Origin: Sporopachydermia quercuum
Taxonomy: Eukaryota; Ascomycota; Sporopachydermiomycetes; Sporopachydermiales; Sporopachydermiaceae
Length of the DNA: 64,000 nucleotides
Direction: 5' to 3'
NCBI GenBank assembly: GCA_001599295.1
Contig: BCGN01000002.1
Span: forward strand, 2,108,001-2,172,000
Below the pieces are notes generated by a model. It had not been told where the DNA came from. It did no database searches and saw only the letters and a program-made list of their open reading frames with translations. Of this stretch, positions 1 through 64,000 are shown in pieces; position 1 is the stretch's first letter, and the number at the start of each line of letters is the position of its first letter. Both the position numbers and the translations under genes were made by a program.

Positions 1-245
1 TCTGTTTCAATTCTGACTTGTTCAATTGCTTTTCTGAGGGTCCCTGATTCCTGCTCACCGAACTGTTTACGAGACAGGTCAATCATTTTTTTAGCGTACT
101 CCTCTTCAATGGAAATTCGTTCCTGATAGAAAGAGTGAGCATCTTCAAGTGTCTTTCTAGATATTTGAGATTTGTTCAGAAGAGCTGATGCACCTTCATC
201 GTTTGGTCCCTGCATCAAAATATTGTTAGTCATAGTCTGTTCCAT
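1..245 (-). CDS. F-BAR (FCH) domain protein, N-terminal part only
   Basis: The minus strand is open from an ATG at 245 to the window edge, giving 81 residues of an incomplete protein. After about 20 residues comes an FCH-like helix with the motifs RKTLEDAHSFYQERISIEEE and YAKKMIDLSRK. This pattern (a run of helices with E-E-Y-A-K) opens F-BAR domains, which bind and bend membranes at actin patches, the bud neck or septum. Yeast members include Bzz1, Hof1, Rgd1 and Syp1; too little is present to choose among them. Later in-frame ATGs lie at 233 and 215. I chose the first ATG; a 5' intron cannot be excluded. The rest of the gene, including any SH3 or RhoGAP domain, lies outside the window. Confidence 0.7.
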   Translation of the reverse strand, partial: MEQTMTNNILMQGPNDEGASALLNKSQISRKTLEDAHSFYQERISIEEEYAKKMIDLSRKQFGEQESGTLRKAIEQVRIET

Positions 246-1396
246 AAGAATAGAGTGAAATCTTAAATTTTTTCAATGACGACCTATGCCACTATCCAAC
301 AAAATTTTGTTGAGAAAATGAAAAGTGACTCGAGTATCATATGAGAGATACGTTGAATATGCTCCACCTAGAAAGGAACAACGAAGAAAACATACCCAGA
401 AACTATTGACAAATGCAAATTTGTCAGAAACAATCGAAGCCATTTTCAGCTTAAGCTCAATAGTTTGCCAATTTCTCCAAAGAATCTGTGATTGAGTAAT
501 ATATATTCAGTAGATAATACCTGTTTGGATAGACAATAATAGGGTGACAACAGATTACTCATTAGCTAACAACGCTTCGCTTGCAGTTAGTTGCCTTTTG
601 TAGACCAAACTTGTTATGAATACAACAAAGCCTTCTCAAATAAGAGTAACTTGCCAGCAAAATACAGACTGCTCTCATGATGAAGGGAACAGGAAAATGA
701 TTACGACAGTGATAGTCGTTATATCAAGAATCCAGAAAAAAAAAAAGTACTATTCGAGGTTTGCACATTGAATTTTGGCAAGTGGAATAGGTTCTGTGTT
801 TATATACTTCCTAATTTGGTATAGTAATTGAAGTTAATCACGTGATATGATATCGGAAATGATAACCAAGAGAGATAAGAAACTGAATGTTACATAAGTT
901 GAACGAGTTATTGAAAGTTATATTTTGTCTTGCAGTCCAAATCCAAAATAGCTCTCATATATACTAAAAAGTCAGTAATGATTTGGTCAAATGATTGAGT
1001 CAACTGTTGTTTCATCGTTACTTCATATGACTAATCTGGAAAACATACTATACTATCACCTCTGCATGGCAATACAGAAACCTGCATGTCAGTGCATTCT
1101 TGTGCATAGTCGTTGCATGCTATTCTGCCATCACAGAAAAATAAGCAACGCTTGTTCTTCCAATCATCAAAAACATTTAACTTATAACGAGCACATCCTA
1201 CACATCATATGTATTATCGCCTGTTAGATCATATAGCAATATTAAGAATAAATATAAATTTTACCTATACGAATGATATCCCAGTACAATTCTGCTAGCA
1301 CTCTATCTAAAACCAGTAATAAGCTATTAATTAATATAACAAAACGGAGCCCATACTTCAAATATTATACACTTAACTTCATGTAGATGTAGGCTT
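246..1396. other. Intergenic region between the F-BAR gene and SFP1
   Basis: This 1.15 kb holds the F-BAR promoter and the SFP1 3' flank. It is AT-rich, with an A-rich run near 736. A 78-codon open frame at 991-1227 has no recognisable composition or domain and is taken as chance. I see no RNA gene or repeat. Confidence 0.5.
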
Positions 1397-3214
1397 TTAA
1401 TGGGTCGTATGACCCTTATGATACTTCAAACCGTTCATGTTCTTATACCGCTTACCACACACATCACATCTAAAGGGTTTGCTGGCATCATCATCATCTC
1501 CACACCAATTCCCACTCATCACACGGCCAGTTGCTGGATCTATCACAGAATATGTTACACCATCAGGGTTTAATCTTAATGTCTGATGTTGATGTCCGTG
1601 TGCTCTATGATACTTTAATCCATTCTGATTTTTATACGTCTTATCGCATCCTACAACAGGGCATGTGTATGGTTTATTCGACGAAGGTTCCTTATTGTTC
1701 ACCAGATACAGATTTCTGGCAGGGTCCGGAATATAGAAGTCCTTTTCCTCATCTTGAGTAGAGTATGGAGTTATGGGTAATTGCTGTGACGTTATCGTAG
1801 AATTCGTTGATGCCATTTGATCAGAGGTATTGTTAATTAATGTTGGAGAAGGGTAAAATTGTTGTGCTTGAGATGAAGATGCGTTTTGTCCATTAGAGAA
1901 CAAAGTTGAGGCATGTGTAGGTGTAGTTGGTTGATTCGAGTGTATTGATTGTAGGGAGTGCGATGTTTGCATAACCGTTCCACCTATATTCCTGCTGCTA
2001 ATATCATGATTAGTGTTATTACCAGGATGCATAAGTAACGATGAATGAATCTTGGGTGATCTTCCTTCACCACCTAAATCATCCATCTGTAGATCCATTT
2101 CATAATCCATATCTTCACCAAAGTGACCAAATGGACTAGTAGGTTCTTGGCTGCCTCCAGTTGATGACAAGTGCTGATCATTATTATGAGGGGCCATAAA
2201 TACATCACTAGTTGCAACAGTAGTAGGTTCACCAAAGTTCAAAGCCGACATAAAATTAGACGTCATATGGTTTTGGTCTTTCACTTGCATGTTTTGCAGT
2301 TGCATACCTGTGATGGATTCAGTAGTAGGTGATAATGGATCAAACATCGTATTCGTGATTTGCCCATTATTATCAATCATTTTATGACCTATTATGATGT
2401 TCTTCGCGCTTATACCTCCTGTTGTCGTAGCATTTGACCTTTGAGGACTTGTCAGTTGAATTGGATCTGTTATTTTGTTATCTGATGCACCAGCCCTATC
2501 ACTAGAACCTGAATGCATGGTACTTAAACCTGGATGACTGCGAGTAGCATTGGAATTATGGGAAGAATTAGTGGCATTTATCGTTGATTGTGAATTTGGA
2601 TTAAGTGCTGATGGATTAATAGGAGCATTCAAATGATTTGATTGATGTGAGTTATAATCATTCATACCAATCATTGTTCTTCCATTAGCCATAGGATTTA
2701 AAACATTAGCATTTGATGCTCCCATAACTTCTAACTCACCATCAAGATTACTATTCATTTCGAGTATAGCAGCGTTTATCGAATCATTCAAATGATCACT
2801 ATCTTGGAGTATATGACTTTCTTCATAATGATGTAACAATTCATGTAATGTTGGTAACACTTTCCCACAGCATCGATAATCTTTACAGTAATCTGCTTCT
2901 AAGTTCGACAAATAAGAGACAGTATTCATATCAGGAGTAAACTGATTCAAACCTCCCACAGAGCTGTTTCTATGACCAGTAATATTCAGATTATTAGTTC
3001 CAGTACTAACAGAATTACCAAATGCTGAATTAGAATTCATCATCACTTCATCTCTGAGCCAGGATCCAATAGAGAGTGAACCCCATGATATACCACCTAG
3101 CCCTTGTGCATGTGTAAAGGAATCCTTACGGAAGGTCCTTGGATGGGAGCTTTGCACAGTAGCAAAGCTCCTTTTTCTGTATTCATCTGATATATCTATT
3201 GGTGCAACATTCAT
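1397..3214 (-). CDS. SFP1: Split zinc-finger transcription factor, Sfp1 homologue
   Basis: This 605-residue protein matches yeast Sfp1 at both ends. The N-terminus has the conserved stretch GGISWGSLSIGSWLRDEV (about 40-57), then an atypical finger around residues 101-134 (YCKDYRCC, HHYEESH). The C-terminus has two C2H2 fingers: KPYTCPVVGCDKTYKNQNGL (about 514-545) and KPFRCDVCGKRYKNMNGL (579-605), each ending in an LKYH-type helix. The middle is a long Asn/Ser/Thr-rich linker, as in other yeast Sfp1 proteins. Known role of the family: nuclear activator of ribosomal protein and ribosome biogenesis genes, controlled by TOR and PKA through localisation. The ATG at 3214 precedes the first conserved block by only about 25 residues, so the start is likely correct. 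The long upstream gap (2.6 kb) may hold extended regulation; that is inference. Confidence 0.93.
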   Translation of the reverse strand: MNVAPIDISDEYRKRSFATVQSSHPRTFRKDSFTHAQGLGGISWGSLSIGSWLRDEVMMNSNSAFGNSVSTGTNNLNITGHRNSSVGGLNQFTPDMNTVSYLSNLEADYCKDYRCCGKVLPTLHELLHHYEESHILQDSDHLNDSINAAILEMNSNLDGELEVMGASNANVLNPMANGRTMIGMNDYNSHQSNHLNAPINPSALNPNSQSTINATNSSHNSNATRSHPGLSTMHSGSSDRAGASDNKITDPIQLTSPQRSNATTTGGISAKNIIIGHKMIDNNGQITNTMFDPLSPTTESITGMQLQNMQVKDQNHMTSNFMSALNFGEPTTVATSDVFMAPHNNDQHLSSTGGSQEPTSPFGHFGEDMDYEMDLQMDDLGGEGRSPKIHSSLLMHPGNNTNHDISSRNIGGTVMQTSHSLQSIHSNQPTTPTHASTLFSNGQNASSSQAQQFYPSPTLINNTSDQMASTNSTITSQQLPITPYSTQDEEKDFYIPDPARNLYLVNNKEPSSNKPYTCPVVGCDKTYKNQNGLKYHRAHGHQHQTLRLNPDGVTYSVIDPATGRVMSGNWCGDDDDASKPFRCDVCGKRYKNMNGLKYHKGHTTH

Positions 3215-5801
3215 AGTAGAAATAATTAATTGCTGAGTTATGTATAAACGGTTTAAAACCTCTGTTGTCTAATGCAATGTATCCAATACTTTTTCTCACA
3301 AATAAGTGTAATTTGGATTATAAGTTCAACAAATAAGAGTACAAGTAATGCTCAAATCTAATGCAAGAATCCTTCTTCAGATATTTTAATATCAAATTAT
3401 TTTCCTTAAGATATCAATATTCTTTTGTTGTGTTCTTCTGCTCTTCTGTTGTTTTTTATTCTGTTCTGTTCCCACAGTCGTTCGTTGTACTCCAATCTCT
3501 CTGTGCCTCTCCCCTTAAAAGTAAGTAATCAATCACACACAACAAAAAACCTTATAATCTATCAGTTATATTAATGTTTTATCAATGTGAAAATATCTAT
3601 TCAAACAGAACGTGTTATTTGTTTGATTATTTATTCCCAGCTTTTATTTCTATTGATTTCTCAATCACAAGTAATGTTTCCTCCTCTTTCCCCTCTATTA
3701 TACATTCATATCACCCCAGCCAACTATTGGTTCACTTAATCTACACAAGTATAAGTTCTAGGGAATGTGTATCGTATCACTTTCTCTCGGTTATTGTATA
3801 ATAGCCTAGTGAATATTTTACCTATTTTATCGCAAATATCTGGTTACAGCAAACTTATATTGTCTGTATTATGATTGGCACCGATTGGCTCTTCAATCTG
3901 CGTTTATTCATTTAATCAATCATTATCTTCGTATGTATGTAGTCTTTTGTTTGGCAATAAAATGGGAAGCGGAAGGCAACCGACGTAGAATGAATAGGAC
4001 TAATTGTGCAATTTCAAGGATGTGTTATGGGACAGGTGGAGGTGGATCATCAGCGGTTCAAAGGATTCACTGATTGACAAATAGGAAAGAAAGATAAGAA
4101 GAGATGGAAATGAATTTCTATTTATAAAATAAATAAATTATTTTTAAATAACAGCGGTTTTGCATTAATTTGATAGGATGTAGTAATGAGATTGAATGTA
4201 AATGTATAGTTTGTTGGTGGCTATTATGTTGATGTTGAGTTTATCTGTTGATAAGCATGGGTAGTTATGTACCTTAATAATGAATATTATGGAAAACAGA
4301 TATTTCATTTTTTTCCTGGGAGTCTAGTATGTTGATTGTTTTATCACGATTTGTTTATCTACAGTAATAGAACACAGATCTCGATTGTACTACTGTTTGA
4401 AGTGATTTACTAATACGGACTGATTGCCTTATGGATAGTCGATCATCTGATGATGCGGAGTGAGAATCATACATAATAAAACAAGCAATTCGACCAGTTC
4501 TTTGATCTCTAACAGTTCAATCGATTCATGGATTTCTCTACCGAATTCATTCGNTTTGCTTTTTATGACTGTCAACTACAAATATCGACTACATTCTCCT
4601 GCCTATTGCTCAATAGCTATCGCCTTAGACTCGCATACAACTTCCTGTAAGCGTCTCAGGTTTCATAGAACTTTTATACCGCACCAATTGCTACCTGTTG
4701 TAAAAACCATAAATCTCAATAAAGACTACACGTACATTCATCCATATAATCCTATTACTATGTAACCAAATAATCAATTACTTATAACCTATCTTCTGTT
4801 AGCTATATCAATCTACAAAGTTTTTAAGACCTTTCATCAATCAAACAGATGCACATCAAAACTTCCTTATATTTATTGCCTTACTTAATCACGATCACTG
4901 CCCTTCATTCAACCTTTCAACCGTTGTAGCACTGTTAACAAACCTATTCCTGGGGTAAATATCAATCACGCATTATGACATATCTGGATTGTGATATGAC
5001 ACACCCATTCATCACCAATCAGATCGCAATCCAACGCCATTCGGTGATTATTGTATTTGGGCAGGGTAACTAATCATAAGAGCCAAGTATTACTCATCAA
5101 ACTTTGTTGCACGTGACTGGGTAAAATTTTAGAGTCACGAGAGTTCTAAAAAACAATAGACGATCATGGAAATTTTTCTTGATAGTTAACGCCGTGGTGG
5201 ATTCCAGATGATCATCTGTTTGATGTTAACAAATAACGCAACTCTAAAAAGTAATCAATCAAAAATATCATTATAATGAATATTGTAGTGGATAATTCGG
5301 GTTGGGGTTCAAAGAGCAGAGCTAGAATTAGTACCGAAANACGGGCATTGGAAGGGATAGAACAATAGAAGAGTTAAATATTAGCTTCTAACTCAACACT
5401 ATGGAGTTGTAGTATTAAGTAATTTCATTAATGGCTAAACTTTCTTTTAACCATCAAACACGAATTTTATTCAACGCAGACATAGCCACATTTCAATATT
5501 ACAAGCAATGTAACCAAGAAATGTTTCCATAAACCTACAAATGCAAAGTATGACTGACATTAGCATATAGTTTAAACTAATTATTAAAATCTATACACTA
5601 TAAAACCTCTAATAAAACCCATTAAGTAAAAGCCAGTGTACACCGATGTAGTAAATATATTAACGATTGTATGAAATGGTGGATAGAGAAACCATATAAT
5701 ACATCTCATCAAACTTTTAGTCTTCCTTGAAACCATGAGTTTTTATCAACAGCCATCAAGAAAGCCCGAAACACCTCCCATGTTTTCGTTCATTGAGAAA
5801 C
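3215..5801. other. Intergenic region upstream of SFP1
   Basis: This is 2.6 kb without a supported gene. A C/T-rich tract on the plus strand spans about 3420-3780 and contains a GTAAGT at about 3520; its strand bias is opposite to SFP1. Short open frames at 3574-3801, 3885-4073 and 4460-4765 show no domain and look like chance. Two isolated Ns are present. Divergent noncoding transcription is possible but unproven. Confidence 0.4.
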
Positions 5802-6041
5802 TTACAATAAGAGAGCAGCAGCACCGGCAACGGCAGCACCTAGTAAACCAGCGTTGACACCATTGGCAAAAGCTCCATCAGGAGTGACAGTGCTAGAGGG
5901 TTGGGTTCCGTTTCCGCTACCGGTATCGTTACCGGAACCAGTATTGTTGGTAACACCAGTATCATTGGTATAATTGCTGAATTGAGCAGAAGCAACAGAG
6001 GCAGCGGCAACAGCAGCGATGACAGTCTTTGAGAATTGCAT
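5802..6041 (-). CDS. Small GPI-anchored cell wall protein (Ccw12-like)
   Basis: This 79-residue ORF has the layout of a tiny yeast mannoprotein. It starts with a signal peptide (MQFSKTVIAAVAAASVASA, likely cut near residue 19). A short Thr/Ser/Gly/Asn-rich mature region follows, with N-glycosylation sequons NYT, NDT, NNT and NGT. It ends in a Gly/Ala/Leu hydrophobic tail (LLGAAVAGAAALLL) typical of a GPI signal, with a plausible omega site at the N/G before it. The start MQFS and tail AGAAALLL resemble S. cerevisiae Ccw12, but the mature part is much shorter and lacks its repeats. Expected location: plasma membrane or covalently linked to wall glucan. It stands alone, with 2.4 kb and 4.1 kb of apparent noncoding DNA on its two sides, which is unusual for such a small gene. 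Confidence 0.85.
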   Translation of the reverse strand: MQFSKTVIAAVAAASVASAQFSNYTNDTGVTNNTGSGNDTGSGNGTQPSSTVTPDGAFANGVNAGLLGAAVAGAAALLL

Positions 6042-9000
6042 TTTTGAATAGTGTTGTATGTAAATTATCGATAATTATCAGCTTATACTAACTTCTAGTA
6101 ATTGCAATAGACTTTAGAATGTATACTTCGAAAACAAATTCAAATAAATTGAAGGCGAAAACTGAAAGAGAAGAAGAACATTTTTACATGATAATGGAAT
6201 TCTTCACTTATTTATAATATTTCTCTCGCAACTGAAAACGAGGCGTTCATTGTCGCGAAGATAAAGAGAAAAGTTTAACTACTAGGTCTCGGTCTAAATA
6301 TAGTAATAAGTTAAAGTTTTACAAATACCTTAACTTTAAATAAAAACGAAAAAATTTTAAGAGAAGACAGGAACGAATTTTTTTTTAAATTGGGCAGAAT
6401 AATAATCTTTGTAAAACGAGAGTTAGAACTTCTCATTGAAGAGAATTTGCTAGCAATCACAACAGATGCTCAGACTAATGGATTGTTTAGTTGTTCTCAA
6501 ATTGGAAAAAAGCCAGTTGAAGTGTTAAAGCAGAGCTTACAATAGTTACAATATAATTAATAATAGTATCACATAATTCTTGCTCGATGCAATGCATATT
6601 GGAATGTTGATGTATGTGTATTGGACTACGAACTTCGGTAAGAACTCTTTTTAGTCTATTATTGAACTTTCACTAGTAAAAATATGTTCTAGACCACGTC
6701 TAAACTAAGAAAACAGTAATTAGCATTGGAGAGCGATGAATCTCATAATCTAAGGTATTGAACAGCCAGTAGAAGGAAACGCAAAAAACTAAGGTTCAAA
6801 GTCTATTCTCAATTTGGCATAAGAAAGGTATAATTAGAGTTGTACCTTTCTATTTTGTTTCAATAACTTGATAGTATTACTTATGAAAGTAATATTCGAA
6901 TGGATATGGATGAATCTCTTAAATGGCCTAAAGATGAAAAGAAACCAGTTTTGACTTCGTACAATTAAAGAAAAGGTATTTTTCCTACCAAAACCAAGAA
7001 TTTACTGAGACTTATCACTCAACGATTACTTGGCCCATCTGCCTCACGTTCCCGGCCAAGAAGGTTAAAGAGATGGATTGAGACACTTTGCAGATCCTTG
7101 CGTGAAACTATGTTCCATACCGATAACCAATGCCTAACTATGCTGTCCAGAACATTCGACGACGACCGAGACTTGATTCACAGTGTAACAGACCTATTGA
7201 ACAATAGATGAGATAGATAGCTTCGAATTGTTTTAGTATACTTATTGATCATGATCAAAAATGAAGCTTGAAAGCTGTATTAACATTCTGAGGGTTGACG
7301 ATGTGAGACAGAAAAGTAAACAAAGCTGGACGCAAGGCTAGTCAGAAAGTTGTAACAAGGACATAAGGATAAGTGAGAAGGGTCCTCCTTCTCTTTGGTA
7401 TTTAGTGTAAGGAAATTGTCGATATGAACCAAAGAACATCATGGTCAATCAATCCAGTAATTGTTTGTTAAGTGTCTGTCTTGGAAAAGAGTTAGCGATT
7501 CTACGTCTCCCATTTCAGCAAATAATTGCTTCTCCATAACAATAGTTTATGGCGCCCCGCTAGGGAGCGGTAATGGCATAGCTATATTTGGGGTAGAACC
7601 CGATGCTCTCGGGAAAAACACTGGAACTATTTTCCGGCTATTGAAACGTTAGATGACAATGCTTTCAAATGTCATATTTTCGATAAACGGCTGATTTACT
7701 TCAACGTTAATTATAGGGTTTTTTTATCGAGAAAGTAGAAAAGTTCAAATGCAGTTGCGTAAAAAAGGTCTAGGCCATTGTTTTTGCACGTTCGTTCCCT
7801 AATCATGTGACGCTCCTCATAATAAATTCCCAATGAATGGAATGTAATTAGTCGTGGCGGTTCGATCGGCAGCTTCGTTCTTTGAATAATGGCGGTACCT
7901 CTTTCTCCAAGTTTTAGACAAAGGAAGAAACAGAATTAATGTCAGTTCTTGAATTGTCTTTGAATCTGATTATTAAGAAGCAAATGATATTTCGTCAGTT
8001 GAGACAATTTTTCTATTAACCTGATGTGATGATTATATGCTNAAAGTAAGTAATTCAAGGCGTCGGTATACCTCTGCACCGCATACTCTTAGTATCAGCA
8101 ACGAACCGTCCAGAATCTTTACTTGTGATTCGTTTTCATGGGATTCCACGGATTTGTACGCTTAGTTTAAGCGTATTTCTCCTCTGCTCCTTTGTTCTGA
8201 ACTCATCATATATCATTGACTAGCTTAACTGTAGCAACTTCCTAAGTACATTGGTGCCTATTACTGAGAAAATCTATACTTTTAAGTTTTAAATTTCGGC
8301 TTAAGGTTTACCCTAAAGTTTGACAAGAATGCAAGTCAGCGTTTTTAAGCGATTGGATTGCTCCAATAGGAAATGCTTCGTAAACTAAAACCTCGTGTGT
8401 TTGATTGGAATTATAGATAGTTGTTTGTCTGATGACCATGAGAAAATAAAGAAGAGGAAAAATAGTAGAACGCGATTAAAGAAGTGAAGAGGTTTAGTAT
8501 GGAAATGAAAAATTGTATAATATCATGAACTCACTGTTGTGGCAGCCTGCATAACAGATTAGTTGCTAATTAGTTGCTAATGAATTATCTTGATGATGAA
8601 TAATAAAGCTTATTGGAGACGAAGTGTGAAATGATGAAATGTTGTATGAAGTTTATGTAGAGCTTTGAAGATAAATTCTAGGTAAATCTGGCCAAAATAT
8701 GTCTACTTCCGGAACGTTAGATTCAATATGAGAGAATTGACTAAAACTAATCCGCCTTCTTGACAGTTGGATATCAGCTACCACTACATTTTCAGTTCAG
8801 CTTTCAAACAGTATACATTGAATCATATTCTTATTCATTATATTCATGGTATATGGCCTCCTTGTTAAATCGTCGGCTCATACTTTGAATATTCATGTCA
8901 ATATCCAATTTAAGCAATGAAAGTCCTTAATCTGNATCGATTATTAGTAGCCTAACCGATTTGAGAAATCACATCCCATCGCAAAATTTTTCGTCCCTTA

Positions 9001-10144
9001 AACGAGGACTCTCACCCTAATATTTCTTTCACTGTTTTCGTGCGCGGATATAGAGTTTCTTACTGAACAGAAAAGCGAAACAACGAAAATTTCATTCTTC
9101 GTGGTTTCCAATACAGCACTTATTATTCACTAAATGATTAAATCAGTTGAGTTTAGTTGGTTGCAGTTGACTTGCCTATTTCGATCACTTTCTATTCGTT
9201 TTCATTCGTTTTCATTAAATCGTTTTATTCTATAAATAGAATAAATGGAAAGGTGGATAGTTTGGGAAATATTCTCGCCAAGTAAGACTGATTATGATAT
9301 ATTAACAACTGAAGAAAGCTCAAAAGCTATTACTACGAATTGCAGTTCGAGAATAAATTTCTCACTTTTCGTCGCTCTTTCTATCAACCTCTTTAGTACT
9401 TTTCCTCCAAAAGTCAAGCAGAAGTCTTAACCAGTCTTCTTTTCTTCTGCTCCATCATTCGCAAATCTATTGCGTTACATCACCATCCATTGAATAATGC
9501 TTGAGGCACAAGCAAAATTTTTACTTTCACATCTTGACTAAAATAGTTTGCTAATGGAAAATTACTATTTTCAGTTAGTTGGTGTTTGGGATGCCTAAAA
9601 TTAAAATTTTAAACTTTAAACTTAAGATTTCATAACGCGTTAATTTACGTGTTCGTGTTAGACAGCGTTGATGGATAACTTTCGTTGCAAGCAGATTAAA
9701 GGAAATTACTGTTTGAAGTAAAAATCAATTATAAATAAAACTGAATTAAGTCTAGGCTTTCTGCAAATGAATTTATCGTGAGAAATTGGGAATTGGGAAT
9801 TGGAAACGTTCCTGGTACACTTCATTGAGTCACATTAGATCTTCTCAGGCATTTAGTATGTCTATACCTGGGAGTTCAGTCCTGCGACGGTACGGTGACC
9901 GGGNTCATTAGAAATACAAAGCGCAATAAATAAAACCCGGATTCCCGACTAACTGGGTGTCTCTAATAACTCGGAGCTACGTTATTAGAAATTTATTCCT
10001 GTAATTAACAAGAATTTATGAGAAAGGGATCAAATGCATAGTATTGTTCTTATTTTCTTATGTGTATTGCTATTATTAGTATTTGTTGATCCTCATTGTA
10101 TCAAAAGAGTTCATTTGATAAGTAACATGATACGGCTGTAGATA
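6042..10144. other. 4.1 kb interval without a convincing gene
   Basis: This interval holds the promoter of the small GPI gene and then about 3.5 kb of mostly AT-rich DNA. Exceptions are a locally GC-richer patch at about 7020-7200 within an interrupted open frame (listed separately), and another at about 7550-7630 within a 63-codon frame that starts with TTG rather than ATG. Short duplications are visible: an 11-bp unit twice at 8559-8580 and a 10-bp unit (attcgttttc) twice near 9193-9212. I found no tRNA B-box in a foldable context and no transposon-like ends. Confidence 0.4.
6867..7211 (+). other. Interrupted open frame, possible small or decayed gene
   Basis: One frame is open from 6867 to 7211 except for a single TAA at 6966-6968. 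Before the stop, an ATG at 6900 gives 22 codons (MDMDESLKWPKDEKKPVL and a few more). After it, about 80 codons read as a basic, helix-prone sequence with LLRLITQRLLG, RLKRWIETLCRSLRETMF and DDDRDLIHSVTDLLNN, ending at TGA 7209. The second half is more GC-rich than its surroundings. I do not recognise a family. Options are a chance open frame, a host gene broken by a nonsense change, a missed intron, or a base error. No good splice pair removing the stop was found. Confidence 0.25.
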
Positions 10145-10828
10145 CTAATAGTTACCTGCACCTAGTAGAAACTTCAGTTCTTCAGCTTTGGCTTCACCAA
10201 CTAGCTGAACTAATTCAGTCATGTTAGGCAAAAATCGATGATCTTCGAATTCAAATCCAGGAACAACAACTTCACTGATCAGTAAACAATCATTGCCCTC
10301 TCCTTCATAATCATCGTTTCTTGGCTTGACAAAGCTAGCTTTATACACTCCACCCTCAACAACCCATTGCTGTCTTTCTCCATTCTTACGATCAAATCCA
10401 ACATCAAAAGATTCAACCTTACCTTCTGGATGGATCAAAACATAAGTTCCACGTCCTTTCTGTAGTATATGAATAATTCGTGATTTGTTTCTATGAAAAC
10501 GACCAACTGGCGATTCCGAGGCTAAAAGATAGAAAATCAGAGTGGAATAATTTCTGTATGGAGTTAAAGTTGTACCATCCCCAGCAGCAAGGGGTTTTCT
10601 CGTCTGGTCTTTTTCTATTGTCCTTAATGCGGATTCAGTAGTCTTGCCATTATTGTTTCCAGGATAATATGGACTTTCCATATAGAATGGCGAACGATCT
10701 GTTTCAGAATAAAAGCCACCTTCTGGATGAGCCAATAANTTATAATCCTTGATCAATTCTTTCACCTCTTCGGATGCAGGAACGATTTTATCAAAAAAGT
10801 TAGGTCTAATGATATTCACTCTTTCCAT
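10145..10828 (-). CDS. Cupin-fold protein of the YML079W (DUF985/cupin_5) family
   Basis: This 227-residue protein aligns along its whole length with S. cerevisiae YML079W (about 200 residues). Shared blocks include HPEGGFYSETDRSP (near residues 34-47), NYSTLIFYLL, VGRFHRNKSRIIHILQKGRG, GKVESFDVGFDRKNGE, QWVVEGGVYKASF and LISEVVVPGFEFEDHRFLP. The family forms a small beta-barrel cupin; the yeast structure is known but its substrate is not, so no reaction is assigned. Relative to yeast there are extra residues between the EGG block and the STLIFY strand (about 65-95). An ambiguous base at 10739 gives one uncertain residue near position 30. The ATG at 10828 is the only reasonable start. The neighbour downstream is IMP2 on the same strand, 532 bp away. 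Confidence 0.93.
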   Translation of the reverse strand: MERVNIIRPNFFDKIVPASEEVKELIKDYXLLAHPEGGFYSETDRSPFYMESPYYPGNNNGKTTESALRTIEKDQTRKPLAAGDGTTLTPYRNYSTLIFYLLASESPVGRFHRNKSRIIHILQKGRGTYVLIHPEGKVESFDVGFDRKNGERQQWVVEGGVYKASFVKPRNDDYEGEGNDCLLISEVVVPGFEFEDHRFLPNMTELVQLVGEAKAEELKFLLGAGNY

Positions 10829-11360
10829 ATTATCAAATTCAGTAGCAAGGTAATATCATTCGAGGCCTCAATTATGTGTCAATAGTTGAAAGCTGTACAA
10901 TCCTGGTTCAACCTCATTTGAACAATTACTCATAAATAATGCATGCTAAGTAAAAATATACATGATTGATGTATCATTTTATTTTACCATTTGATAATAC
11001 ACTTTCAGCAAATTCTCATTTCAAGTCCATAAGTCTCCTGTACTTTTGAAAGAATCTCGTCACCAAATATTCTTCACAGGTTACCCGCAAATTTTGGTCT
11101 TCCAACATCGAGTATCATCACACATATGAAGTGNAATACCTGTCGGATGATCCGAATTCTCGGGTATCGGTAGTTAAAGATATCACTGAATTTAGCTGTA
11201 AATATATATTGGGTGTGATTATAGTATATGAATACAGAATGTATTATGTGATATGCAGCTTTCATTTAAAATAACACGGATAATATGCATTCATTCTTCT
11301 CATATCGGGAGGACTTTCTCTCCCTCGCACGATATCTTATGACAGTGTATTGTAAAATGT
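10829..11360. other. Intergenic region between the cupin gene and IMP2
   Basis: This 532 bp contains the cupin promoter and the IMP2 3' end. A 63-codon open frame at 11074-11265 (-) begins with ATG but shows no domain, and an N interrupts it. I take it as chance. Nothing else was seen. Confidence 0.45.
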
Positions 11361-11909
11361 CTAATCATAGACATCGGACGGTAATTTTCTGTCCACCAAT
11401 GCAGTATTACCTCTTCCTCCTTGTCGATCAACTTTGCCCCATCTATCAAACGGATACACTATTCTTGTGACTACACCTTCAACCAATGCAATAGAAATAG
11501 GCCCATAAGTATTACTATCAACTGAGCGTGAACTATTATCACCTTCCACCCATAAATGATACCACTTTATTTTCTCAACCTTTTTGCCGTAGTTGCCCCG
11601 TGTTCTTATTTCATCGCCTGGCACTCCTATCACTCGTTTCGTTACTACAGAATTTGGATCTGTTGGTGATCGTAGAAACACAATGTCTCCTCTCTGCACT
11701 TGATGTGGTATTCTAGCATAGTATTTCCATAGTAGCACTACATCTGATGACCCCAAATTTGAGTCTGGATTCAAAGCTGGATTCATAGAATCGCCGTCTA
11801 TCCTCCCTAAAGTGACAACATGTGTATTCATGAAGGCGGCTACCGGAATCCAGGAGATTCCTATTAGACCGACTTTCAAGGAATGCTTCAGTAGTTGGTA
11901 CGTCGACAT
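11361..11909 (-). CDS. IMP2: Mitochondrial inner membrane signal peptidase subunit 2
   Basis: This 182-residue protein belongs to the S26 (type I) signal peptidase family and matches Imp2 in length (yeast 177). It has an N-terminal hydrophobic segment (about 10-27), then the nucleophile motif GDSMNP with Ser41, then VVTKRVIG with the general base Lys91; both positions equal those of S. cerevisiae Imp2. A later conserved box is WVEGDNSSRSVDS followed by YGPI. Imp2 works with Imp1 on the intermembrane-space side of the inner membrane, removing sorting signals from proteins such as cytochrome c1. The start codon lies only 15 nt after the stop of a candidate small gene on the same strand, so its promoter must lie inside that gene or both share a transcript. 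Confidence 0.95.
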   Translation of the reverse strand: MSTYQLLKHSLKVGLIGISWIPVAAFMNTHVVTLGRIDGDSMNPALNPDSNLGSSDVVLLWKYYARIPHQVQRGDIVFLRSPTDPNSVVTKRVIGVPGDEIRTRGNYGKKVEKIKWYHLWVEGDNSSRSVDSNTYGPISIALVEGVVTRIVYPFDRWGKVDRQGGRGNTALVDRKLPSDVYD

Positions 11910-11924
11910 TTCACCGACTGCAGA

Positions 11925-12366
11925 TTAAAAGAGGTAACCAACCAAGGCTGTAAAAGCAAATACTGCGACTTGTTCTCGTTGGATACCAAATCCACCGAGA
12001 GCTTCACCATATTTATAGCCTTCATAGGTTATGTAATGAAAAATAAATAGCTTTGGTAGCAAATGAAGAGTTGGGTTTCTCTGATGAAGATATTTGTTAC
12101 ATAATCATAAATTCAAAAATCAGTAGGGGTGCTCTGCGAGATAATTTATAACAGGTATATGAATTTGGTGATAAATGAGATGAAGGTAATCGTTGATAAT
12201 ACGGAGGAAACTCAGTTTTCCAACGTTTTACAGCGTTCAATAGTTTAGGACTTTGAATAGGATTCAATTTTGTTGTTTTCCTGTCAATTAATATACGGTT
12301 TCATCAAACAATCAGCCTACTAACATATTTGTTTAGCGCATCTGGTTCCTTTCTAAGATTAAACAT
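11925..12366 (-). CDS. Candidate 65-residue spliced membrane protein just upstream of IMP2
   Basis: Two exons are proposed: 12325-12366 (42 nt, MFNLRKEPDALNKY) and 11925-12080 (156 nt). The 244-nt intron has GTTAGT at its start, and GTAAC followed 14 nt later by CAG at its end; both exons are phase 0. The second exon reads RNPTLHLLPKLF, then TYEGYKYGEALGGFG, then a short hydrophobic tail VAVFAFTALVGYLF before TAA. It has good Gly/Ala codon choice but no internal Met, so it needs an upstream exon. I do not recognise the family; size and composition would suit a small mitochondrial or ER membrane subunit, which is inference. Weak points are the T at intron position 3, the non-consensus branch site, and competing open frames over the same DNA. 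The stop lies 15 nt before the IMP2 start. Confidence 0.42.
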
Positions 12367-12872
12367 AGCAACTAACTAATGCTTTCTCCCCCAAATTCCG
12401 TGAGTAAATAAACTGAATTAGCTTCACATTTTACGTTCATATATCGTATTTCTTTCCATTCATTTCCTCTGTTTCTACTTTCGTTCCAGTACGATACAGA
12501 AAGTTGACTTTCCTGCAAAAGACTGCTCCTCAATGTATGCTCCTGCAAATTGATGCATCTCAATGTATATTCCTGCAAAACTCTCTACAATACCCCTTGT
12601 TAATATTCAATTCACCTAGAATTCTCATTGCTGTAACATATCAACTGACAAACATCTTTTTCATCAGAGATATCACAGCTAACTATCATAGAATAGTCCA
12701 AATAAAATAGGTATTTAATAATTCTCTCATTTGATAAAGTCACAAGTGTATTGCATCAGAAAACTCATCTTATATTAGCTTTTCCGACTTAAGTAATGCA
12801 ATAGTTCTTCCTACCAACACAGTAGCATTGACCACCACAGATCACATATTAGCAAGCGTCTTCACCAGGAAA
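12367..12872. other. Divergent promoter region upstream of RNA15
   Basis: About 500 bp separate the candidate small gene (-) and RNA15 (+). It contains the 30-bp tandem repeat described separately. Open frames of 68 codons on both strands across the repeat are shadows of it. No other element was seen. Confidence 0.45.
12511..12580. repeat. 30-bp tandem repeat, 2.3 copies
   Basis: Units start at 12511, 12541 and 12571 (partial). Each begins tcctgcaaa and the full units share ctcaatgtat near their end; the middle of the unit varies. It lies in the divergent promoter region between the IMP2-side genes and RNA15. Confidence 0.8.
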
Positions 12873-14112
12873 ATGGGAGATAAGGGAACAGTAGTAGCGA
12901 TTACGGGGTTCCCTCGCAATCTAGATGAAGATACAATTAAACGTATGTCTTTATTCCTTATTGAAGTGGCTTTCAGTGACAAATGCTCTAGGCATGACAT
13001 CCTGCCGTTCATATATACTAACTATTATACCTCTAGAGATTGTATCTTCATTTGGTACTGTATCAAACGTAGTTGCCATGAGAGACAATTCTGGAAGATT
13101 TTCAGGCAAATGCGCTGTGGAATATGTCAGTAAGTAGAATATTAAAATGTAGGACGTCCTGGATGTGATGCTCATTACTGGGGTTTGTTGCACTAGTAGC
13201 AATGACCATGTTCATTGTGCATAACGTAATTACTAACTAATCATTACTATAGATTATGAAACAGCAGAAACAGCTGTGAATCTTCTTTCACAGTTGAAAA
13301 GTGAATACTATACATTAACGGCGGAAATTGTTGATACTGAAGGATCATCGCAATCAACAGGAGAGAGAAACAATAAATCAAGAAGAGGTGATGCTAGTAC
13401 ATCGGAAAGGCTCATAGAAGAAGATGCTCAAACACAAGCTAAAAGAATTCTTTCTTTAAACCAAATGGAGGATTCAGCTGGAAGTCAAAAGCAAAAAGAG
13501 GCAATAGAATCGAAAAAATCAGCTACTAACAAAGAGAGTGAATCCGAAGCCCAAGTTCCACCATATGAAGTAAACACTGCCCAGTCATCAATTCTAACAG
13601 TGATACCTCCAGATCAGCTGCTACAGATTCTTTCATCTTTCAAACAAGTACTTGATAGCAATGCCAGCAATCAAGCTCAGATATTCCAAATGCTTAATGA
13701 TCCTACTCAGAGGGAACTAGTTCAGGCTTTAGTACAATGCTTTTTGCTAATGGGATTAATAAATATGGACGTAATAACTACAGCTGTTGCCAATGCACGA
13801 GGAAATGCACCCCTTGATAATTCGTTTGTATCTGGTTCTAGTTCTGCCACAGACTCTTTTCAGTCGCCTCCGCTACCGCCGCCACCTGGTCCGGCTCCAT
13901 CCCAACGGTCAGTTGAGGCTCGAAGGGGTTATGGTTCATATGGCAATTCTGCACCGGTTGCACAAACAACCGGACCTCCTGGATTGGATGCTCAACAGGA
14001 GGGACTTGTCAAACAGCTACTTGCGTTGACTAATGAACAAATCTCACAATTACCTTTTGATCAACAGCAGCAAATATATGAATTAAGGCGGCAATACGGT
14101 GTTTACGCCTGA
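12873..14112 (+). CDS. RNA15: CstF-64 homologue, cleavage factor IA subunit Rna15 (3 exons)
   Basis: Exons 12873-12942, 13037-13129 and 13253-14112 join in phase to give 340 residues (yeast 296). Introns are 93 nt (GTATGT) and 123 nt (GTAAGT); both carry TACTAAC-type branch sites before CTCTAG and CTATAG. The spliced N-terminus is an RRM (about 6-80) with TVVAITGFPRNL as RNP2 and GRFSGKCAVEYV as RNP1. A charged linker leads to the CstF hinge (about 173-224, PPDQLLQILSSF), then a Pro-rich patch, and the C-terminal three-helix domain (about 300-340, GLVKQLLALTNEQISQLPF). Known role: binds A-rich RNA upstream of the poly(A) site, with Rna14, Pcf11 and Clp1, in the nucleus. An upstream frame from 12828 lacks an ATG, so 12873 is the start. 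Confidence 0.94.
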
Positions 14113-16642
14113 ATGTAATATGGCACAACTGAAACATGCTCATGAGACTCCAATTGTGTATCGTTCGGTGACATATCATATAATAGCCAGTCAGTGTAAA
14201 AGCTGTTGCTGACTCACCAGTTAAGAGAGTAAATGTATGATTAATTGCACCACTTTATGTTATGGGCTGGACATTAGCTCGTGTTAGCTCAAATCTAGCT
14301 CTCTATTGACAGGAGAGGTATTAGACGAAATATACCAGATTTGTCTTACCTGTTCAAAAAACATTGTGAAATATTTTCTTGGTATCTTGAAAATTTAGAA
14401 AAATGACCATTGGGAGTGGGATCGTGACAGTTTTTTCTCTGACGACAATTCAGCAAATATATAATGAACGTGCATTGGTCGATTAAGGGTTTTACTTATG
14501 AAATTATGCCAAACAAGCGTTCTGATACATTAGTCATGCCGAATATTTGCATTATTATTCCGATACTAGATTTTGTATATATGTTCATCAAAGCATGCAA
14601 TTTAAGCGGTACTTCATGATAGGAGGTATGGTTTCACAATTAAGTAGAAGTATCTTCCTTAATATCGATCATTTATTTCACTATAAAAACAATGATATCG
14701 AGGCATCTTTTGTACAACTATATTTACTATGTACATTGTAAGCTCTAATAAAAGATACATAGCGGAAATATCACTTGTCTCTGAATCCAGAACGCTTAGA
14801 AAAAGTACAGCATCAGCTGAACTATTCCACCAATTAATTCAATCCAATTATAATCGAGCACCAAACTTATCGTTATCAATAACACATTCATAAGTAGATT
14901 GAAGTAAAATCGTTGAAACGTTATACTCAATGCTTTCTATAATTTGCTTACCGAGTCCCGCATTTCGGTAATAAATTTATTCATTAGAACAAAAGCGGAA
15001 GACTGTATGAAGTATGTGAANAGAATAAAATTAACCTTTAGAAAAGAACGTTTCGGTTATAGACGAAAGTTCGCATTTTGCGGGGTTTTAAGTATTTCAG
15101 ATGCATGAGAGTGCATGAGTAGTTAACTACGAATTACTGGCTGTCAAGGAGTTTGTTTGTCAGATACAGATATATATGATGTGAGTTGATTTAGATATTG
15201 TTCTCAGAATACAACTCAAAAATTAAACAAAGTCAATTGTACTTCCCAATGTTTTCAATGCGGTTGGGCTATTTTGATCGATAATTGTAGGTAAATAGGT
15301 TGTAATTTGTCCTGATATAGGTGATAAGTAACCCCAACGGGAAAAGTTTATTATTTTGTCTGCATATGTTCTCAAAGACACAACACCTACTTGTTTCTAA
15401 ACTCATCAGTAGAGATTTTTGACTACAACATAGATATTAACTATCAAAGAAGTCAGTTCATGTTCCAAAGCTTCATTGATCACACAATATTTTTTAGACC
15501 ACTCTTCTACCTAGTCATCTTGTAGCGTAGTTAATTATTCATTGTTNTTAAAGATCCTCTCCCGAATAAAATTCTGATATGCCAACTCTATTTTTGAATA
15601 TGCATGAGTACTGCATTAGCTATTTTTGAGCCTGTAGCAAGTACCCCCTTTTCGCCTTACTGAATTTCGGTAATAAATAAGACCAGCAAATACCATACCA
15701 ATATTCAATCAAAACAGCTATGAGGTTAAACTATTTTCAAGCTTTTACTAGTAGATTTTNAACTCAGATCGGCCCGATAATTTGAAATTCACACCCTAAG
15801 TTAAACAATGGGATTTCTATATAAAGCTCTATGTAGGAACAAGTAAAATTGGGAGGCCTCGGTAAACGCGTTGTTCTTCAGTTGCTACTGGTAAAATTTT
15901 AACTGGGGATGCATCAGAATACCTTTTTTTTTATAATAATTTAATACTCATAAATNGTTTACTGATTGAATAAGGATTAAATGAATGTGTTTTGCAAGCT
16001 AAAGTTTAAATATTAATATAAAAATCTCTGCAAGTTCTATGCATGTTGTTTATGGATGCAGAAAGCTTATTAATAACCTAAGGAACAACTGTCGGATTAT
16101 CCTAGGCTTCGTGAGCATCTTGGAAATCCATCGGTAGAAAAATCACAGTAATATATTAGATGCTTAATATTAGAAAGTTATAATAAACAGTACCAATCCC
16201 CATCTACTATTGAGTCAAGATTATCCTTTAAACGATACAATTTCTTATTCCCTATCTTCCTACAATAGACGAGGGCTACATTAATAAATTATTGAACCCT
16301 TTTTTCAACCTTCCCTTTTCAGTTCATCTGCCTAAACCTTATCTCACTCATTGGTCACTATAACTTTAAAATAAAGTGATGGTTCCTAAATAACATTCAG
16401 TTAATGTCACAGTATTGATCAACGGAATGAATGACTTGAATAGTTAGTGAAACCTTTAATGATATATGAGAAAATTATATAACTAGGCAATTGCCATCTG
16501 GTTATCATTTAAAAATCTGTAGCATAATCCTTGGAACAAAGAAACGACTTCTTGGGTATACACACGCGTTAGATGTCCGTAATCGAACTATCGTTTGAAC
16601 GAACACAATAATTTGTCTAAACCTATCTGAAAATCCATCAAA
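14113..16642. other. 2.5 kb intergenic region between RNA15 and the acyl-CoA ligase
   Basis: This is AT-rich DNA with several isolated Ns (about 15021, 15547, 15760, 15956). The first few hundred bases should hold RNA15 termination signals. A 64-codon frame at 14547-14741 has no features. An ACGCGT hexamer occurs near 16564, about 80 bp before the next gene. No RNA gene was recognised. Confidence 0.4.
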
Positions 16643-18286
16643 ATGAGAATCTACAAATCTCCTCGACCAGCTATTCCTTTGTTTAAAGGTAATATTGCTC
16701 AGCTCATTCGTGAAATGAGAACACCTGCTACTAATCCTGATAATCCTTTATACATCGATGCTGTCAATGGGGAATCACTATCATACAGGCAAATGCTGAA
16801 ATTCACAGAGAAAATGTCATACAATCTGAAACATTTATATGGGATTGGCTATGATGATGTCGTTACTTTTTTCTGTAATTCTCATGTTTACGTACCCGCT
16901 ATGCATCATGCTATCTTATCAGTAGGTGGTGTAGTATCACCTGCAAACGTTATGTATACACCAGAAGAATTGCTTCATCAACTGGAAATCACAAGACCAA
17001 AACTAATCATCTGCAGACCCTATTTGAAAGAAGTGGCTGAAAAAGCAGTTCAATTGGCTCGGCCGGAGATAGCTAATAATATTCGGGCAGTTGTCACTAG
17101 TCAGGAACTAGTAGTTCAAGTATATGGCGACACTAATGAAGACCATGTGCTTTACCCAATTGAAATAAAGGAAGAAGAAGCAAAGGAAAAATTAGCATAT
17201 CTTTGCTTTTCTTCTGGAACCTCAGGTAAACCGAAGTCTGTTATGACAACTCATGCGAATATCATAGCTCATACTCAACAAATTGCTGATAGTTTACCTT
17301 CATGGGATTCCACATCAGTCCATGCTGCCTGCATACCNTTAACTCACATGCTAGGTTTACTCCTTTATATATATGTATCATCATATATTGGTTCAAGAGT
17401 TGTTACGTTTGAAAAATTTGACTTAGAATTATTACTTCGGAAGATAGTTGAGTATAGAGTAACCCATGCAAGTTTAGTTCCGCCAATGCTAGTTTTGCTT
17501 GCCAAATCTCCAATCACCGATAAGTATAAATCTGAAGTGAACAAAACCTGGAGAGTTATCCTAAGCGCAGCTGCACCTTTATCAAGGTCTTTATGTGAAC
17601 AAGTTAATGAGAAGATCCCAGATGTTAAAATCATGCAAACATATGGTATGACTGAGATTTTACTAACTCACGTCAATGATCCAACCAATTTGACTGATTC
17701 TGGTTCAATTGGATTCTTGATGGCTAATCAACAAGCAAGACTTGTTGATGAAAATGACAATGATGTTCCTGAGGGTGAACGAGGGGAGTTGTTAATAAAA
17801 GGACCTACAATAATGAGAGGTTACCTGAATAACAAACAAGCAACTGAAGAAACTATTACCAAAGATGGTTGGATGAGAACTGGTGATATTGCTCTAAAGA
17901 CACCAGATGATCAATGGTTCATTGTCGATAGAAGAAAAGAATTGATAAAATCAAAGGGGAACCAAGTAGCTCCTGCTGAACTTGAAGCCATATTGCTGCA
18001 ACATCATGGGGTAGCTGATTGTGCTGTCACTGGCTATCATGTACCAGAAGAAGGCACTGAGTTACCAAGAGCATATGTGGTTTTGAAACATCCTCATGTT
18101 CATCCATTAACAATCAAGGAATGGTTTGACAGTAAAGTTGCCAAATACAAACGTTTATTTGGCGGAGTTGTGGTTTTAAACGAAATTCCTAAAAATCCTT
18201 CTGGTAAGATTCTCAGAAGACATCTTAGAGATCGTAAAGATGACTTTGCCCATGGCTTCAGTTTATCAAAAGAGTCCAAATTATAG
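16643..18286 (+). CDS. Acyl-CoA / 4-coumarate-CoA ligase-like enzyme with peroxisomal signal
   Basis: This 547-residue member of the AMP-forming ligase (ANL) family has all core motifs: the phosphate loop YLCFSSGTSGKPKSV (186-200), YGMTE (334-338), GWMRTGD (409-415), the hinge DRRKELIKSKG (429-439), and the catalytic lysine in NPSGKILRR (Lys522). It would join a carboxylic acid to CoA through an acyl-adenylate. The sequence ends in SKL, a textbook PTS1, so it should act in peroxisomes. Length and tail are like yeast Pcs60/Fat2 (543 residues, SKL), but the mid region (LTHMLGLL) differs, and fungal 4CL-like paralogues are an equally good match; the substrate is not assigned. An N at 17339 falls in CCN, which is proline whatever the base. 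No signal peptide or membrane segment is obvious. Confidence 0.9.
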   Translation: MRIYKSPRPAIPLFKGNIAQLIREMRTPATNPDNPLYIDAVNGESLSYRQMLKFTEKMSYNLKHLYGIGYDDVVTFFCNSHVYVPAMHHAILSVGGVVSPANVMYTPEELLHQLEITRPKLIICRPYLKEVAEKAVQLARPEIANNIRAVVTSQELVVQVYGDTNEDHVLYPIEIKEEEAKEKLAYLCFSSGTSGKPKSVMTTHANIIAHTQQIADSLPSWDSTSVHAACIXLTHMLGLLLYIYVSSYIGSRVVTFEKFDLELLLRKIVEYRVTHASLVPPMLVLLAKSPITDKYKSEVNKTWRVILSAAAPLSRSLCEQVNEKIPDVKIMQTYGMTEILLTHVNDPTNLTDSGSIGFLMANQQARLVDENDNDVPEGERGELLIKGPTIMRGYLNNKQATEETITKDGWMRTGDIALKTPDDQWFIVDRRKELIKSKGNQVAPAELEAILLQHHGVADCAVTGYHVPEEGTELPRAYVVLKHPHVHPLTIKEWFDSKVAKYKRLFGGVVVLNEIPKNPSGKILRRHLRDRKDDFAHGFSLSKESKL

Positions 18287-19265
18287 CTTAGTACTCGCTA
18301 GTTAAACCAGCTTACAGAGTGGAGCTTTAATGATTAGTAATGATTTTATGAAAAATTTATGTCTGACTTATTCTTTGATTGATTTGTTTATCGTAGATTT
18401 AGTACAATGAAAAGAGAGTGAGAGATGTGCCAGTGTCACATGCAATAATGGGAGGAGACCTGTTGTCAGTTGAAGCGAGTTTGATGATAGAATGAAAGGA
18501 GTGGTTATTGGATTATGAAAAAGGATTTGTGTGTCCATTTCATTGGTTTATCTGGCTTCAATCAGATGTTTGTGGTATTTTATTTACATCGATTACATGA
18601 TTCTAGTTCTNTGGAACTAATCAGGTTAAATTTGCTGGCTTTGTGCTGCATGATTCTGCAATACTTGAATATGGTGTATCAACCTTAAACTCCTTTCAAA
18701 GATGGAGTTGTAAATCTTTGAATATTAATACTTTCTTCCATTATAGAATATCTAACAATGTAGAAATGGCAAAAGTTATGCATGAAGAAAATAATATGGT
18801 GTCTACTGAATCTTTAGAAATACTGCCTTTCTTACCTACCTTTCACCTAANAAGCAAACTCCAGCCGTCAATACAGTATAAATGCACAATTATGCATCAT
18901 ACTACAAATATGCAAAACACACATACTCATGCATAAACTCCTAATCCTTATTNACCTCATCTGAAGCATTTTTTTGTATTACTTCAAAAATGAGAATCTT
19001 ATAGATTCTTTTTTTCCTTTGCTAAATATCTTTATCCGTCATTAATATTTATCATTGTTTCTCTTCTTATTAACAATACTTTAGTCGAACGCTAACAGCT
19101 TCCATTTGAGAAATCCTTTAATACAGAACGTTTGTTACGTCTGCAGAAATTCCCACAGTTACTCAAAAGCTGTAGTGATTTATTAAAACATCATAACATG
19201 ACAAATGATTTTATTAACCATTTTCAGTCATTGTCCTTATCGTCACAATTATAATCCTACCGGAA
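18287..19265. other. Intergenic region upstream of RPO41
   Basis: This is 979 bp between two plus-strand genes. It contains A/T-rich runs and three Ns. A 97-codon frame at 18643-18936 starts with CTG, has a low-complexity His/Thr tail, and is rejected as a gene. RPO41 promoter elements were not identified. Confidence 0.45.
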
Positions 19266-22200
19266 ATGTCAATAGTCTATAGGAAATTTCCTACAGGCAG
19301 AGCAATTGNATTTTCAAACTGGAGAATATACAGCGAAAATGGGTTTCCTAAACGACATAGGCAATTTGGACAGCTCTTTGGTCGTGAATATTTACATACA
19401 TGCTCCTCTTCCCTCACAACGACATCAACATCAACGTCAATATCAACAGTTCCACCTAAAACCGTCAAACGGCTGAAGAGAACTCATTCATATTCAAAGC
19501 TGATGAAATCTCCTGTTGATAGACAGGAAGTTGAGTTTATTAGGTCTTTCAAATCCAAACTTGACTCCAGTGATGTGTTGAGCTGTTTAGATGCTGTTGT
19601 AAGCTATATATCAAAGAGTTATATTAATAGAATGAGTACAGAAGAAATTCAACCTTTACTTTCACTGATTTTGTTACAAGCTATCAGGCAAGACCAATCC
19701 TTGAAACTATTGCATGATGTTTACTCTCAAATGATCTACTTCAACATCGGGTTTGAGTATTTTGATAGCTCCTCTTTTGCTTGTTTATTGAAACTATTTC
19801 TAGCTAGCGGCGATAGTAATGGAATCACAAAAATAATGAACCATTGGATATTTGTGCTGAAACGTGATGCTGAAACACTTTTACTGGATCCAGGAGTCTT
19901 AACGCCTGAGGAGATCATGACCATAGTAAAGATTTCAAAAGTAGATTTTGATGCAGAAGAAGCAAATAAAAACAGAAGCGTAATTTCTAGGGAGAATAAA
20001 ATGTCGGATAGGCTTGGAATTGTGCATGAAAATGAAATAAATGAGAATGTCAATGAAAATAAGAAAAATAACATTGATAATAGTATCTCAGAAATAAAGA
20101 GCGATGAGAACTTCGGCTCTGGTTCTACAGCATCTATTCGTTTTGCTGAAGATATCATCCAGAAAAAATTCAAGTTTTCATTCGATCCTACAAAGTATCC
20201 ATTTATCAACGCCGATGATTTCTACAATCTTCCTTACTATGAACAATATAAACTACTATCAAAGGACGATCAGCTGCGATTTGATCGCCAATATAGAAAT
20301 TTCTGTTTTACCCGTCAATACCAGTTAGAAACAGGTCTCATCGAGTGCTCGAGGAAGGAGTTTATATATGATATACAGCACAATCAACATATGAGAACAG
20401 GTGTTATATTGAAACTGTGGAGCAATTATATCAACGAATGGGCATCTGATGTTGCAGCATTAATAGANAAGTTTAAAGCTGGTGATTTGGATCAGGCAGA
20501 TGAATTGAACACTGATATCAAGAAACTTAGGAAAGATCTGGAATTATCAACACTATTATTCAGTGTATGCAAACCAATAGACATTGCATATTTGATTATC
20601 ACTGAGACAATGATTTTTCTATCAAATGCGTCGGAGGAAGAGACTGGGTCACCAAGAGTTATATCATTAATAAGAAAGCTNAATAGAAGTTTGAACCAAT
20701 TGATGTTTAAGATGTTTAGAGCCACAGTTGAAGATATTAACAATAATGGGTTAGCCGCCAATGAGGGTACTGGGGATAGATTTAATAGTCTGTTTAGAAG
20801 ATTCCATTGGAATGACGTTGAATTAACCAGAATATCTGCTGGGCTTTTAAATCTTTTAATCAATGTGGCTACTGTGAACATTGTGAATGGAGAAATAGAC
20901 ATGAACTTTGACACTGCTAATAAGACCATACTCACTGACAGCAATTCTACAACTCCTGTGTTCCATACTCAAATTGTTATGTTAAGGGGTAAAAAATATG
21001 GCACTATTGATGTGATACCTCAATTTTATTCATACCTGGGCAAACTGCCTAATATGGAGGGAAAGCTTGACCCTCTCAGCTTCCCAATGTTAATTACACC
21101 AAAATTGAGAACCGGAATCACTTCTGGTGGGCATCACTTTATCCCTGGTCGGCTAGTTTCACATGTGAGATCAGAGGCTGAAGTTTTGAAAGTGATAAGT
21201 GAGTATTCGGACCGTAATAGATTAGACGCTTTATATGCAGCACTGGACGTTATTGGATCCACTGTTTGGGCTGTCAATAGGAATATCTTGAAAGTATTAT
21301 CAGCAGTTATGAAAAATGGGCTCAATTTTCTTGATGTTGCTATAGAAGTCGATAAAAGCCTACTAGAACAATCTGGAGATGCAGGTTTACCTCGGTGGGA
21401 AAGAAGGAAAGCAAAAGCTAAGTATGGGAACCAATTTGCAGAAGCTAACAATAATAAACATATATTATACCTTGCAAACCTGTTTGATAGATCAGGAGAT
21501 CAAATGTTCTTTTCTCCTATCATTGATTTCAGAGGAAGAGTTTATCCTTCTGCTGCTAGTTTTTCATTCATAAACACTGATCATATAAGAGCAATATTTA
21601 TGTTTTGGTATGGAAAACCATTAGGAAGAAAAGGATTAGATTGGTTGAAAGTTCATTTAGCCAATATGTACGGCATTGATAAAGTCTCCTTTAAAGATAG
21701 AATCAAATTTGTTGATGATCATATCAATGAGGTGTTTGATTCAGCAGAAAGGCCATTAGATGGAAAGAAATGGTGGTGCAAAGCTGATAAGCCATGGCAA
21801 GTATTATCTGTGTGTTTTGAGCTGGCTCAAGCCCTTAAAATGAGAAATCCTGAAAATTTTATCTCTCATTTGCCTATCCATTTGGATGGTAGTTGTAATG
21901 GATTACAACATTACGCTGCGCTAGGTAAAGATTATGAAGGAGGGTCACAAGTAAATTTGATAGATAGTGAACTACCCAGTGATATTTATAGTGTAGTATT
22001 GGAATTAGTTAAAAAGCGGATGGAAAATGATAAGGAGGATGGCAATGAAAGAGCTAAGATCATTCTACCTTATATGAATAGAAAGATAGTCAAACAGAGT
22101 GTCATGACGAAAGTTTATGGCTTGACAGTTTACGGTATGAATCAACAAGTATTAGAAAAGCTTAAGGACATTGTTAAACATGAAAAAATGGAAAAGAATG

Positions 22201-23222
22201 AAAGGGATCCAAGCTTTGAAAATGATATCTACACAATTTCCAGTTTATCAGAAGCTGAGCTAACGAATATATCTGGTTATATTGCCAGTAATATCGAAGA
22301 AGCAATATCTACACTTTTCTCAGGGTCAAAATTAATTCAAGACTGGCTGAATAATGTGGTATCATCAATAGGAACATCAATAAGATATGATACATACTGT
22401 GCCATTCAAAGGAGAAAAATAGATGAGTTGGATTTGATTGAACCGAATACGAGGTCTGTTATGTCAATTATATGGACATCGCCAATTGGATTACCTGTTG
22501 TTCAAACATATAAGCAAAAATCGACTATATCCGTAAGGACTTCATTGCAAGCAATATATATTGATGATCCTTTCTCTAAAGATAAGGTGGATATTAGAAA
22601 ACAAAGGAATTCTATTGCTCCTAACTATATTCATTCTCTAGACGCTTCACATTTATACTTGACTGCTTTAGCCTTGAGTAAGAAGACCTCAAATGTTGAT
22701 ATTACCAAGTATAATCCGAAGATTGAATTTGCCTCGGTTCATGATTCTTTCTGGACACATGCATGTGATATTGATGAATTGAATAGAACATTGAGACAAG
22801 AATTCGTTTGTATGTATAAAAGTGATCCTGTAGGTAGGCTCAGGAAAGATTTCATGGAGAGATATGATGGCTATTTATTGTATGGATATATTAGATGTGA
22901 TACTGAAGCAGGAAAAAGTGTTATGGCTTTCAGACAAAGGAATAACCTGCCGCAGTTATCAATTACTGTTAGAGAACTGAAGCTCGAGTATGACAGGTGG
23001 CAACTGATCAAAGATGGGAAAAACAGTAAAATAGAAACGCCTATGNGCATAATTGAGGATTTAAGGGCTGCGAGTGAAGTTGAATTGGATATTAAAGGTA
23101 AGAGAAATCATGGTAGAGTGAAATGGGTTCCAGTTTTCAAACTGCTGGAAATACCAGAAATTCCAGAGTCTGGAGATTTAAATGTAGAAGAAGTACTTAA
23201 CAGTAAGTATTTTTTCTCGTAA
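19266..23222 (+). CDS. RPO41: Mitochondrial DNA-directed RNA polymerase
   Basis: This is a full-length single-subunit, T7-like polymerase of 1318 residues (yeast 1351). The first about 60 residues are rich in Arg, Ser and Thr and poor in acids, as in a mitochondrial presequence. Catalytic motifs are in order: DFRGRVYP; motif A HLDGSCNGLQHYAALG with Asp874; motif B KIVKQSVMTKVYG with Lys943 and Tyr951, eight apart as in T7; the finger motif NYIHSLDASH; and motif C FASVHDSFWTHA with Asp1160. It transcribes mitochondrial genes and primes replication, acting in the matrix with Mtf1. An acidic/Asn-rich insertion lies around residues 230-290. Four Ns give uncertain residues without frame change (for example GAN at 20468 is Glu or Asp). 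It converges with the amidase gene; only 151 bp separate the two stop codons. Confidence 0.96.
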   Translation: MSIVYRKFPTGRAIXFSNWRIYSENGFPKRHRQFGQLFGREYLHTCSSSLTTTSTSTSISTVPPKTVKRLKRTHSYSKLMKSPVDRQEVEFIRSFKSKLDSSDVLSCLDAVVSYISKSYINRMSTEEIQPLLSLILLQAIRQDQSLKLLHDVYSQMIYFNIGFEYFDSSSFACLLKLFLASGDSNGITKIMNHWIFVLKRDAETLLLDPGVLTPEEIMTIVKISKVDFDAEEANKNRSVISRENKMSDRLGIVHENEINENVNENKKNNIDNSISEIKSDENFGSGSTASIRFAEDIIQKKFKFSFDPTKYPFINADDFYNLPYYEQYKLLSKDDQLRFDRQYRNFCFTRQYQLETGLIECSRKEFIYDIQHNQHMRTGVILKLWSNYINEWASDVAALIXKFKAGDLDQADELNTDIKKLRKDLELSTLLFSVCKPIDIAYLIITETMIFLSNASEEETGSPRVISLIRKXNRSLNQLMFKMFRATVEDINNNGLAANEGTGDRFNSLFRRFHWNDVELTRISAGLLNLLINVATVNIVNGEIDMNFDTANKTILTDSNSTTPVFHTQIVMLRGKKYGTIDVIPQFYSYLGKLPNMEGKLDPLSFPMLITPKLRTGITSGGHHFIPGRLVSHVRSEAEVLKVISEYSDRNRLDALYAALDVIGSTVWAVNRNILKVLSAVMKNGLNFLDVAIEVDKSLLEQSGDAGLPRWERRKAKAKYGNQFAEANNNKHILYLANLFDRSGDQMFFSPIIDFRGRVYPSAASFSFINTDHIRAIFMFWYGKPLGRKGLDWLKVHLANMYGIDKVSFKDRIKFVDDHINEVFDSAERPLDGKKWWCKADKPWQVLSVCFELAQALKMRNPENFISHLPIHLDGSCNGLQHYAALGKDYEGGSQVNLIDSELPSDIYSVVLELVKKRMENDKEDGNERAKIILPYMNRKIVKQSVMTKVYGLTVYGMNQQVLEKLKDIVKHEKMEKNERDPSFENDIYTISSLSEAELTNISGYIASNIEEAISTLFSGSKLIQDWLNNVVSSIGTSIRYDTYCAIQRRKIDELDLIEPNTRSVMSIIWTSPIGLPVVQTYKQKSTISVRTSLQAIYIDDPFSKDKVDIRKQRNSIAPNYIHSLDASHLYLTALALSKKTSNVDITKYNPKIEFASVHDSFWTHACDIDELNRTLRQEFVCMYKSDPVGRLRKDFMERYDGYLLYGYIRCDTEAGKSVMAFRQRNNLPQLSITVRELKLEYDRWQLIKDGKNSKIETPMXIIEDLRAASEVELDIKGKRNHGRVKWVPVFKLLEIPEIPESGDLNVEEVLNSKYFFS

Positions 23223-23373
23223 CATGTATATATAATATGAACAATCTAATGAAACTATGTATGTGATATTTAGTACGTAATATGAAATAGGAATAAGTAA
23301 AATGAACGGAGTATACTAGTATCCAAGTTTGTTGATCGTGGTGCGTTGTAGTACGTCGTGGCACTGCTATTCT

Positions 23374-25504
23374 CTATACTTTATAATTTACCAACTCTGA
23401 TATCAATTTCACTACAGCCACAGTCTTCTCTTCTTCAAATCTTCGGCAGAGCAACTGTAGGGATACAGGCATTCCATCATATAATTCACTACTATATAAA
23501 TCCATGTGAGTTTTATCAAAAGAACTAATAGGTGTAAACTCTTCCTCGGTATATTTCTTGTCGACATTCTTATCAACTTTCAACACTGGGAATGTCATTG
23601 CTGGACAATCTAGTACATTGACAAACCTTGTTATTACCGTTGAATGAATAGAATCCCCTGGTAAACATGAAGCAGAGGTCCAAGCAGGAACAATTATGCC
23701 ATCCAATGGTTCACCATTACCTGTTTTTTCTTTACTTGCTTCCCATTTATTGAAGAATTTTTGTTGGGCATTATATTTTCTCATTTCTAGATCCCAGTAA
23801 TCATTAATCGTGTAGTGGCGACTATTTTTTTCCAAATTAGCAACCGCATGAGCCAAATTCGGTATCAACGGTTCACCAGACAATTCAGCTAATTTGATTA
23901 TCTCATGATAATCATCAGAATGATAGATATCTGAGGATATATCAAACAACTCAGGTATATCTTCATTAGACCATTCAATTACCTCATGACCAGTTTTGAG
24001 GAGCAAATCATGNATATAATCAACAGCTCTGTTAATAGGAGGATGCGGTGTTAGCAAACTGTCATTTTTAATTAAACCAAATGTCAGTTTCTTCCCCGGA
24101 GATAGTATCTGTTGTACTATTTCATTTCTCCAAGGTAAGGGGACCACCCATGAATCTGATCTCCAAGGATCTAATGAAAACACTGCACTCAAAACATAGT
24201 GAATATCATCAGGACTTTTGCTCATTGGACCTATAACGCTAGACATGATATTTTGTCCGGCCATTGTATTAGCAACCTTGTAATAGGAAAGTCTATTAGA
24301 CGTTGGTCTTAGACCNTACATTCCATGGAAAGCACTTGGGATTCTCACGCTACCACCAATGTCAGTTCCCCAGCCAAAAGCTGTAGCAGAAGCACCAAGA
24401 AGACAACCTTCTCCACCTGAGGAACCACCAGATGACAGTTCGCGGTTTATCGAGTTTTGGGTGTAACCCATAAGATTTGATAGAGTTTCAGCAAACATCA
24501 TTGACATTGGTACTGCTGTTTTGACATAGAGTACAGCACCCAAAGTTCTTAGAGCTGTTACTATATTAGACTCATCATTTTCTGTTGGTAAAGGGTTATC
24601 AAGTAAACCTATATAACCTAGAGTTGTTGTTTTACCCTTAACGTTGAATTGGTCCTATAGNTGTTAGCAATAGATAAATATGTTATGAATTAGATATTCA
24701 GAGAGAAAGCTAAATGGACATGAAGAAGAAAGGCCGTAAGCAATGATGATGATCAACGGATTACTCATACACCCAGCAAGATATATTCATGCAGGTAAAA
24801 TTATGAATTAAGGATCAGTAACCACTGTGATCATTGGAGCCTTGTCCCGATAATTGTAAATTTCGCTAAGTGGCCAGAATATCTATAATACCAAACAGAA
24901 GATGAAAGTGAATGGTGTTCCTAGAAAAACAGCTCAATTAGCCAAATTACAACTATTGGGCATAGAATACTCTAAAAGGTGGTAGTTGAAAACTTAATAA
25001 TTCATTATAAATAGCCACTTTCAAATTCAAACGTACCTTAAGAGAAATGGGGACACCATGTAAAGGGCCTATAGTTTTACCTGTTGATTCAAAGAACGCA
25101 TCAAGTTCTCTGGCCCGTTCTAAAGCCTCATCAAAAAACACTTCCACCAAACAATTACACTGAAGCCGTTATTATACAAATCCCATCCAGTTTTACCAGT
25201 TTATACTACCAATCAATAGTCTTTACAGAATTAATCATACCAATTGATGAGCTAATGCTGCTCTATGACAATAAGCTTTACAGACTTCAACGCTCGATAA
25301 TTCTCCAGATGATATCTTATTTGACAACTGAACAAGAGTCAAATGACAGATAAAGTTCTCACGTTCATTTGTCAACGAATTGATAAATATTCCCGCATTT
25401 TTGGCCTCCTCAGATGATGGGATTTTATCTAACTTCCATTCATCAGGTATAGCGTTTGTGATTTTATCTCTATGAGCTTTAGCTTTTAATTTATAATCAC
25501 TCAT
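23374..25504 (-). CDS. Amidase-signature hydrolase, Amd2/acetamidase-like (3 exons)
   Basis: Exons 25241-25504, 25037-25159 and 23374-24654 splice in phase 0 to 555 residues (yeast Amd2 is 549). Introns are 81 nt (GTATGA...TTCAG) and 382 nt (GTACGT...GCTAAC...CTATAG). The catalytic triad is complete: Lys129 in GPLHGVPISLK, the last codon of exon 2; cis-Ser about 207 in SGGSSGGEG; and nucleophile Ser about 231 in GTDIGGSVRIPS. Such enzymes hydrolyse carboxylic amides to acid and ammonia; the fungal branch includes acetamidase and general amidases, and the exact substrate is unknown. An N at 24316 lies in TAN, expected to be Tyr in HGMYGLRP. No targeting signal is evident, so it is likely cytosolic. 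The 382-nt intron is the longest placed in this window. Confidence 0.92.
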
Positions 25505-26279
25505 GCTTATAAGTATGCTTNAAAGGCATCAGATGTGTTAGGTTATGATTGACTTGTCCCAGTATAGCATGACAATTTGACCATCAATTGGATGGATAAA
25601 TAGATAAGCAACACACAATGAAAAGTTCAAATGAAGAATGGAATAGGCATAAAATCAACTGAACTACCCAGCAAAAGATAAACTGATAAGATATATTGAT
25701 GACATAATCAGGAAAATCTGACATTTAGTCAGATGATAAAACAAATGACATATATAAGATAAACTAGATAAGAGTCTACTCAGAATAATGATCGTTGATA
25801 ACAAGCAAAGGATAGCTTAATAGCTATCAGCCGAGATTATCTTTCTGAATAGAGATTAGGATACGAATGTTATTGTTAGATTGTTTGAATTGACCGTCTT
25901 TTTATCGATAGCCTTAGCACTTCTTTATAGAGTCTTATTTTAGAAGAGATATTCATTCAATCCATATCTAAGTACTATTGCATTGTTTCTTTACAATTCA
26001 TTTCAAAGTATATAGTGAGCTATATATAAATCATTCACGACGTTTGTTGACCAACAAGAAGTATTATTAACGAAAACAGAGAAGTTTAATGGTATAAAAA
26101 TAATATTAGAAGTAACTATAGAAATAAGTTGACAACCATTTTCCAGAATCAATAGAAATGACAGTAAGTAAAGAGAAAGAACGTACATTTTGAGATAAAT
26201 AACCAGTAAAGATGTGTGAAAGAAATGAGAAAAAGAAAACCAATTGCGTATCAATATATTGTAGATTGATTAACAATGC
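25505..26279. other. Intergenic region between TUB1 3' end and the amidase
   Basis: This 775 bp holds the amidase promoter and the tubulin 3' flank. An 83-codon frame at 26003-26254 starts with TTG, is hydrophobic and AT-driven, and is rejected. There is one N at 25521. Nothing else was recognised. Confidence 0.45.
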
Positions 26280-28336
26280 TTAATATTCTTCCATTTCCTC
26301 GTAAGAATCAGCTCCTACTTCTTCATAATCCTTTTCTAAAGCAGCCAGATCTTCCCTTGCTTCGCTAAATTCACCTTCTTCCATACCTTCACCAACGTAC
26401 CAGTGGACGAAAGCTCTCTTATTATACATTAAATCAAACTTATGGTCAATTCTATTCCAAGCATCAGCAATCGCAGTAGTATTACTTAACATACAAACAG
26501 CTCTATCGACCTTAGCCAAATCTCCATCAGGAACAAATTGGGGAGGTTGGTAGCAAATACCAATCTTGAAACCAGTAGGACACCAGTCGACCAGCTGAAT
26601 GTTCTTCTTAGCTTTAATGCTAGCAACTGCACTTGTGACTTCCTTTGTAACAACATCACCACGGTAAAGTAAACAAGTAGCCATGTATTTTCCACTTCGA
26701 GGATCACACTTGACCATTTGGTTAGTTGGTTCGAAACAAGTGTTGGTGATCTCAGNAACAGAGTTTGCTTCATGGTGAGCCTTAGCAGAAGAGATCACTG
26801 GAGCGTAAGAAACTAAAGGGAAATGGATTCTTGGATATGGGACCAAGTTGGTTTGAAATTCGTTCAAATCAACGTTTAAGGAACCATCGAATCTCAACGA
26901 TGCTGTTACAGAAGAGACTACTTGAGCAATTAATCTGTTCAAGTTATCAAAAGAAGGACGAGCAATATCCAAATTACGTCTGCACATGTCATAGATAGCT
27001 TCATTATCAACCATAAAAGTACAATCAGAGTGTTCTAAAGTAGTATGTGTAGTTAAGACAGTATTGTATGGTTCAACAACCGAAGTGGAAACTTGAGGAG
27101 CAGGATAAACAGCAAATTCAAGCTTGGATTTCTTACCGAAATCAATTGATAATTGTTCTAATAACAAGGCACCGAAACCAGAACCGGTACCACCACCTAA
27201 AGAGTGGGTGAAAAGGAATCCCTGTAAACCTCCACAGTTATCAGCAACCTTTCTGACTCGATCCATCACTTGATCGATCAACTCCTTACCAATTGTATAA
27301 TGACCTCTGGCGTAGTTATTGGCGGCATCTTCCTTTCCTGAGATCAATTGCTCAGGATGGAAAAGGTCTTTGTATTTACCGGTTCTCACTTCATCGATCA
27401 CATTGGGTTCCAAATCAACATAAATAGTTCTTGGGACATATTTTCCAGATCCTAATAATTTCGTCGTTAAAAACTTTGATCAAATCTCATTTTATTATTC
27501 AAAACACAGCATGACGACTTACCAGTTTCAGAGAAAAAAGTAGAGAATCCTTCTTCTCTCTTACCAAGAGATTGGTGTTCTGGTGCTAGGTATCCATCGG
27601 GCTATTGGATAGTTAGAATTTGATTTCCAACAATTGCAAAATGTCGAAGTCTTAATTTAATGGTTGAACAATCTTTATCCAACTTCTCTACTGGTTATAA
27701 CATCACCACTTACTTGAATACCATGTTCCAAACAATATAACTATAATAACGTTAGTAACTGAGATCGAATCACACCAACTATTTCCTTGTCTTCTTCATA
27801 TCCATAACGTTCAACAAAAAAACAATAAAATACCTACCTCCCAGCAAGAGTTACCAATTTGACAACCGGCTAGCAAAAATGTTAGAATCCACAATACTAG
27901 AGATAACGCACCTTTGCCCATACACAATGACTATTATGCATCTCACTAAATCAAGTTGTCATGTTCCACTTTTCAATGATCCAGCATATTCTATCCCTGA
28001 GATCTTCATAAAAAATTCCTTTCATCCACGTACCTTGACCAACTAGTGATTAACTTGTTAGTATCCTATTCTGAACAATCAACAATATAAAGTACATTAG
28101 CACAATACCATGGATCAATCCAATCAATCGATAGACCATAACAAGTAGCAATCATAAACAATCAAATGTCACAAAATCATTCTTATATCAACAACCTCTT
28201 GCTGGATTCTTATCCTTTTTCCAAACACACGCTTCTATTATGATTCATTCAATTTGCTATCATGCCTATCCATGTATTGTAATGCTCAATAACCTATTTC
28301 CAAGCACATACCATTTATACTGATAACTTCTCTCAT
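26280..28336 (-). CDS. TUB1: Alpha-tubulin, six exons including a 9-nt microexon
   Basis: Exons 28312-28336, 28034-28042, 27838-27869, 27714-27740, 27523-27601 and 26280-27451 join to 447 residues, the same length as S. cerevisiae Tub1. The spliced N-terminus reads [41 protein letters not shown], which is canonical alpha-tubulin. Exon lengths are 25, 9, 32, 27, 79 and 1172 nt; introns are 269, 164, 97, 112 and 71 nt. The first four introns have clear YTAAC branch sites. The GTP-binding tubulin signature appears as GGGTGSG in exon 6, and the chain ends EEMEEY with the usual aromatic terminus. It forms the alpha/beta heterodimer of microtubules. An N at 26756 affects one residue (NCT; Ser, Thr, Ala or Pro). 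Every junction is supported by protein conservation. Confidence 0.96.
28034..28042 (-). other. TUB1: 9-nt microexon (exon 2 of alpha-tubulin)
   Basis: Sense sequence TTGGTCAAG is flanked by ATACTAAC...CACTAG upstream and GTACGT downstream. It completes Val and supplies Gly, Gln and the first base of Ala, restoring the invariant INVGQAGCQIG of alpha-tubulin. Without it the protein would lose three conserved residues but keep the frame. Confidence 0.93.
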
Positions 28337-29444
28337 GATGGCTGATCTAATGTATAATAATCAATAAACACTACCAATTAGTTTAGGAAAACAGTCAAGT
28401 AGTTCAATCCTAATTCTTAATGTACAATTGATAAAATCTTTGATACTATTTTATTGATAATAAAGGAAAGAACAATGAAGGCAAGTAAATCATTTTGTTC
28501 ATAGGAAGCATGGAGAAGTAGGATTACTAACAGCGTGATTGAATATTTGGGAAATGTAAACAAACACATTAATGATTTGATGAGTTACCCTACTATGGCA
28601 TTACTTTATCGTTACGATGCAGGAACTAAATAGGTTACACCCAAACATTTGAAGATATGCTTAGTTGAGAAACGCGTCTGCAATTAAGGTTTGCTGGTTG
28701 TCGAGGTGATAAGAAAGAAGTTCAGTATTAAATGATTATGTGATAGTAAAATCGCTAATGCTTCTTTCGGATTATATTTATGATTATGTAATAATGTTTG
28801 TATCTTACATCTGGGGAAACATTGTACGAAGTTGCAATTCTGGTGCACTGGTACAACATTAAACACGCGGATACAACTGACCATGATATGAATATTGTTG
28901 GTTAAAGCATGCACCTTATTAGGATATATAATCAAATTCAACACTCAGATTTTTCTAGCTGTTGAATGGATAGAAATATCTATACATATATATCTTTTTC
29001 AATTAGTATCAATAACTATTCTAGAATTGTACTCTTCATGTTCCATTTTTCTCTCATCTAACGTACATTGATTTTCATACGGAACCACTGCTAAAACCCA
29101 ATTTTATCCGACCGAGGCTTCATGTGGTTCTCATTAACCCTACCCCAGACAAGTAATAATGTCTTCTCTTTTTGATAATATATAAAGGTTATTCCCACTA
29201 TATGGACTCCTCAAAGCTATTAAATGTTACACTGCTGAACCAATGTGGATGCCGTCTGCTTTAACTGTTGCCTAAGAGCTGAACCATCGACGAGCTCTGC
29301 TTCGTTCTTGATGTATATGATATGAAACGTCTGATAAGCTAATTGGATTGAATAAGCTAACTACACAAGTTCTAGATAATTAACATTCTGACCGGTAATG
29401 GAATAATATAATAATTACAGGGCCGACTATAGAACTTTCCAACA
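28337..29444. other. Divergent promoter region between TUB1 and the LPX1-like gene
   Basis: This 1.1 kb is shared by two divergent genes. An ACGCGT hexamer lies near 28671, about 335 bp from the TUB1 start. An 86-codon frame at 28684-28944 (-) starts with TTG and is rejected. No other element is supported. Confidence 0.45.
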
Positions 29445-30572
29445 ATGTTAAAACATGGTTTATACACTGCTAAAGTAGAAGTTGTTGAGGCTGCATATCC
29501 TAGAACTAAGCCTGGATCTACAATCTTACCCACAGATAGGTTAGAGGTCGTTTATACCAGGTATGACACAGTTAATTCTGGCAGTAATGCTAATAAAACA
29601 TTTAACCTGATATTTATTCATGGGACAGGAATGTCAAGAAACATTTGGGAGTATCATATTGATAAGCTTTTCTCTTACGTGGATGAAAACAAACCTGATT
29701 GGCACTTGGGAACAATTATAGCTTGTGATTTTGTTAGTCATGGAGACTCAGCTATTATTAATGCTTCAAAACTTGGATGGGAAATTCATTGGAGAGATGG
29801 TGGTAGAGATATTTCTAAATTACTATCAGAATTAAATTTAGAAGGACGTACCATTGGTATTGGACATTCAATGGGAGGATATGAAGTAGCTTTATCAGCT
29901 ATTGATACACCTTTATTATTTGACGGTACTATACTTATTGATCCTGTATTGTATATGACACCGGGACCTGAAGATGCTCTTGGTAAAAAGAACCATAAGC
30001 TGTTTGCTGCATTAACAAAAGCCATAAAGGATGAATTCCCTGACGACAAGTCATATATTGAATTCTACAGTAAGCTTTCGTTCTTAAGAAAGTTTAAACC
30101 TCAAATATTGAAAGAATTCCTAAAATCAGAGAGAATTGAAGATGAGAAGGACGGAAAAAAGGTGATTAAGATGAAATCTTCACGATTCCAACAGTTGGTT
30201 GCTTACTTGGGTGCCAAGGAATCTACAAACTACATAATGCCAATTATTCATAGACTTGAGGTTCCTACAATGCATATATTTGGAACAAAGTCGACTTGGA
30301 ATCCATCGGAGAGCACCGGTTGGTTGCGTAAATTACCTAATGTTATTGGATATGATATTGAAAATGGTGAGCATTTAGTCAATTGTGAAATGCCTGATGA
30401 AACTCTGGAAGGTATAATATCTTTTATTTCTGCTAGAGCTAAAGAACCACCATTTCATGTGGCAGATTTGAATCAACATGCATTATCTGTGGAGGAACGA
30501 GAGAAAATTATGAAGCCACATTTTGATGATATTGTGAGCCTGAAAATTTTGGAGAAGAATCCAAAACTGTGA
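29445..30572 (+). CDS. Alpha/beta hydrolase, Lpx1-like peroxisomal lipase family
   Basis: This 375-residue protein aligns with S. cerevisiae Lpx1 (387 residues) from end to end. Shared features are AAYPRTKPGSTILPTDRLEV near the N-terminus, IFIHGTGMSRNIWEY (oxyanion region), CDFVSHGDSA, the nucleophile elbow GIGHSMGGYE with Ser142, IDPVLY, and the catalytic His in NGEHLVN (His310). Yeast Lpx1 is a peroxisomal matrix triacylglycerol lipase ending QKL. Here the last residues are NPKL; PKL is a weak PTS1 at best, so peroxisomal location is uncertain. No signal peptide or membrane segment is visible. It diverges from TUB1 and is followed by SSL2 on the same strand. Function is inferred from family only. 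Confidence 0.87.
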   Translation: MLKHGLYTAKVEVVEAAYPRTKPGSTILPTDRLEVVYTRYDTVNSGSNANKTFNLIFIHGTGMSRNIWEYHIDKLFSYVDENKPDWHLGTIIACDFVSHGDSAIINASKLGWEIHWRDGGRDISKLLSELNLEGRTIGIGHSMGGYEVALSAIDTPLLFDGTILIDPVLYMTPGPEDALGKKNHKLFAALTKAIKDEFPDDKSYIEFYSKLSFLRKFKPQILKEFLKSERIEDEKDGKKVIKMKSSRFQQLVAYLGAKESTNYIMPIIHRLEVPTMHIFGTKSTWNPSESTGWLRKLPNVIGYDIENGEHLVNCEMPDETLEGIISFISARAKEPPFHVADLNQHALSVEEREKIMKPHFDDIVSLKILEKNPKL

Positions 30573-31533
30573 ACGGTTTTCAGTTTCTTGTTCTTTGTTA
30601 TCTCGTATGATAGTGAAAGTAGTTAGTAGTAGCGTAGAGACTGAGATGTAGAAGACTTATAGAGGTGAATGCAATTAATTAATTCTAAGATTGTTATTAT
30701 GGATGGATAAATTTGATTTAAATCTTACCTAAGTCTTTTAAGATCATTCACTGCTTATAATCATGGCCAATATTCCTTTTATCGAATGCTTCTTGTATTT
30801 CACTACTACTATTTCAGTAGAACACTCAGGTAGAATAAAGTTCCACATTTATGCGAGATAAACGTATGATTATGCATAAATCTCGTAGAGAGTCATAGAG
30901 AGCTAACCACAATCTTATCAGGTGGTCNTTACTCTCCAAGCTGAACTGCTGAATACTTCTCTCTTAAACGTTCAGAATAATCTTATATAGAACAGTCATG
31001 AATACCTGAAAGTAAATTGTACTAGAAGTAGTAACTTTCAAGCTCATATGCATACCATCTATGTCATGTATGAAATGATTTGATTATGTAATTTACACGT
31101 GACATGAAAATTATACTTTAATCTTCCGAATCACCCCCGTATTTTGATCATTCTCTCGCCTCCAACATGAAAATTTAAAAAGCCTAGGAAGTAAGTATCA
31201 TCATCAGCTCTATTGTTGCGGTTTCCTTTCTTTCATCCTTTACTATTATTCCTTATCCCAACTATCCATCAATTGCATTCAAACCAATTTTGGGTATCTA
31301 ACTGGCTGATTCATATATTCACTCTTTGTCCACTTTCTTTAGCTGTTTCTTTGTGCTATTTCCTTATCCTGGCAAGTGAATACCCACATAATATTTAGCT
31401 ACCAAACTTTCTTCTGGTATACCATTAGCCAGCTTTGAAGTTTTGTCACTATTAGTGATAAATAGAAAGAAAGGATCATTCACATCTTTTGAATTAACTG
31501 CCTCGATAGAACATCTAGATCTACGTTTCAATC
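30573..31533. other. Intergenic region upstream of SSL2
   Basis: This is 961 bp. The part just before SSL2 (about 31205-31400) is strongly C/T-rich on the coding strand, a pattern seen before several genes here. A short inverted repeat (gcgagat / atctcgt, 7-bp arms) sits near 30853-30886. A 61-codon frame within the C/T tract is rejected. Confidence 0.45.
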
Positions 31534-34155
31534 ATGACGGAACAGGCTACGGAACAAGCTCGTGAGTTGAAAGTTAGTGACATCTTTGGTAGCGATGATT
31601 CTGATGGGTACAGTGATTCAACTGCAACAGATGATAGTGATTTAAACGAGGAAGATATAGTAGTGAAGAAACCCATTAGAAAAGGAGCTGGTAAAGAAGT
31701 GACTTCGCGATCGCCATCACCACAGAAGAAGCGAAGCACTACTAAGACCAAGAACGCAGCTCAGCCAGAACCTCTTACTCAACAAACGTTCCAACAAGAT
31801 TTCCCTGAAGATTTTGTTCCAGATGTTGCATCTCGAATGTTTGCCAAACATGATTTCTCCTACTTAAAACTGAAACCCGATCACGCATCTAGACCTATAT
31901 GGATTTCACCGCACGATGGTAGAATCATCCTGGAGAGTTTTTCGCCGTTAGCTGAACAAGCGCAAGATTTTCTGGTGACAATAGCTGAACCTATAAGTAG
32001 ACCAACGTTTATACACGAGTATCGTATTACGGCATATTCATTGTATGCAGCAGTATCAGTTGGTTTAGAAACCGATGATATAATTGCAGTATTGAATCGA
32101 TTATCCAAAGTACCAGTACCAAAATCCATTATTAGTTTTATTCATTCATGTACTATATCATATGGTAAAGTAAAGTTAGTTTTGAAGCACAATAGATACT
32201 TTGTTGAAAGTTCTCAAGCTGATGTTTTACAAATGCTGCTGAAGGATCCTGAAATAGGTCCTTTACGTATTGAATCTACTGAAACCTTCTCTAAAGATGG
32301 TTTGGTCAAGCAAAAGGCTCCCGAAATGGGCAATTTGAAGATACCTGGGACCAAGAAGGATAATGATCAATCAATCAAACCAGAAGATGATAAAGGAACA
32401 AAACGAGAAGGTGATAGCGATAATAAGGGAAAATCTGGTGATGGTACAGGGAATGAAGATTGGGACAGCGTAGGAGACTTGTTTTCAGCAGTTGTAGGAG
32501 AAGATAAGGAAGACGACGAAGACGACGAGGATACTGTTCATTCTTTTGAAATATCTTCTGAGTCAGTAGAAATTGTGAAAAAGAGATGTCAAGAAATAGA
32601 CTATCCAGTGTTGGAAGAGTACGATTTCCGAAATGATGCAAGAAATCCTGATTTAGATATAGATTTAAAACCGTCGACACAAATTAGACCTTATCAAGAG
32701 AAAAGTTTAAGCAAGATGTTTGGTAATGGTAGAGCAAGGTCAGGAATTATTGTTTTACCCTGTGGTGCAGGTAAGACATTGGTTGGCATTACAGCAGCAT
32801 GTACTATTCGTAAAAGTGTCATTGTATTATGTACATCGTCAGTGTCGGTAATGCAATGGCGGCAACAGTTTTTACAGTGGTGCACAATTCAGCCTGAAAA
32901 TGTTGCAGTTTTCACATCCGAAAACAAGGAAATGTTTCAGGGTGATGCTGGTTTAGTTGTTTCAACATATTCCATGGTAGCTAATACTCGTAATCGATCG
33001 CATGATTCTCAGAAAGTAATGGATTTTTTGACATCAAGGGAATGGGGTTTTATTATTCTTGATGAAGTTCACGTTGTACCTGCTGCAATGTTCAGAAGAG
33101 TTGTTACTACGTTAGCTGCTCATGCCAAACTTGGTTTGACTGCTACATTAGTACGTGAAGATGACAAGATTGGTGACCTGAACTTTCTTATTGGCCCCAA
33201 GCTTTATGAAGCCAACTGGATGGATTTAGCCCAGAAAGGTCATATAGCAAATGTTCAATGTGCTGAAGTTTGGTGCCCAATGACAGCGGAGTTTTATCAA
33301 GAGTATCTCCGGGAGAATAATAGGAAAAGAATGCTACTGTATATTATGAATCCAACCAAGTTTCAAGCTTGTCAGTTTTTGATTCATTATCATGAAAATA
33401 GAGGTGATAAGATAATCGTTTTCTCAGATAATGTATATGCTTTACAAGCATATGCTTTGAAGCTCAAGAAACCATTTATTTATGGATCAACACCTCAACA
33501 TGAAAGAATGAACATTTTACAGAATTTTCAATACAACGATAATGTGAATACCATATTTTTATCGAAAGTTGGTGATACCAGTATTGATTTACCTGAAGCT
33601 ACTTGCTTGATTCAAATATCCTCACATTATGGTTCCAGAAGGCAAGAAGCTCAAAGACTAGGTCGTATTTTGAGAGCTAAGAGAAGAAATGATGAAGGTT
33701 TTAATGCTTTCTTCTATAGTTTAGTATCGAAGGACACGCAAGAGATGTACTATTCAACAAAGAGACAGGCATTTTTAGTTGATCAAGGTTATGCATTCAA
33801 AGTGATCACCCATTTACATGGGATGGAAAATTTGCCTGACTTGGCATATGCATCAGCTAGGGAGCGCCGTGAGTTACTGCAAGAAGTGCTATTGCAGAAT
33901 GAAGATATGGCAGGGTTAGAAGTTGGTGATGATGCAGATAACTTTGTTGGTAGAGGCTCAAATGTTGTTAAGAGACATCATGGAGGACAAGTTGGTAAAG
34001 TGAAAGCCAAAGCTAGAAGAACAACGGGCTCATTAGCAAGCTTAGCTGGTGGTGAAGATATGGCATATGTTGAGTATAATAAGAGTAGAAACAAAGAGTT
34101 GAAACATCACCACCCTCTTATACAAAAGTATTATTATAACAATGGTAAGAAATAA
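31534..34155 (+). CDS. SSL2: TFIIH DNA translocase, XPB/Rad25 homologue
   Basis: This 873-residue protein (yeast 843) is a superfamily 2 helicase. The N-terminus is acidic; a damage-recognition-like region follows (about 100-230), then a highly charged linker (about 270-345). The helicase core has LPCGAGKTL (Walker A, Lys414), DEVH (510-513), [17 protein letters not shown] containing the RED motif, GSTPQHERM, and motif [14 protein letters not shown]. Known role: the TFIIH subunit that opens promoter DNA for RNA polymerase II and acts in nucleotide excision repair. CTG CTG in [11 protein letters not shown] falls at expected leucines, supporting a standard code. The start ATG follows a C/T-rich leader. 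No intron is evident. Confidence 0.97.
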
Positions 34156-34585
34156 AGGATGAAATCTTTTCAATTTGTTAGTATCTTCAAATACTCACAT
34201 TAGTCGAAGCCAATTAAATGGATGGGCAAACGGTATCAATTGTAGAATTGCTGATGATAAATCAGTAATAAGTAACAAAGAGAACTTCGGTTTTTGGTGT
34301 GTAAATAAAAAAGGGAATATAGGGAATACATGGTTTGTTTAGAATGTTGGAACATTACTTAGTAACTAAAAGTATGCTGATACTGTTACATTATAAATTT
34401 AGGTTTATTCATGCGGTAAATAACACCTCCCAACCCAAATTCCGCTAAAGCCTGTTACCCAATCAAACTACCAATCCTGTTCCGCAAAATATAGAAAAAC
34501 AAAAAAAAAAAAACCAACCCCTAGTCTCATATTTCGATAGTCTTTTGATAGAGTGCTGAATCAAATAAATGATATCCGGTCTCAC
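34156..34585. other. Convergent 3' region between SSL2 and the membrane-protein gene
   Basis: These 430 bp hold both 3' ends. Near the middle is an A-run of 13 (34501-34513) preceded by AAAAAC; such tracts could serve in 3'-end formation on one strand. No gene was seen. Confidence 0.5.
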
Positions 34586-35462
34586 TCAGTTCTTCAATAA
34601 GGGCTTCTTGTCACTCAAAATGTCAGGTAATTCGCTTTCAGAGATTCTTTCAAACTCCGAGTCTGCGCTTATTTGATCATCATCAAGTTCATCGACAGAG
34701 GAGAAAAATCCTCTTGGTTTCTCATCATTCAACGAGCCCAAAGATGAATCAGAACGGTCTCTAATAATAACAAAACTTCTTTTACCTGTACTTGAGCTAC
34801 CTTCTAATGCTTGCGATTGAGCTTCACTTTTAAAACTGGCAGTAGCTGAGGTATGAACAGTATCTGCATGAAGTGGTTCTGGCGATTCATAGATCACAGG
34901 ACTTTTAAATGCATCACTAAAAGGATCAACCGTATGTTTTGATGAATCTGTATCATTATTTGGGTGAAAGAATAGAGTATCATGCGACTCAGCACCGGTT
35001 GCATAGCATGAATCATCAGGTTTATCCTTAGAAACCTTCGAAGAAGAAGATTCTTTGGAACAATCAGATTTCTCGACTTCTTCAGGATTCTCCTCAGTCT
35101 TCTCATTTTTCTTCAGTCTAGCTAATCTCTCTTGTCTTATCTTATCAGACACCTCAAGAATCTTCAGTTCAAATTCATCTCTTACATTTAACATGGCGGC
35201 CTTCAACTCTTCTCTATGTAAATACAGGATGTAGCCAGCAGAAACAGAACCACCTACCACTATAAATATGACGTTAGACTCACAACTTATCATTATTGTA
35301 TCAATCTAGGCTTGTAACAATTCCCTATGACTATCAAATATCTCTCCTTCGATATCAATAGAACAGGGAGTATCGTCCCACAATGAGTCTCTATCTCACT
35401 AGCTGTACTTCAAACTTACAGGTGCCCATAACAAAGCTACTAACAAGAGCAGGCCAAGGCAT
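34586..35462 (-). CDS. Unknown one-pass membrane protein with acidic Ser-rich tail (2 exons)
   Basis: Exon 1 is 35420-35462 (43 nt: MPWPALVSSFVMGT plus one base) and exon 2 is 34586-35259; the 160-nt intron has GTAAGT, TCTAAC and TTATAG. The spliced protein is 238 residues. Splicing creates MGTLVGGSVSAGYILYLHRE, a Gly-rich membrane helix (about 8-28) followed at once by a charged amphipathic segment (ELKAAMLNVRDEFELKILEV, likely coiled coil to about residue 65). The rest is acidic, Ser-rich and probably disordered. An ATG inside the intron could start a 235-residue version but would break the helix. The layout, a short N-terminal anchor with a cytosolic tail, resembles organelle outer-membrane proteins; I do not recognise the family and assign no function. 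Confidence 0.75.
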
Positions 35463-38400
35463 GATTAAATGTTCAGGTATACTAATAAATACAATTCTCT
35501 TATGGTAAAATCAATAATATTTACCAACGTAAATCCTTTCGCAATCATCAGCTCTNCAAGGAAATTGTACGTATATTTTTACCATTTCAAAGGGTGTTTG
35601 GGAGGTAGGTATATTGAGGGTTAGAAGATGGCGAATTGTTTGATAAGGAGTACAAAGCGCTTCCCCAGTTTTTTTGAGATTTGATGTCACATGGAATTCG
35701 CCTTCAATTATTGGAATGGGTATTTGGAGCTGTGCGTTGGGACAAGGGAATTGTTGATTATGTGAACTTATAAACAGGAAGCAGGGATGGTTATCTAAGT
35801 TTGGTTAGAGATACCTAGGGCAGTGGCTTAGTTGGGTATTAGCTGAACTTGATGTAGTTTGCTCCTGTTTACAGAAATGATAATGGTTAGTTCTGAGACA
35901 ATACTTGACATTTTTAGAGTGGCTTATGTTATGAGAATTACAATCAACGGGATCAGCCAAATACGGTTCTCCGAGAATGGTGATGAGTTCTTCGAAGTAT
36001 AATCTATAAAGTCGCATTCGAATTTTTGTTCTACAATCTTTATTTCAGTAATGATTATCATACTTGATTTATTCTCTTCTTTCTTCAGTAGAGTCGACAA
36101 TTCAGTGATCGATCGGGCTTATTCTATCATGTAAAATGGGAGAGACCTAAATATCCTCCCCAACAAGCATCCGGATTCTCTACCGAATTCCCTGCTGATT
36201 CCGCAACAACGAAAATTACAAGACTCAAAATTGAACCTTCTTGTAGCTAAGTACCTCACTACTAGATAATATACAACTGCAGTAGCAACTATTCTCATCT
36301 TGAAACTCTCCGAAAGTTTTACGACTTGTTTCTTTGATAAAATAAATACCTTTTGCCGTTGAAACGAAATAAAGTTAGTGTTTAGTGGACCCATTAAATT
36401 GAAACCTCCAATAGAGCCTTCAGCTGATTGCAAATAAAGTTAACGTTTAGTTGTATCGTTAAATGGAACTTTTTTTGAGATAACCAAGAATAAAAAGGTA
36501 NCATAATAATTCTCACAAACTTTAAAACCTTTGGATAATGTATTCTTTTTTTTTTTCAATAGTTTTTGGGGATGTTCTGAGAAAGAAATAACAATATTAT
36601 GTTTATACGAATACCCACCAAACTTGAGGACTTATAATACCATATATAACTCACTTTATGTTCATTTATTTTCATTGATCCCAAGGTAGCAATCTTATAA
36701 CGAGAGATGATCAATCAATGACTGATAAAAGCTAACCAGAAAGTAATAGCAAGTGCTCTCTTTGAAATTCACCCGGTTCAGATGGCCAAAAACGTCGTTG
36801 GAATTGTTTTCAATAATACTTCACAATTGATCTACCATTTCCTTTTTTATTTTTGAGCATTTTCTTTACTTTTTCTGTCAATCGAGAGTTTTTCATTAAT
36901 GTTTCCAATAAGTCCTCAGAGAAGGCTAATTTTACAGAAAATAATCAAACGATTGCTGTAACCAGACTCAGTAGCTTTAGAATAGGATAGTTTATTTTAT
37001 TGTATTGCACAATCATTATTTGAAGGCCGGAATTACCGATTCTAGGGTCTTTAACGGACAGCAATGACTAATCGACTCAGTTGACGTGGTAAGACACATT
37101 GCTATTTTATCAATTGAAGTGATTCAAATGGGATAAATAATTGTAAAGCAGCAAAAGTAATCGAAGCTAAGGAGATCGTTTTACAAAAGAATATGCTTGC
37201 TACATATAGTGATACCATCATCAGAAAAATTATCTTCTTCTGCTTAAAATACTATAACTACAGTTTGGCGTGAAGCCCGTTTATTGACTATAAGCAATTC
37301 GAATATACAGAACATACATAAGTTTATTTATAAGGAAGTATTGCATAAACCTTTGAGGTACTATTTCTTCTTTTACTACTATTTGATTGATCACACTGGG
37401 ACGCAGAAAGAGAATTCTAGATATTAATGAAGAATATAGTTATAATGTAGATTGCTTTTTCCACATTGAAAGTTCTCATACCCATAAAACGAGAAATTAC
37501 TCTAGAAGGATTACTTAAATACAGTCACGCAACAGAAGGAGATTGATATACTAAATAGAATTCACTGCCCCGACTTGAATTAACTTACCCATTAACTGTT
37601 CTTCCTACTCACATTATGAGGTAAACAATTATAATAAAATTAAGTAATCAAGCTAGTAGAAGCCTTATATACCCTCCAAGAAGTATCAAATGGTTGGTTT
37701 TCTTTCAGTGTGGGGTCTCATTAGGTCGCACATCGGATAAGATTATCTTTATTCGGTACTCGGCGATCATTGCAACACGAATGTTTGACGATTCCTCAGT
37801 CTTGCAATCAAGATACATATAAAACACTACTAGCTGGTCTTCAAACCCGGTCTGCTATATGTTGGTACAAACAGAATATTTGCTCCGAAAAAGTACTTAT
37901 ATTATTGATTGATACGGACGATATCCAAATATTGTCTTGAAGTTGTTGAGTATTTATATCGACAAAATACAACCTCGATTGATTCATCAAATCAAAAAAT
38001 ATGTATAACAAAGAGTTTCATTTCTATTACGAAATCTTAGATGCAGTGAATGAATTCAGTCGGAACCTCGATCAAATATTATTAAAAGTATTTTTTGGCA
38101 ACTATCATATTAATGAGCCAGGAACGGACAGAACAGAAGTTTTAGCTCTTTGAAAAATATACCTAATATAGAACTGTCTCATCTCAGACCCTAATAACCT
38201 TCTTTTAATTTTTTTTTTGAACCGGCATTTAATCTTCAATGAACGAAGTAATAAAGTGTGCTTGAAAATCCCGGGCTACAACCCTAAAATTGGTTTCAGT
38301 TTATATAATAATAATTAATTATTTAAGTTTGCTTAGCCTTGAATTTGAATCTTGTCTCTGAGATTCTCGATTTGATTGCCTGCCTGATTCAGTCATTTTA

Positions 38401-40518
38401 GATAGTCAACAGACCTACTGATGTAATTCCAATTTGAAAGTCTTTATTAGATTATAGTGCAGCCAAAGCCTAATTTCTCACATCGTAAAACTAGAAGAAA
38501 ACTGAAAGCTGATAATGATGTATTTATTATTCCCATCGATATCAAACTTTTTCTCAATCAAATATTTCAATCGAAACCAATATATGCTCACCACTTTGAA
38601 TAAGGTTTGGAGGATTTCCACTTGAGTTCTTACCTCATCTGACTGGATTACTATCTTGGGGTCTCCACCTTAGAAACGAAGAAAGCACCATGCTATATAA
38701 GCTTGTTCGGGTAATTGTCACATGTGATGATTACTTCTTTAGTAAAGCAAAAGATACTTCCATGTAATGTAATTACCAAGTTAGTCTATCCTCCTTTCTA
38801 AGTATTTGCTCGTAATCAGGTACTGTCAAGTAAACACTACATGATTGGAGTTTAAAGCTTTTGGCGGTGAGGAACAATTGTCTCATCATACCGAACTTCA
38901 CTTGAGCCTGATGACAACAAGCAACTTAGAACCATATATTGTTAATGACTGATATATGGCTAAACAGCTACAAAGTGATTTTAAGTACAATCTTAAGATC
39001 TAATTGATTTTAAACCTCAGAATCAATATTCTAGGTTCACCGTAAGCGCAATTGAGAGCATAAAATAATATCTTACCCCGTTTGCAGCAGCTCAATCTGT
39101 AGCTCTTATATTATAATAGCNACTTAGATAAGCAGAATAATTCGAGACTCCCCGTGTCATTTTGACAAAACATATATATATCATTTCGTATCATTTAGCT
39201 TGTTTGAGGAATCAATAGATGGGAACTATCTATTTTCTTTCTCGGACGTTTTACTTCTGTGTTTCATTCAATTTTTCAGTCGTTACCCCATACAAATTTA
39301 TTTGATTTAGCCTTGTAGTCAAATACAGTAATTCTTTTTGGAGTAATACTTATTGAACGAGTCAGGTTCGTTCCTATATCTACGTTTCTACCCTCCTCTG
39401 GGTCTTCCAATTCCAATGGGACTCAATTTAAGCGAGTATAGATTAAGTTTTTCATCAAAAGCGCTTATTTTTTAAGTGCATGGTTCTAGTAACCCAACTT
39501 CAGTAAGAACCATGCACATGTAATCACTTTTTTTGGGCAACAAAATCTCATCTCGAGAATCTTAACTTGAAATGGCATTCTGACCTTATTTGAAAAACCG
39601 ATGAACGAAAACATAATTAGTACTGGAACTTTATTCCCAACCTTAAAGTTACGCTGAACTAATTGGGAATACCACAAATATATAAGGTTCTGGAAAGCGG
39701 GTTAAGTTTTGAAATAGGCTTTCAACCAAACTTCAAGCGGAAAACCAACCAGTCCTCAGGCTAAACATAGTGACAAATATTTTGCGCTTTCAATTGAACT
39801 TTATTTCATTTTAACAATCACCTAATTCGACGATCTGCATACTTCAAATTACCCACTTCATCCATGCCGTTTTTCCTTTTTAGTAGTTCGCAGGAGATAA
39901 TTTCAGAAAATTTCTAAATCGGTAAATCATTGCATAGTTATTTATTCAACCTTCTGTTGATCCATTACTAACTAATTTATTAATCTCTTTCCCCTTAGTT
40001 ACCAAATTGGCAATGCGAGCTTGGTTGTATGACAGAATTTGATTTTAAAACTTTACATACTATTTCCGAACTTTATTATCATATGCTCATCCACCGTTTC
40101 AAGTAACTATTTAGCTCTACTTATTCCCCATTCTCATTTCCATTTAAAGATAGTCTCATCCAGTGTTTATCGATTATGTTCTGTATTTCTTATTTTCTTT
40201 TATCTATTATACATATTTTATTTTCTTTTTCTCTTTGAATATATCAAAAAGCTGTATTTAATGTATAATTGATTCAACAGCGATACTAACATTCACTTAC
40301 AAAGTATCCAATTTCCTTTTATATAATTGGATACATTTACTATTTAACAGGACACTACTAATAGATTATTGGCATCCTTATATAAACTACATTACGATTA
40401 CCTGTCAGCGACAAACACCAAATCTTAAGTGCTCATTTTTATAACAATTCAGTGAAACCCTCACACATAGTACAAGCATCTAATTCATCCTCAAATATAT
40501 AATCAGTTTCACATTATC
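35463..40518. other. 5.1 kb gene-free interval left of the Ser-rich ORF
   Basis: The first 300 bp are G/A-rich on the plus strand, so C/T-rich for the membrane-protein gene reading left. The last 450 bp (about 39880-40330) are C/T-rich on the plus strand, before the Ser-rich gene. Between them is AT-rich DNA with stops in all frames. Frames at 35805-36017, 36119-36433, 39486-39677 and 40039-40272 show no domains; 36119-36433 lacks an ATG at its start. A 38-bp imperfect direct repeat is listed separately. Regional promoter, centromere or noncoding RNA are all possible and untested. Confidence 0.35.
36367..36469. repeat. 38-bp imperfect direct repeat pair
   Basis: Copies lie at 36367-36405 and 36432-36469. 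Both share aaataaagtta, gtttagt and ttaaat in the same order with similar spacing; the connecting bases differ. The function is unknown. Confidence 0.7.
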
Positions 40519-41448
40519 ATGTCAAATATCCTCAGTCCAAAGAGTTCAGTTTTGCCGATGTTGAGGGAAAACCGAGACTCAGTCTCAACTAATGGAGCTG
40601 GGTATTTTTCTGGCCCAAGATTGAATACCAACAATTCCTGGTTGTTACCTGCTGCAGAATTATCTCCTAGACAGTATCCTGATGTGCATTTCACTCATGA
40701 ACGATACGCTCACAGCGCTATCTCGCCAGTTTTGCTATCACCAAGGCAAGAGGTTACTTTACCGCCAATTCCAAGATCCTTAAGTGTGNCATCAGCAGTT
40801 TTACCACCTATCAATTTTGCAATTGAAAGAAATTCTTCAGTTGTACCTTCGATCTTAAAACCGGTTATGGACTCAGAACAACAGTATAGCAGCTGCGATT
40901 TAAGTGATGGCTCATCTTATAATAGTGGTGTGTCCAATGTCCAGACATTCGGTTCATTTGGTTTCCATGATCCATTCCATAAAGGAAATTCGATCCTAGT
41001 CAGCAGTCAGACATATGGAGGCCGTGTAACTTCTCCAAGCACTTCAGGATCAACTGGATCTTACAATGAATCATTATCATCATCTAAACAAAGCTTAGTC
41101 AGTTCAATCGTCAACGTGAAGCGCAGCGTGAATCCGAACAAGAGGAGAAATAGTTCAAGCAGTATTAATAAGTTTCTGACGCCAATTCAGTCTGCAATAC
41201 CAAAGAAATTGGAGAAGTTTCACGTCATTTCTAAACCGGGATCGGGCTATAAGAAAAGAGACAGCAAGCTAGACATTTCCAGTATAATCAATGAATCGCC
41301 CAAAGGCTCGGGCAAACATAAGGAACACTTGGAAATGCATCATGATCATAGATTATTGAATAATTCTTCATACAGTACTTTTAGGCTAAAGCCTGCCAAA
41401 GCAGAAAAGAAAAGCAGCAAAAATCGTAAGACTCATCCTCAAGCTTAA
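40519..41448 (+). CDS. Ser-rich protein of unknown function, isolated in a gene-poor interval
   Basis: This 309-residue ORF is clearly unlike chance frames in length, but no domain is recognised. Visible features: three SP-type motifs near the N-terminus (ILSPKSS, ELSPRQ, LLSPRQ), two short LPPI motifs (LPPIPRSLS, LPPINFAIER), Ser-rich runs, a basic patch with NPNKRRNSSSS (about 208-220), LDISSIIN, and a Lys-rich C-terminus. It is probably disordered and nuclear, with SP sites that could be CDK or MAPK targets; this is inference. There is no signal peptide or membrane helix. It has 5.1 kb upstream and 6.5 kb downstream without another supported gene, the arrangement often seen for regulators with large control regions. 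One N at 40789 leaves one residue unknown. Confidence 0.7.
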   Translation: MSNILSPKSSVLPMLRENRDSVSTNGAGYFSGPRLNTNNSWLLPAAELSPRQYPDVHFTHERYAHSAISPVLLSPRQEVTLPPIPRSLSVXSAVLPPINFAIERNSSVVPSILKPVMDSEQQYSSCDLSDGSSYNSGVSNVQTFGSFGFHDPFHKGNSILVSSQTYGGRVTSPSTSGSTGSYNESLSSSKQSLVSSIVNVKRSVNPNKRRNSSSSINKFLTPIQSAIPKKLEKFHVISKPGSGYKKRDSKLDISSIINESPKGSGKHKEHLEMHHDHRLLNNSSYSTFRLKPAKAEKKSSKNRKTHPQA

Positions 41449-44400
41449 ATTGAGCAACCAAGTGTATTAATATTTTTATTTTCTCTCTCTGGTGGCTTCA
41501 AGGAATTATATACGATAATATGAATCACTAATGAACGGATGGTAGTGATTATCATCTGTCTTATTTTTATTCTTCACTTTCAATGGGTTATCAGGTTTAA
41601 CGGTTAATTTATGTAAAAATAGGAATCTATAGTATCATATAGAATATAATATATTTAATGAAATAAAACACAATGCTATTGATATTGAAAACATGCTTCA
41701 TTCACATTTGGGAGCATGTTAGATTAGAATACTCGAGCCGAGATTCCAGAGCATTGGGTTGTATCTTCCAAATAATAGTAGAAATAACCAGTGTGAGGGA
41801 CATCTCGTTTTTGACTCGATGGATGATTCACTTTAAAACAGGCGAGCAAAATGTGACTTGTAAGTATAACATACGGCACTGGCTANATGCATGATAGATC
41901 TCTTTCATAAGTATTGTAGCCTTTTCCTTTGATGAAAATAATATCCTTTGAAACATGGAGTATCTTCTGCCCAGCCGCTTGGTAGTTAAGTGAGAAATTG
42001 TCAACCGACGATATCATTCTGTTCATTTGTTCCATTCCTTTTTTTCTGGGATTTCTTATTCCAACCATTCTGACATGCGCACTGTCATTATTGGTCTAGA
42101 CTATATAATTAGTAAATTGAAAATGAAACTGTTCGTAAAAGCAAAAGAGATTGAGTAATTCCAGTCTATCTTGATAGAGTTATAGTTGTGTCGCTACTGA
42201 TGAGCACCATTTATAGTTAAGTTGTGGGAGTTTCAGGTTATCATGATCCGTAAGTATCCAGTACAAGCTTCAAACTCTAGAAGTTAATAGCTCATCACCT
42301 TATGTAATGTATAGTTTCCAACCAATGTCATAATGTACGCTAATTAATGAGATATATCAATCTTTTTGAGAGTACAGTGTAACATTAATTTCTAAAGTGG
42401 TATTTTGGAGACCTTTTTTTTATTTGGTGTGTTCATCAAAAACAGTTATCTAAATGCTGATGCAATGGAAATGCACCTCTCAATTGGAAGTAGCCCATTC
42501 AACTGTTTGTGTGAAATACATTGGCAATCCCCTGTATCGGAATACGATGCAAATGTTTGTTCAATAGTTTGAAGATGGTATTAAGGTATAGTTTGAAATA
42601 CCAAATTGACTAGCAAGTCTAACACTTCAATACAGTTTGACATACGAACCGATGTCATATGCCAACACCAACCAATTATGGAAATACTTTATTGGTGTTT
42701 TTCGTCTAGAAACGTTAGTAGTGGATTAGAACTACTTTATTAGTCCAAGTGATACTTGGCGTGCATACCAAAGTTCTTCCCCTAACGAAAATTAGCTATG
42801 ACACTCTAGTTTAAAGTTCAACTACGAATTACCTGCTTTTGTCAGCGTCAAAGTGGTGTTGGGTTGTCTCATTTAACTTTAAGGTGGAAGGTAAACGTTA
42901 ATCCCCATTTAGTAAGAAAATACCGATTGTACCTAGTTATTTACAAATTTAATAGGTGCAAGTTATATAGAGGCAACATTCATATTCCGAATATTTTCAA
43001 TTAAATTTTCAATTGTTTTTCCAAGAGCTAACCTGTTTTTTGCTCGATACACCTCGAACTTTATCAAAACATTAGGCTCATTGTAGTTTAAAGCGGTAGC
43101 TCACGAGAATCGGCACGTCATCATAGGTTTGTGTTTAAAGGTTTGGTATGTGAGGATCTATGATAATAACTTGGTTAATTTTTTTGTACTTTATTTCTCT
43201 CTTCCTAGGTTCAATCGGCCAACAATTAAGTTCTTTTGTATGAGAGGGCGGTGAATTGAGTTGATCAGTTTATTAGAAGTTCAAACAATTATAAAATGAT
43301 AATATAATGAGGCATCGTATGACGCTTGAAGTCAATATGCTTTGGTTCTAATAAGTCGTAGTACATCTGCCAGGTTGGTGATCGATAAAGGATTGTTTTC
43401 AAATGCCAGTATTTTCTACTTAGGTTTTCTTGCAGTTATGTGTCAAAAATATAGTTCTGTTCTAAGTAGTTAACGCTAATGCAATATTCCTTTTTAAGGA
43501 CTATCTCCCATTATAATAGATATTTTTGTCGACTAATTCATGGGATTAAAATGGATTGTCACATCAAAATTCCTTATTTTGAATTACGAGCTACCATTTT
43601 TTTGGAGATACTGTATAGAATACAGTCAGGAACATAAACTACAGGGCTATCGATTCCAGATGTATATATAATATGGAAGTAATGTTAAATATTCCTAATG
43701 GAAGAAACCTGTTATGATGTTTTCAATTTGAAGAATCAGATTAGAATCTGTTTATTATCACATTTACAAATTAAAAGAATATATCTCCATAAAAACTGAG
43801 ATGACAATGGAGATTGAAACAGAACTGAACAACAAATATTCTACCGTATTTTTTCGTTCCCAGTATCAGTATCTTCTATATTTATCAGTATTCATTTGAT
43901 CTTTTGGGCAAGGTCATTAAACGATAACAGTCAAACCAAAGAACTTAGGTCAACTGGAATTCATGGCTTAACATGATGCCTGCCTGCGTCAGCTAGTTGC
44001 TTCTCCTGTGTCGTAACTGAATACGGTAATATGCCAAAGCTCAAAACAAAATATGATTACCACATGGAGCAATGAGGTTGGATACTCAATGAAGTTAAAG
44101 TATGCCTTTGCCGTATTTAGTAATTAATGTAAAAGCATTTGACCAGAGTGGAAAGCCAGCTAGGCTAATAATTACTTAGTGCACTAATTAGGTAATACCC
44201 TCATATGAGTATCAAAACTTAAATCTTAAACTTGATACTTTTGATTATTAACCGAAGACTCAAGGTAGGTACGGTGTCTTGAGCAGTAACAGCTTCATCA
44301 GGACAGCTCGGGATTTGCCTCCATAACAACGTGTTACGTTACAGGTAAAGTCTTTTTGCTGATAGGTAAATTATCAAAACTCTTCGNACTTAGGATGTGA

Positions 44401-47400
44401 GGAGAAATTAAAGGAGTTTCAGCATTGTTTATTCAAGTCATAATATCAATTAGGAAACTGATACTTTGCCTGAGTTCAGGTCTTCAAGTCAATCATAGAC
44501 TTTACTATCACTAGGTAATTGTCAACTTTTGTTGAACCATGAATGACTCTCGAAACAAATACCTGCTTGTGGCAATCAGTTCAACCAGTGAGAAGTATTT
44601 ATGGATACAATCTTGGATACAATCTTGGATACAATCTTGGCTTCAAACTTGTTTGGATCCTTCTTATATAACGCCTTTCTATATTTTAATAGTATTGATT
44701 TCTAGGAATTGTTTGACCTGTTCAGCTTACAAATAGAATCGTTTGTAGCTATTGGCCACATTTGTCTACAGACCAGTGAACAAACATTCTGTCACATAAA
44801 AGCAAGACAGTAAAATGCAAGATAGTAAAAAAAAGGGGGAATAATAGTTAAGCCCTTAAGAAAGAAATCGATCACTGAATAGTANTATTTCTAGTTGAGA
44901 TAGCGGACCGATAATGGTTCTACAATAATTTGCAACTAATATTTTCATTATCAAGTCACAATCTTGGAGAATCAATATTTCAATCTCTCTAAATAGCCTT
45001 TCAATGGATAGGTCCGAGGAACAATAATTTAAAGTAACGATTGTGCGACACTTCGCCTCGTTCAGGGCCTACTCGTATTTCTGATCGTAAATGCCCGTTA
45101 TTGGCAAATATGACAAAAACTTCCTTTTTCCATNTTGAGATAACGTAAACCTAATCATGCAATTTAAATTTAATGTGATATTTTGAATTAAAAATCGTAC
45201 TTCTTAATAGGGTAGTCACCACTATGTTTTTTATGAACTTTATTCAGTTACTCATCGAACCCTATTTGTTGGGTAGATGAATGGGTTGATCACACAGCTG
45301 ACCTTCGTCCACTAGCTAATTGTCAAATGTTTTGACATAGATAGTTTCGTAAATACCACTTTTCAGCATACAGTGAATACTTTGTGCTAGTTTTTGAAAA
45401 TACTAGTAAGAAGAACTTTTGCTGAAACCTTGAATGAGATGAATCAAAGCTGAAAGTGTGAGAAATTTTAGTATTGCAAGAATTCCAAATCTCTCGGGAT
45501 AAAAGGTATTACTACTACTATCAAATGTTGGATATTGATTGACCAAATCACCTTCTTTTCGAAAGGCGAAACGAAGAAAGATGGTAACCTTTGCAAACAA
45601 ATTAAAATTAGAAAGGATTTTATAATCTTGCCGATTATTTGTCATCACTGAAAAATAAGTCAGATGGATCTTTAGGGAGAGGAACTAACTGCATTAAACA
45701 CTCTGTTTTCTATATCTTTCCAAACGCGATTTATAAAGGATATATCAGAATAATAATGACAGAATGAGAACCATATAAAAATAACATGATACTGGGTACT
45801 CCATATATAATGCAATGATAACTACGATACTTTTGTCTTTTTTTTAGTTTAAACAATTATATTGAGCCTCCCCATACTCTTCTGATAATCTGTAACAGTT
45901 AGCTCTCTGCCTATATCATAAAGCCATTTTATCCCCCCAGAAACCGTTGGAATAATTTGAAGTTATTTTAAGCAGATTAGTACATCATCTCTCATTATGA
46001 CATCATTATACATCTATATGTATCTATCAAGGATTTATTGAAACCTTAATTTACATCTTGACCTCACAATATTTGTCAACAAACAAGTGGGCTTGAATGT
46101 TATATTGCTTACCAAAACAAACAATAGTTTACTAGATTTGATAGAGAGCCATAAATGCACTGACGACATCGGCAAGGAACTATAATTTTATTCCTGATTT
46201 ACTCTAGTGACTGACGGTAAATCTTAATGTCAGTACCAATTATTGAGTGCTCCAGTTTGATTCATATCAGAAATAAAAAATAAATATGTAGGAGATAGAG
46301 TAGTGAATAAATATACGTATGTTGCACTATAGAAACCAATTTATTCGCAGCAGTTGTTGAAGATATTTGTTGATGCGATATTATGCCCAATATTTTCATT
46401 GACTCAAATCCCTGTTTAAAGTTCTGTTAGGGGAAAAGGAATTGACGAAGTTTAATATTACATAAATTCATTCACGAGTCGGCTATTATCAAATTAATGG
46501 TACCTTATGATATCACTGAACAAATAAATCAGAGTTTTTTTAATGGTAATTTTCAAAAACTAAATATTAGCTGGTTGATAGGAGCTTGTTATCTCTCTAT
46601 TCTTTGTTGGAAATAGCCTTCGATAGTCTTCTCCAAATTCAAAACTAAATGCTCAATTCCAAACCTTGAAGGAATTTATAAACGCTAATTGGACTATGCA
46701 TATCAAGACATTACTTTATTACTACTTTCTTGTAAGCTTCGGCAAATCTTACTATTATACACCTTACTCAAAGGCTCGTTACGTTCATTGAAAAGGTGTC
46801 AACTATCCAAACCAACATCTGGTATATGCATATAAATATGAGTCAATACTTGAAAATGAATGCCTTATATATACAACTTTTCAGGTTGCATCAATATAAC
46901 CTAGCACTCTTGGCAGACCCAATGCACTACCTATTTTCTTGGTCCTCAAGTTCATGTATCTCTCATTCCCATTCTCAAGGCAGTGCCACCTTCTCAAGTT
47001 TCTTCACCTGTATTTATATACATTAAAGCTCTCACTTCCCAAATTCCTCTACCGATTAACATCATTTACTATCTCAGTTGTTCTCACTTTTCTAGCTTCT
47101 AGCGCTATCTTGACATATTATCTCAGTCATACATCGCAATTAATCACTCAACTACTATTCACCATTTTTCTCCTGCACTTACTATTGACTTTTGAGCGTG
47201 ACTTAAGGTTTATGCGCAGTATCTGCAGTTTTATGCACCTTCCTTAACTCAATCCACAACCACAAATGCCCCTGTTGCCCACATTTTCGACTTTATATTA
47301 AGAAAAGTATATTCCTTTAGTCTGTGATCGTCACCTTTTTCTGTTGCAGAACAATTGTTTATTCCTTATCACGGACTTCACTTTATTCACAACGTGTAGA

Positions 47401-47967
47401 AAGTTACGCCCTGAGTTGCTTGTGAAAGGGATTCAATAAGNGTTGCGTTGTTGTAGTGAATTCACTTCAGCCTACTGTTTCAACTCCTGAAGAAGGCTTG
47501 TTGACCGACCACCGACAGTGAACCTATGTTTATGGAAACTCAAGAGTAACGATTACTTTCTTGCTCCATAAAAAAGAAACTGGGAAAAATTTTTTGATAC
47601 AATTTTGACATTTCCGGTACCTGAAACTATAACCGTTGTTTTTCTAGGCTGACTGTTTCAAAGATTCCGGGAAGGATTTGAACTGACAACAATTCCATTG
47701 TGATTAAGTGACATATCCGACATCTCCGACAAGCATTTTCAATAGAAGTGTAATCAGGGTGTCTTGAGAGTTGAGAGTTGAGTAGAATAATTCGAGACCT
47801 CTGTGAAAACCTTTTTTGTTGCTTCAGCCAGATTTACACTTCAAGCTATTGATTCAAAATACAGTGTCAACTTATAGGAGCAACTGAAGCCTCTATAGAT
47901 TCACATTCGCACTCACATTCAAATTCAGGCTCTACACTGAGCCCCAGCAATACCCAGTAATTTTATA
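41449..47967. other. 6.5 kb gene-free interval right of the Ser-rich ORF
   Basis: This is the longest stretch here without a supported gene. It is AT-rich with stops in all frames. The largest frames (41673-41894, 45403-45648, 46796-47247) have no domain. A C/T-rich tract covers about 46890-47290, roughly 700 bp before the CAF120-like start. A 12-bp triplicated unit lies at 44602-44640. Several Ns occur. Noncoding RNA, a centromere or a large promoter remain open. Confidence 0.35.
44602..44640. repeat. 12-bp unit repeated three times
   Basis: The unit tggatacaatct is present in three exact head-to-tail copies, followed by tgg. In one frame it encodes WIQS repeats inside a 65-codon open frame (44539-44736) that is probably not a gene. 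Confidence 0.8.
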
Positions 47968-50550
47968 ATGACACGACCCCGAGTGTTTTCTTTTGGTAAA
48001 GTGTCGGTCTCCAGTTCTGGAACAGGCTCCGGTGCAGGCTCCGGTGACGGAAGTGACCTTGATTACGCATATGCTTCACCAGTACTAAGTAACCCTCCGG
48101 TGCCGCCTTCTCCATCGTTCAAATTTTCACCAAAGGACCCTCAATCACCTTTCAATGAAAAAAGGCTATCGCTGCCACCTTTGGGAATACCCAAACGTGA
48201 CGTTCAGTTTGGAAACTCTACAGTTCAAGATCCCCTTACTGGATCTACACCTATCAGTAGTTTAGGTTCCAACAACTCAATGCCTACTAGCCCTATTTCA
48301 AACCATGGTTTAGATACTGGCAGTTCAACAAGTTCTTCTCTACCAGCAACAGGTTTGGTAGCCAATGTCCCCTCAGAACTTGTTCCTATCATTACTCTAA
48401 TCAATGCCCAGCAAGCAAGAGTATACTTGGAAGGTACATTTATGCTTCTGAAAGATATTGAGGGATCTAAACTTTCTCAAGATAGAGAATGGATAGTAGT
48501 ACATGGTAGATTGCAAGGTACAGATTTATCAATGTACTACGTAGAAGATCATACGGTAGCTAATCCTAGACTAGCTCAGAGAATGAATGTTGCGGATTCA
48601 TTCATTAAAGCTTATTCTAGTTTACCTACTGAAGAAGGTTCTGAAATCAAGCATATCTTATCTTTATCATCCACCATGAAAAACAGATATTTACTGCAGT
48701 TCATTTCTTTGCAATCCTTCAACGACTGGCATGCAGCTTTAAGATTGTCTGTGTTTGAATGGAACTCCTTACAACAAGCTTACACGGGAGCGTTACTTTC
48801 TTGTAAGGGATCTCTAATTCAAGATATCAATAACGTTTTAGGCCATAACAGGTTCAAACGAGCTGATTGGGTAGATGTAAGATTTGCNGGCGGTGGCAGT
48901 GAATGGATCAAATGTTATGCTGTTATTACTCCTAGTGAAAGAAAGAAATCCCACAGTCGAGCGANCTCTAACGCTAGTGCTCAAGACGTTCCCAGCAGTA
49001 ATGGAAATGTGATCAGTAGGCTATTCAGAGCTAGAACACCTTCAGGATCATCAACATCCTCTACAAATGATTATCAGAATCCTGAGCAGAAATATGTACC
49101 GAAACGTTTGGGTCGTATCGATTTCTATTCCAGCGAGAAAACTAACAAGAAACATCTTATAGCAAGTGCTACTGCATTAGATGCTTGCTTTGCTGTATAT
49201 CCTTCTACTCCCAAGTTAATCGACTCTTCAGCTGTAATTAAAATGACTGGAACTGTCACGATATATGCTCACGTTCAACAAAATCGACAAGCAGGCAAAC
49301 AGGGAATCTCCTTGACTGCACTAGAAAAACCGGTTACTATTCCCTCTATATACTTAATTCCAAAAGAACATGGAAGCGTTAAAGGGTACGAAACTTTGAT
49401 ACGGTTTTTAATTCCTGTATTTGATGGATTTTTCCTCTACGGAAGACCTACTAAGCTTGCATCAAGTAGATCTAACAACTTGTCTTTATTATTTGCAATG
49501 CCTATATTACCTAAATCACATTATCTGGACTTGAATACTATGGTCAATAAAATAATCATTCCTAATCAACCCATAGCAGAACGTGACAATTGGTCTGAAA
49601 ATGATTGGTCTACTGAATTGAAGGAATATTTAGCCAATAAGATTGCTGTGGATGGCCATGAAGGTGTGGGAAGAGTTTCGACAGTGCTAAGCCCTATCAT
49701 AGCTCAAGGAGCTACATTTGTGGGCCCTCATATATCTCAGTCTTCTAACNTATCAAATGGTGTCATAATTACCAATGAATCAGAAGAATTTATAGATAAT
49801 GGGAGGAAAAATATACTAGCAGATCAAGAAAAGGTGATAACACAAGAAATANTACAGCCAGTTGCAAAAACCTATGAGAGAGAGGTTCGTGTGGAATCAC
49901 AGGTACCATTACAGAATAGCAACTCTGGAATTTATCACCAGGATTTAGTGCCACCATTTTCCCAACTCGAATCATCAGAGGATATTTTATATACTCCCCC
50001 ATCAGAGTTTAGGTCAGAAATACATGTAGAAACTAGGAATTCCTCTTCACAACTACCACAGCAGCTGTCACAAGAATATTTACCAGCTCTGGAACAATTC
50101 ACCCCAAAATCTGTTGCATCTGATAATTCATTTGGCCGTGATCTTGCCAGCATAGCTCCTGAAATTATGAGTGAAGGTAAAGTGACGCCTCGTACATTAA
50201 GTCCGAGAAAATCATATGGATCATTAGCTACAGGGAACAGTTTTGATAGTGAGGTACCTGAAGGAACTGCCAATAGGTCTAGCTTCGGTTTATATAACCA
50301 ATCAGTACGCAGTCCATCAAGTCCATTATCTAATCCTCCTCTCAATAACGGGTTCAATAAAAACTCACCCAGAAATTCAAAACTCAACTTCCAGAATGAA
50401 GAATTGGTATTTGATCTGAATGGTCTACAGATTGCTAAACCTGGAGGAAATTATCCTTATGCTACATTGGCTGTTCCAAGTAATGGTAATAACAATTCAG
50501 ACACATCAGCACCTAGCAGAGGTCTTGGCACACCCTATGAATTCAAATAA
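47968..50550 (+). CDS. PH-domain protein of the Caf120/Skg3 family
   Basis: This 860-residue protein has a Ser/Pro/Gly-rich N-terminus (1-130). A conserved block starts at about 137 (LVPIITLINAQQARVYLEGT) and continues into a pleckstrin-homology region (to about 268). A second folded region reaches about 525 (GRIDFYSSEK, FLIPVFDGFFLYGRP, LLFAMPILPKSHYLDLNTM). The rest is low-complexity tail. This order matches yeast Caf120 and Skg3, which are linked to the Ccr4-Not complex and to the bud neck/cortex; which of the two it replaces cannot be told. Five Ns leave unknown residues in frame, one silent (GCN at 48888). The start is the first ATG after a stop-rich leader. No intron is evident. RNR2 follows on the same strand after 1.9 kb. 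Confidence 0.82.
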   Translation: MTRPRVFSFGKVSVSSSGTGSGAGSGDGSDLDYAYASPVLSNPPVPPSPSFKFSPKDPQSPFNEKRLSLPPLGIPKRDVQFGNSTVQDPLTGSTPISSLGSNNSMPTSPISNHGLDTGSSTSSSLPATGLVANVPSELVPIITLINAQQARVYLEGTFMLLKDIEGSKLSQDREWIVVHGRLQGTDLSMYYVEDHTVANPRLAQRMNVADSFIKAYSSLPTEEGSEIKHILSLSSTMKNRYLLQFISLQSFNDWHAALRLSVFEWNSLQQAYTGALLSCKGSLIQDINNVLGHNRFKRADWVDVRFXGGGSEWIKCYAVITPSERKKSHSRAXSNASAQDVPSSNGNVISRLFRARTPSGSSTSSTNDYQNPEQKYVPKRLGRIDFYSSEKTNKKHLIASATALDACFAVYPSTPKLIDSSAVIKMTGTVTIYAHVQQNRQAGKQGISLTALEKPVTIPSIYLIPKEHGSVKGYETLIRFLIPVFDGFFLYGRPTKLASSRSNNLSLLFAMPILPKSHYLDLNTMVNKIIIPNQPIAERDNWSENDWSTELKEYLANKIAVDGHEGVGRVSTVLSPIIAQGATFVGPHISQSSNXSNGVIITNESEEFIDNGRKNILADQEKVITQEIXQPVAKTYEREVRVESQVPLQNSNSGIYHQDLVPPFSQLESSEDILYTPPSEFRSEIHVETRNSSSQLPQQLSQEYLPALEQFTPKSVASDNSFGRDLASIAPEIMSEGKVTPRTLSPRKSYGSLATGNSFDSEVPEGTANRSSFGLYNQSVRSPSSPLSNPPLNNGFNKNSPRNSKLNFQNEELVFDLNGLQIAKPGGNYPYATLAVPSNGNNNSDTSAPSRGLGTPYEFK

Positions 50551-52425
50551 CAAGAGTGTTTTGAATAGTGGATATAGTATCTTNAATACTTTTTGTATGT
50601 AATCATCATTAGTAGTGAAAGTAGTGGTTTAGCGATTATGGCATGAAAACTGATAAAGTATCTGGTACTACTTTATGAAGAAAGAAACATCAAAAAAGGT
50701 TGCTTTCCAGCTTTGTATTGTTCTTGCTTACCGTTCGAGGGGTGTGTATTATGACGGTCAAATATAACATATCGTAACATTATGTGATATATAATCGTAT
50801 TTGATCAATATAATGAATGGAATATTATTTATCCCTTACCTTGGAAGTTTTAGATGACATAACATGCAAGGAGTTGCAACAATCTATGTCGCATTCGGAT
50901 AATATTCAGACAATATTCCAATAGACCTACTTTTCAGTAAAGGGTTATGAAATCAGAACTCAAAGAGAGGATATTTGCGTACGAATAATGGAATGTCAGA
51001 TGGCAAAAGTGTGAAGAATACTCTGATATGCTGGTAAAACTCTCATTTCATACCAACTCGTAATAACTATAATACTGCTGTTGCTCTTCTCATCTCATTG
51101 GAAATCTTATTAATATGTAACCATTGTTTATCTCAATAGTAAGGCCCCTTATTCTTCTTAAAGCGGTTAGGTACAGTAGGAATATATCTACCGAGATGAG
51201 ATAGGGAGAGTTTAGCAGGAGATAATGGTTGTCATGTTTGTCATGGAATATGGGGGCATAGAATGAAGTTTAGTTGAAAACATGTGAACTGATATGAAAT
51301 GAGTTATCTAGTAGATCAATTTTAGCAGTTACGCTGTTGATTTGACTTGTCATATATTGATAAGAGCTCTAATTAGCTATGTTACTTTGTTTATTCACAA
51401 GTTGAATACTTCACTTGCTGGTGAGATGTATGTACATAGAAGAAGTATGTTGGAAGAAGAATCCGAGGCAATCTCCTAGTAATGTTATTTGAGTCCTGAA
51501 CATTGAATGCAAAACTCATTAGTTTCTATCAACACCTATTCAAACAAAAATTGGATGATACTTTAACGTTACATCATCATTAGTGATGAAGATATTCAAT
51601 GCTAGTTCTTATTCCTCTATATAATCCGGAATTTCACTCCCTTAATCCAGGCATTCAGGGACTTCTAATGACAATTCAATGTCACACTTGCAAAAACAAC
51701 AATATAAACAACGGTAAACATAATAAACAGGAATTGAACCATATTAATCCAATCAACAAGTTTAATACAAAGAAAAATTCCTCTGGGATACTATTCAGTT
51801 TTGTTTACATCAATCCAGATATAGAAAGCGCGCGTCCTAAATTGTAAACAGTCATGTGCAATCCACGTGAGCATTTTCAAAAAATGGTGTTTTCGTGTTT
51901 GTTACTTCAACAACAATAAACTTATATGCATTTAAAGTTTGCCCTATTAATTTTTGCCCTCCATGTCCTTGTCACAGTTACTTCAAATAATGAAACTCTA
52001 ATTGGAAATATTTCACATGTACATGATAAACTTCCTGCTATGTCCCATTTCCCGTCATTTGTACATACATTTTAACTATTTCTTTTATTTTTGTCATTGT
52101 TTCTTTATTTCACCAAACACTTCTTATTGCGTTTGTCAAGAAATTATATATACTCTGTGGTTTCTGGTTTTCTTTCCCTATTGTTTATATGCAGCAGTTA
52201 AGTGTTCCTTTGATTTGTCTATATGATTCATATTATACAATAATTGAATTACAATTTCATAGTTGAATCTATAAGCAATAAAGGTTCAAACGATTGAGTA
52301 GATTACTAAATTAATTTACATTGCCAGACACGAGCGAAAAGAAGAAACACGAACTGTTGTTACGCGTCAGTTGAAGATCTAATTGACTTTCATTTATCCT
52401 CTAATCATAACACAGTATCTCTAAA
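50551..52425. other. Intergenic region upstream of RNR2
   Basis: This is 1.9 kb. The part from about 52060 to 52200 is C/T-rich, then an ACGCGT lies close to RNR2 (listed separately). An 82-codon ATG frame at 51599-51847 has Asn/Lys-rich low complexity and is rejected. Confidence 0.45.
52362..52367 (+). promoter_or_regulatory. MCB-type element (ACGCGT) upstream of RNR2
   Basis: The exact MluI cell-cycle box ACGCGT lies 58 bp before the RNR2 start codon. MBF binds this hexamer in G1/S promoters in yeasts, and ribonucleotide reductase genes are classic targets. The site is so close to the start that it may overlap the transcription start. Confidence 0.55.
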
Positions 52426-53646
52426 ATGACTACTCTTGAAACACCATCTAAATCTACAGCTAAGGCTTTAGATGTCCTAGCATTGGATTCTCCTGTCAAG
52501 AAAGATCTTACTGCTACTTTAAAGGAAGCCGCCGCCAGAAAGGAGGCTGCTGCTGGAATCAAGACTGAAGTTGAAGAACTCAACGAAGAAGATAAAGCTC
52601 ACAAGAAGTTCTTGGAATCCCATAAAGTTCATAGACATAAGCTCAAGGCACTTGAAGTTGACGAACCCTTGTTAAAGGAAAACGATAAAAGATTTGTTCT
52701 TTTCCCAATTAAATATCATGAAATCTGGCAAATGTATAAGAAAGCTGAAGCTTCCTTCTGGACTGCAGAAGAGATTGACTTAGGAAAGGATGTTCATGAT
52801 TGGGAAAACCGTTTGAATGACAATGAAAGATTTTTTATTTCAAGAGTCTTAGCTTTCTTTGCTGCATCTGATGGTATTGTTAATGAAAATTTAGTAGAAA
52901 ACTTCTCAGCTGAAGTTCAACTTCCTGAAGCCAAGTGCTTCTATGGTTTCCAAATCATGATGGAAAACATCCACTCTGAAACTTACTCCTTACTGATTGA
53001 TACTTATATCAAGGACACAAAGGAAGCAGATTATTTATTCAATGCTATTGAAAACATTCCATGCATCAAACAAAAGGCTGAATGGGCTTTACGATGGATC
53101 AATGACGATGAAGCATTGTTTGGTGAAAGATTAGTTGCCTTTGCTGCTGTTGAAGGTATTTTCTTCTCGGGCTCGTTTGCTTCTATCTTCTGGCTCAAGA
53201 AGAGAGGTTTAATGCCTGGTCTCACATTCTCTAACGAATTGATCTGCAGAGATGAAGGTTTACATACTGACTTTGCTTGCTTGTTATTCTCTCATTTGAA
53301 CAACAGACCTGACGCTGTTATTGTTGAAAAGATCATTACTGAAGCTGTCGAAATCGAAAAGGGCTACTTCACCGATGCTTTGCCTGTCTCTTTATTAGGT
53401 ATGAACTGCAAGCTCATGTGTCAGTATGTTGAATTTGTTGCAGATAGATTACTTCTTGCTTTGGGCAACAAGAAGGTTTACAACTCTTCCAATCCATTTG
53501 ACTTCATGGAAAATATCTCTTTGGCTGGTAAAACTAATTTCTTCGAAAAGAGAGTTTCTGATTATCAAAAGGCTGGTGTTATGGCTGGTACCAAGAAGCA
53601 AACTGGAGGTGAAGAATTAGGTTTTGGTTTAGATGAAGATTTCTAA
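52426..53646 (+). CDS. RNR2: Ribonucleotide reductase small subunit
   Basis: This 406-residue protein (yeast 399) is a class I R2 subunit. After a variable N-terminus come [17 protein letters not shown] with an iron ligand, [29 protein letters not shown] with radical Tyr187, and the ligand helices [20 protein letters not shown] and [15 protein letters not shown]. The C-terminus GFGLDEDF is the short tail that docks on the large subunit. With Rnr1 it reduces ribonucleoside diphosphates to deoxy forms. All expected ligands are present, so this is the active Rnr2 type and not the degenerate Rnr4 type. CTG encodes a conserved Leu in YSLLID. The codon choice is more biased than its neighbours, as expected for high expression. 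Confidence 0.97.
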
Positions 53647-54777
53647 ATCAGTTCATGTTACGATAAGATTTCTTTCAAAGGAAATTTAAAAAATTAGCAC
53701 TACACATACCCTTTGTATTATTAGTATAAGTATATTTTATGCCTTGTTTCTGATCTATTGATTTATTGCTTTAAAGGATTTGGTTCGTGATCATGTTATC
53801 GGTCCTCAATTCCTGTCATTTTTGTTTCATTTATTTTGTTTTATGAATACTTTGTCCGCGGGTTTGGTTGTGTATTTCTCTTTATCTATACAGTAATTTT
53901 ATACATAATGAATTATTAATTGCATTGAAATGGAAAGTACTGTAGACTACTGTATCGACTACGACAAGCCGAAATTGGTAGTGTTTTCTAATAAACTGAC
54001 TCAGCAGAAAGGATAAAGGGTTTAGATATTAGTTATATAAGTTATAGAACTAAGGGTATAGTAGTGCTGACAAGGAATATAATCGTTTGCATGAATTACT
54101 AGCTACTTCGTGTGATCTTTGTCTGATGTCTCTTAAGCATCCTAGTTTCCCGATTATTGCTATTTGAAAGAGAAAATCTGAAATGGGGTTGTGGTTTAAT
54201 GCTTAACGGTGCATGATTCGACATGGTTCTAGCTTACCCAAACAATGCTGGGAAATACTTAATGATCGAGATATCAATCTCGATTGTAACAAACTACAAA
54301 CTAGAGATTTGTGGCATTACCTAGTTACCCTATAAGTAGATTTAACTGAACCGTTAGAACCGTCAAGGAAGCTTACGCATGTACATATATGTACATAAAC
54401 ATGCAGAAGCTTCCAGCCCACAAGCCGTATTAAAATTTCCGTTATTTAATCTTTATCCTCATACATCATCTCCTATCTATTCATCACAACACCTTTTTCG
54501 TACTTTTTCTTCTTTCTATTTCAAACTTCTACAGCATCATAATTCTATTATCATCTACTTACCATATATTAGTCCAATCTACAACAAAATAGTATATAAC
54601 CTCTTTGAAACCAGTCCGATTCAATACAAATCTGTCCCAAGCTAATAGGTGCCACACTTCATAGAATTCTACAATATCCATAATTCATTCTCTGATATCA
54701 ACTGATTGCTTATCTCCCTATTATTACTAATTCTGTCACTGGACCGAGAGAGAAGCTATCAAAGACTCAAATCCAGA
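53647..54777. other. Intergenic region between RNR2 and MHO1
   Basis: This is 1.1 kb. The last 300 bp before MHO1 (about 54420-54720) are C/T-rich on the coding strand. An 88-codon frame at 54379-54645 falls within that tract and is rejected. No other element was seen. Confidence 0.45.
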
Positions 54778-56312
54778 ATGTCAATTCGACCTGCTACGCA
54801 TGCTGGTTCCTGGTATAGTGGTTCCAAAACAGTCTTAGATGCTCAGCTGGATAAATTTCTACAGTCAGTGNAGTTTCAGGGCTGTAAAAAGAATGCAAGA
54901 ATTCTTGTTGGCCCGTAAGTATTAGAAATACGAATTCTAGATTGGAAACTTTGAGATTGGTGTTATTTCTGTTCAACTTCTAGCACCCTGCTTCTCTTCT
55001 AGGTCTTCTGTTGCTCAATTAGTAGTCCTCTAACATTTTTGAAGACATGCAGGTTATAGTTATGCTGGTAAAACATTAGCTGAAACATATAAAGCTTGGG
55101 ATCCAACTGGATGTAAGAGAGTGTTTATCTTAGGACCATCACATCATGTGTATTTCCATGGAGGAAAACTTTCAGCGTTTGATTATTATGAGACACCATT
55201 AGGTGATTTGCCTGTCGATGTTGAAGGTATGTATTAAAGACTTTATGATACCGAACTTAGGGGGATTGATGGTAGAGCCTGATTTGATCTTAACTGGGAG
55301 ACAAATGTTATGATCATGTGTTGATTACAACTAACATTTAATAATAGTTGTTAATGATCTTAAGAAGAATAAAAAGCTGTTTGAAATGATGACCACACGG
55401 GAAGATGAAAACGAACACAGCTTCGAAATGCATATGCCTTTTCTTTTCAAAGTTTCTGAACAGTGAGTATCAAAATGCGAAAAAATACAAGTGAATCTGA
55501 ATCTGAGCTATTAATGTACTTTTACATGCAATCTCTATCAATTCTATTTTAAATCAAACAAGCATTGCAAACTAGCACTGCTATCGAACAAGCTCATTTA
55601 TATATATTAACATAGGTGATTTGCATCTCCCACCAGGTTACCAAATGGTCCACCAAGTATTATTCCTATAATGATTGGTCAAACAACTGTTGAATATGAG
55701 CAAGAACTTGCAAAAGTATTGGCTGATTACTTAAAAGATCCTGCAAATACGTTTGTTGTATCAACGGATTTTTGTCACTGGTAAGTTTCTAATAACTGTT
55801 GTCTTGCACTATATATTATTGATGCCACTTATGATTCTGGCATGTCATTATTTTTATTACTACTTTTTTCCCATTGAATCTCCTCCCACATCCTTATTAT
55901 TACTAACACTATAAAACTATATTCTAGGGGAAGAAGATTTGATTATACTGCGTATTGTTCTGATAAATCGATCGCATCATTGACTTACCTAAACTCCTCT
56001 TTTGACCATAAATCAACAGCTGCAATGAATTTTCCAATCCATAAATCAATTGAGTTTTTGGATCGAACAGCTATGAAGGTTTTATCTACAGGTTCTTATT
56101 CAGAGTTCAAAGATTATATTGAAATGACAGACAATACAATATGTGGTAGAAAGCCGTTGAGTATTTTATTAGCTAGCATTGCCAATGTTGTTGGTAAGAA
56201 ACATAGTGCTGGTTCAGGCAAACTAGAATGGATTGGATACTCGCAGAGCAACGAGGTTACCAGAGTTAATGATGGCAGTGTTAGTTATGCTAGTGGATAT
56301 GCTACTTTATGA
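54778..56312 (+). CDS. MHO1: MEMO1-family protein Mho1 (5 exons)
   Basis: Exons 54778-54914, 55045-55226, 55348-55462, 55637-55780 and 55928-56312 join in phase to 320 residues (yeast Mho1 338, human MEMO1 297). Introns are 130, 121, 174 and 147 nt; the 5' sites are GTAAGT, GTATGT, GTGAGT and GTAAGT. The first intron ends in AAG after CTCTAAC. The protein opens with RPATHAGSWY, then PHAGYSYAGKT (His47), FILGPSHHVYF (His79/80), VVNDL, NEHSFEMHMPFL, IIPIMIG, STDFCHWGRRFDYT. These His residues match the metal-binding pocket of MEMO1, a dioxygenase-like fold linked to copper and redox signalling. In yeast the gene is tied to invasive growth. The frame is open upstream to 54706 but has no ATG, so 54778 is the start. 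Confidence 0.94.
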
Positions 56313-56902
56313 ATTTGTGGATTGTTTTTGTGGGCAGGAATAGGTCAAGTCAGGCTATGTTAGGTTAGGCTGGTTCATGTTAGATTGGTTCTGTTTAGGC
56401 TATGATGAGTTGGAATTGGATGCAACAGTTTACTTGAGAACTGTATTGATAATGAATTAGATACTGAGAATTTGGAATAAATCGTATAGAAATTGTTAAG
56501 ACTAGTCATAGAATTATGCTCAATCGATAGTATTCTTGTCAGATGTAAGCGATGCGTCTTTATTGTTAACCCATTAGTCTGACAATTGGCTAGCTCCTTA
56601 AATATGTCATTCATCAGTTAAATTGTTAATTGTTCATATACAGAATAGATCATGATTTTAGGAACTATTGCTTGAAGTATTTTTGTAAGTAAGCCAAATT
56701 AGGATCTAATTATTGTTAGTAAGAGTTTGATTAGTATTCATCTTTGCCTTTAAAGTTGTCATGGCATAATTCATATTATTGTATTACAGTGCATCTATTT
56801 ATCTACGTCCCTTCCTTAACATAACAAATATCTAACTACCTTCTATTTGAATTGTTTCCGTTCCGTTTATTCGTACAAACTATAACTCATTATATATCAT
56901 TA
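56313..56902. other. Convergent 3' region between MHO1 and the NUFIP-like gene
   Basis: These 590 bp contain a G/T-rich patch at about 56339-56410 made of degenerate ggtta/ggct units (for example gttaggttaggct). The rest is AT-rich. No gene was seen. Confidence 0.45.
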
Positions 56903-58003
56903 TTATGCATTTACTTTCTCCGACCCACTTTCAGTAGCTAGTTGCCTTAAATTCAGTTCAATCAACTTCTTATCACCTAAATATTGAATGAAATCCAGTA
57001 TGGTGTCACTATCCATATCAACATCTCTTTTAACAAGCATTTTGTACAACGACGGTAATTTTGCTTTGCTTCTCCCATATTGTGCACGCAACTCTGGTAA
57101 CTGAAAATTAGGTGCGTATAAATTATATTTCTTAATTGCAATTCCATCTATCAGTACTGTTTGGAAAGGGGGGCCATTTGGTTCATTTCTGTTTTTATTC
57201 TTGAAGATATTATCGGTATTACTATTATTACTTTTGGCATTGCTGGAAGTAGTATCATGCGAATATCTACATCTATTTCCATTCCTACATTTACCGTTTT
57301 TCAAGAAAAATCTGCAAATAGGCTTCGCTAGTTTGCCATTAGTCGTTTCAGTGGTTGTTTTGCTTTCTTCGTTATCATCTATATTACTTGATTCGTCAGT
57401 TGGGAATTCATTTTTTTCCATTTCCTCCTTCTCGGCAATCCGTTTCTTTGTCGGCCAGTTTCTCTTCCGTTCCTCGATCCATCTTTTCGTATCTTCTTCA
57501 GTTTTGAGCAGGATAGAAGTGCCTGGAATTGGAATTGGGATGTTTGGTCTTTTCGATTTGCAGTTAATGAAGGTCTCCTCGTCACCAAGCAGCTCCTCGA
57601 TATCAACTCCTGAATCCACATTAAGGTCAACAAAGGAACAATGACTACTTGTCTGATAAATTTTGTGTGATAATTCACTTTCTTTGTTCTTATTTTCAAG
57701 TTTCTGTTTTGTCGTGTTGCCTGACAGTTCGTTCTTTTTTCTCTTGCTATTGTTGTCGTGGTCAGTGTTATTTGGAACATTCTTCGGCGTTTTAGGCAGC
57801 GATGGAGGCCTCTTACTTGACAAGCCTGATGCAATGTTGATGCTACTAATACCAGAGTCTAACTGCTGATTATTATTCTTACCTTTCCTCTTCCTATTCT
57901 TATTAAGGTTGCTATTAGTATTGTTTTCGTTGGTCGGATTAGACGGGTCATTTGACCTAGAAGGTGGAGCCGGAGGCGGTGGGGCATAGATATAATCATC
58001 CAT
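56903..58003 (-). CDS. NUFIP/Rsa1-like snoRNP assembly factor with a CCCH finger
   Basis: The ATG at 58003 gives 366 residues beginning MDDYIYAPPPPAPPSRS; 11 codons further upstream are open but begin with TTG. A long Asn/Lys-rich region leads to the NUFIP signature at about 160-192 (IPGTSILLKTEEDTKRWIEE, RKRNWPTKKRIAEKEE). An acidic linker follows, then a CCCH zinc finger C-x8-C-x5-C-x3-H (Cys230, Cys239, Cys245, His249; RFFLKNGKC). The C-terminus has FQLPELRAQYG and ends in a predicted helical region. In yeast, Rsa1 binds Snu13 through the signature and, with Hit1 and R2TP, assembles box C/D snoRNPs. The CCCH finger is not in yeast Rsa1, so direct equivalence is inference, but the signature is strong. 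Confidence 0.78.
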   Translation of the reverse strand: MDDYIYAPPPPAPPSRSNDPSNPTNENNTNSNLNKNRKRKGKNNNQQLDSGISSINIASGLSSKRPPSLPKTPKNVPNNTDHDNNSKRKKNELSGNTTKQKLENKNKESELSHKIYQTSSHCSFVDLNVDSGVDIEELLGDEETFINCKSKRPNIPIPIPGTSILLKTEEDTKRWIEERKRNWPTKKRIAEKEEMEKNEFPTDESSNIDDNEESKTTTETTNGKLAKPICRFFLKNGKCRNGNRCRYSHDTTSSNAKSNNSNTDNIFKNKNRNEPNGPPFQTVLIDGIAIKKYNLYAPNFQLPELRAQYGRSKAKLPSLYKMLVKRDVDMDSDTILDFIQYLGDKKLIELNLRQLATESGSEKVNA

Positions 58004-58797
58004 AGGGAAATAGGATAAGCGTATATGATTCTGCAAAACAGACCTCTAAGCTNTTGATACCAGTTGTGTTTTGAGTGTGTCTACACGTCTCCAGTTTTTT
58101 GAATATGGTTCTTTTCTTGTGATAGTTTTTCATAAATTATACAGCTTTCGATCAAATGTGATTAGTGGTGCTAAAATATCTAGAATGCTTCCAATACAAA
58201 CAATAATTTTTCAGACCTATGAATATCACGTGGTTAATCATGTGATATATATGGGCTGTGATTTTGTCATGACACATCAGAGAGTGTCTGTCATTTAGTA
58301 AGATCAAATGAACAAGGATACTATTTGGTTATCTATGCAATGCACTTTGCGCATGAGCTTTTTTTCTTTGCTTACCACATTTTTGTTTTATTGTCTTTTC
58401 ATCAGAACTTAAAACGTAGCCATCAAGAATAAAATAAAAATGAAGTTTAACACATTGATTGATGTTTATAGTAGTACTTCCATTGATGTCAAATGTAATA
58501 ATAATTAGTCACGACAAACATATAGCAATCATATTGTATATCACGTAATCATAAATACTCTACATTTTTCACATGCATTTCTGCCTTGTTGAGATCACAA
58601 ATTGATTCAATTTTACACAGAAACATTGGATAACACACAAAAGCAGAAAGTATATAAACAATTACAATCCCCCTTTCACGTTTGTTTGTCTTATAAATCA
58701 TCGTTCATTTTATTATGTCTTACTGTTGTGCATTGTTTGTTGATGCTTGGATCTTTCTGAGTTCAGCAAGCAAGTCTAAGGGCTGAGTATTCCAACA
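58004..58797. other. Divergent promoter region between the NUFIP-like gene and FKS
   Basis: This is 794 bp. A CCCCT (stress-element-like) core occurs near 58671, about 125 bp before the FKS start; a single copy is weak evidence. A 75-codon frame at 58071-58298 is rejected. There is one N at 58053. Confidence 0.4.
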
Positions 58798-58956
58798 ATG
58801 ACAAATAATCTGCAATTGAGCCACACAAATAGGAAGGCCAGTAGTAAGGATGGCCATACTTCATCGGTTACGATGGAGGATAGTTTAAAGACGGTAAGCT
58901 CATCTGAAGCAAGACGAAAAGTGGAAGAAGAAATAGACGAAGACGAAGACGAAGAC

Positions 58957-59018
<62 letters not shown>

Positions 59019-62000
59019 GAGTAGTCATAATGGCAGCATTGGAAAAGGACACAATGATAGTATAATATAACCAACTTTCTTTGAAATGATACTGGTCTCC
59101 AGATAAAGAATCTGATTATTTTACTAACTCGCTGATAGATATAACTTCAATCACTGATAGTAAAGAAGACAGATTAGAGAGTTCTTCAGTTTCNNNNGAA
59201 ACTGAAGAGTTTCCAGACAATGATCTAACATCAACATCGGGTACGGTGAATGATCAATTGACCATACTAGGTGTAACTAAGAATATAAAACAAACCTGTT
59301 CAGCGAATGACGCAGGGTTCATCACTCCAAGGCTGAAAACTGGAGCATTGAAAACGCTCCAAAAGGTTTCGAAGCCTCTTTCTGGCAGTCAATTTACTAC
59401 CTTGTCTGGAAGACTGCGAACTCGCAACTTTTTAGCCGGCGAAGCGTACTCAATTTATGATTTATATCCTAACTGGAACCATTTTTCTTCTAAACCGCCC
59501 CCCGTTGGACAAGCACAGATTTGGGAAGTGTTCGAGAAACTAAGAGACATATTCTGTTTCCAGCAGGATAATGTAAAAAATCAGTTTGATCATTTGATGA
59601 GATTGCTAGATTCAAGATCTTCCAGAATGACTTGTGAACAGGCATTATTTAGTTTGCATTCTGACTACATTGGTGGACACAACTCTAACTTTAAGAAATG
59701 GTATTTTGCTTCAAGGCTACATGAACTGGAACCTATTTATTTTGCAACGAATGTAAAAGTACAAGTATTACACGAAAATGATGCCAAAGACTCGAAAGTG
59801 TACTTTGAAAAGCTTGAAACAGAATGGAGATCAAAGCTAAATTCTTTGTCTACTGTTGACTTTATACATCATATTGCTTTGTATCTACTTTGTTGGGGAG
59901 AAGCAAATACTGTACGATTCATGCCTGAATGTCTCTGTTTTATCCTTAAATGTGGTTTGGATTTTTACTATCATGAGTTGAACTACAGTGACACTTTTCT
60001 AACAGAAAAATCAACATCTAGTTTCCTCGATGATGTTATAACACCAATCTACAAATTCCAGCGTGATCAAATCTATCACTATGAAGGCGACAATTTGTAT
60101 CGTAAGAAAGTCGATCACAAACATGTGATAGGGTATGATGATATCAACCAAACATTTTGGTCTAAAGAGAGCTTGAATATGATATATTTAGGTGATAACA
60201 CTAGATTACTAGAGTACCCATTTTCAAAACGATATACTCAGTTGAAGAATATTGATTGGTCTTGTTCTTGCAAGAAGACTTATTATGAAACCAGAACATG
60301 GATGCATTCACTTGTCAATTTTAATCGTGTTTGGATCATTCATTTATGTACCTTTTGGTTGTTTGTTTCCTCAAACTGGCCGACGTTGTTTGTTGTCAAT
60401 TATCAATCAAACTTGAATAGCAAACCTGGAGCTCAAGCTGTCATTTCAAACGTTGCACTTTCTGGTCCCTTGGCTATTTTTATCAATTTGGTGGCTTTAA
60501 TATCGGAAAGGATGTATATTTCAGGGTCGTGCTTTGATAGTCCTAAGTTCATACTTCGATTAGCTACTCTGGTAGGATTGCTTCTTATAGGTGTGATGCC
60601 TTCAGTTTATGTATTTCACTTTTTACCATTGGACACAAACAATACTGTTGGGATTATTATATCATCTTTGCAGTTGGTGTTTTCTATTCTTAATATGATC
60701 TACATGTCGATTGTCCCTTTGGACAGTCTATTCACCACTTTTAGAAAGAAGAGCGAAGATAAATACATTGCAAACAAAATATTCACAGCTGCTTTTCCTA
60801 CTATATCTGGGTCAGGAAGGTTAGTTTCAATGGGTTTATGGCTTGCAGTTTTCACATCAAAATGTTTAGAATCCTATTTCTTTATGATCCTTTCGTTGAA
60901 AGATCCGATTAGAGAGTTACAAGTCATGAACATTAAAAGATGTGCTGGTGATAAACTTCTTGGCAATTTTTTATGTTTGGCTGAACCAAAGATTTTATTG
61001 GTGATTATATTATTAACTGATCTCACCTTGTTTTTCCTTGATACTTATCTATGGTATGTGTTATGGAATGCAATAATCTCCTTGTTTCGGTCATTTTATC
61101 TTGGAATATCTATCTGGACCCCTTGGAGAAATGTGTTTATTGGATTACCCAAACGAATGTTCTCCAAACTGCTGTGCCATGATGATCATGAAAATTCTAA
61201 TAGACCTGAGATCTCTGTCTCTAGATTGTGGAATACAATCATAATAACACTTTACCAAGAACATTTTATATCTGGCGACAAGCTTGATAAATGGTTGTAT
61301 AAACCTGTGTTGACTTCGGATCATGAAGAAGAATTAAAAGAACCTACCGTCTTTGTGTCGTTGGAAGATGAGTCATCTAAGTTCAGTTTGTTTGACTACA
61401 AGTCAGAATCAGAGAGAAGAATTTCTTTCTTTGCACAATCTTTATCTACCAGTATTCCTGAATCCTATCCTTTAAAAAAAATTCCAGCATTCACCGTTCT
61501 CATCTCGCATTACAATGAAAAAATTATGTTAACACTAAAAGAAATTATTAGAGAAAATGAGTTTTCGAAAACGATTCTACTTACTTATTTGAAAAATCTG
61601 CATCCAACAGAGTGGTCGAATTTTGTTCATGACACCAAACTTTTAGTTCAAGAGCAATACGAAACAAATGAAAAGAACTGTTATAACGATGAGGATTCTG
61701 AAGATGAGGGCAATGAAAGTGAAATGAATGGGAAAGCGTCTGATCTTCCGTTCTACTGTATTGGATTTAAATCGGCCAGTCCTGAATATATTCTTCGGAC
61801 AAGAATTTGGGCGTCTTTGAGAACGCAAACCTTATTCAGGACAATATCAGGATTTATGAATTATTCTAAGGCGTTGAGATGTTTATATGAAATTGAGACA
61901 TTAGAACCCCAAAGTTTGAAAAGATACCAAGCTCAGAATAATGAAAGAGCTATTGAGTTTGCTAGAAGAAAAGTCAGAATCTTAGTGTCAATGCAACGGT

Positions 62001-64000
62001 TATGTCATTTCAGCGAAGAGGAATATTCTGAAGTAGAAGGACTATTAAGAAATTATCCTGATTTGCAAATTGCATATATTGATGAAGAGATATCAGAATC
62101 CGGTGAAAAGAAATATTACTCAGCTTTGATCGATGGTTACTGTGGTTTTGCAGGAAACAATAGAAGGAAGCCTTCTTTAAGAATAAGATTATCTGGTAAT
62201 CCTATACTGGGAGATGGAAAAAGTGATAATCAGAATCATGCAATAATATTCTATAGAGGTGAGTATATTCAACTCATTGACTCTAATCAAGATCACTATT
62301 TTGAAGAATGCCTTAAGATAAGAAATGTATTAGCTGAGTTTGAAGAAATGAACCCGTCACTTGTTTCTTTTTATCGAGATGACGACCATATATCATCAAT
62401 GAATAATGATCCAGTTGCAATTGTTGGAACAAGAGAGTATATATTTTCTGAACAAATTGGTGTACTTGGTGATGTTGCTGCAGGAAAAGAACAAACATTT
62501 GGTACGCTATTTGCTCGTACATTAGGTCATATAGGAGCAAAGCTTCATTATGGACATCCGGATTTTCTACATGGAGTTTTCGTGACCACTCGTGGAGGAG
62601 TTTCTAAAGCTCAAAGAGGGCTACATTTGAATGAGGATATATATGCTGGGATGAATGTTTTCATGAGAGGAGGTAGAATTAAGCATTGTGAGTATATGCA
62701 ATGCGGTAAAGGTCGTGATATGGGGTTTGGCTCTATTTTGAACTTCACTACCAAAATTGGTGCTGGTATGGGAGAACAGACGTTATCGAGAGAATACTAT
62801 TACTTAGGCAGTCAGTTACCTATTGATAGGTTTCTTTCATTTTACTACGCCCACCCAGGATTCCATTTCAACAATGTCTTTATATTCTTTTCATTTGAGT
62901 TACTACTACTTGTGGTGATCAACATGGTTTCACTAGTTCATGAGTCTATCATATGTGAGTTTGATAAACATAAGCCGGCATTGGAAATTCATAAGCCTGC
63001 TGGTTGCTACAATCTGATTCCGGTGATTGAATGGTTAAAAAGATGTATTTTATCCATCTTCCTTGTTTTTATGATATCATTTGTGCCATTAACTATTCAA
63101 GAGTTGATGGAACGAGGTTTATGGAGAGCATTCACGCGTTTAGGCAAGCATTTCATCTCACTATCTCCTTTGTTCGAAGTTTTTTCCTGTCGTATTTATG
63201 GTAAATCCCTTTTAGATGATATAACCATGGGTGGCGCCAGATATATTGCAACAGGGAGAGGATTCGCAACATCAAGAATTCAATTTACAACACTTTTTAC
63301 TAGATTTGCTCACGAGAGTTTGTATTTGGGATTCAAACTGTTTTTATTGTTACTTTTTGTTAGTATCATGATGTGGCAGTATACGTTCCTTTGGCTTTGG
63401 TTCACGGTTATCTCACTGATTTTATCACCATTTATTTTCAACCCAAATCAATTTGTATTGTTCGAGTTTGTTCTTGATTACAAGCAATTAATCCATTGGT
63501 TTATTATTGGAAACTCGTCATCGAATACGAACAACTTGTCCTGGATTGGATTTATTAAACGATCAAGGATTAGAATTACGGGAATAAAAGAAGAAAAAGA
63601 TGTTGGGAAATCATTCTCAGATAATAGCAACAAAGATGTATTTGTTCCAAGTCTGATGAACCTACTATTCACTAATATACTCGTGCATTTGTTTGTGACT
63701 ATGTGCGTTCTCACAGCCTATTTTTTAGTTAATGCTCAAAATGATACTAAAACAAGTAAAGTTTCTAATGCCTCTGCTCGTCTAATTGTCTGTACCTTTG
63801 GTCCAATCTTAACGAATGCAGTTTTCTTGATTATCCAAGAAAGTATTGTTTGCTTATTTGGACCACTGTTGGTTTATTGGATCAAATCATTACCATCGGT
63901 AATAGCTGCAATATCTCATGTATTCTCGATTTTAAATTACGTTGTGTGGATTGAACTGTTGTGGTTTCTTCAAGGCTGGATATTCTCTCAAACACTGATT
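58798..64000 (+). CDS. 1,3-beta-glucan synthase catalytic subunit (FKS family), 3' end outside window
   Basis: The main frame runs open from 59139 to the window edge (over 1600 codons) and matches Fks1/Fks3. Landmarks: DHLMRLLDSRSSRM, LYLLCWGEANTVRF, the first membrane block (from about 60330), then the cytosolic catalytic region with SGNPILGDGKSDNQNHA, GVLGDVAAGKEQTFGTLFA, HLNEDIYAGMN and GRGFATSRI, then the second membrane block. The enzyme makes cell wall beta-1,3-glucan from UDP-glucose at the plasma membrane with Rho1. The start is proposed at 58798: exon 1 (58798-59059) carries an acidic run, and a 79-nt intron (GTATAA, TTACTAAC, GATAG at 59138) restores phase. The 5' site is weak. Four Ns at 59194-59197 keep the frame. 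The N-terminus is shorter than in Fks1, as in Fks3, but the paralogue is not settled. Confidence 0.9.
58957..59016 (+). repeat. (GAT)20 trinucleotide repeat encoding poly-Asp
   Basis: Twenty uninterrupted GAT codons follow a mixed GAA/GAC run. In the proposed FKS exon 1 they encode aspartate. Such pure runs are prone to length change between strains. Confidence 0.9.
59183..59208. other. 4-N gap inside a perfect 11-bp inverted repeat
   Basis: The left arm tcttcagtttc (59183-59193) and right arm gaaactgaaga (59198-59208) are exact reverse complements that abut four Ns. This is either a hairpin that stalled sequencing or an assembly join. The FKS frame is kept if the gap is truly four bases. 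Confidence 0.85.

Follow-up and report, generated by a model that had tools for sequence, protein, structure and literature searches.

A 9-nt exon in the predicted alpha-tubulin gene of the yeast Sporopachydermia quercuum

Structure of the alpha-tubulin gene

A complete alpha-tubulin coding sequence is obtained on the minus strand, from position 28336 to position 26280, when six exons of 25, 9, 32, 27, 79 and 1172 nt are joined. Positions refer to the window, i.e., the whole 64,000-nt stretch of Sporopachydermia quercuum DNA that was analysed. The six-exon model of this locus (TUB1), with its 9-nt second exon, is near certain, and the small exon itself looks real and well made. The reading that best fits the locus, and that we hold to be very probable, is that the yeast is rich in introns and that the microexon is constitutive, its splicing proceeding by intron definition with the two flanking introns probably removed one after the other. 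The initial annotation had proposed the same five small exons, at the same positions, ahead of the main exon.

The spliced coding sequence is 1344 nt and translates into 447 aa, with no internal stop and one residue left undefined by an N in the sequence. In a phmmer search the best match is 4ffb_A (Tubulin alpha-1 chain), which we take to be S. cerevisiae Tub1; residues 1-447 align to 1-447 with an E value of 2.6e-258 and a gap-free identity of 82%. Identity with 3du7_A and 8yal_B, presumably animal alpha-tubulins, is 79% and 78%. The product belongs with the alpha-tubulins by similarity over its full length, the N-terminal 18 residues included.

Exon 1 (28312..28336) encodes M1 to N8 and the first base of V9, and aligns to 4ffb_A from M1. 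It is followed by intron 1 (28043..28311; 269 nt, phase 1), which reads GTATGT...TACTAAC...TAG. Exon 2 (28034..28042), the 9-nt microexon TTGGTCAAG, completes the V9 codon, encodes G10 and Q11 and begins the A12 codon with one base; it is symmetric (phase 1-1), is set off by introns placed after 25 and 34 nt of coding sequence, and is defined by the parse listing and shuffles described below. Intron 2 (27870..28033; 164 nt, phase 1) reads GTACGT...TTCTAAC...TAG. The gene model then places exon 3 (27838..27869; 32 nt), which completes A12 with two bases and runs to E22, exon 4 (27714..27740; 27 nt, symmetric 0-0), encoding L23 to Q31, and exon 5 (27523..27601; 79 nt), from P32 to the first base of G58. 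Splice signals delimit the intervening intron 3 (27741..27837; 97 nt, phase 0; GTAGGT...TACTAAC...TAG) and intron 4 (27602..27713; 112 nt, phase 0; GTAAGT...TTCTAAC...TAG). Intron 5 (27452..27522; 71 nt, phase 1) reads GTAAGT...TTTTAAC...TAG and has the weakest branch motif of the five. The main exon, exon 6 (26280..27451; 1172 nt including the TAA), is defined by the gene model and the phmmer match. All of these features are on the minus strand.

All five introns are GT-AG and none has a length that is a multiple of 3. Retention of any single one would expose a stop in frame after 23-80 nt of intron sequence, the extremes being intron 1 (23 nt) and intron 2 (80 nt). The introns are more crowded than first described: they fall within the first 58 codons and not the first 68, intron 5 splitting codon 58 (172 nt of coding sequence, or 57.3 codons, lie upstream of it). 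If a microexon is taken as an exon of no more than 27 nt flanked by introns on both sides, a limit from PMC8378409, both exon 2 and exon 4 qualify.

The 9-nt exon and chance

All parses from the ATG to the G13 codon were listed that are stop-free and have one or two introns, each of at least 35 nt, and a middle exon of at most 200 nt. This gave 231 parses, of which those with products more than 25 residues off the 18-residue length were left unscored. The microexon model alone yields a perfect N-terminus and the maximum score of 92. The second and third parses (76 and 73) contain the identical 9-nt exon but differ in a donor or acceptor; the top parse with a different middle exon scores 70, and the top parse without a middle exon scores 64, its product missing V9-G10-Q11. 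The earlier statement that the junctions restore conserved residues and phase stands, and none of the other listed parses is as good.

The 442-nt gap between exons 1 and 3 was also shuffled 200,000 times with dinucleotides preserved and the two exons held fixed. A 9-mer coding for VGQ between AG and GT appeared in 24 of the 200,000 shuffles; when YTAAC, YAG and GTRNGT were demanded as well, it appeared in none of them.

G10, Q11 and A12 are identical across the four aligned alpha-tubulins. The V9-G10-Q11 region is part of the T1 loop of alpha-tubulin, which contacts GTP. Given this position and the invariance of the residues, the 9-nt exon should be needed for a working protein. We infer that it is constitutively included in the mRNA.

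Splicing signals

All five introns have the signals of U2-type introns, i.e., a GTANGT donor, a YTAAC branch site and a nearby YAG. The initial annotation had credited four of them with clean YTAAC branch sites; the four stand, as CTAAC, and the fifth can be added, since intron 5 has TTAAC. Between 28336 and 27452 there are five copies of GTANGT, against a shuffle mean of 1.1 (at least five in 23 of 5,000 shuffles), and four copies of CTAAC, against a shuffle mean of 0.3 (at least four in 0 of 5,000). All nine coincide with donors or branch sites of the model.

Donor and branch matrices were built from ten control introns of the window, which lie in an F-BAR-like, an RNA15-like, an amidase, an unnamed and an MHO1/Memo-like gene. 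Among the controls GTANGT is present in eight, YTAAC in nine and YAG in nine. The control genes are open after joining, and matches to Memo, Amidase and RRM_1 cross the junctions of 8 of the 10 introns; the junctions that lack such family support are those of the F-BAR-like intron, which is outside the FCH match, and of the unnamed gene, which has no family. A join in the FKS-like gene could not be judged and was excluded. It should be noted that eight of the ten controls come from a scan that demanded consensus-like signals and two from reading of the frame, and that branch sites were chosen by their likeness to TACTAAC. With matrices that lean to consensus in this way, and are not fully independent of it, the TUB1 donors rank 1, 2, 3, 4 and 6 among 64 GT sites, and the branch sites of introns 1-4 are the best four. 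Rank 5 is held by an unused GTGTGT at 28230, whose score of 7.1 is above that of the intron 3 donor (6.5). The branch motif of intron 5, at 5.4, falls short of every control (the lowest of the ten scores 6.9) and is tied for fifth with an unrelated site. The distance from branch motif to intron end is 10-14 nt in TUB1 vs 8-25 nt in the control introns.

A known structured RNA in the introns was rejected, since the window gave no hit to Rfam at the gathering threshold.

Proposed splicing route and alternative readings

In the route proposed here, splice sites would pair across the introns and not across the 9-nt exon. Pairing across introns is the usual mode in yeasts. It needs no recognition of the exon, so that the small size would bear on the timing of splicing rather more than on how the exon is recognised. 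The recognition problem raised for this exon has an answer that is known in outline. The branch adenosine of intron 1, at 28058, and the intron 2 donor, at 28033, are separated by about 25 nt. With so little room, complexes on introns 1 and 2 should be mutually exclusive and the two introns should leave in turn; this spacing makes sequential removal likely. As to the order, there is a slight lean towards intron 1 leaving first, because its donor, GTATGT, and its branch site, TACTAAC, are both full-consensus. Its removal would fuse the microexon to exon 1, as the final part of one longer 5′ exon.

Other readings of the locus were considered. One is that the 9-nt exon is skipped, partly or under some conditions, and that the resulting alpha-tubulin, which lacks V9-G10-Q11, is either noise or serves to regulate microtubules. 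The skipped product is open and is the top parse among those that lack a middle exon. Omission of the symmetric exon (phase 1-1) would leave the reading frame intact, such that nonsense-mediated decay should spare the mRNA. A precedent exists in Yarrowia, where exon skipping is described in 4 genes and is the main form in one. However, skipping deletes G10 and Q11, which do not vary among the four aligned alpha-tubulins, and the product should not work; introns 1 and 2, moreover, both have consensus-like signals. Skipping of the fission yeast cgs2 microexon was reportedly not inducible (Romfo et al. 2000), which also counts against it. We consider skipping improbable. Its more specific form, in which the 9-nt exon would act as a switch and regulated skipping would yield a decay-escaping alpha-tubulin that tunes microtubules by acting as a poison or a sink, is very improbable.

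A second possibility is that this locus is a silent or minor alpha-tubulin copy, with another copy doing the work. S. cerevisiae and S. pombe each have two alpha-tubulin genes (PMC9294176). Yet the frame of 447 codons is intact and conserved throughout and the five introns are well formed, features that should erode in a dead copy. We consider this reading improbable as well; the locus is best seen as an ordinary and probably expressed alpha-tubulin (TUB1) gene.

Finally, an in-frame pairing of GT (28311) with AG (27870) is possible, and the 442 nt separating exons 1 and 3 would then be a single intron, or a nested one resembling a stwintron, with VGQ a chance match; but the single-intron product lacks the invariant residues and the shuffles argue against chance, so that this reading is extremely unlikely. 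In a stwintron a splicing signal of one intron is interrupted by another intron and no coding piece separates the two; here the intervening piece specifies residues that are invariant, and chance does not account for it.

A constitutive microexon with sequential removal of its flanking introns is therefore the reading retained. On that reading, an essential and conserved yeast gene carries key residues on 9 nt and offers a natural test of the smallest exon that the spliceosome can handle, as well as of the order in which crowded introns are removed. There is also a practical side: gene finders blind to tiny exons would call this tubulin truncated, or would call it without three conserved residues.

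Genomic setting

The window has a G+C content of 35%. In its 64 kb, TUB1 and five other genes have fifteen introns by the present models, ten of them outside TUB1. CTG codons were compared by eye with the best structure matches, presumably S. cerevisiae proteins, and all 11 that were compared stand at a leucine (2 in TUB1, 1 in an RNR2-like and 8 in an SSL2-like gene); a further 20 CTGs are present in an RPO41-like gene. The window reads as that of an intron-rich yeast in which CTG is decoded as leucine.

The Memo-like gene (PF01875, E 1.1e-72, match over residues 6-316) is at 54779-56312 on the plus strand and has four introns: 54915-55044, which ends in AAG and restores the frame, 55227-55347, 55463-55636, with a GTGAGT donor, and 55781-55927. 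The amidase gene (PF01425; 23374-25528, minus strand) has two, of 382 nt and 81 nt; the 81-nt intron has the off-consensus donor GTATGA and the branch sequence TAATAAC. A 7-kb stretch without open reading frames of at least 150 aa (3268-10145) contains a small one at 5805-6074 on the minus strand, with a signal-like start, a middle rich in Asn, Gly and Thr, and a hydrophobic end; it resembles a GPI-anchored wall protein. At 58780-59067 on the plus strand an open reading frame containing an extended stretch of aspartate codons is found directly upstream of an FKS-like gene, whose start may hold an intron.

Related genes were also sought elsewhere. The 29 pattern stretches from viral contigs contained no relatives. 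Of 60 stretches from prokaryote genomes one (L001) contained a relative, limited to residues 298-343 and without the 5′ end. This alpha-tubulin fragment (L001:3-140; 74% identity) is on a contig assigned to a Litoreibacter MAG and is probably eukaryotic contamination.

Comparison with known systems

TUB1 of S. cerevisiae has a single intron, after 25 nt of coding sequence, in line with the initial annotation. Its position would match that of intron 1 exactly. This orthologue is without introns 2-5 and hence without the microexon. The natural reading would be that the introns found here were mostly retained from an intron-rich fungal ancestor.

The closest mechanistic precedent is reportedly the microexon of S. 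pombe cgs2 (Romfo et al. 2000). That too is a fungal internal microexon, reportedly spliced via intron definition, the mode proposed here. The cgs2 case differs in that its downstream intron is reportedly partly retained.

A further comparison is with Y. lipolytica YALI0E34170g, whose internal exon of 4 nt is validated by two cDNAs (PMC2911113). Both are multi-intron genes of budding yeasts with a tiny internal exon and introns biased to the 5′ end. The genes are different ones, however, and the Yarrowia exon is shorter and demonstrated by cDNA, whereas that of TUB1 is deduced from sequence. From branch motif to 3′ splice site the Yarrowia mean is one nucleotide (PMC2911113), vs 8-25 nt in the introns of the present window. 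More than one intron is found in 109 of 951 intron-containing Yarrowia genes; 93 of the 109 have two, and the maximum is five (PMC2911113). Five introns are thus many for a yeast gene. Skipping of exon 2 predominates in one Yarrowia gene (46 cDNAs vs 2; PMC2911113), so the constitutive inclusion of short exons is no given.

Outside the fungi, a 1-nt exon is described in Arabidopsis APC11, for which intron definition and sequential intron removal were proposed, and potato invertase is cited for a recursively spliced 9-nt exon (both PMC4674806). The potato exon is of equal size, and for both exons a stepwise loss of the neighbouring introns has been reported or proposed, as is proposed for TUB1, but both are from plants and from unrelated genes. 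Exons of such small size thus have precedents in yeasts and in other organisms, and the principle is established elsewhere. The view that a 9-nt exon is very rare in budding yeasts and poses a real recognition problem was overstated, given the Yarrowia and Arabidopsis exons; in its favour, five introns are unusual and work on fungal microexons has been described as limited.

No report of a TUB1 microexon was seen in the titles or abstract starts among the matches listed by a literature search, and PMC4202332, PMC10581693, PMC8476143 and PMC2911113 do not use the word tubulin in their main text. PMC11121469 describes research on fungal microexons as limited, with earlier experimental tests in S. 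pombe only, and itself presents a microexon with regulated inclusion in Xlr2 of Trichoderma virens. Thus Xlr2 and TUB1 both provide fungal microexons, but inclusion is regulated in Xlr2, whereas the TUB1 exon looks constitutive.
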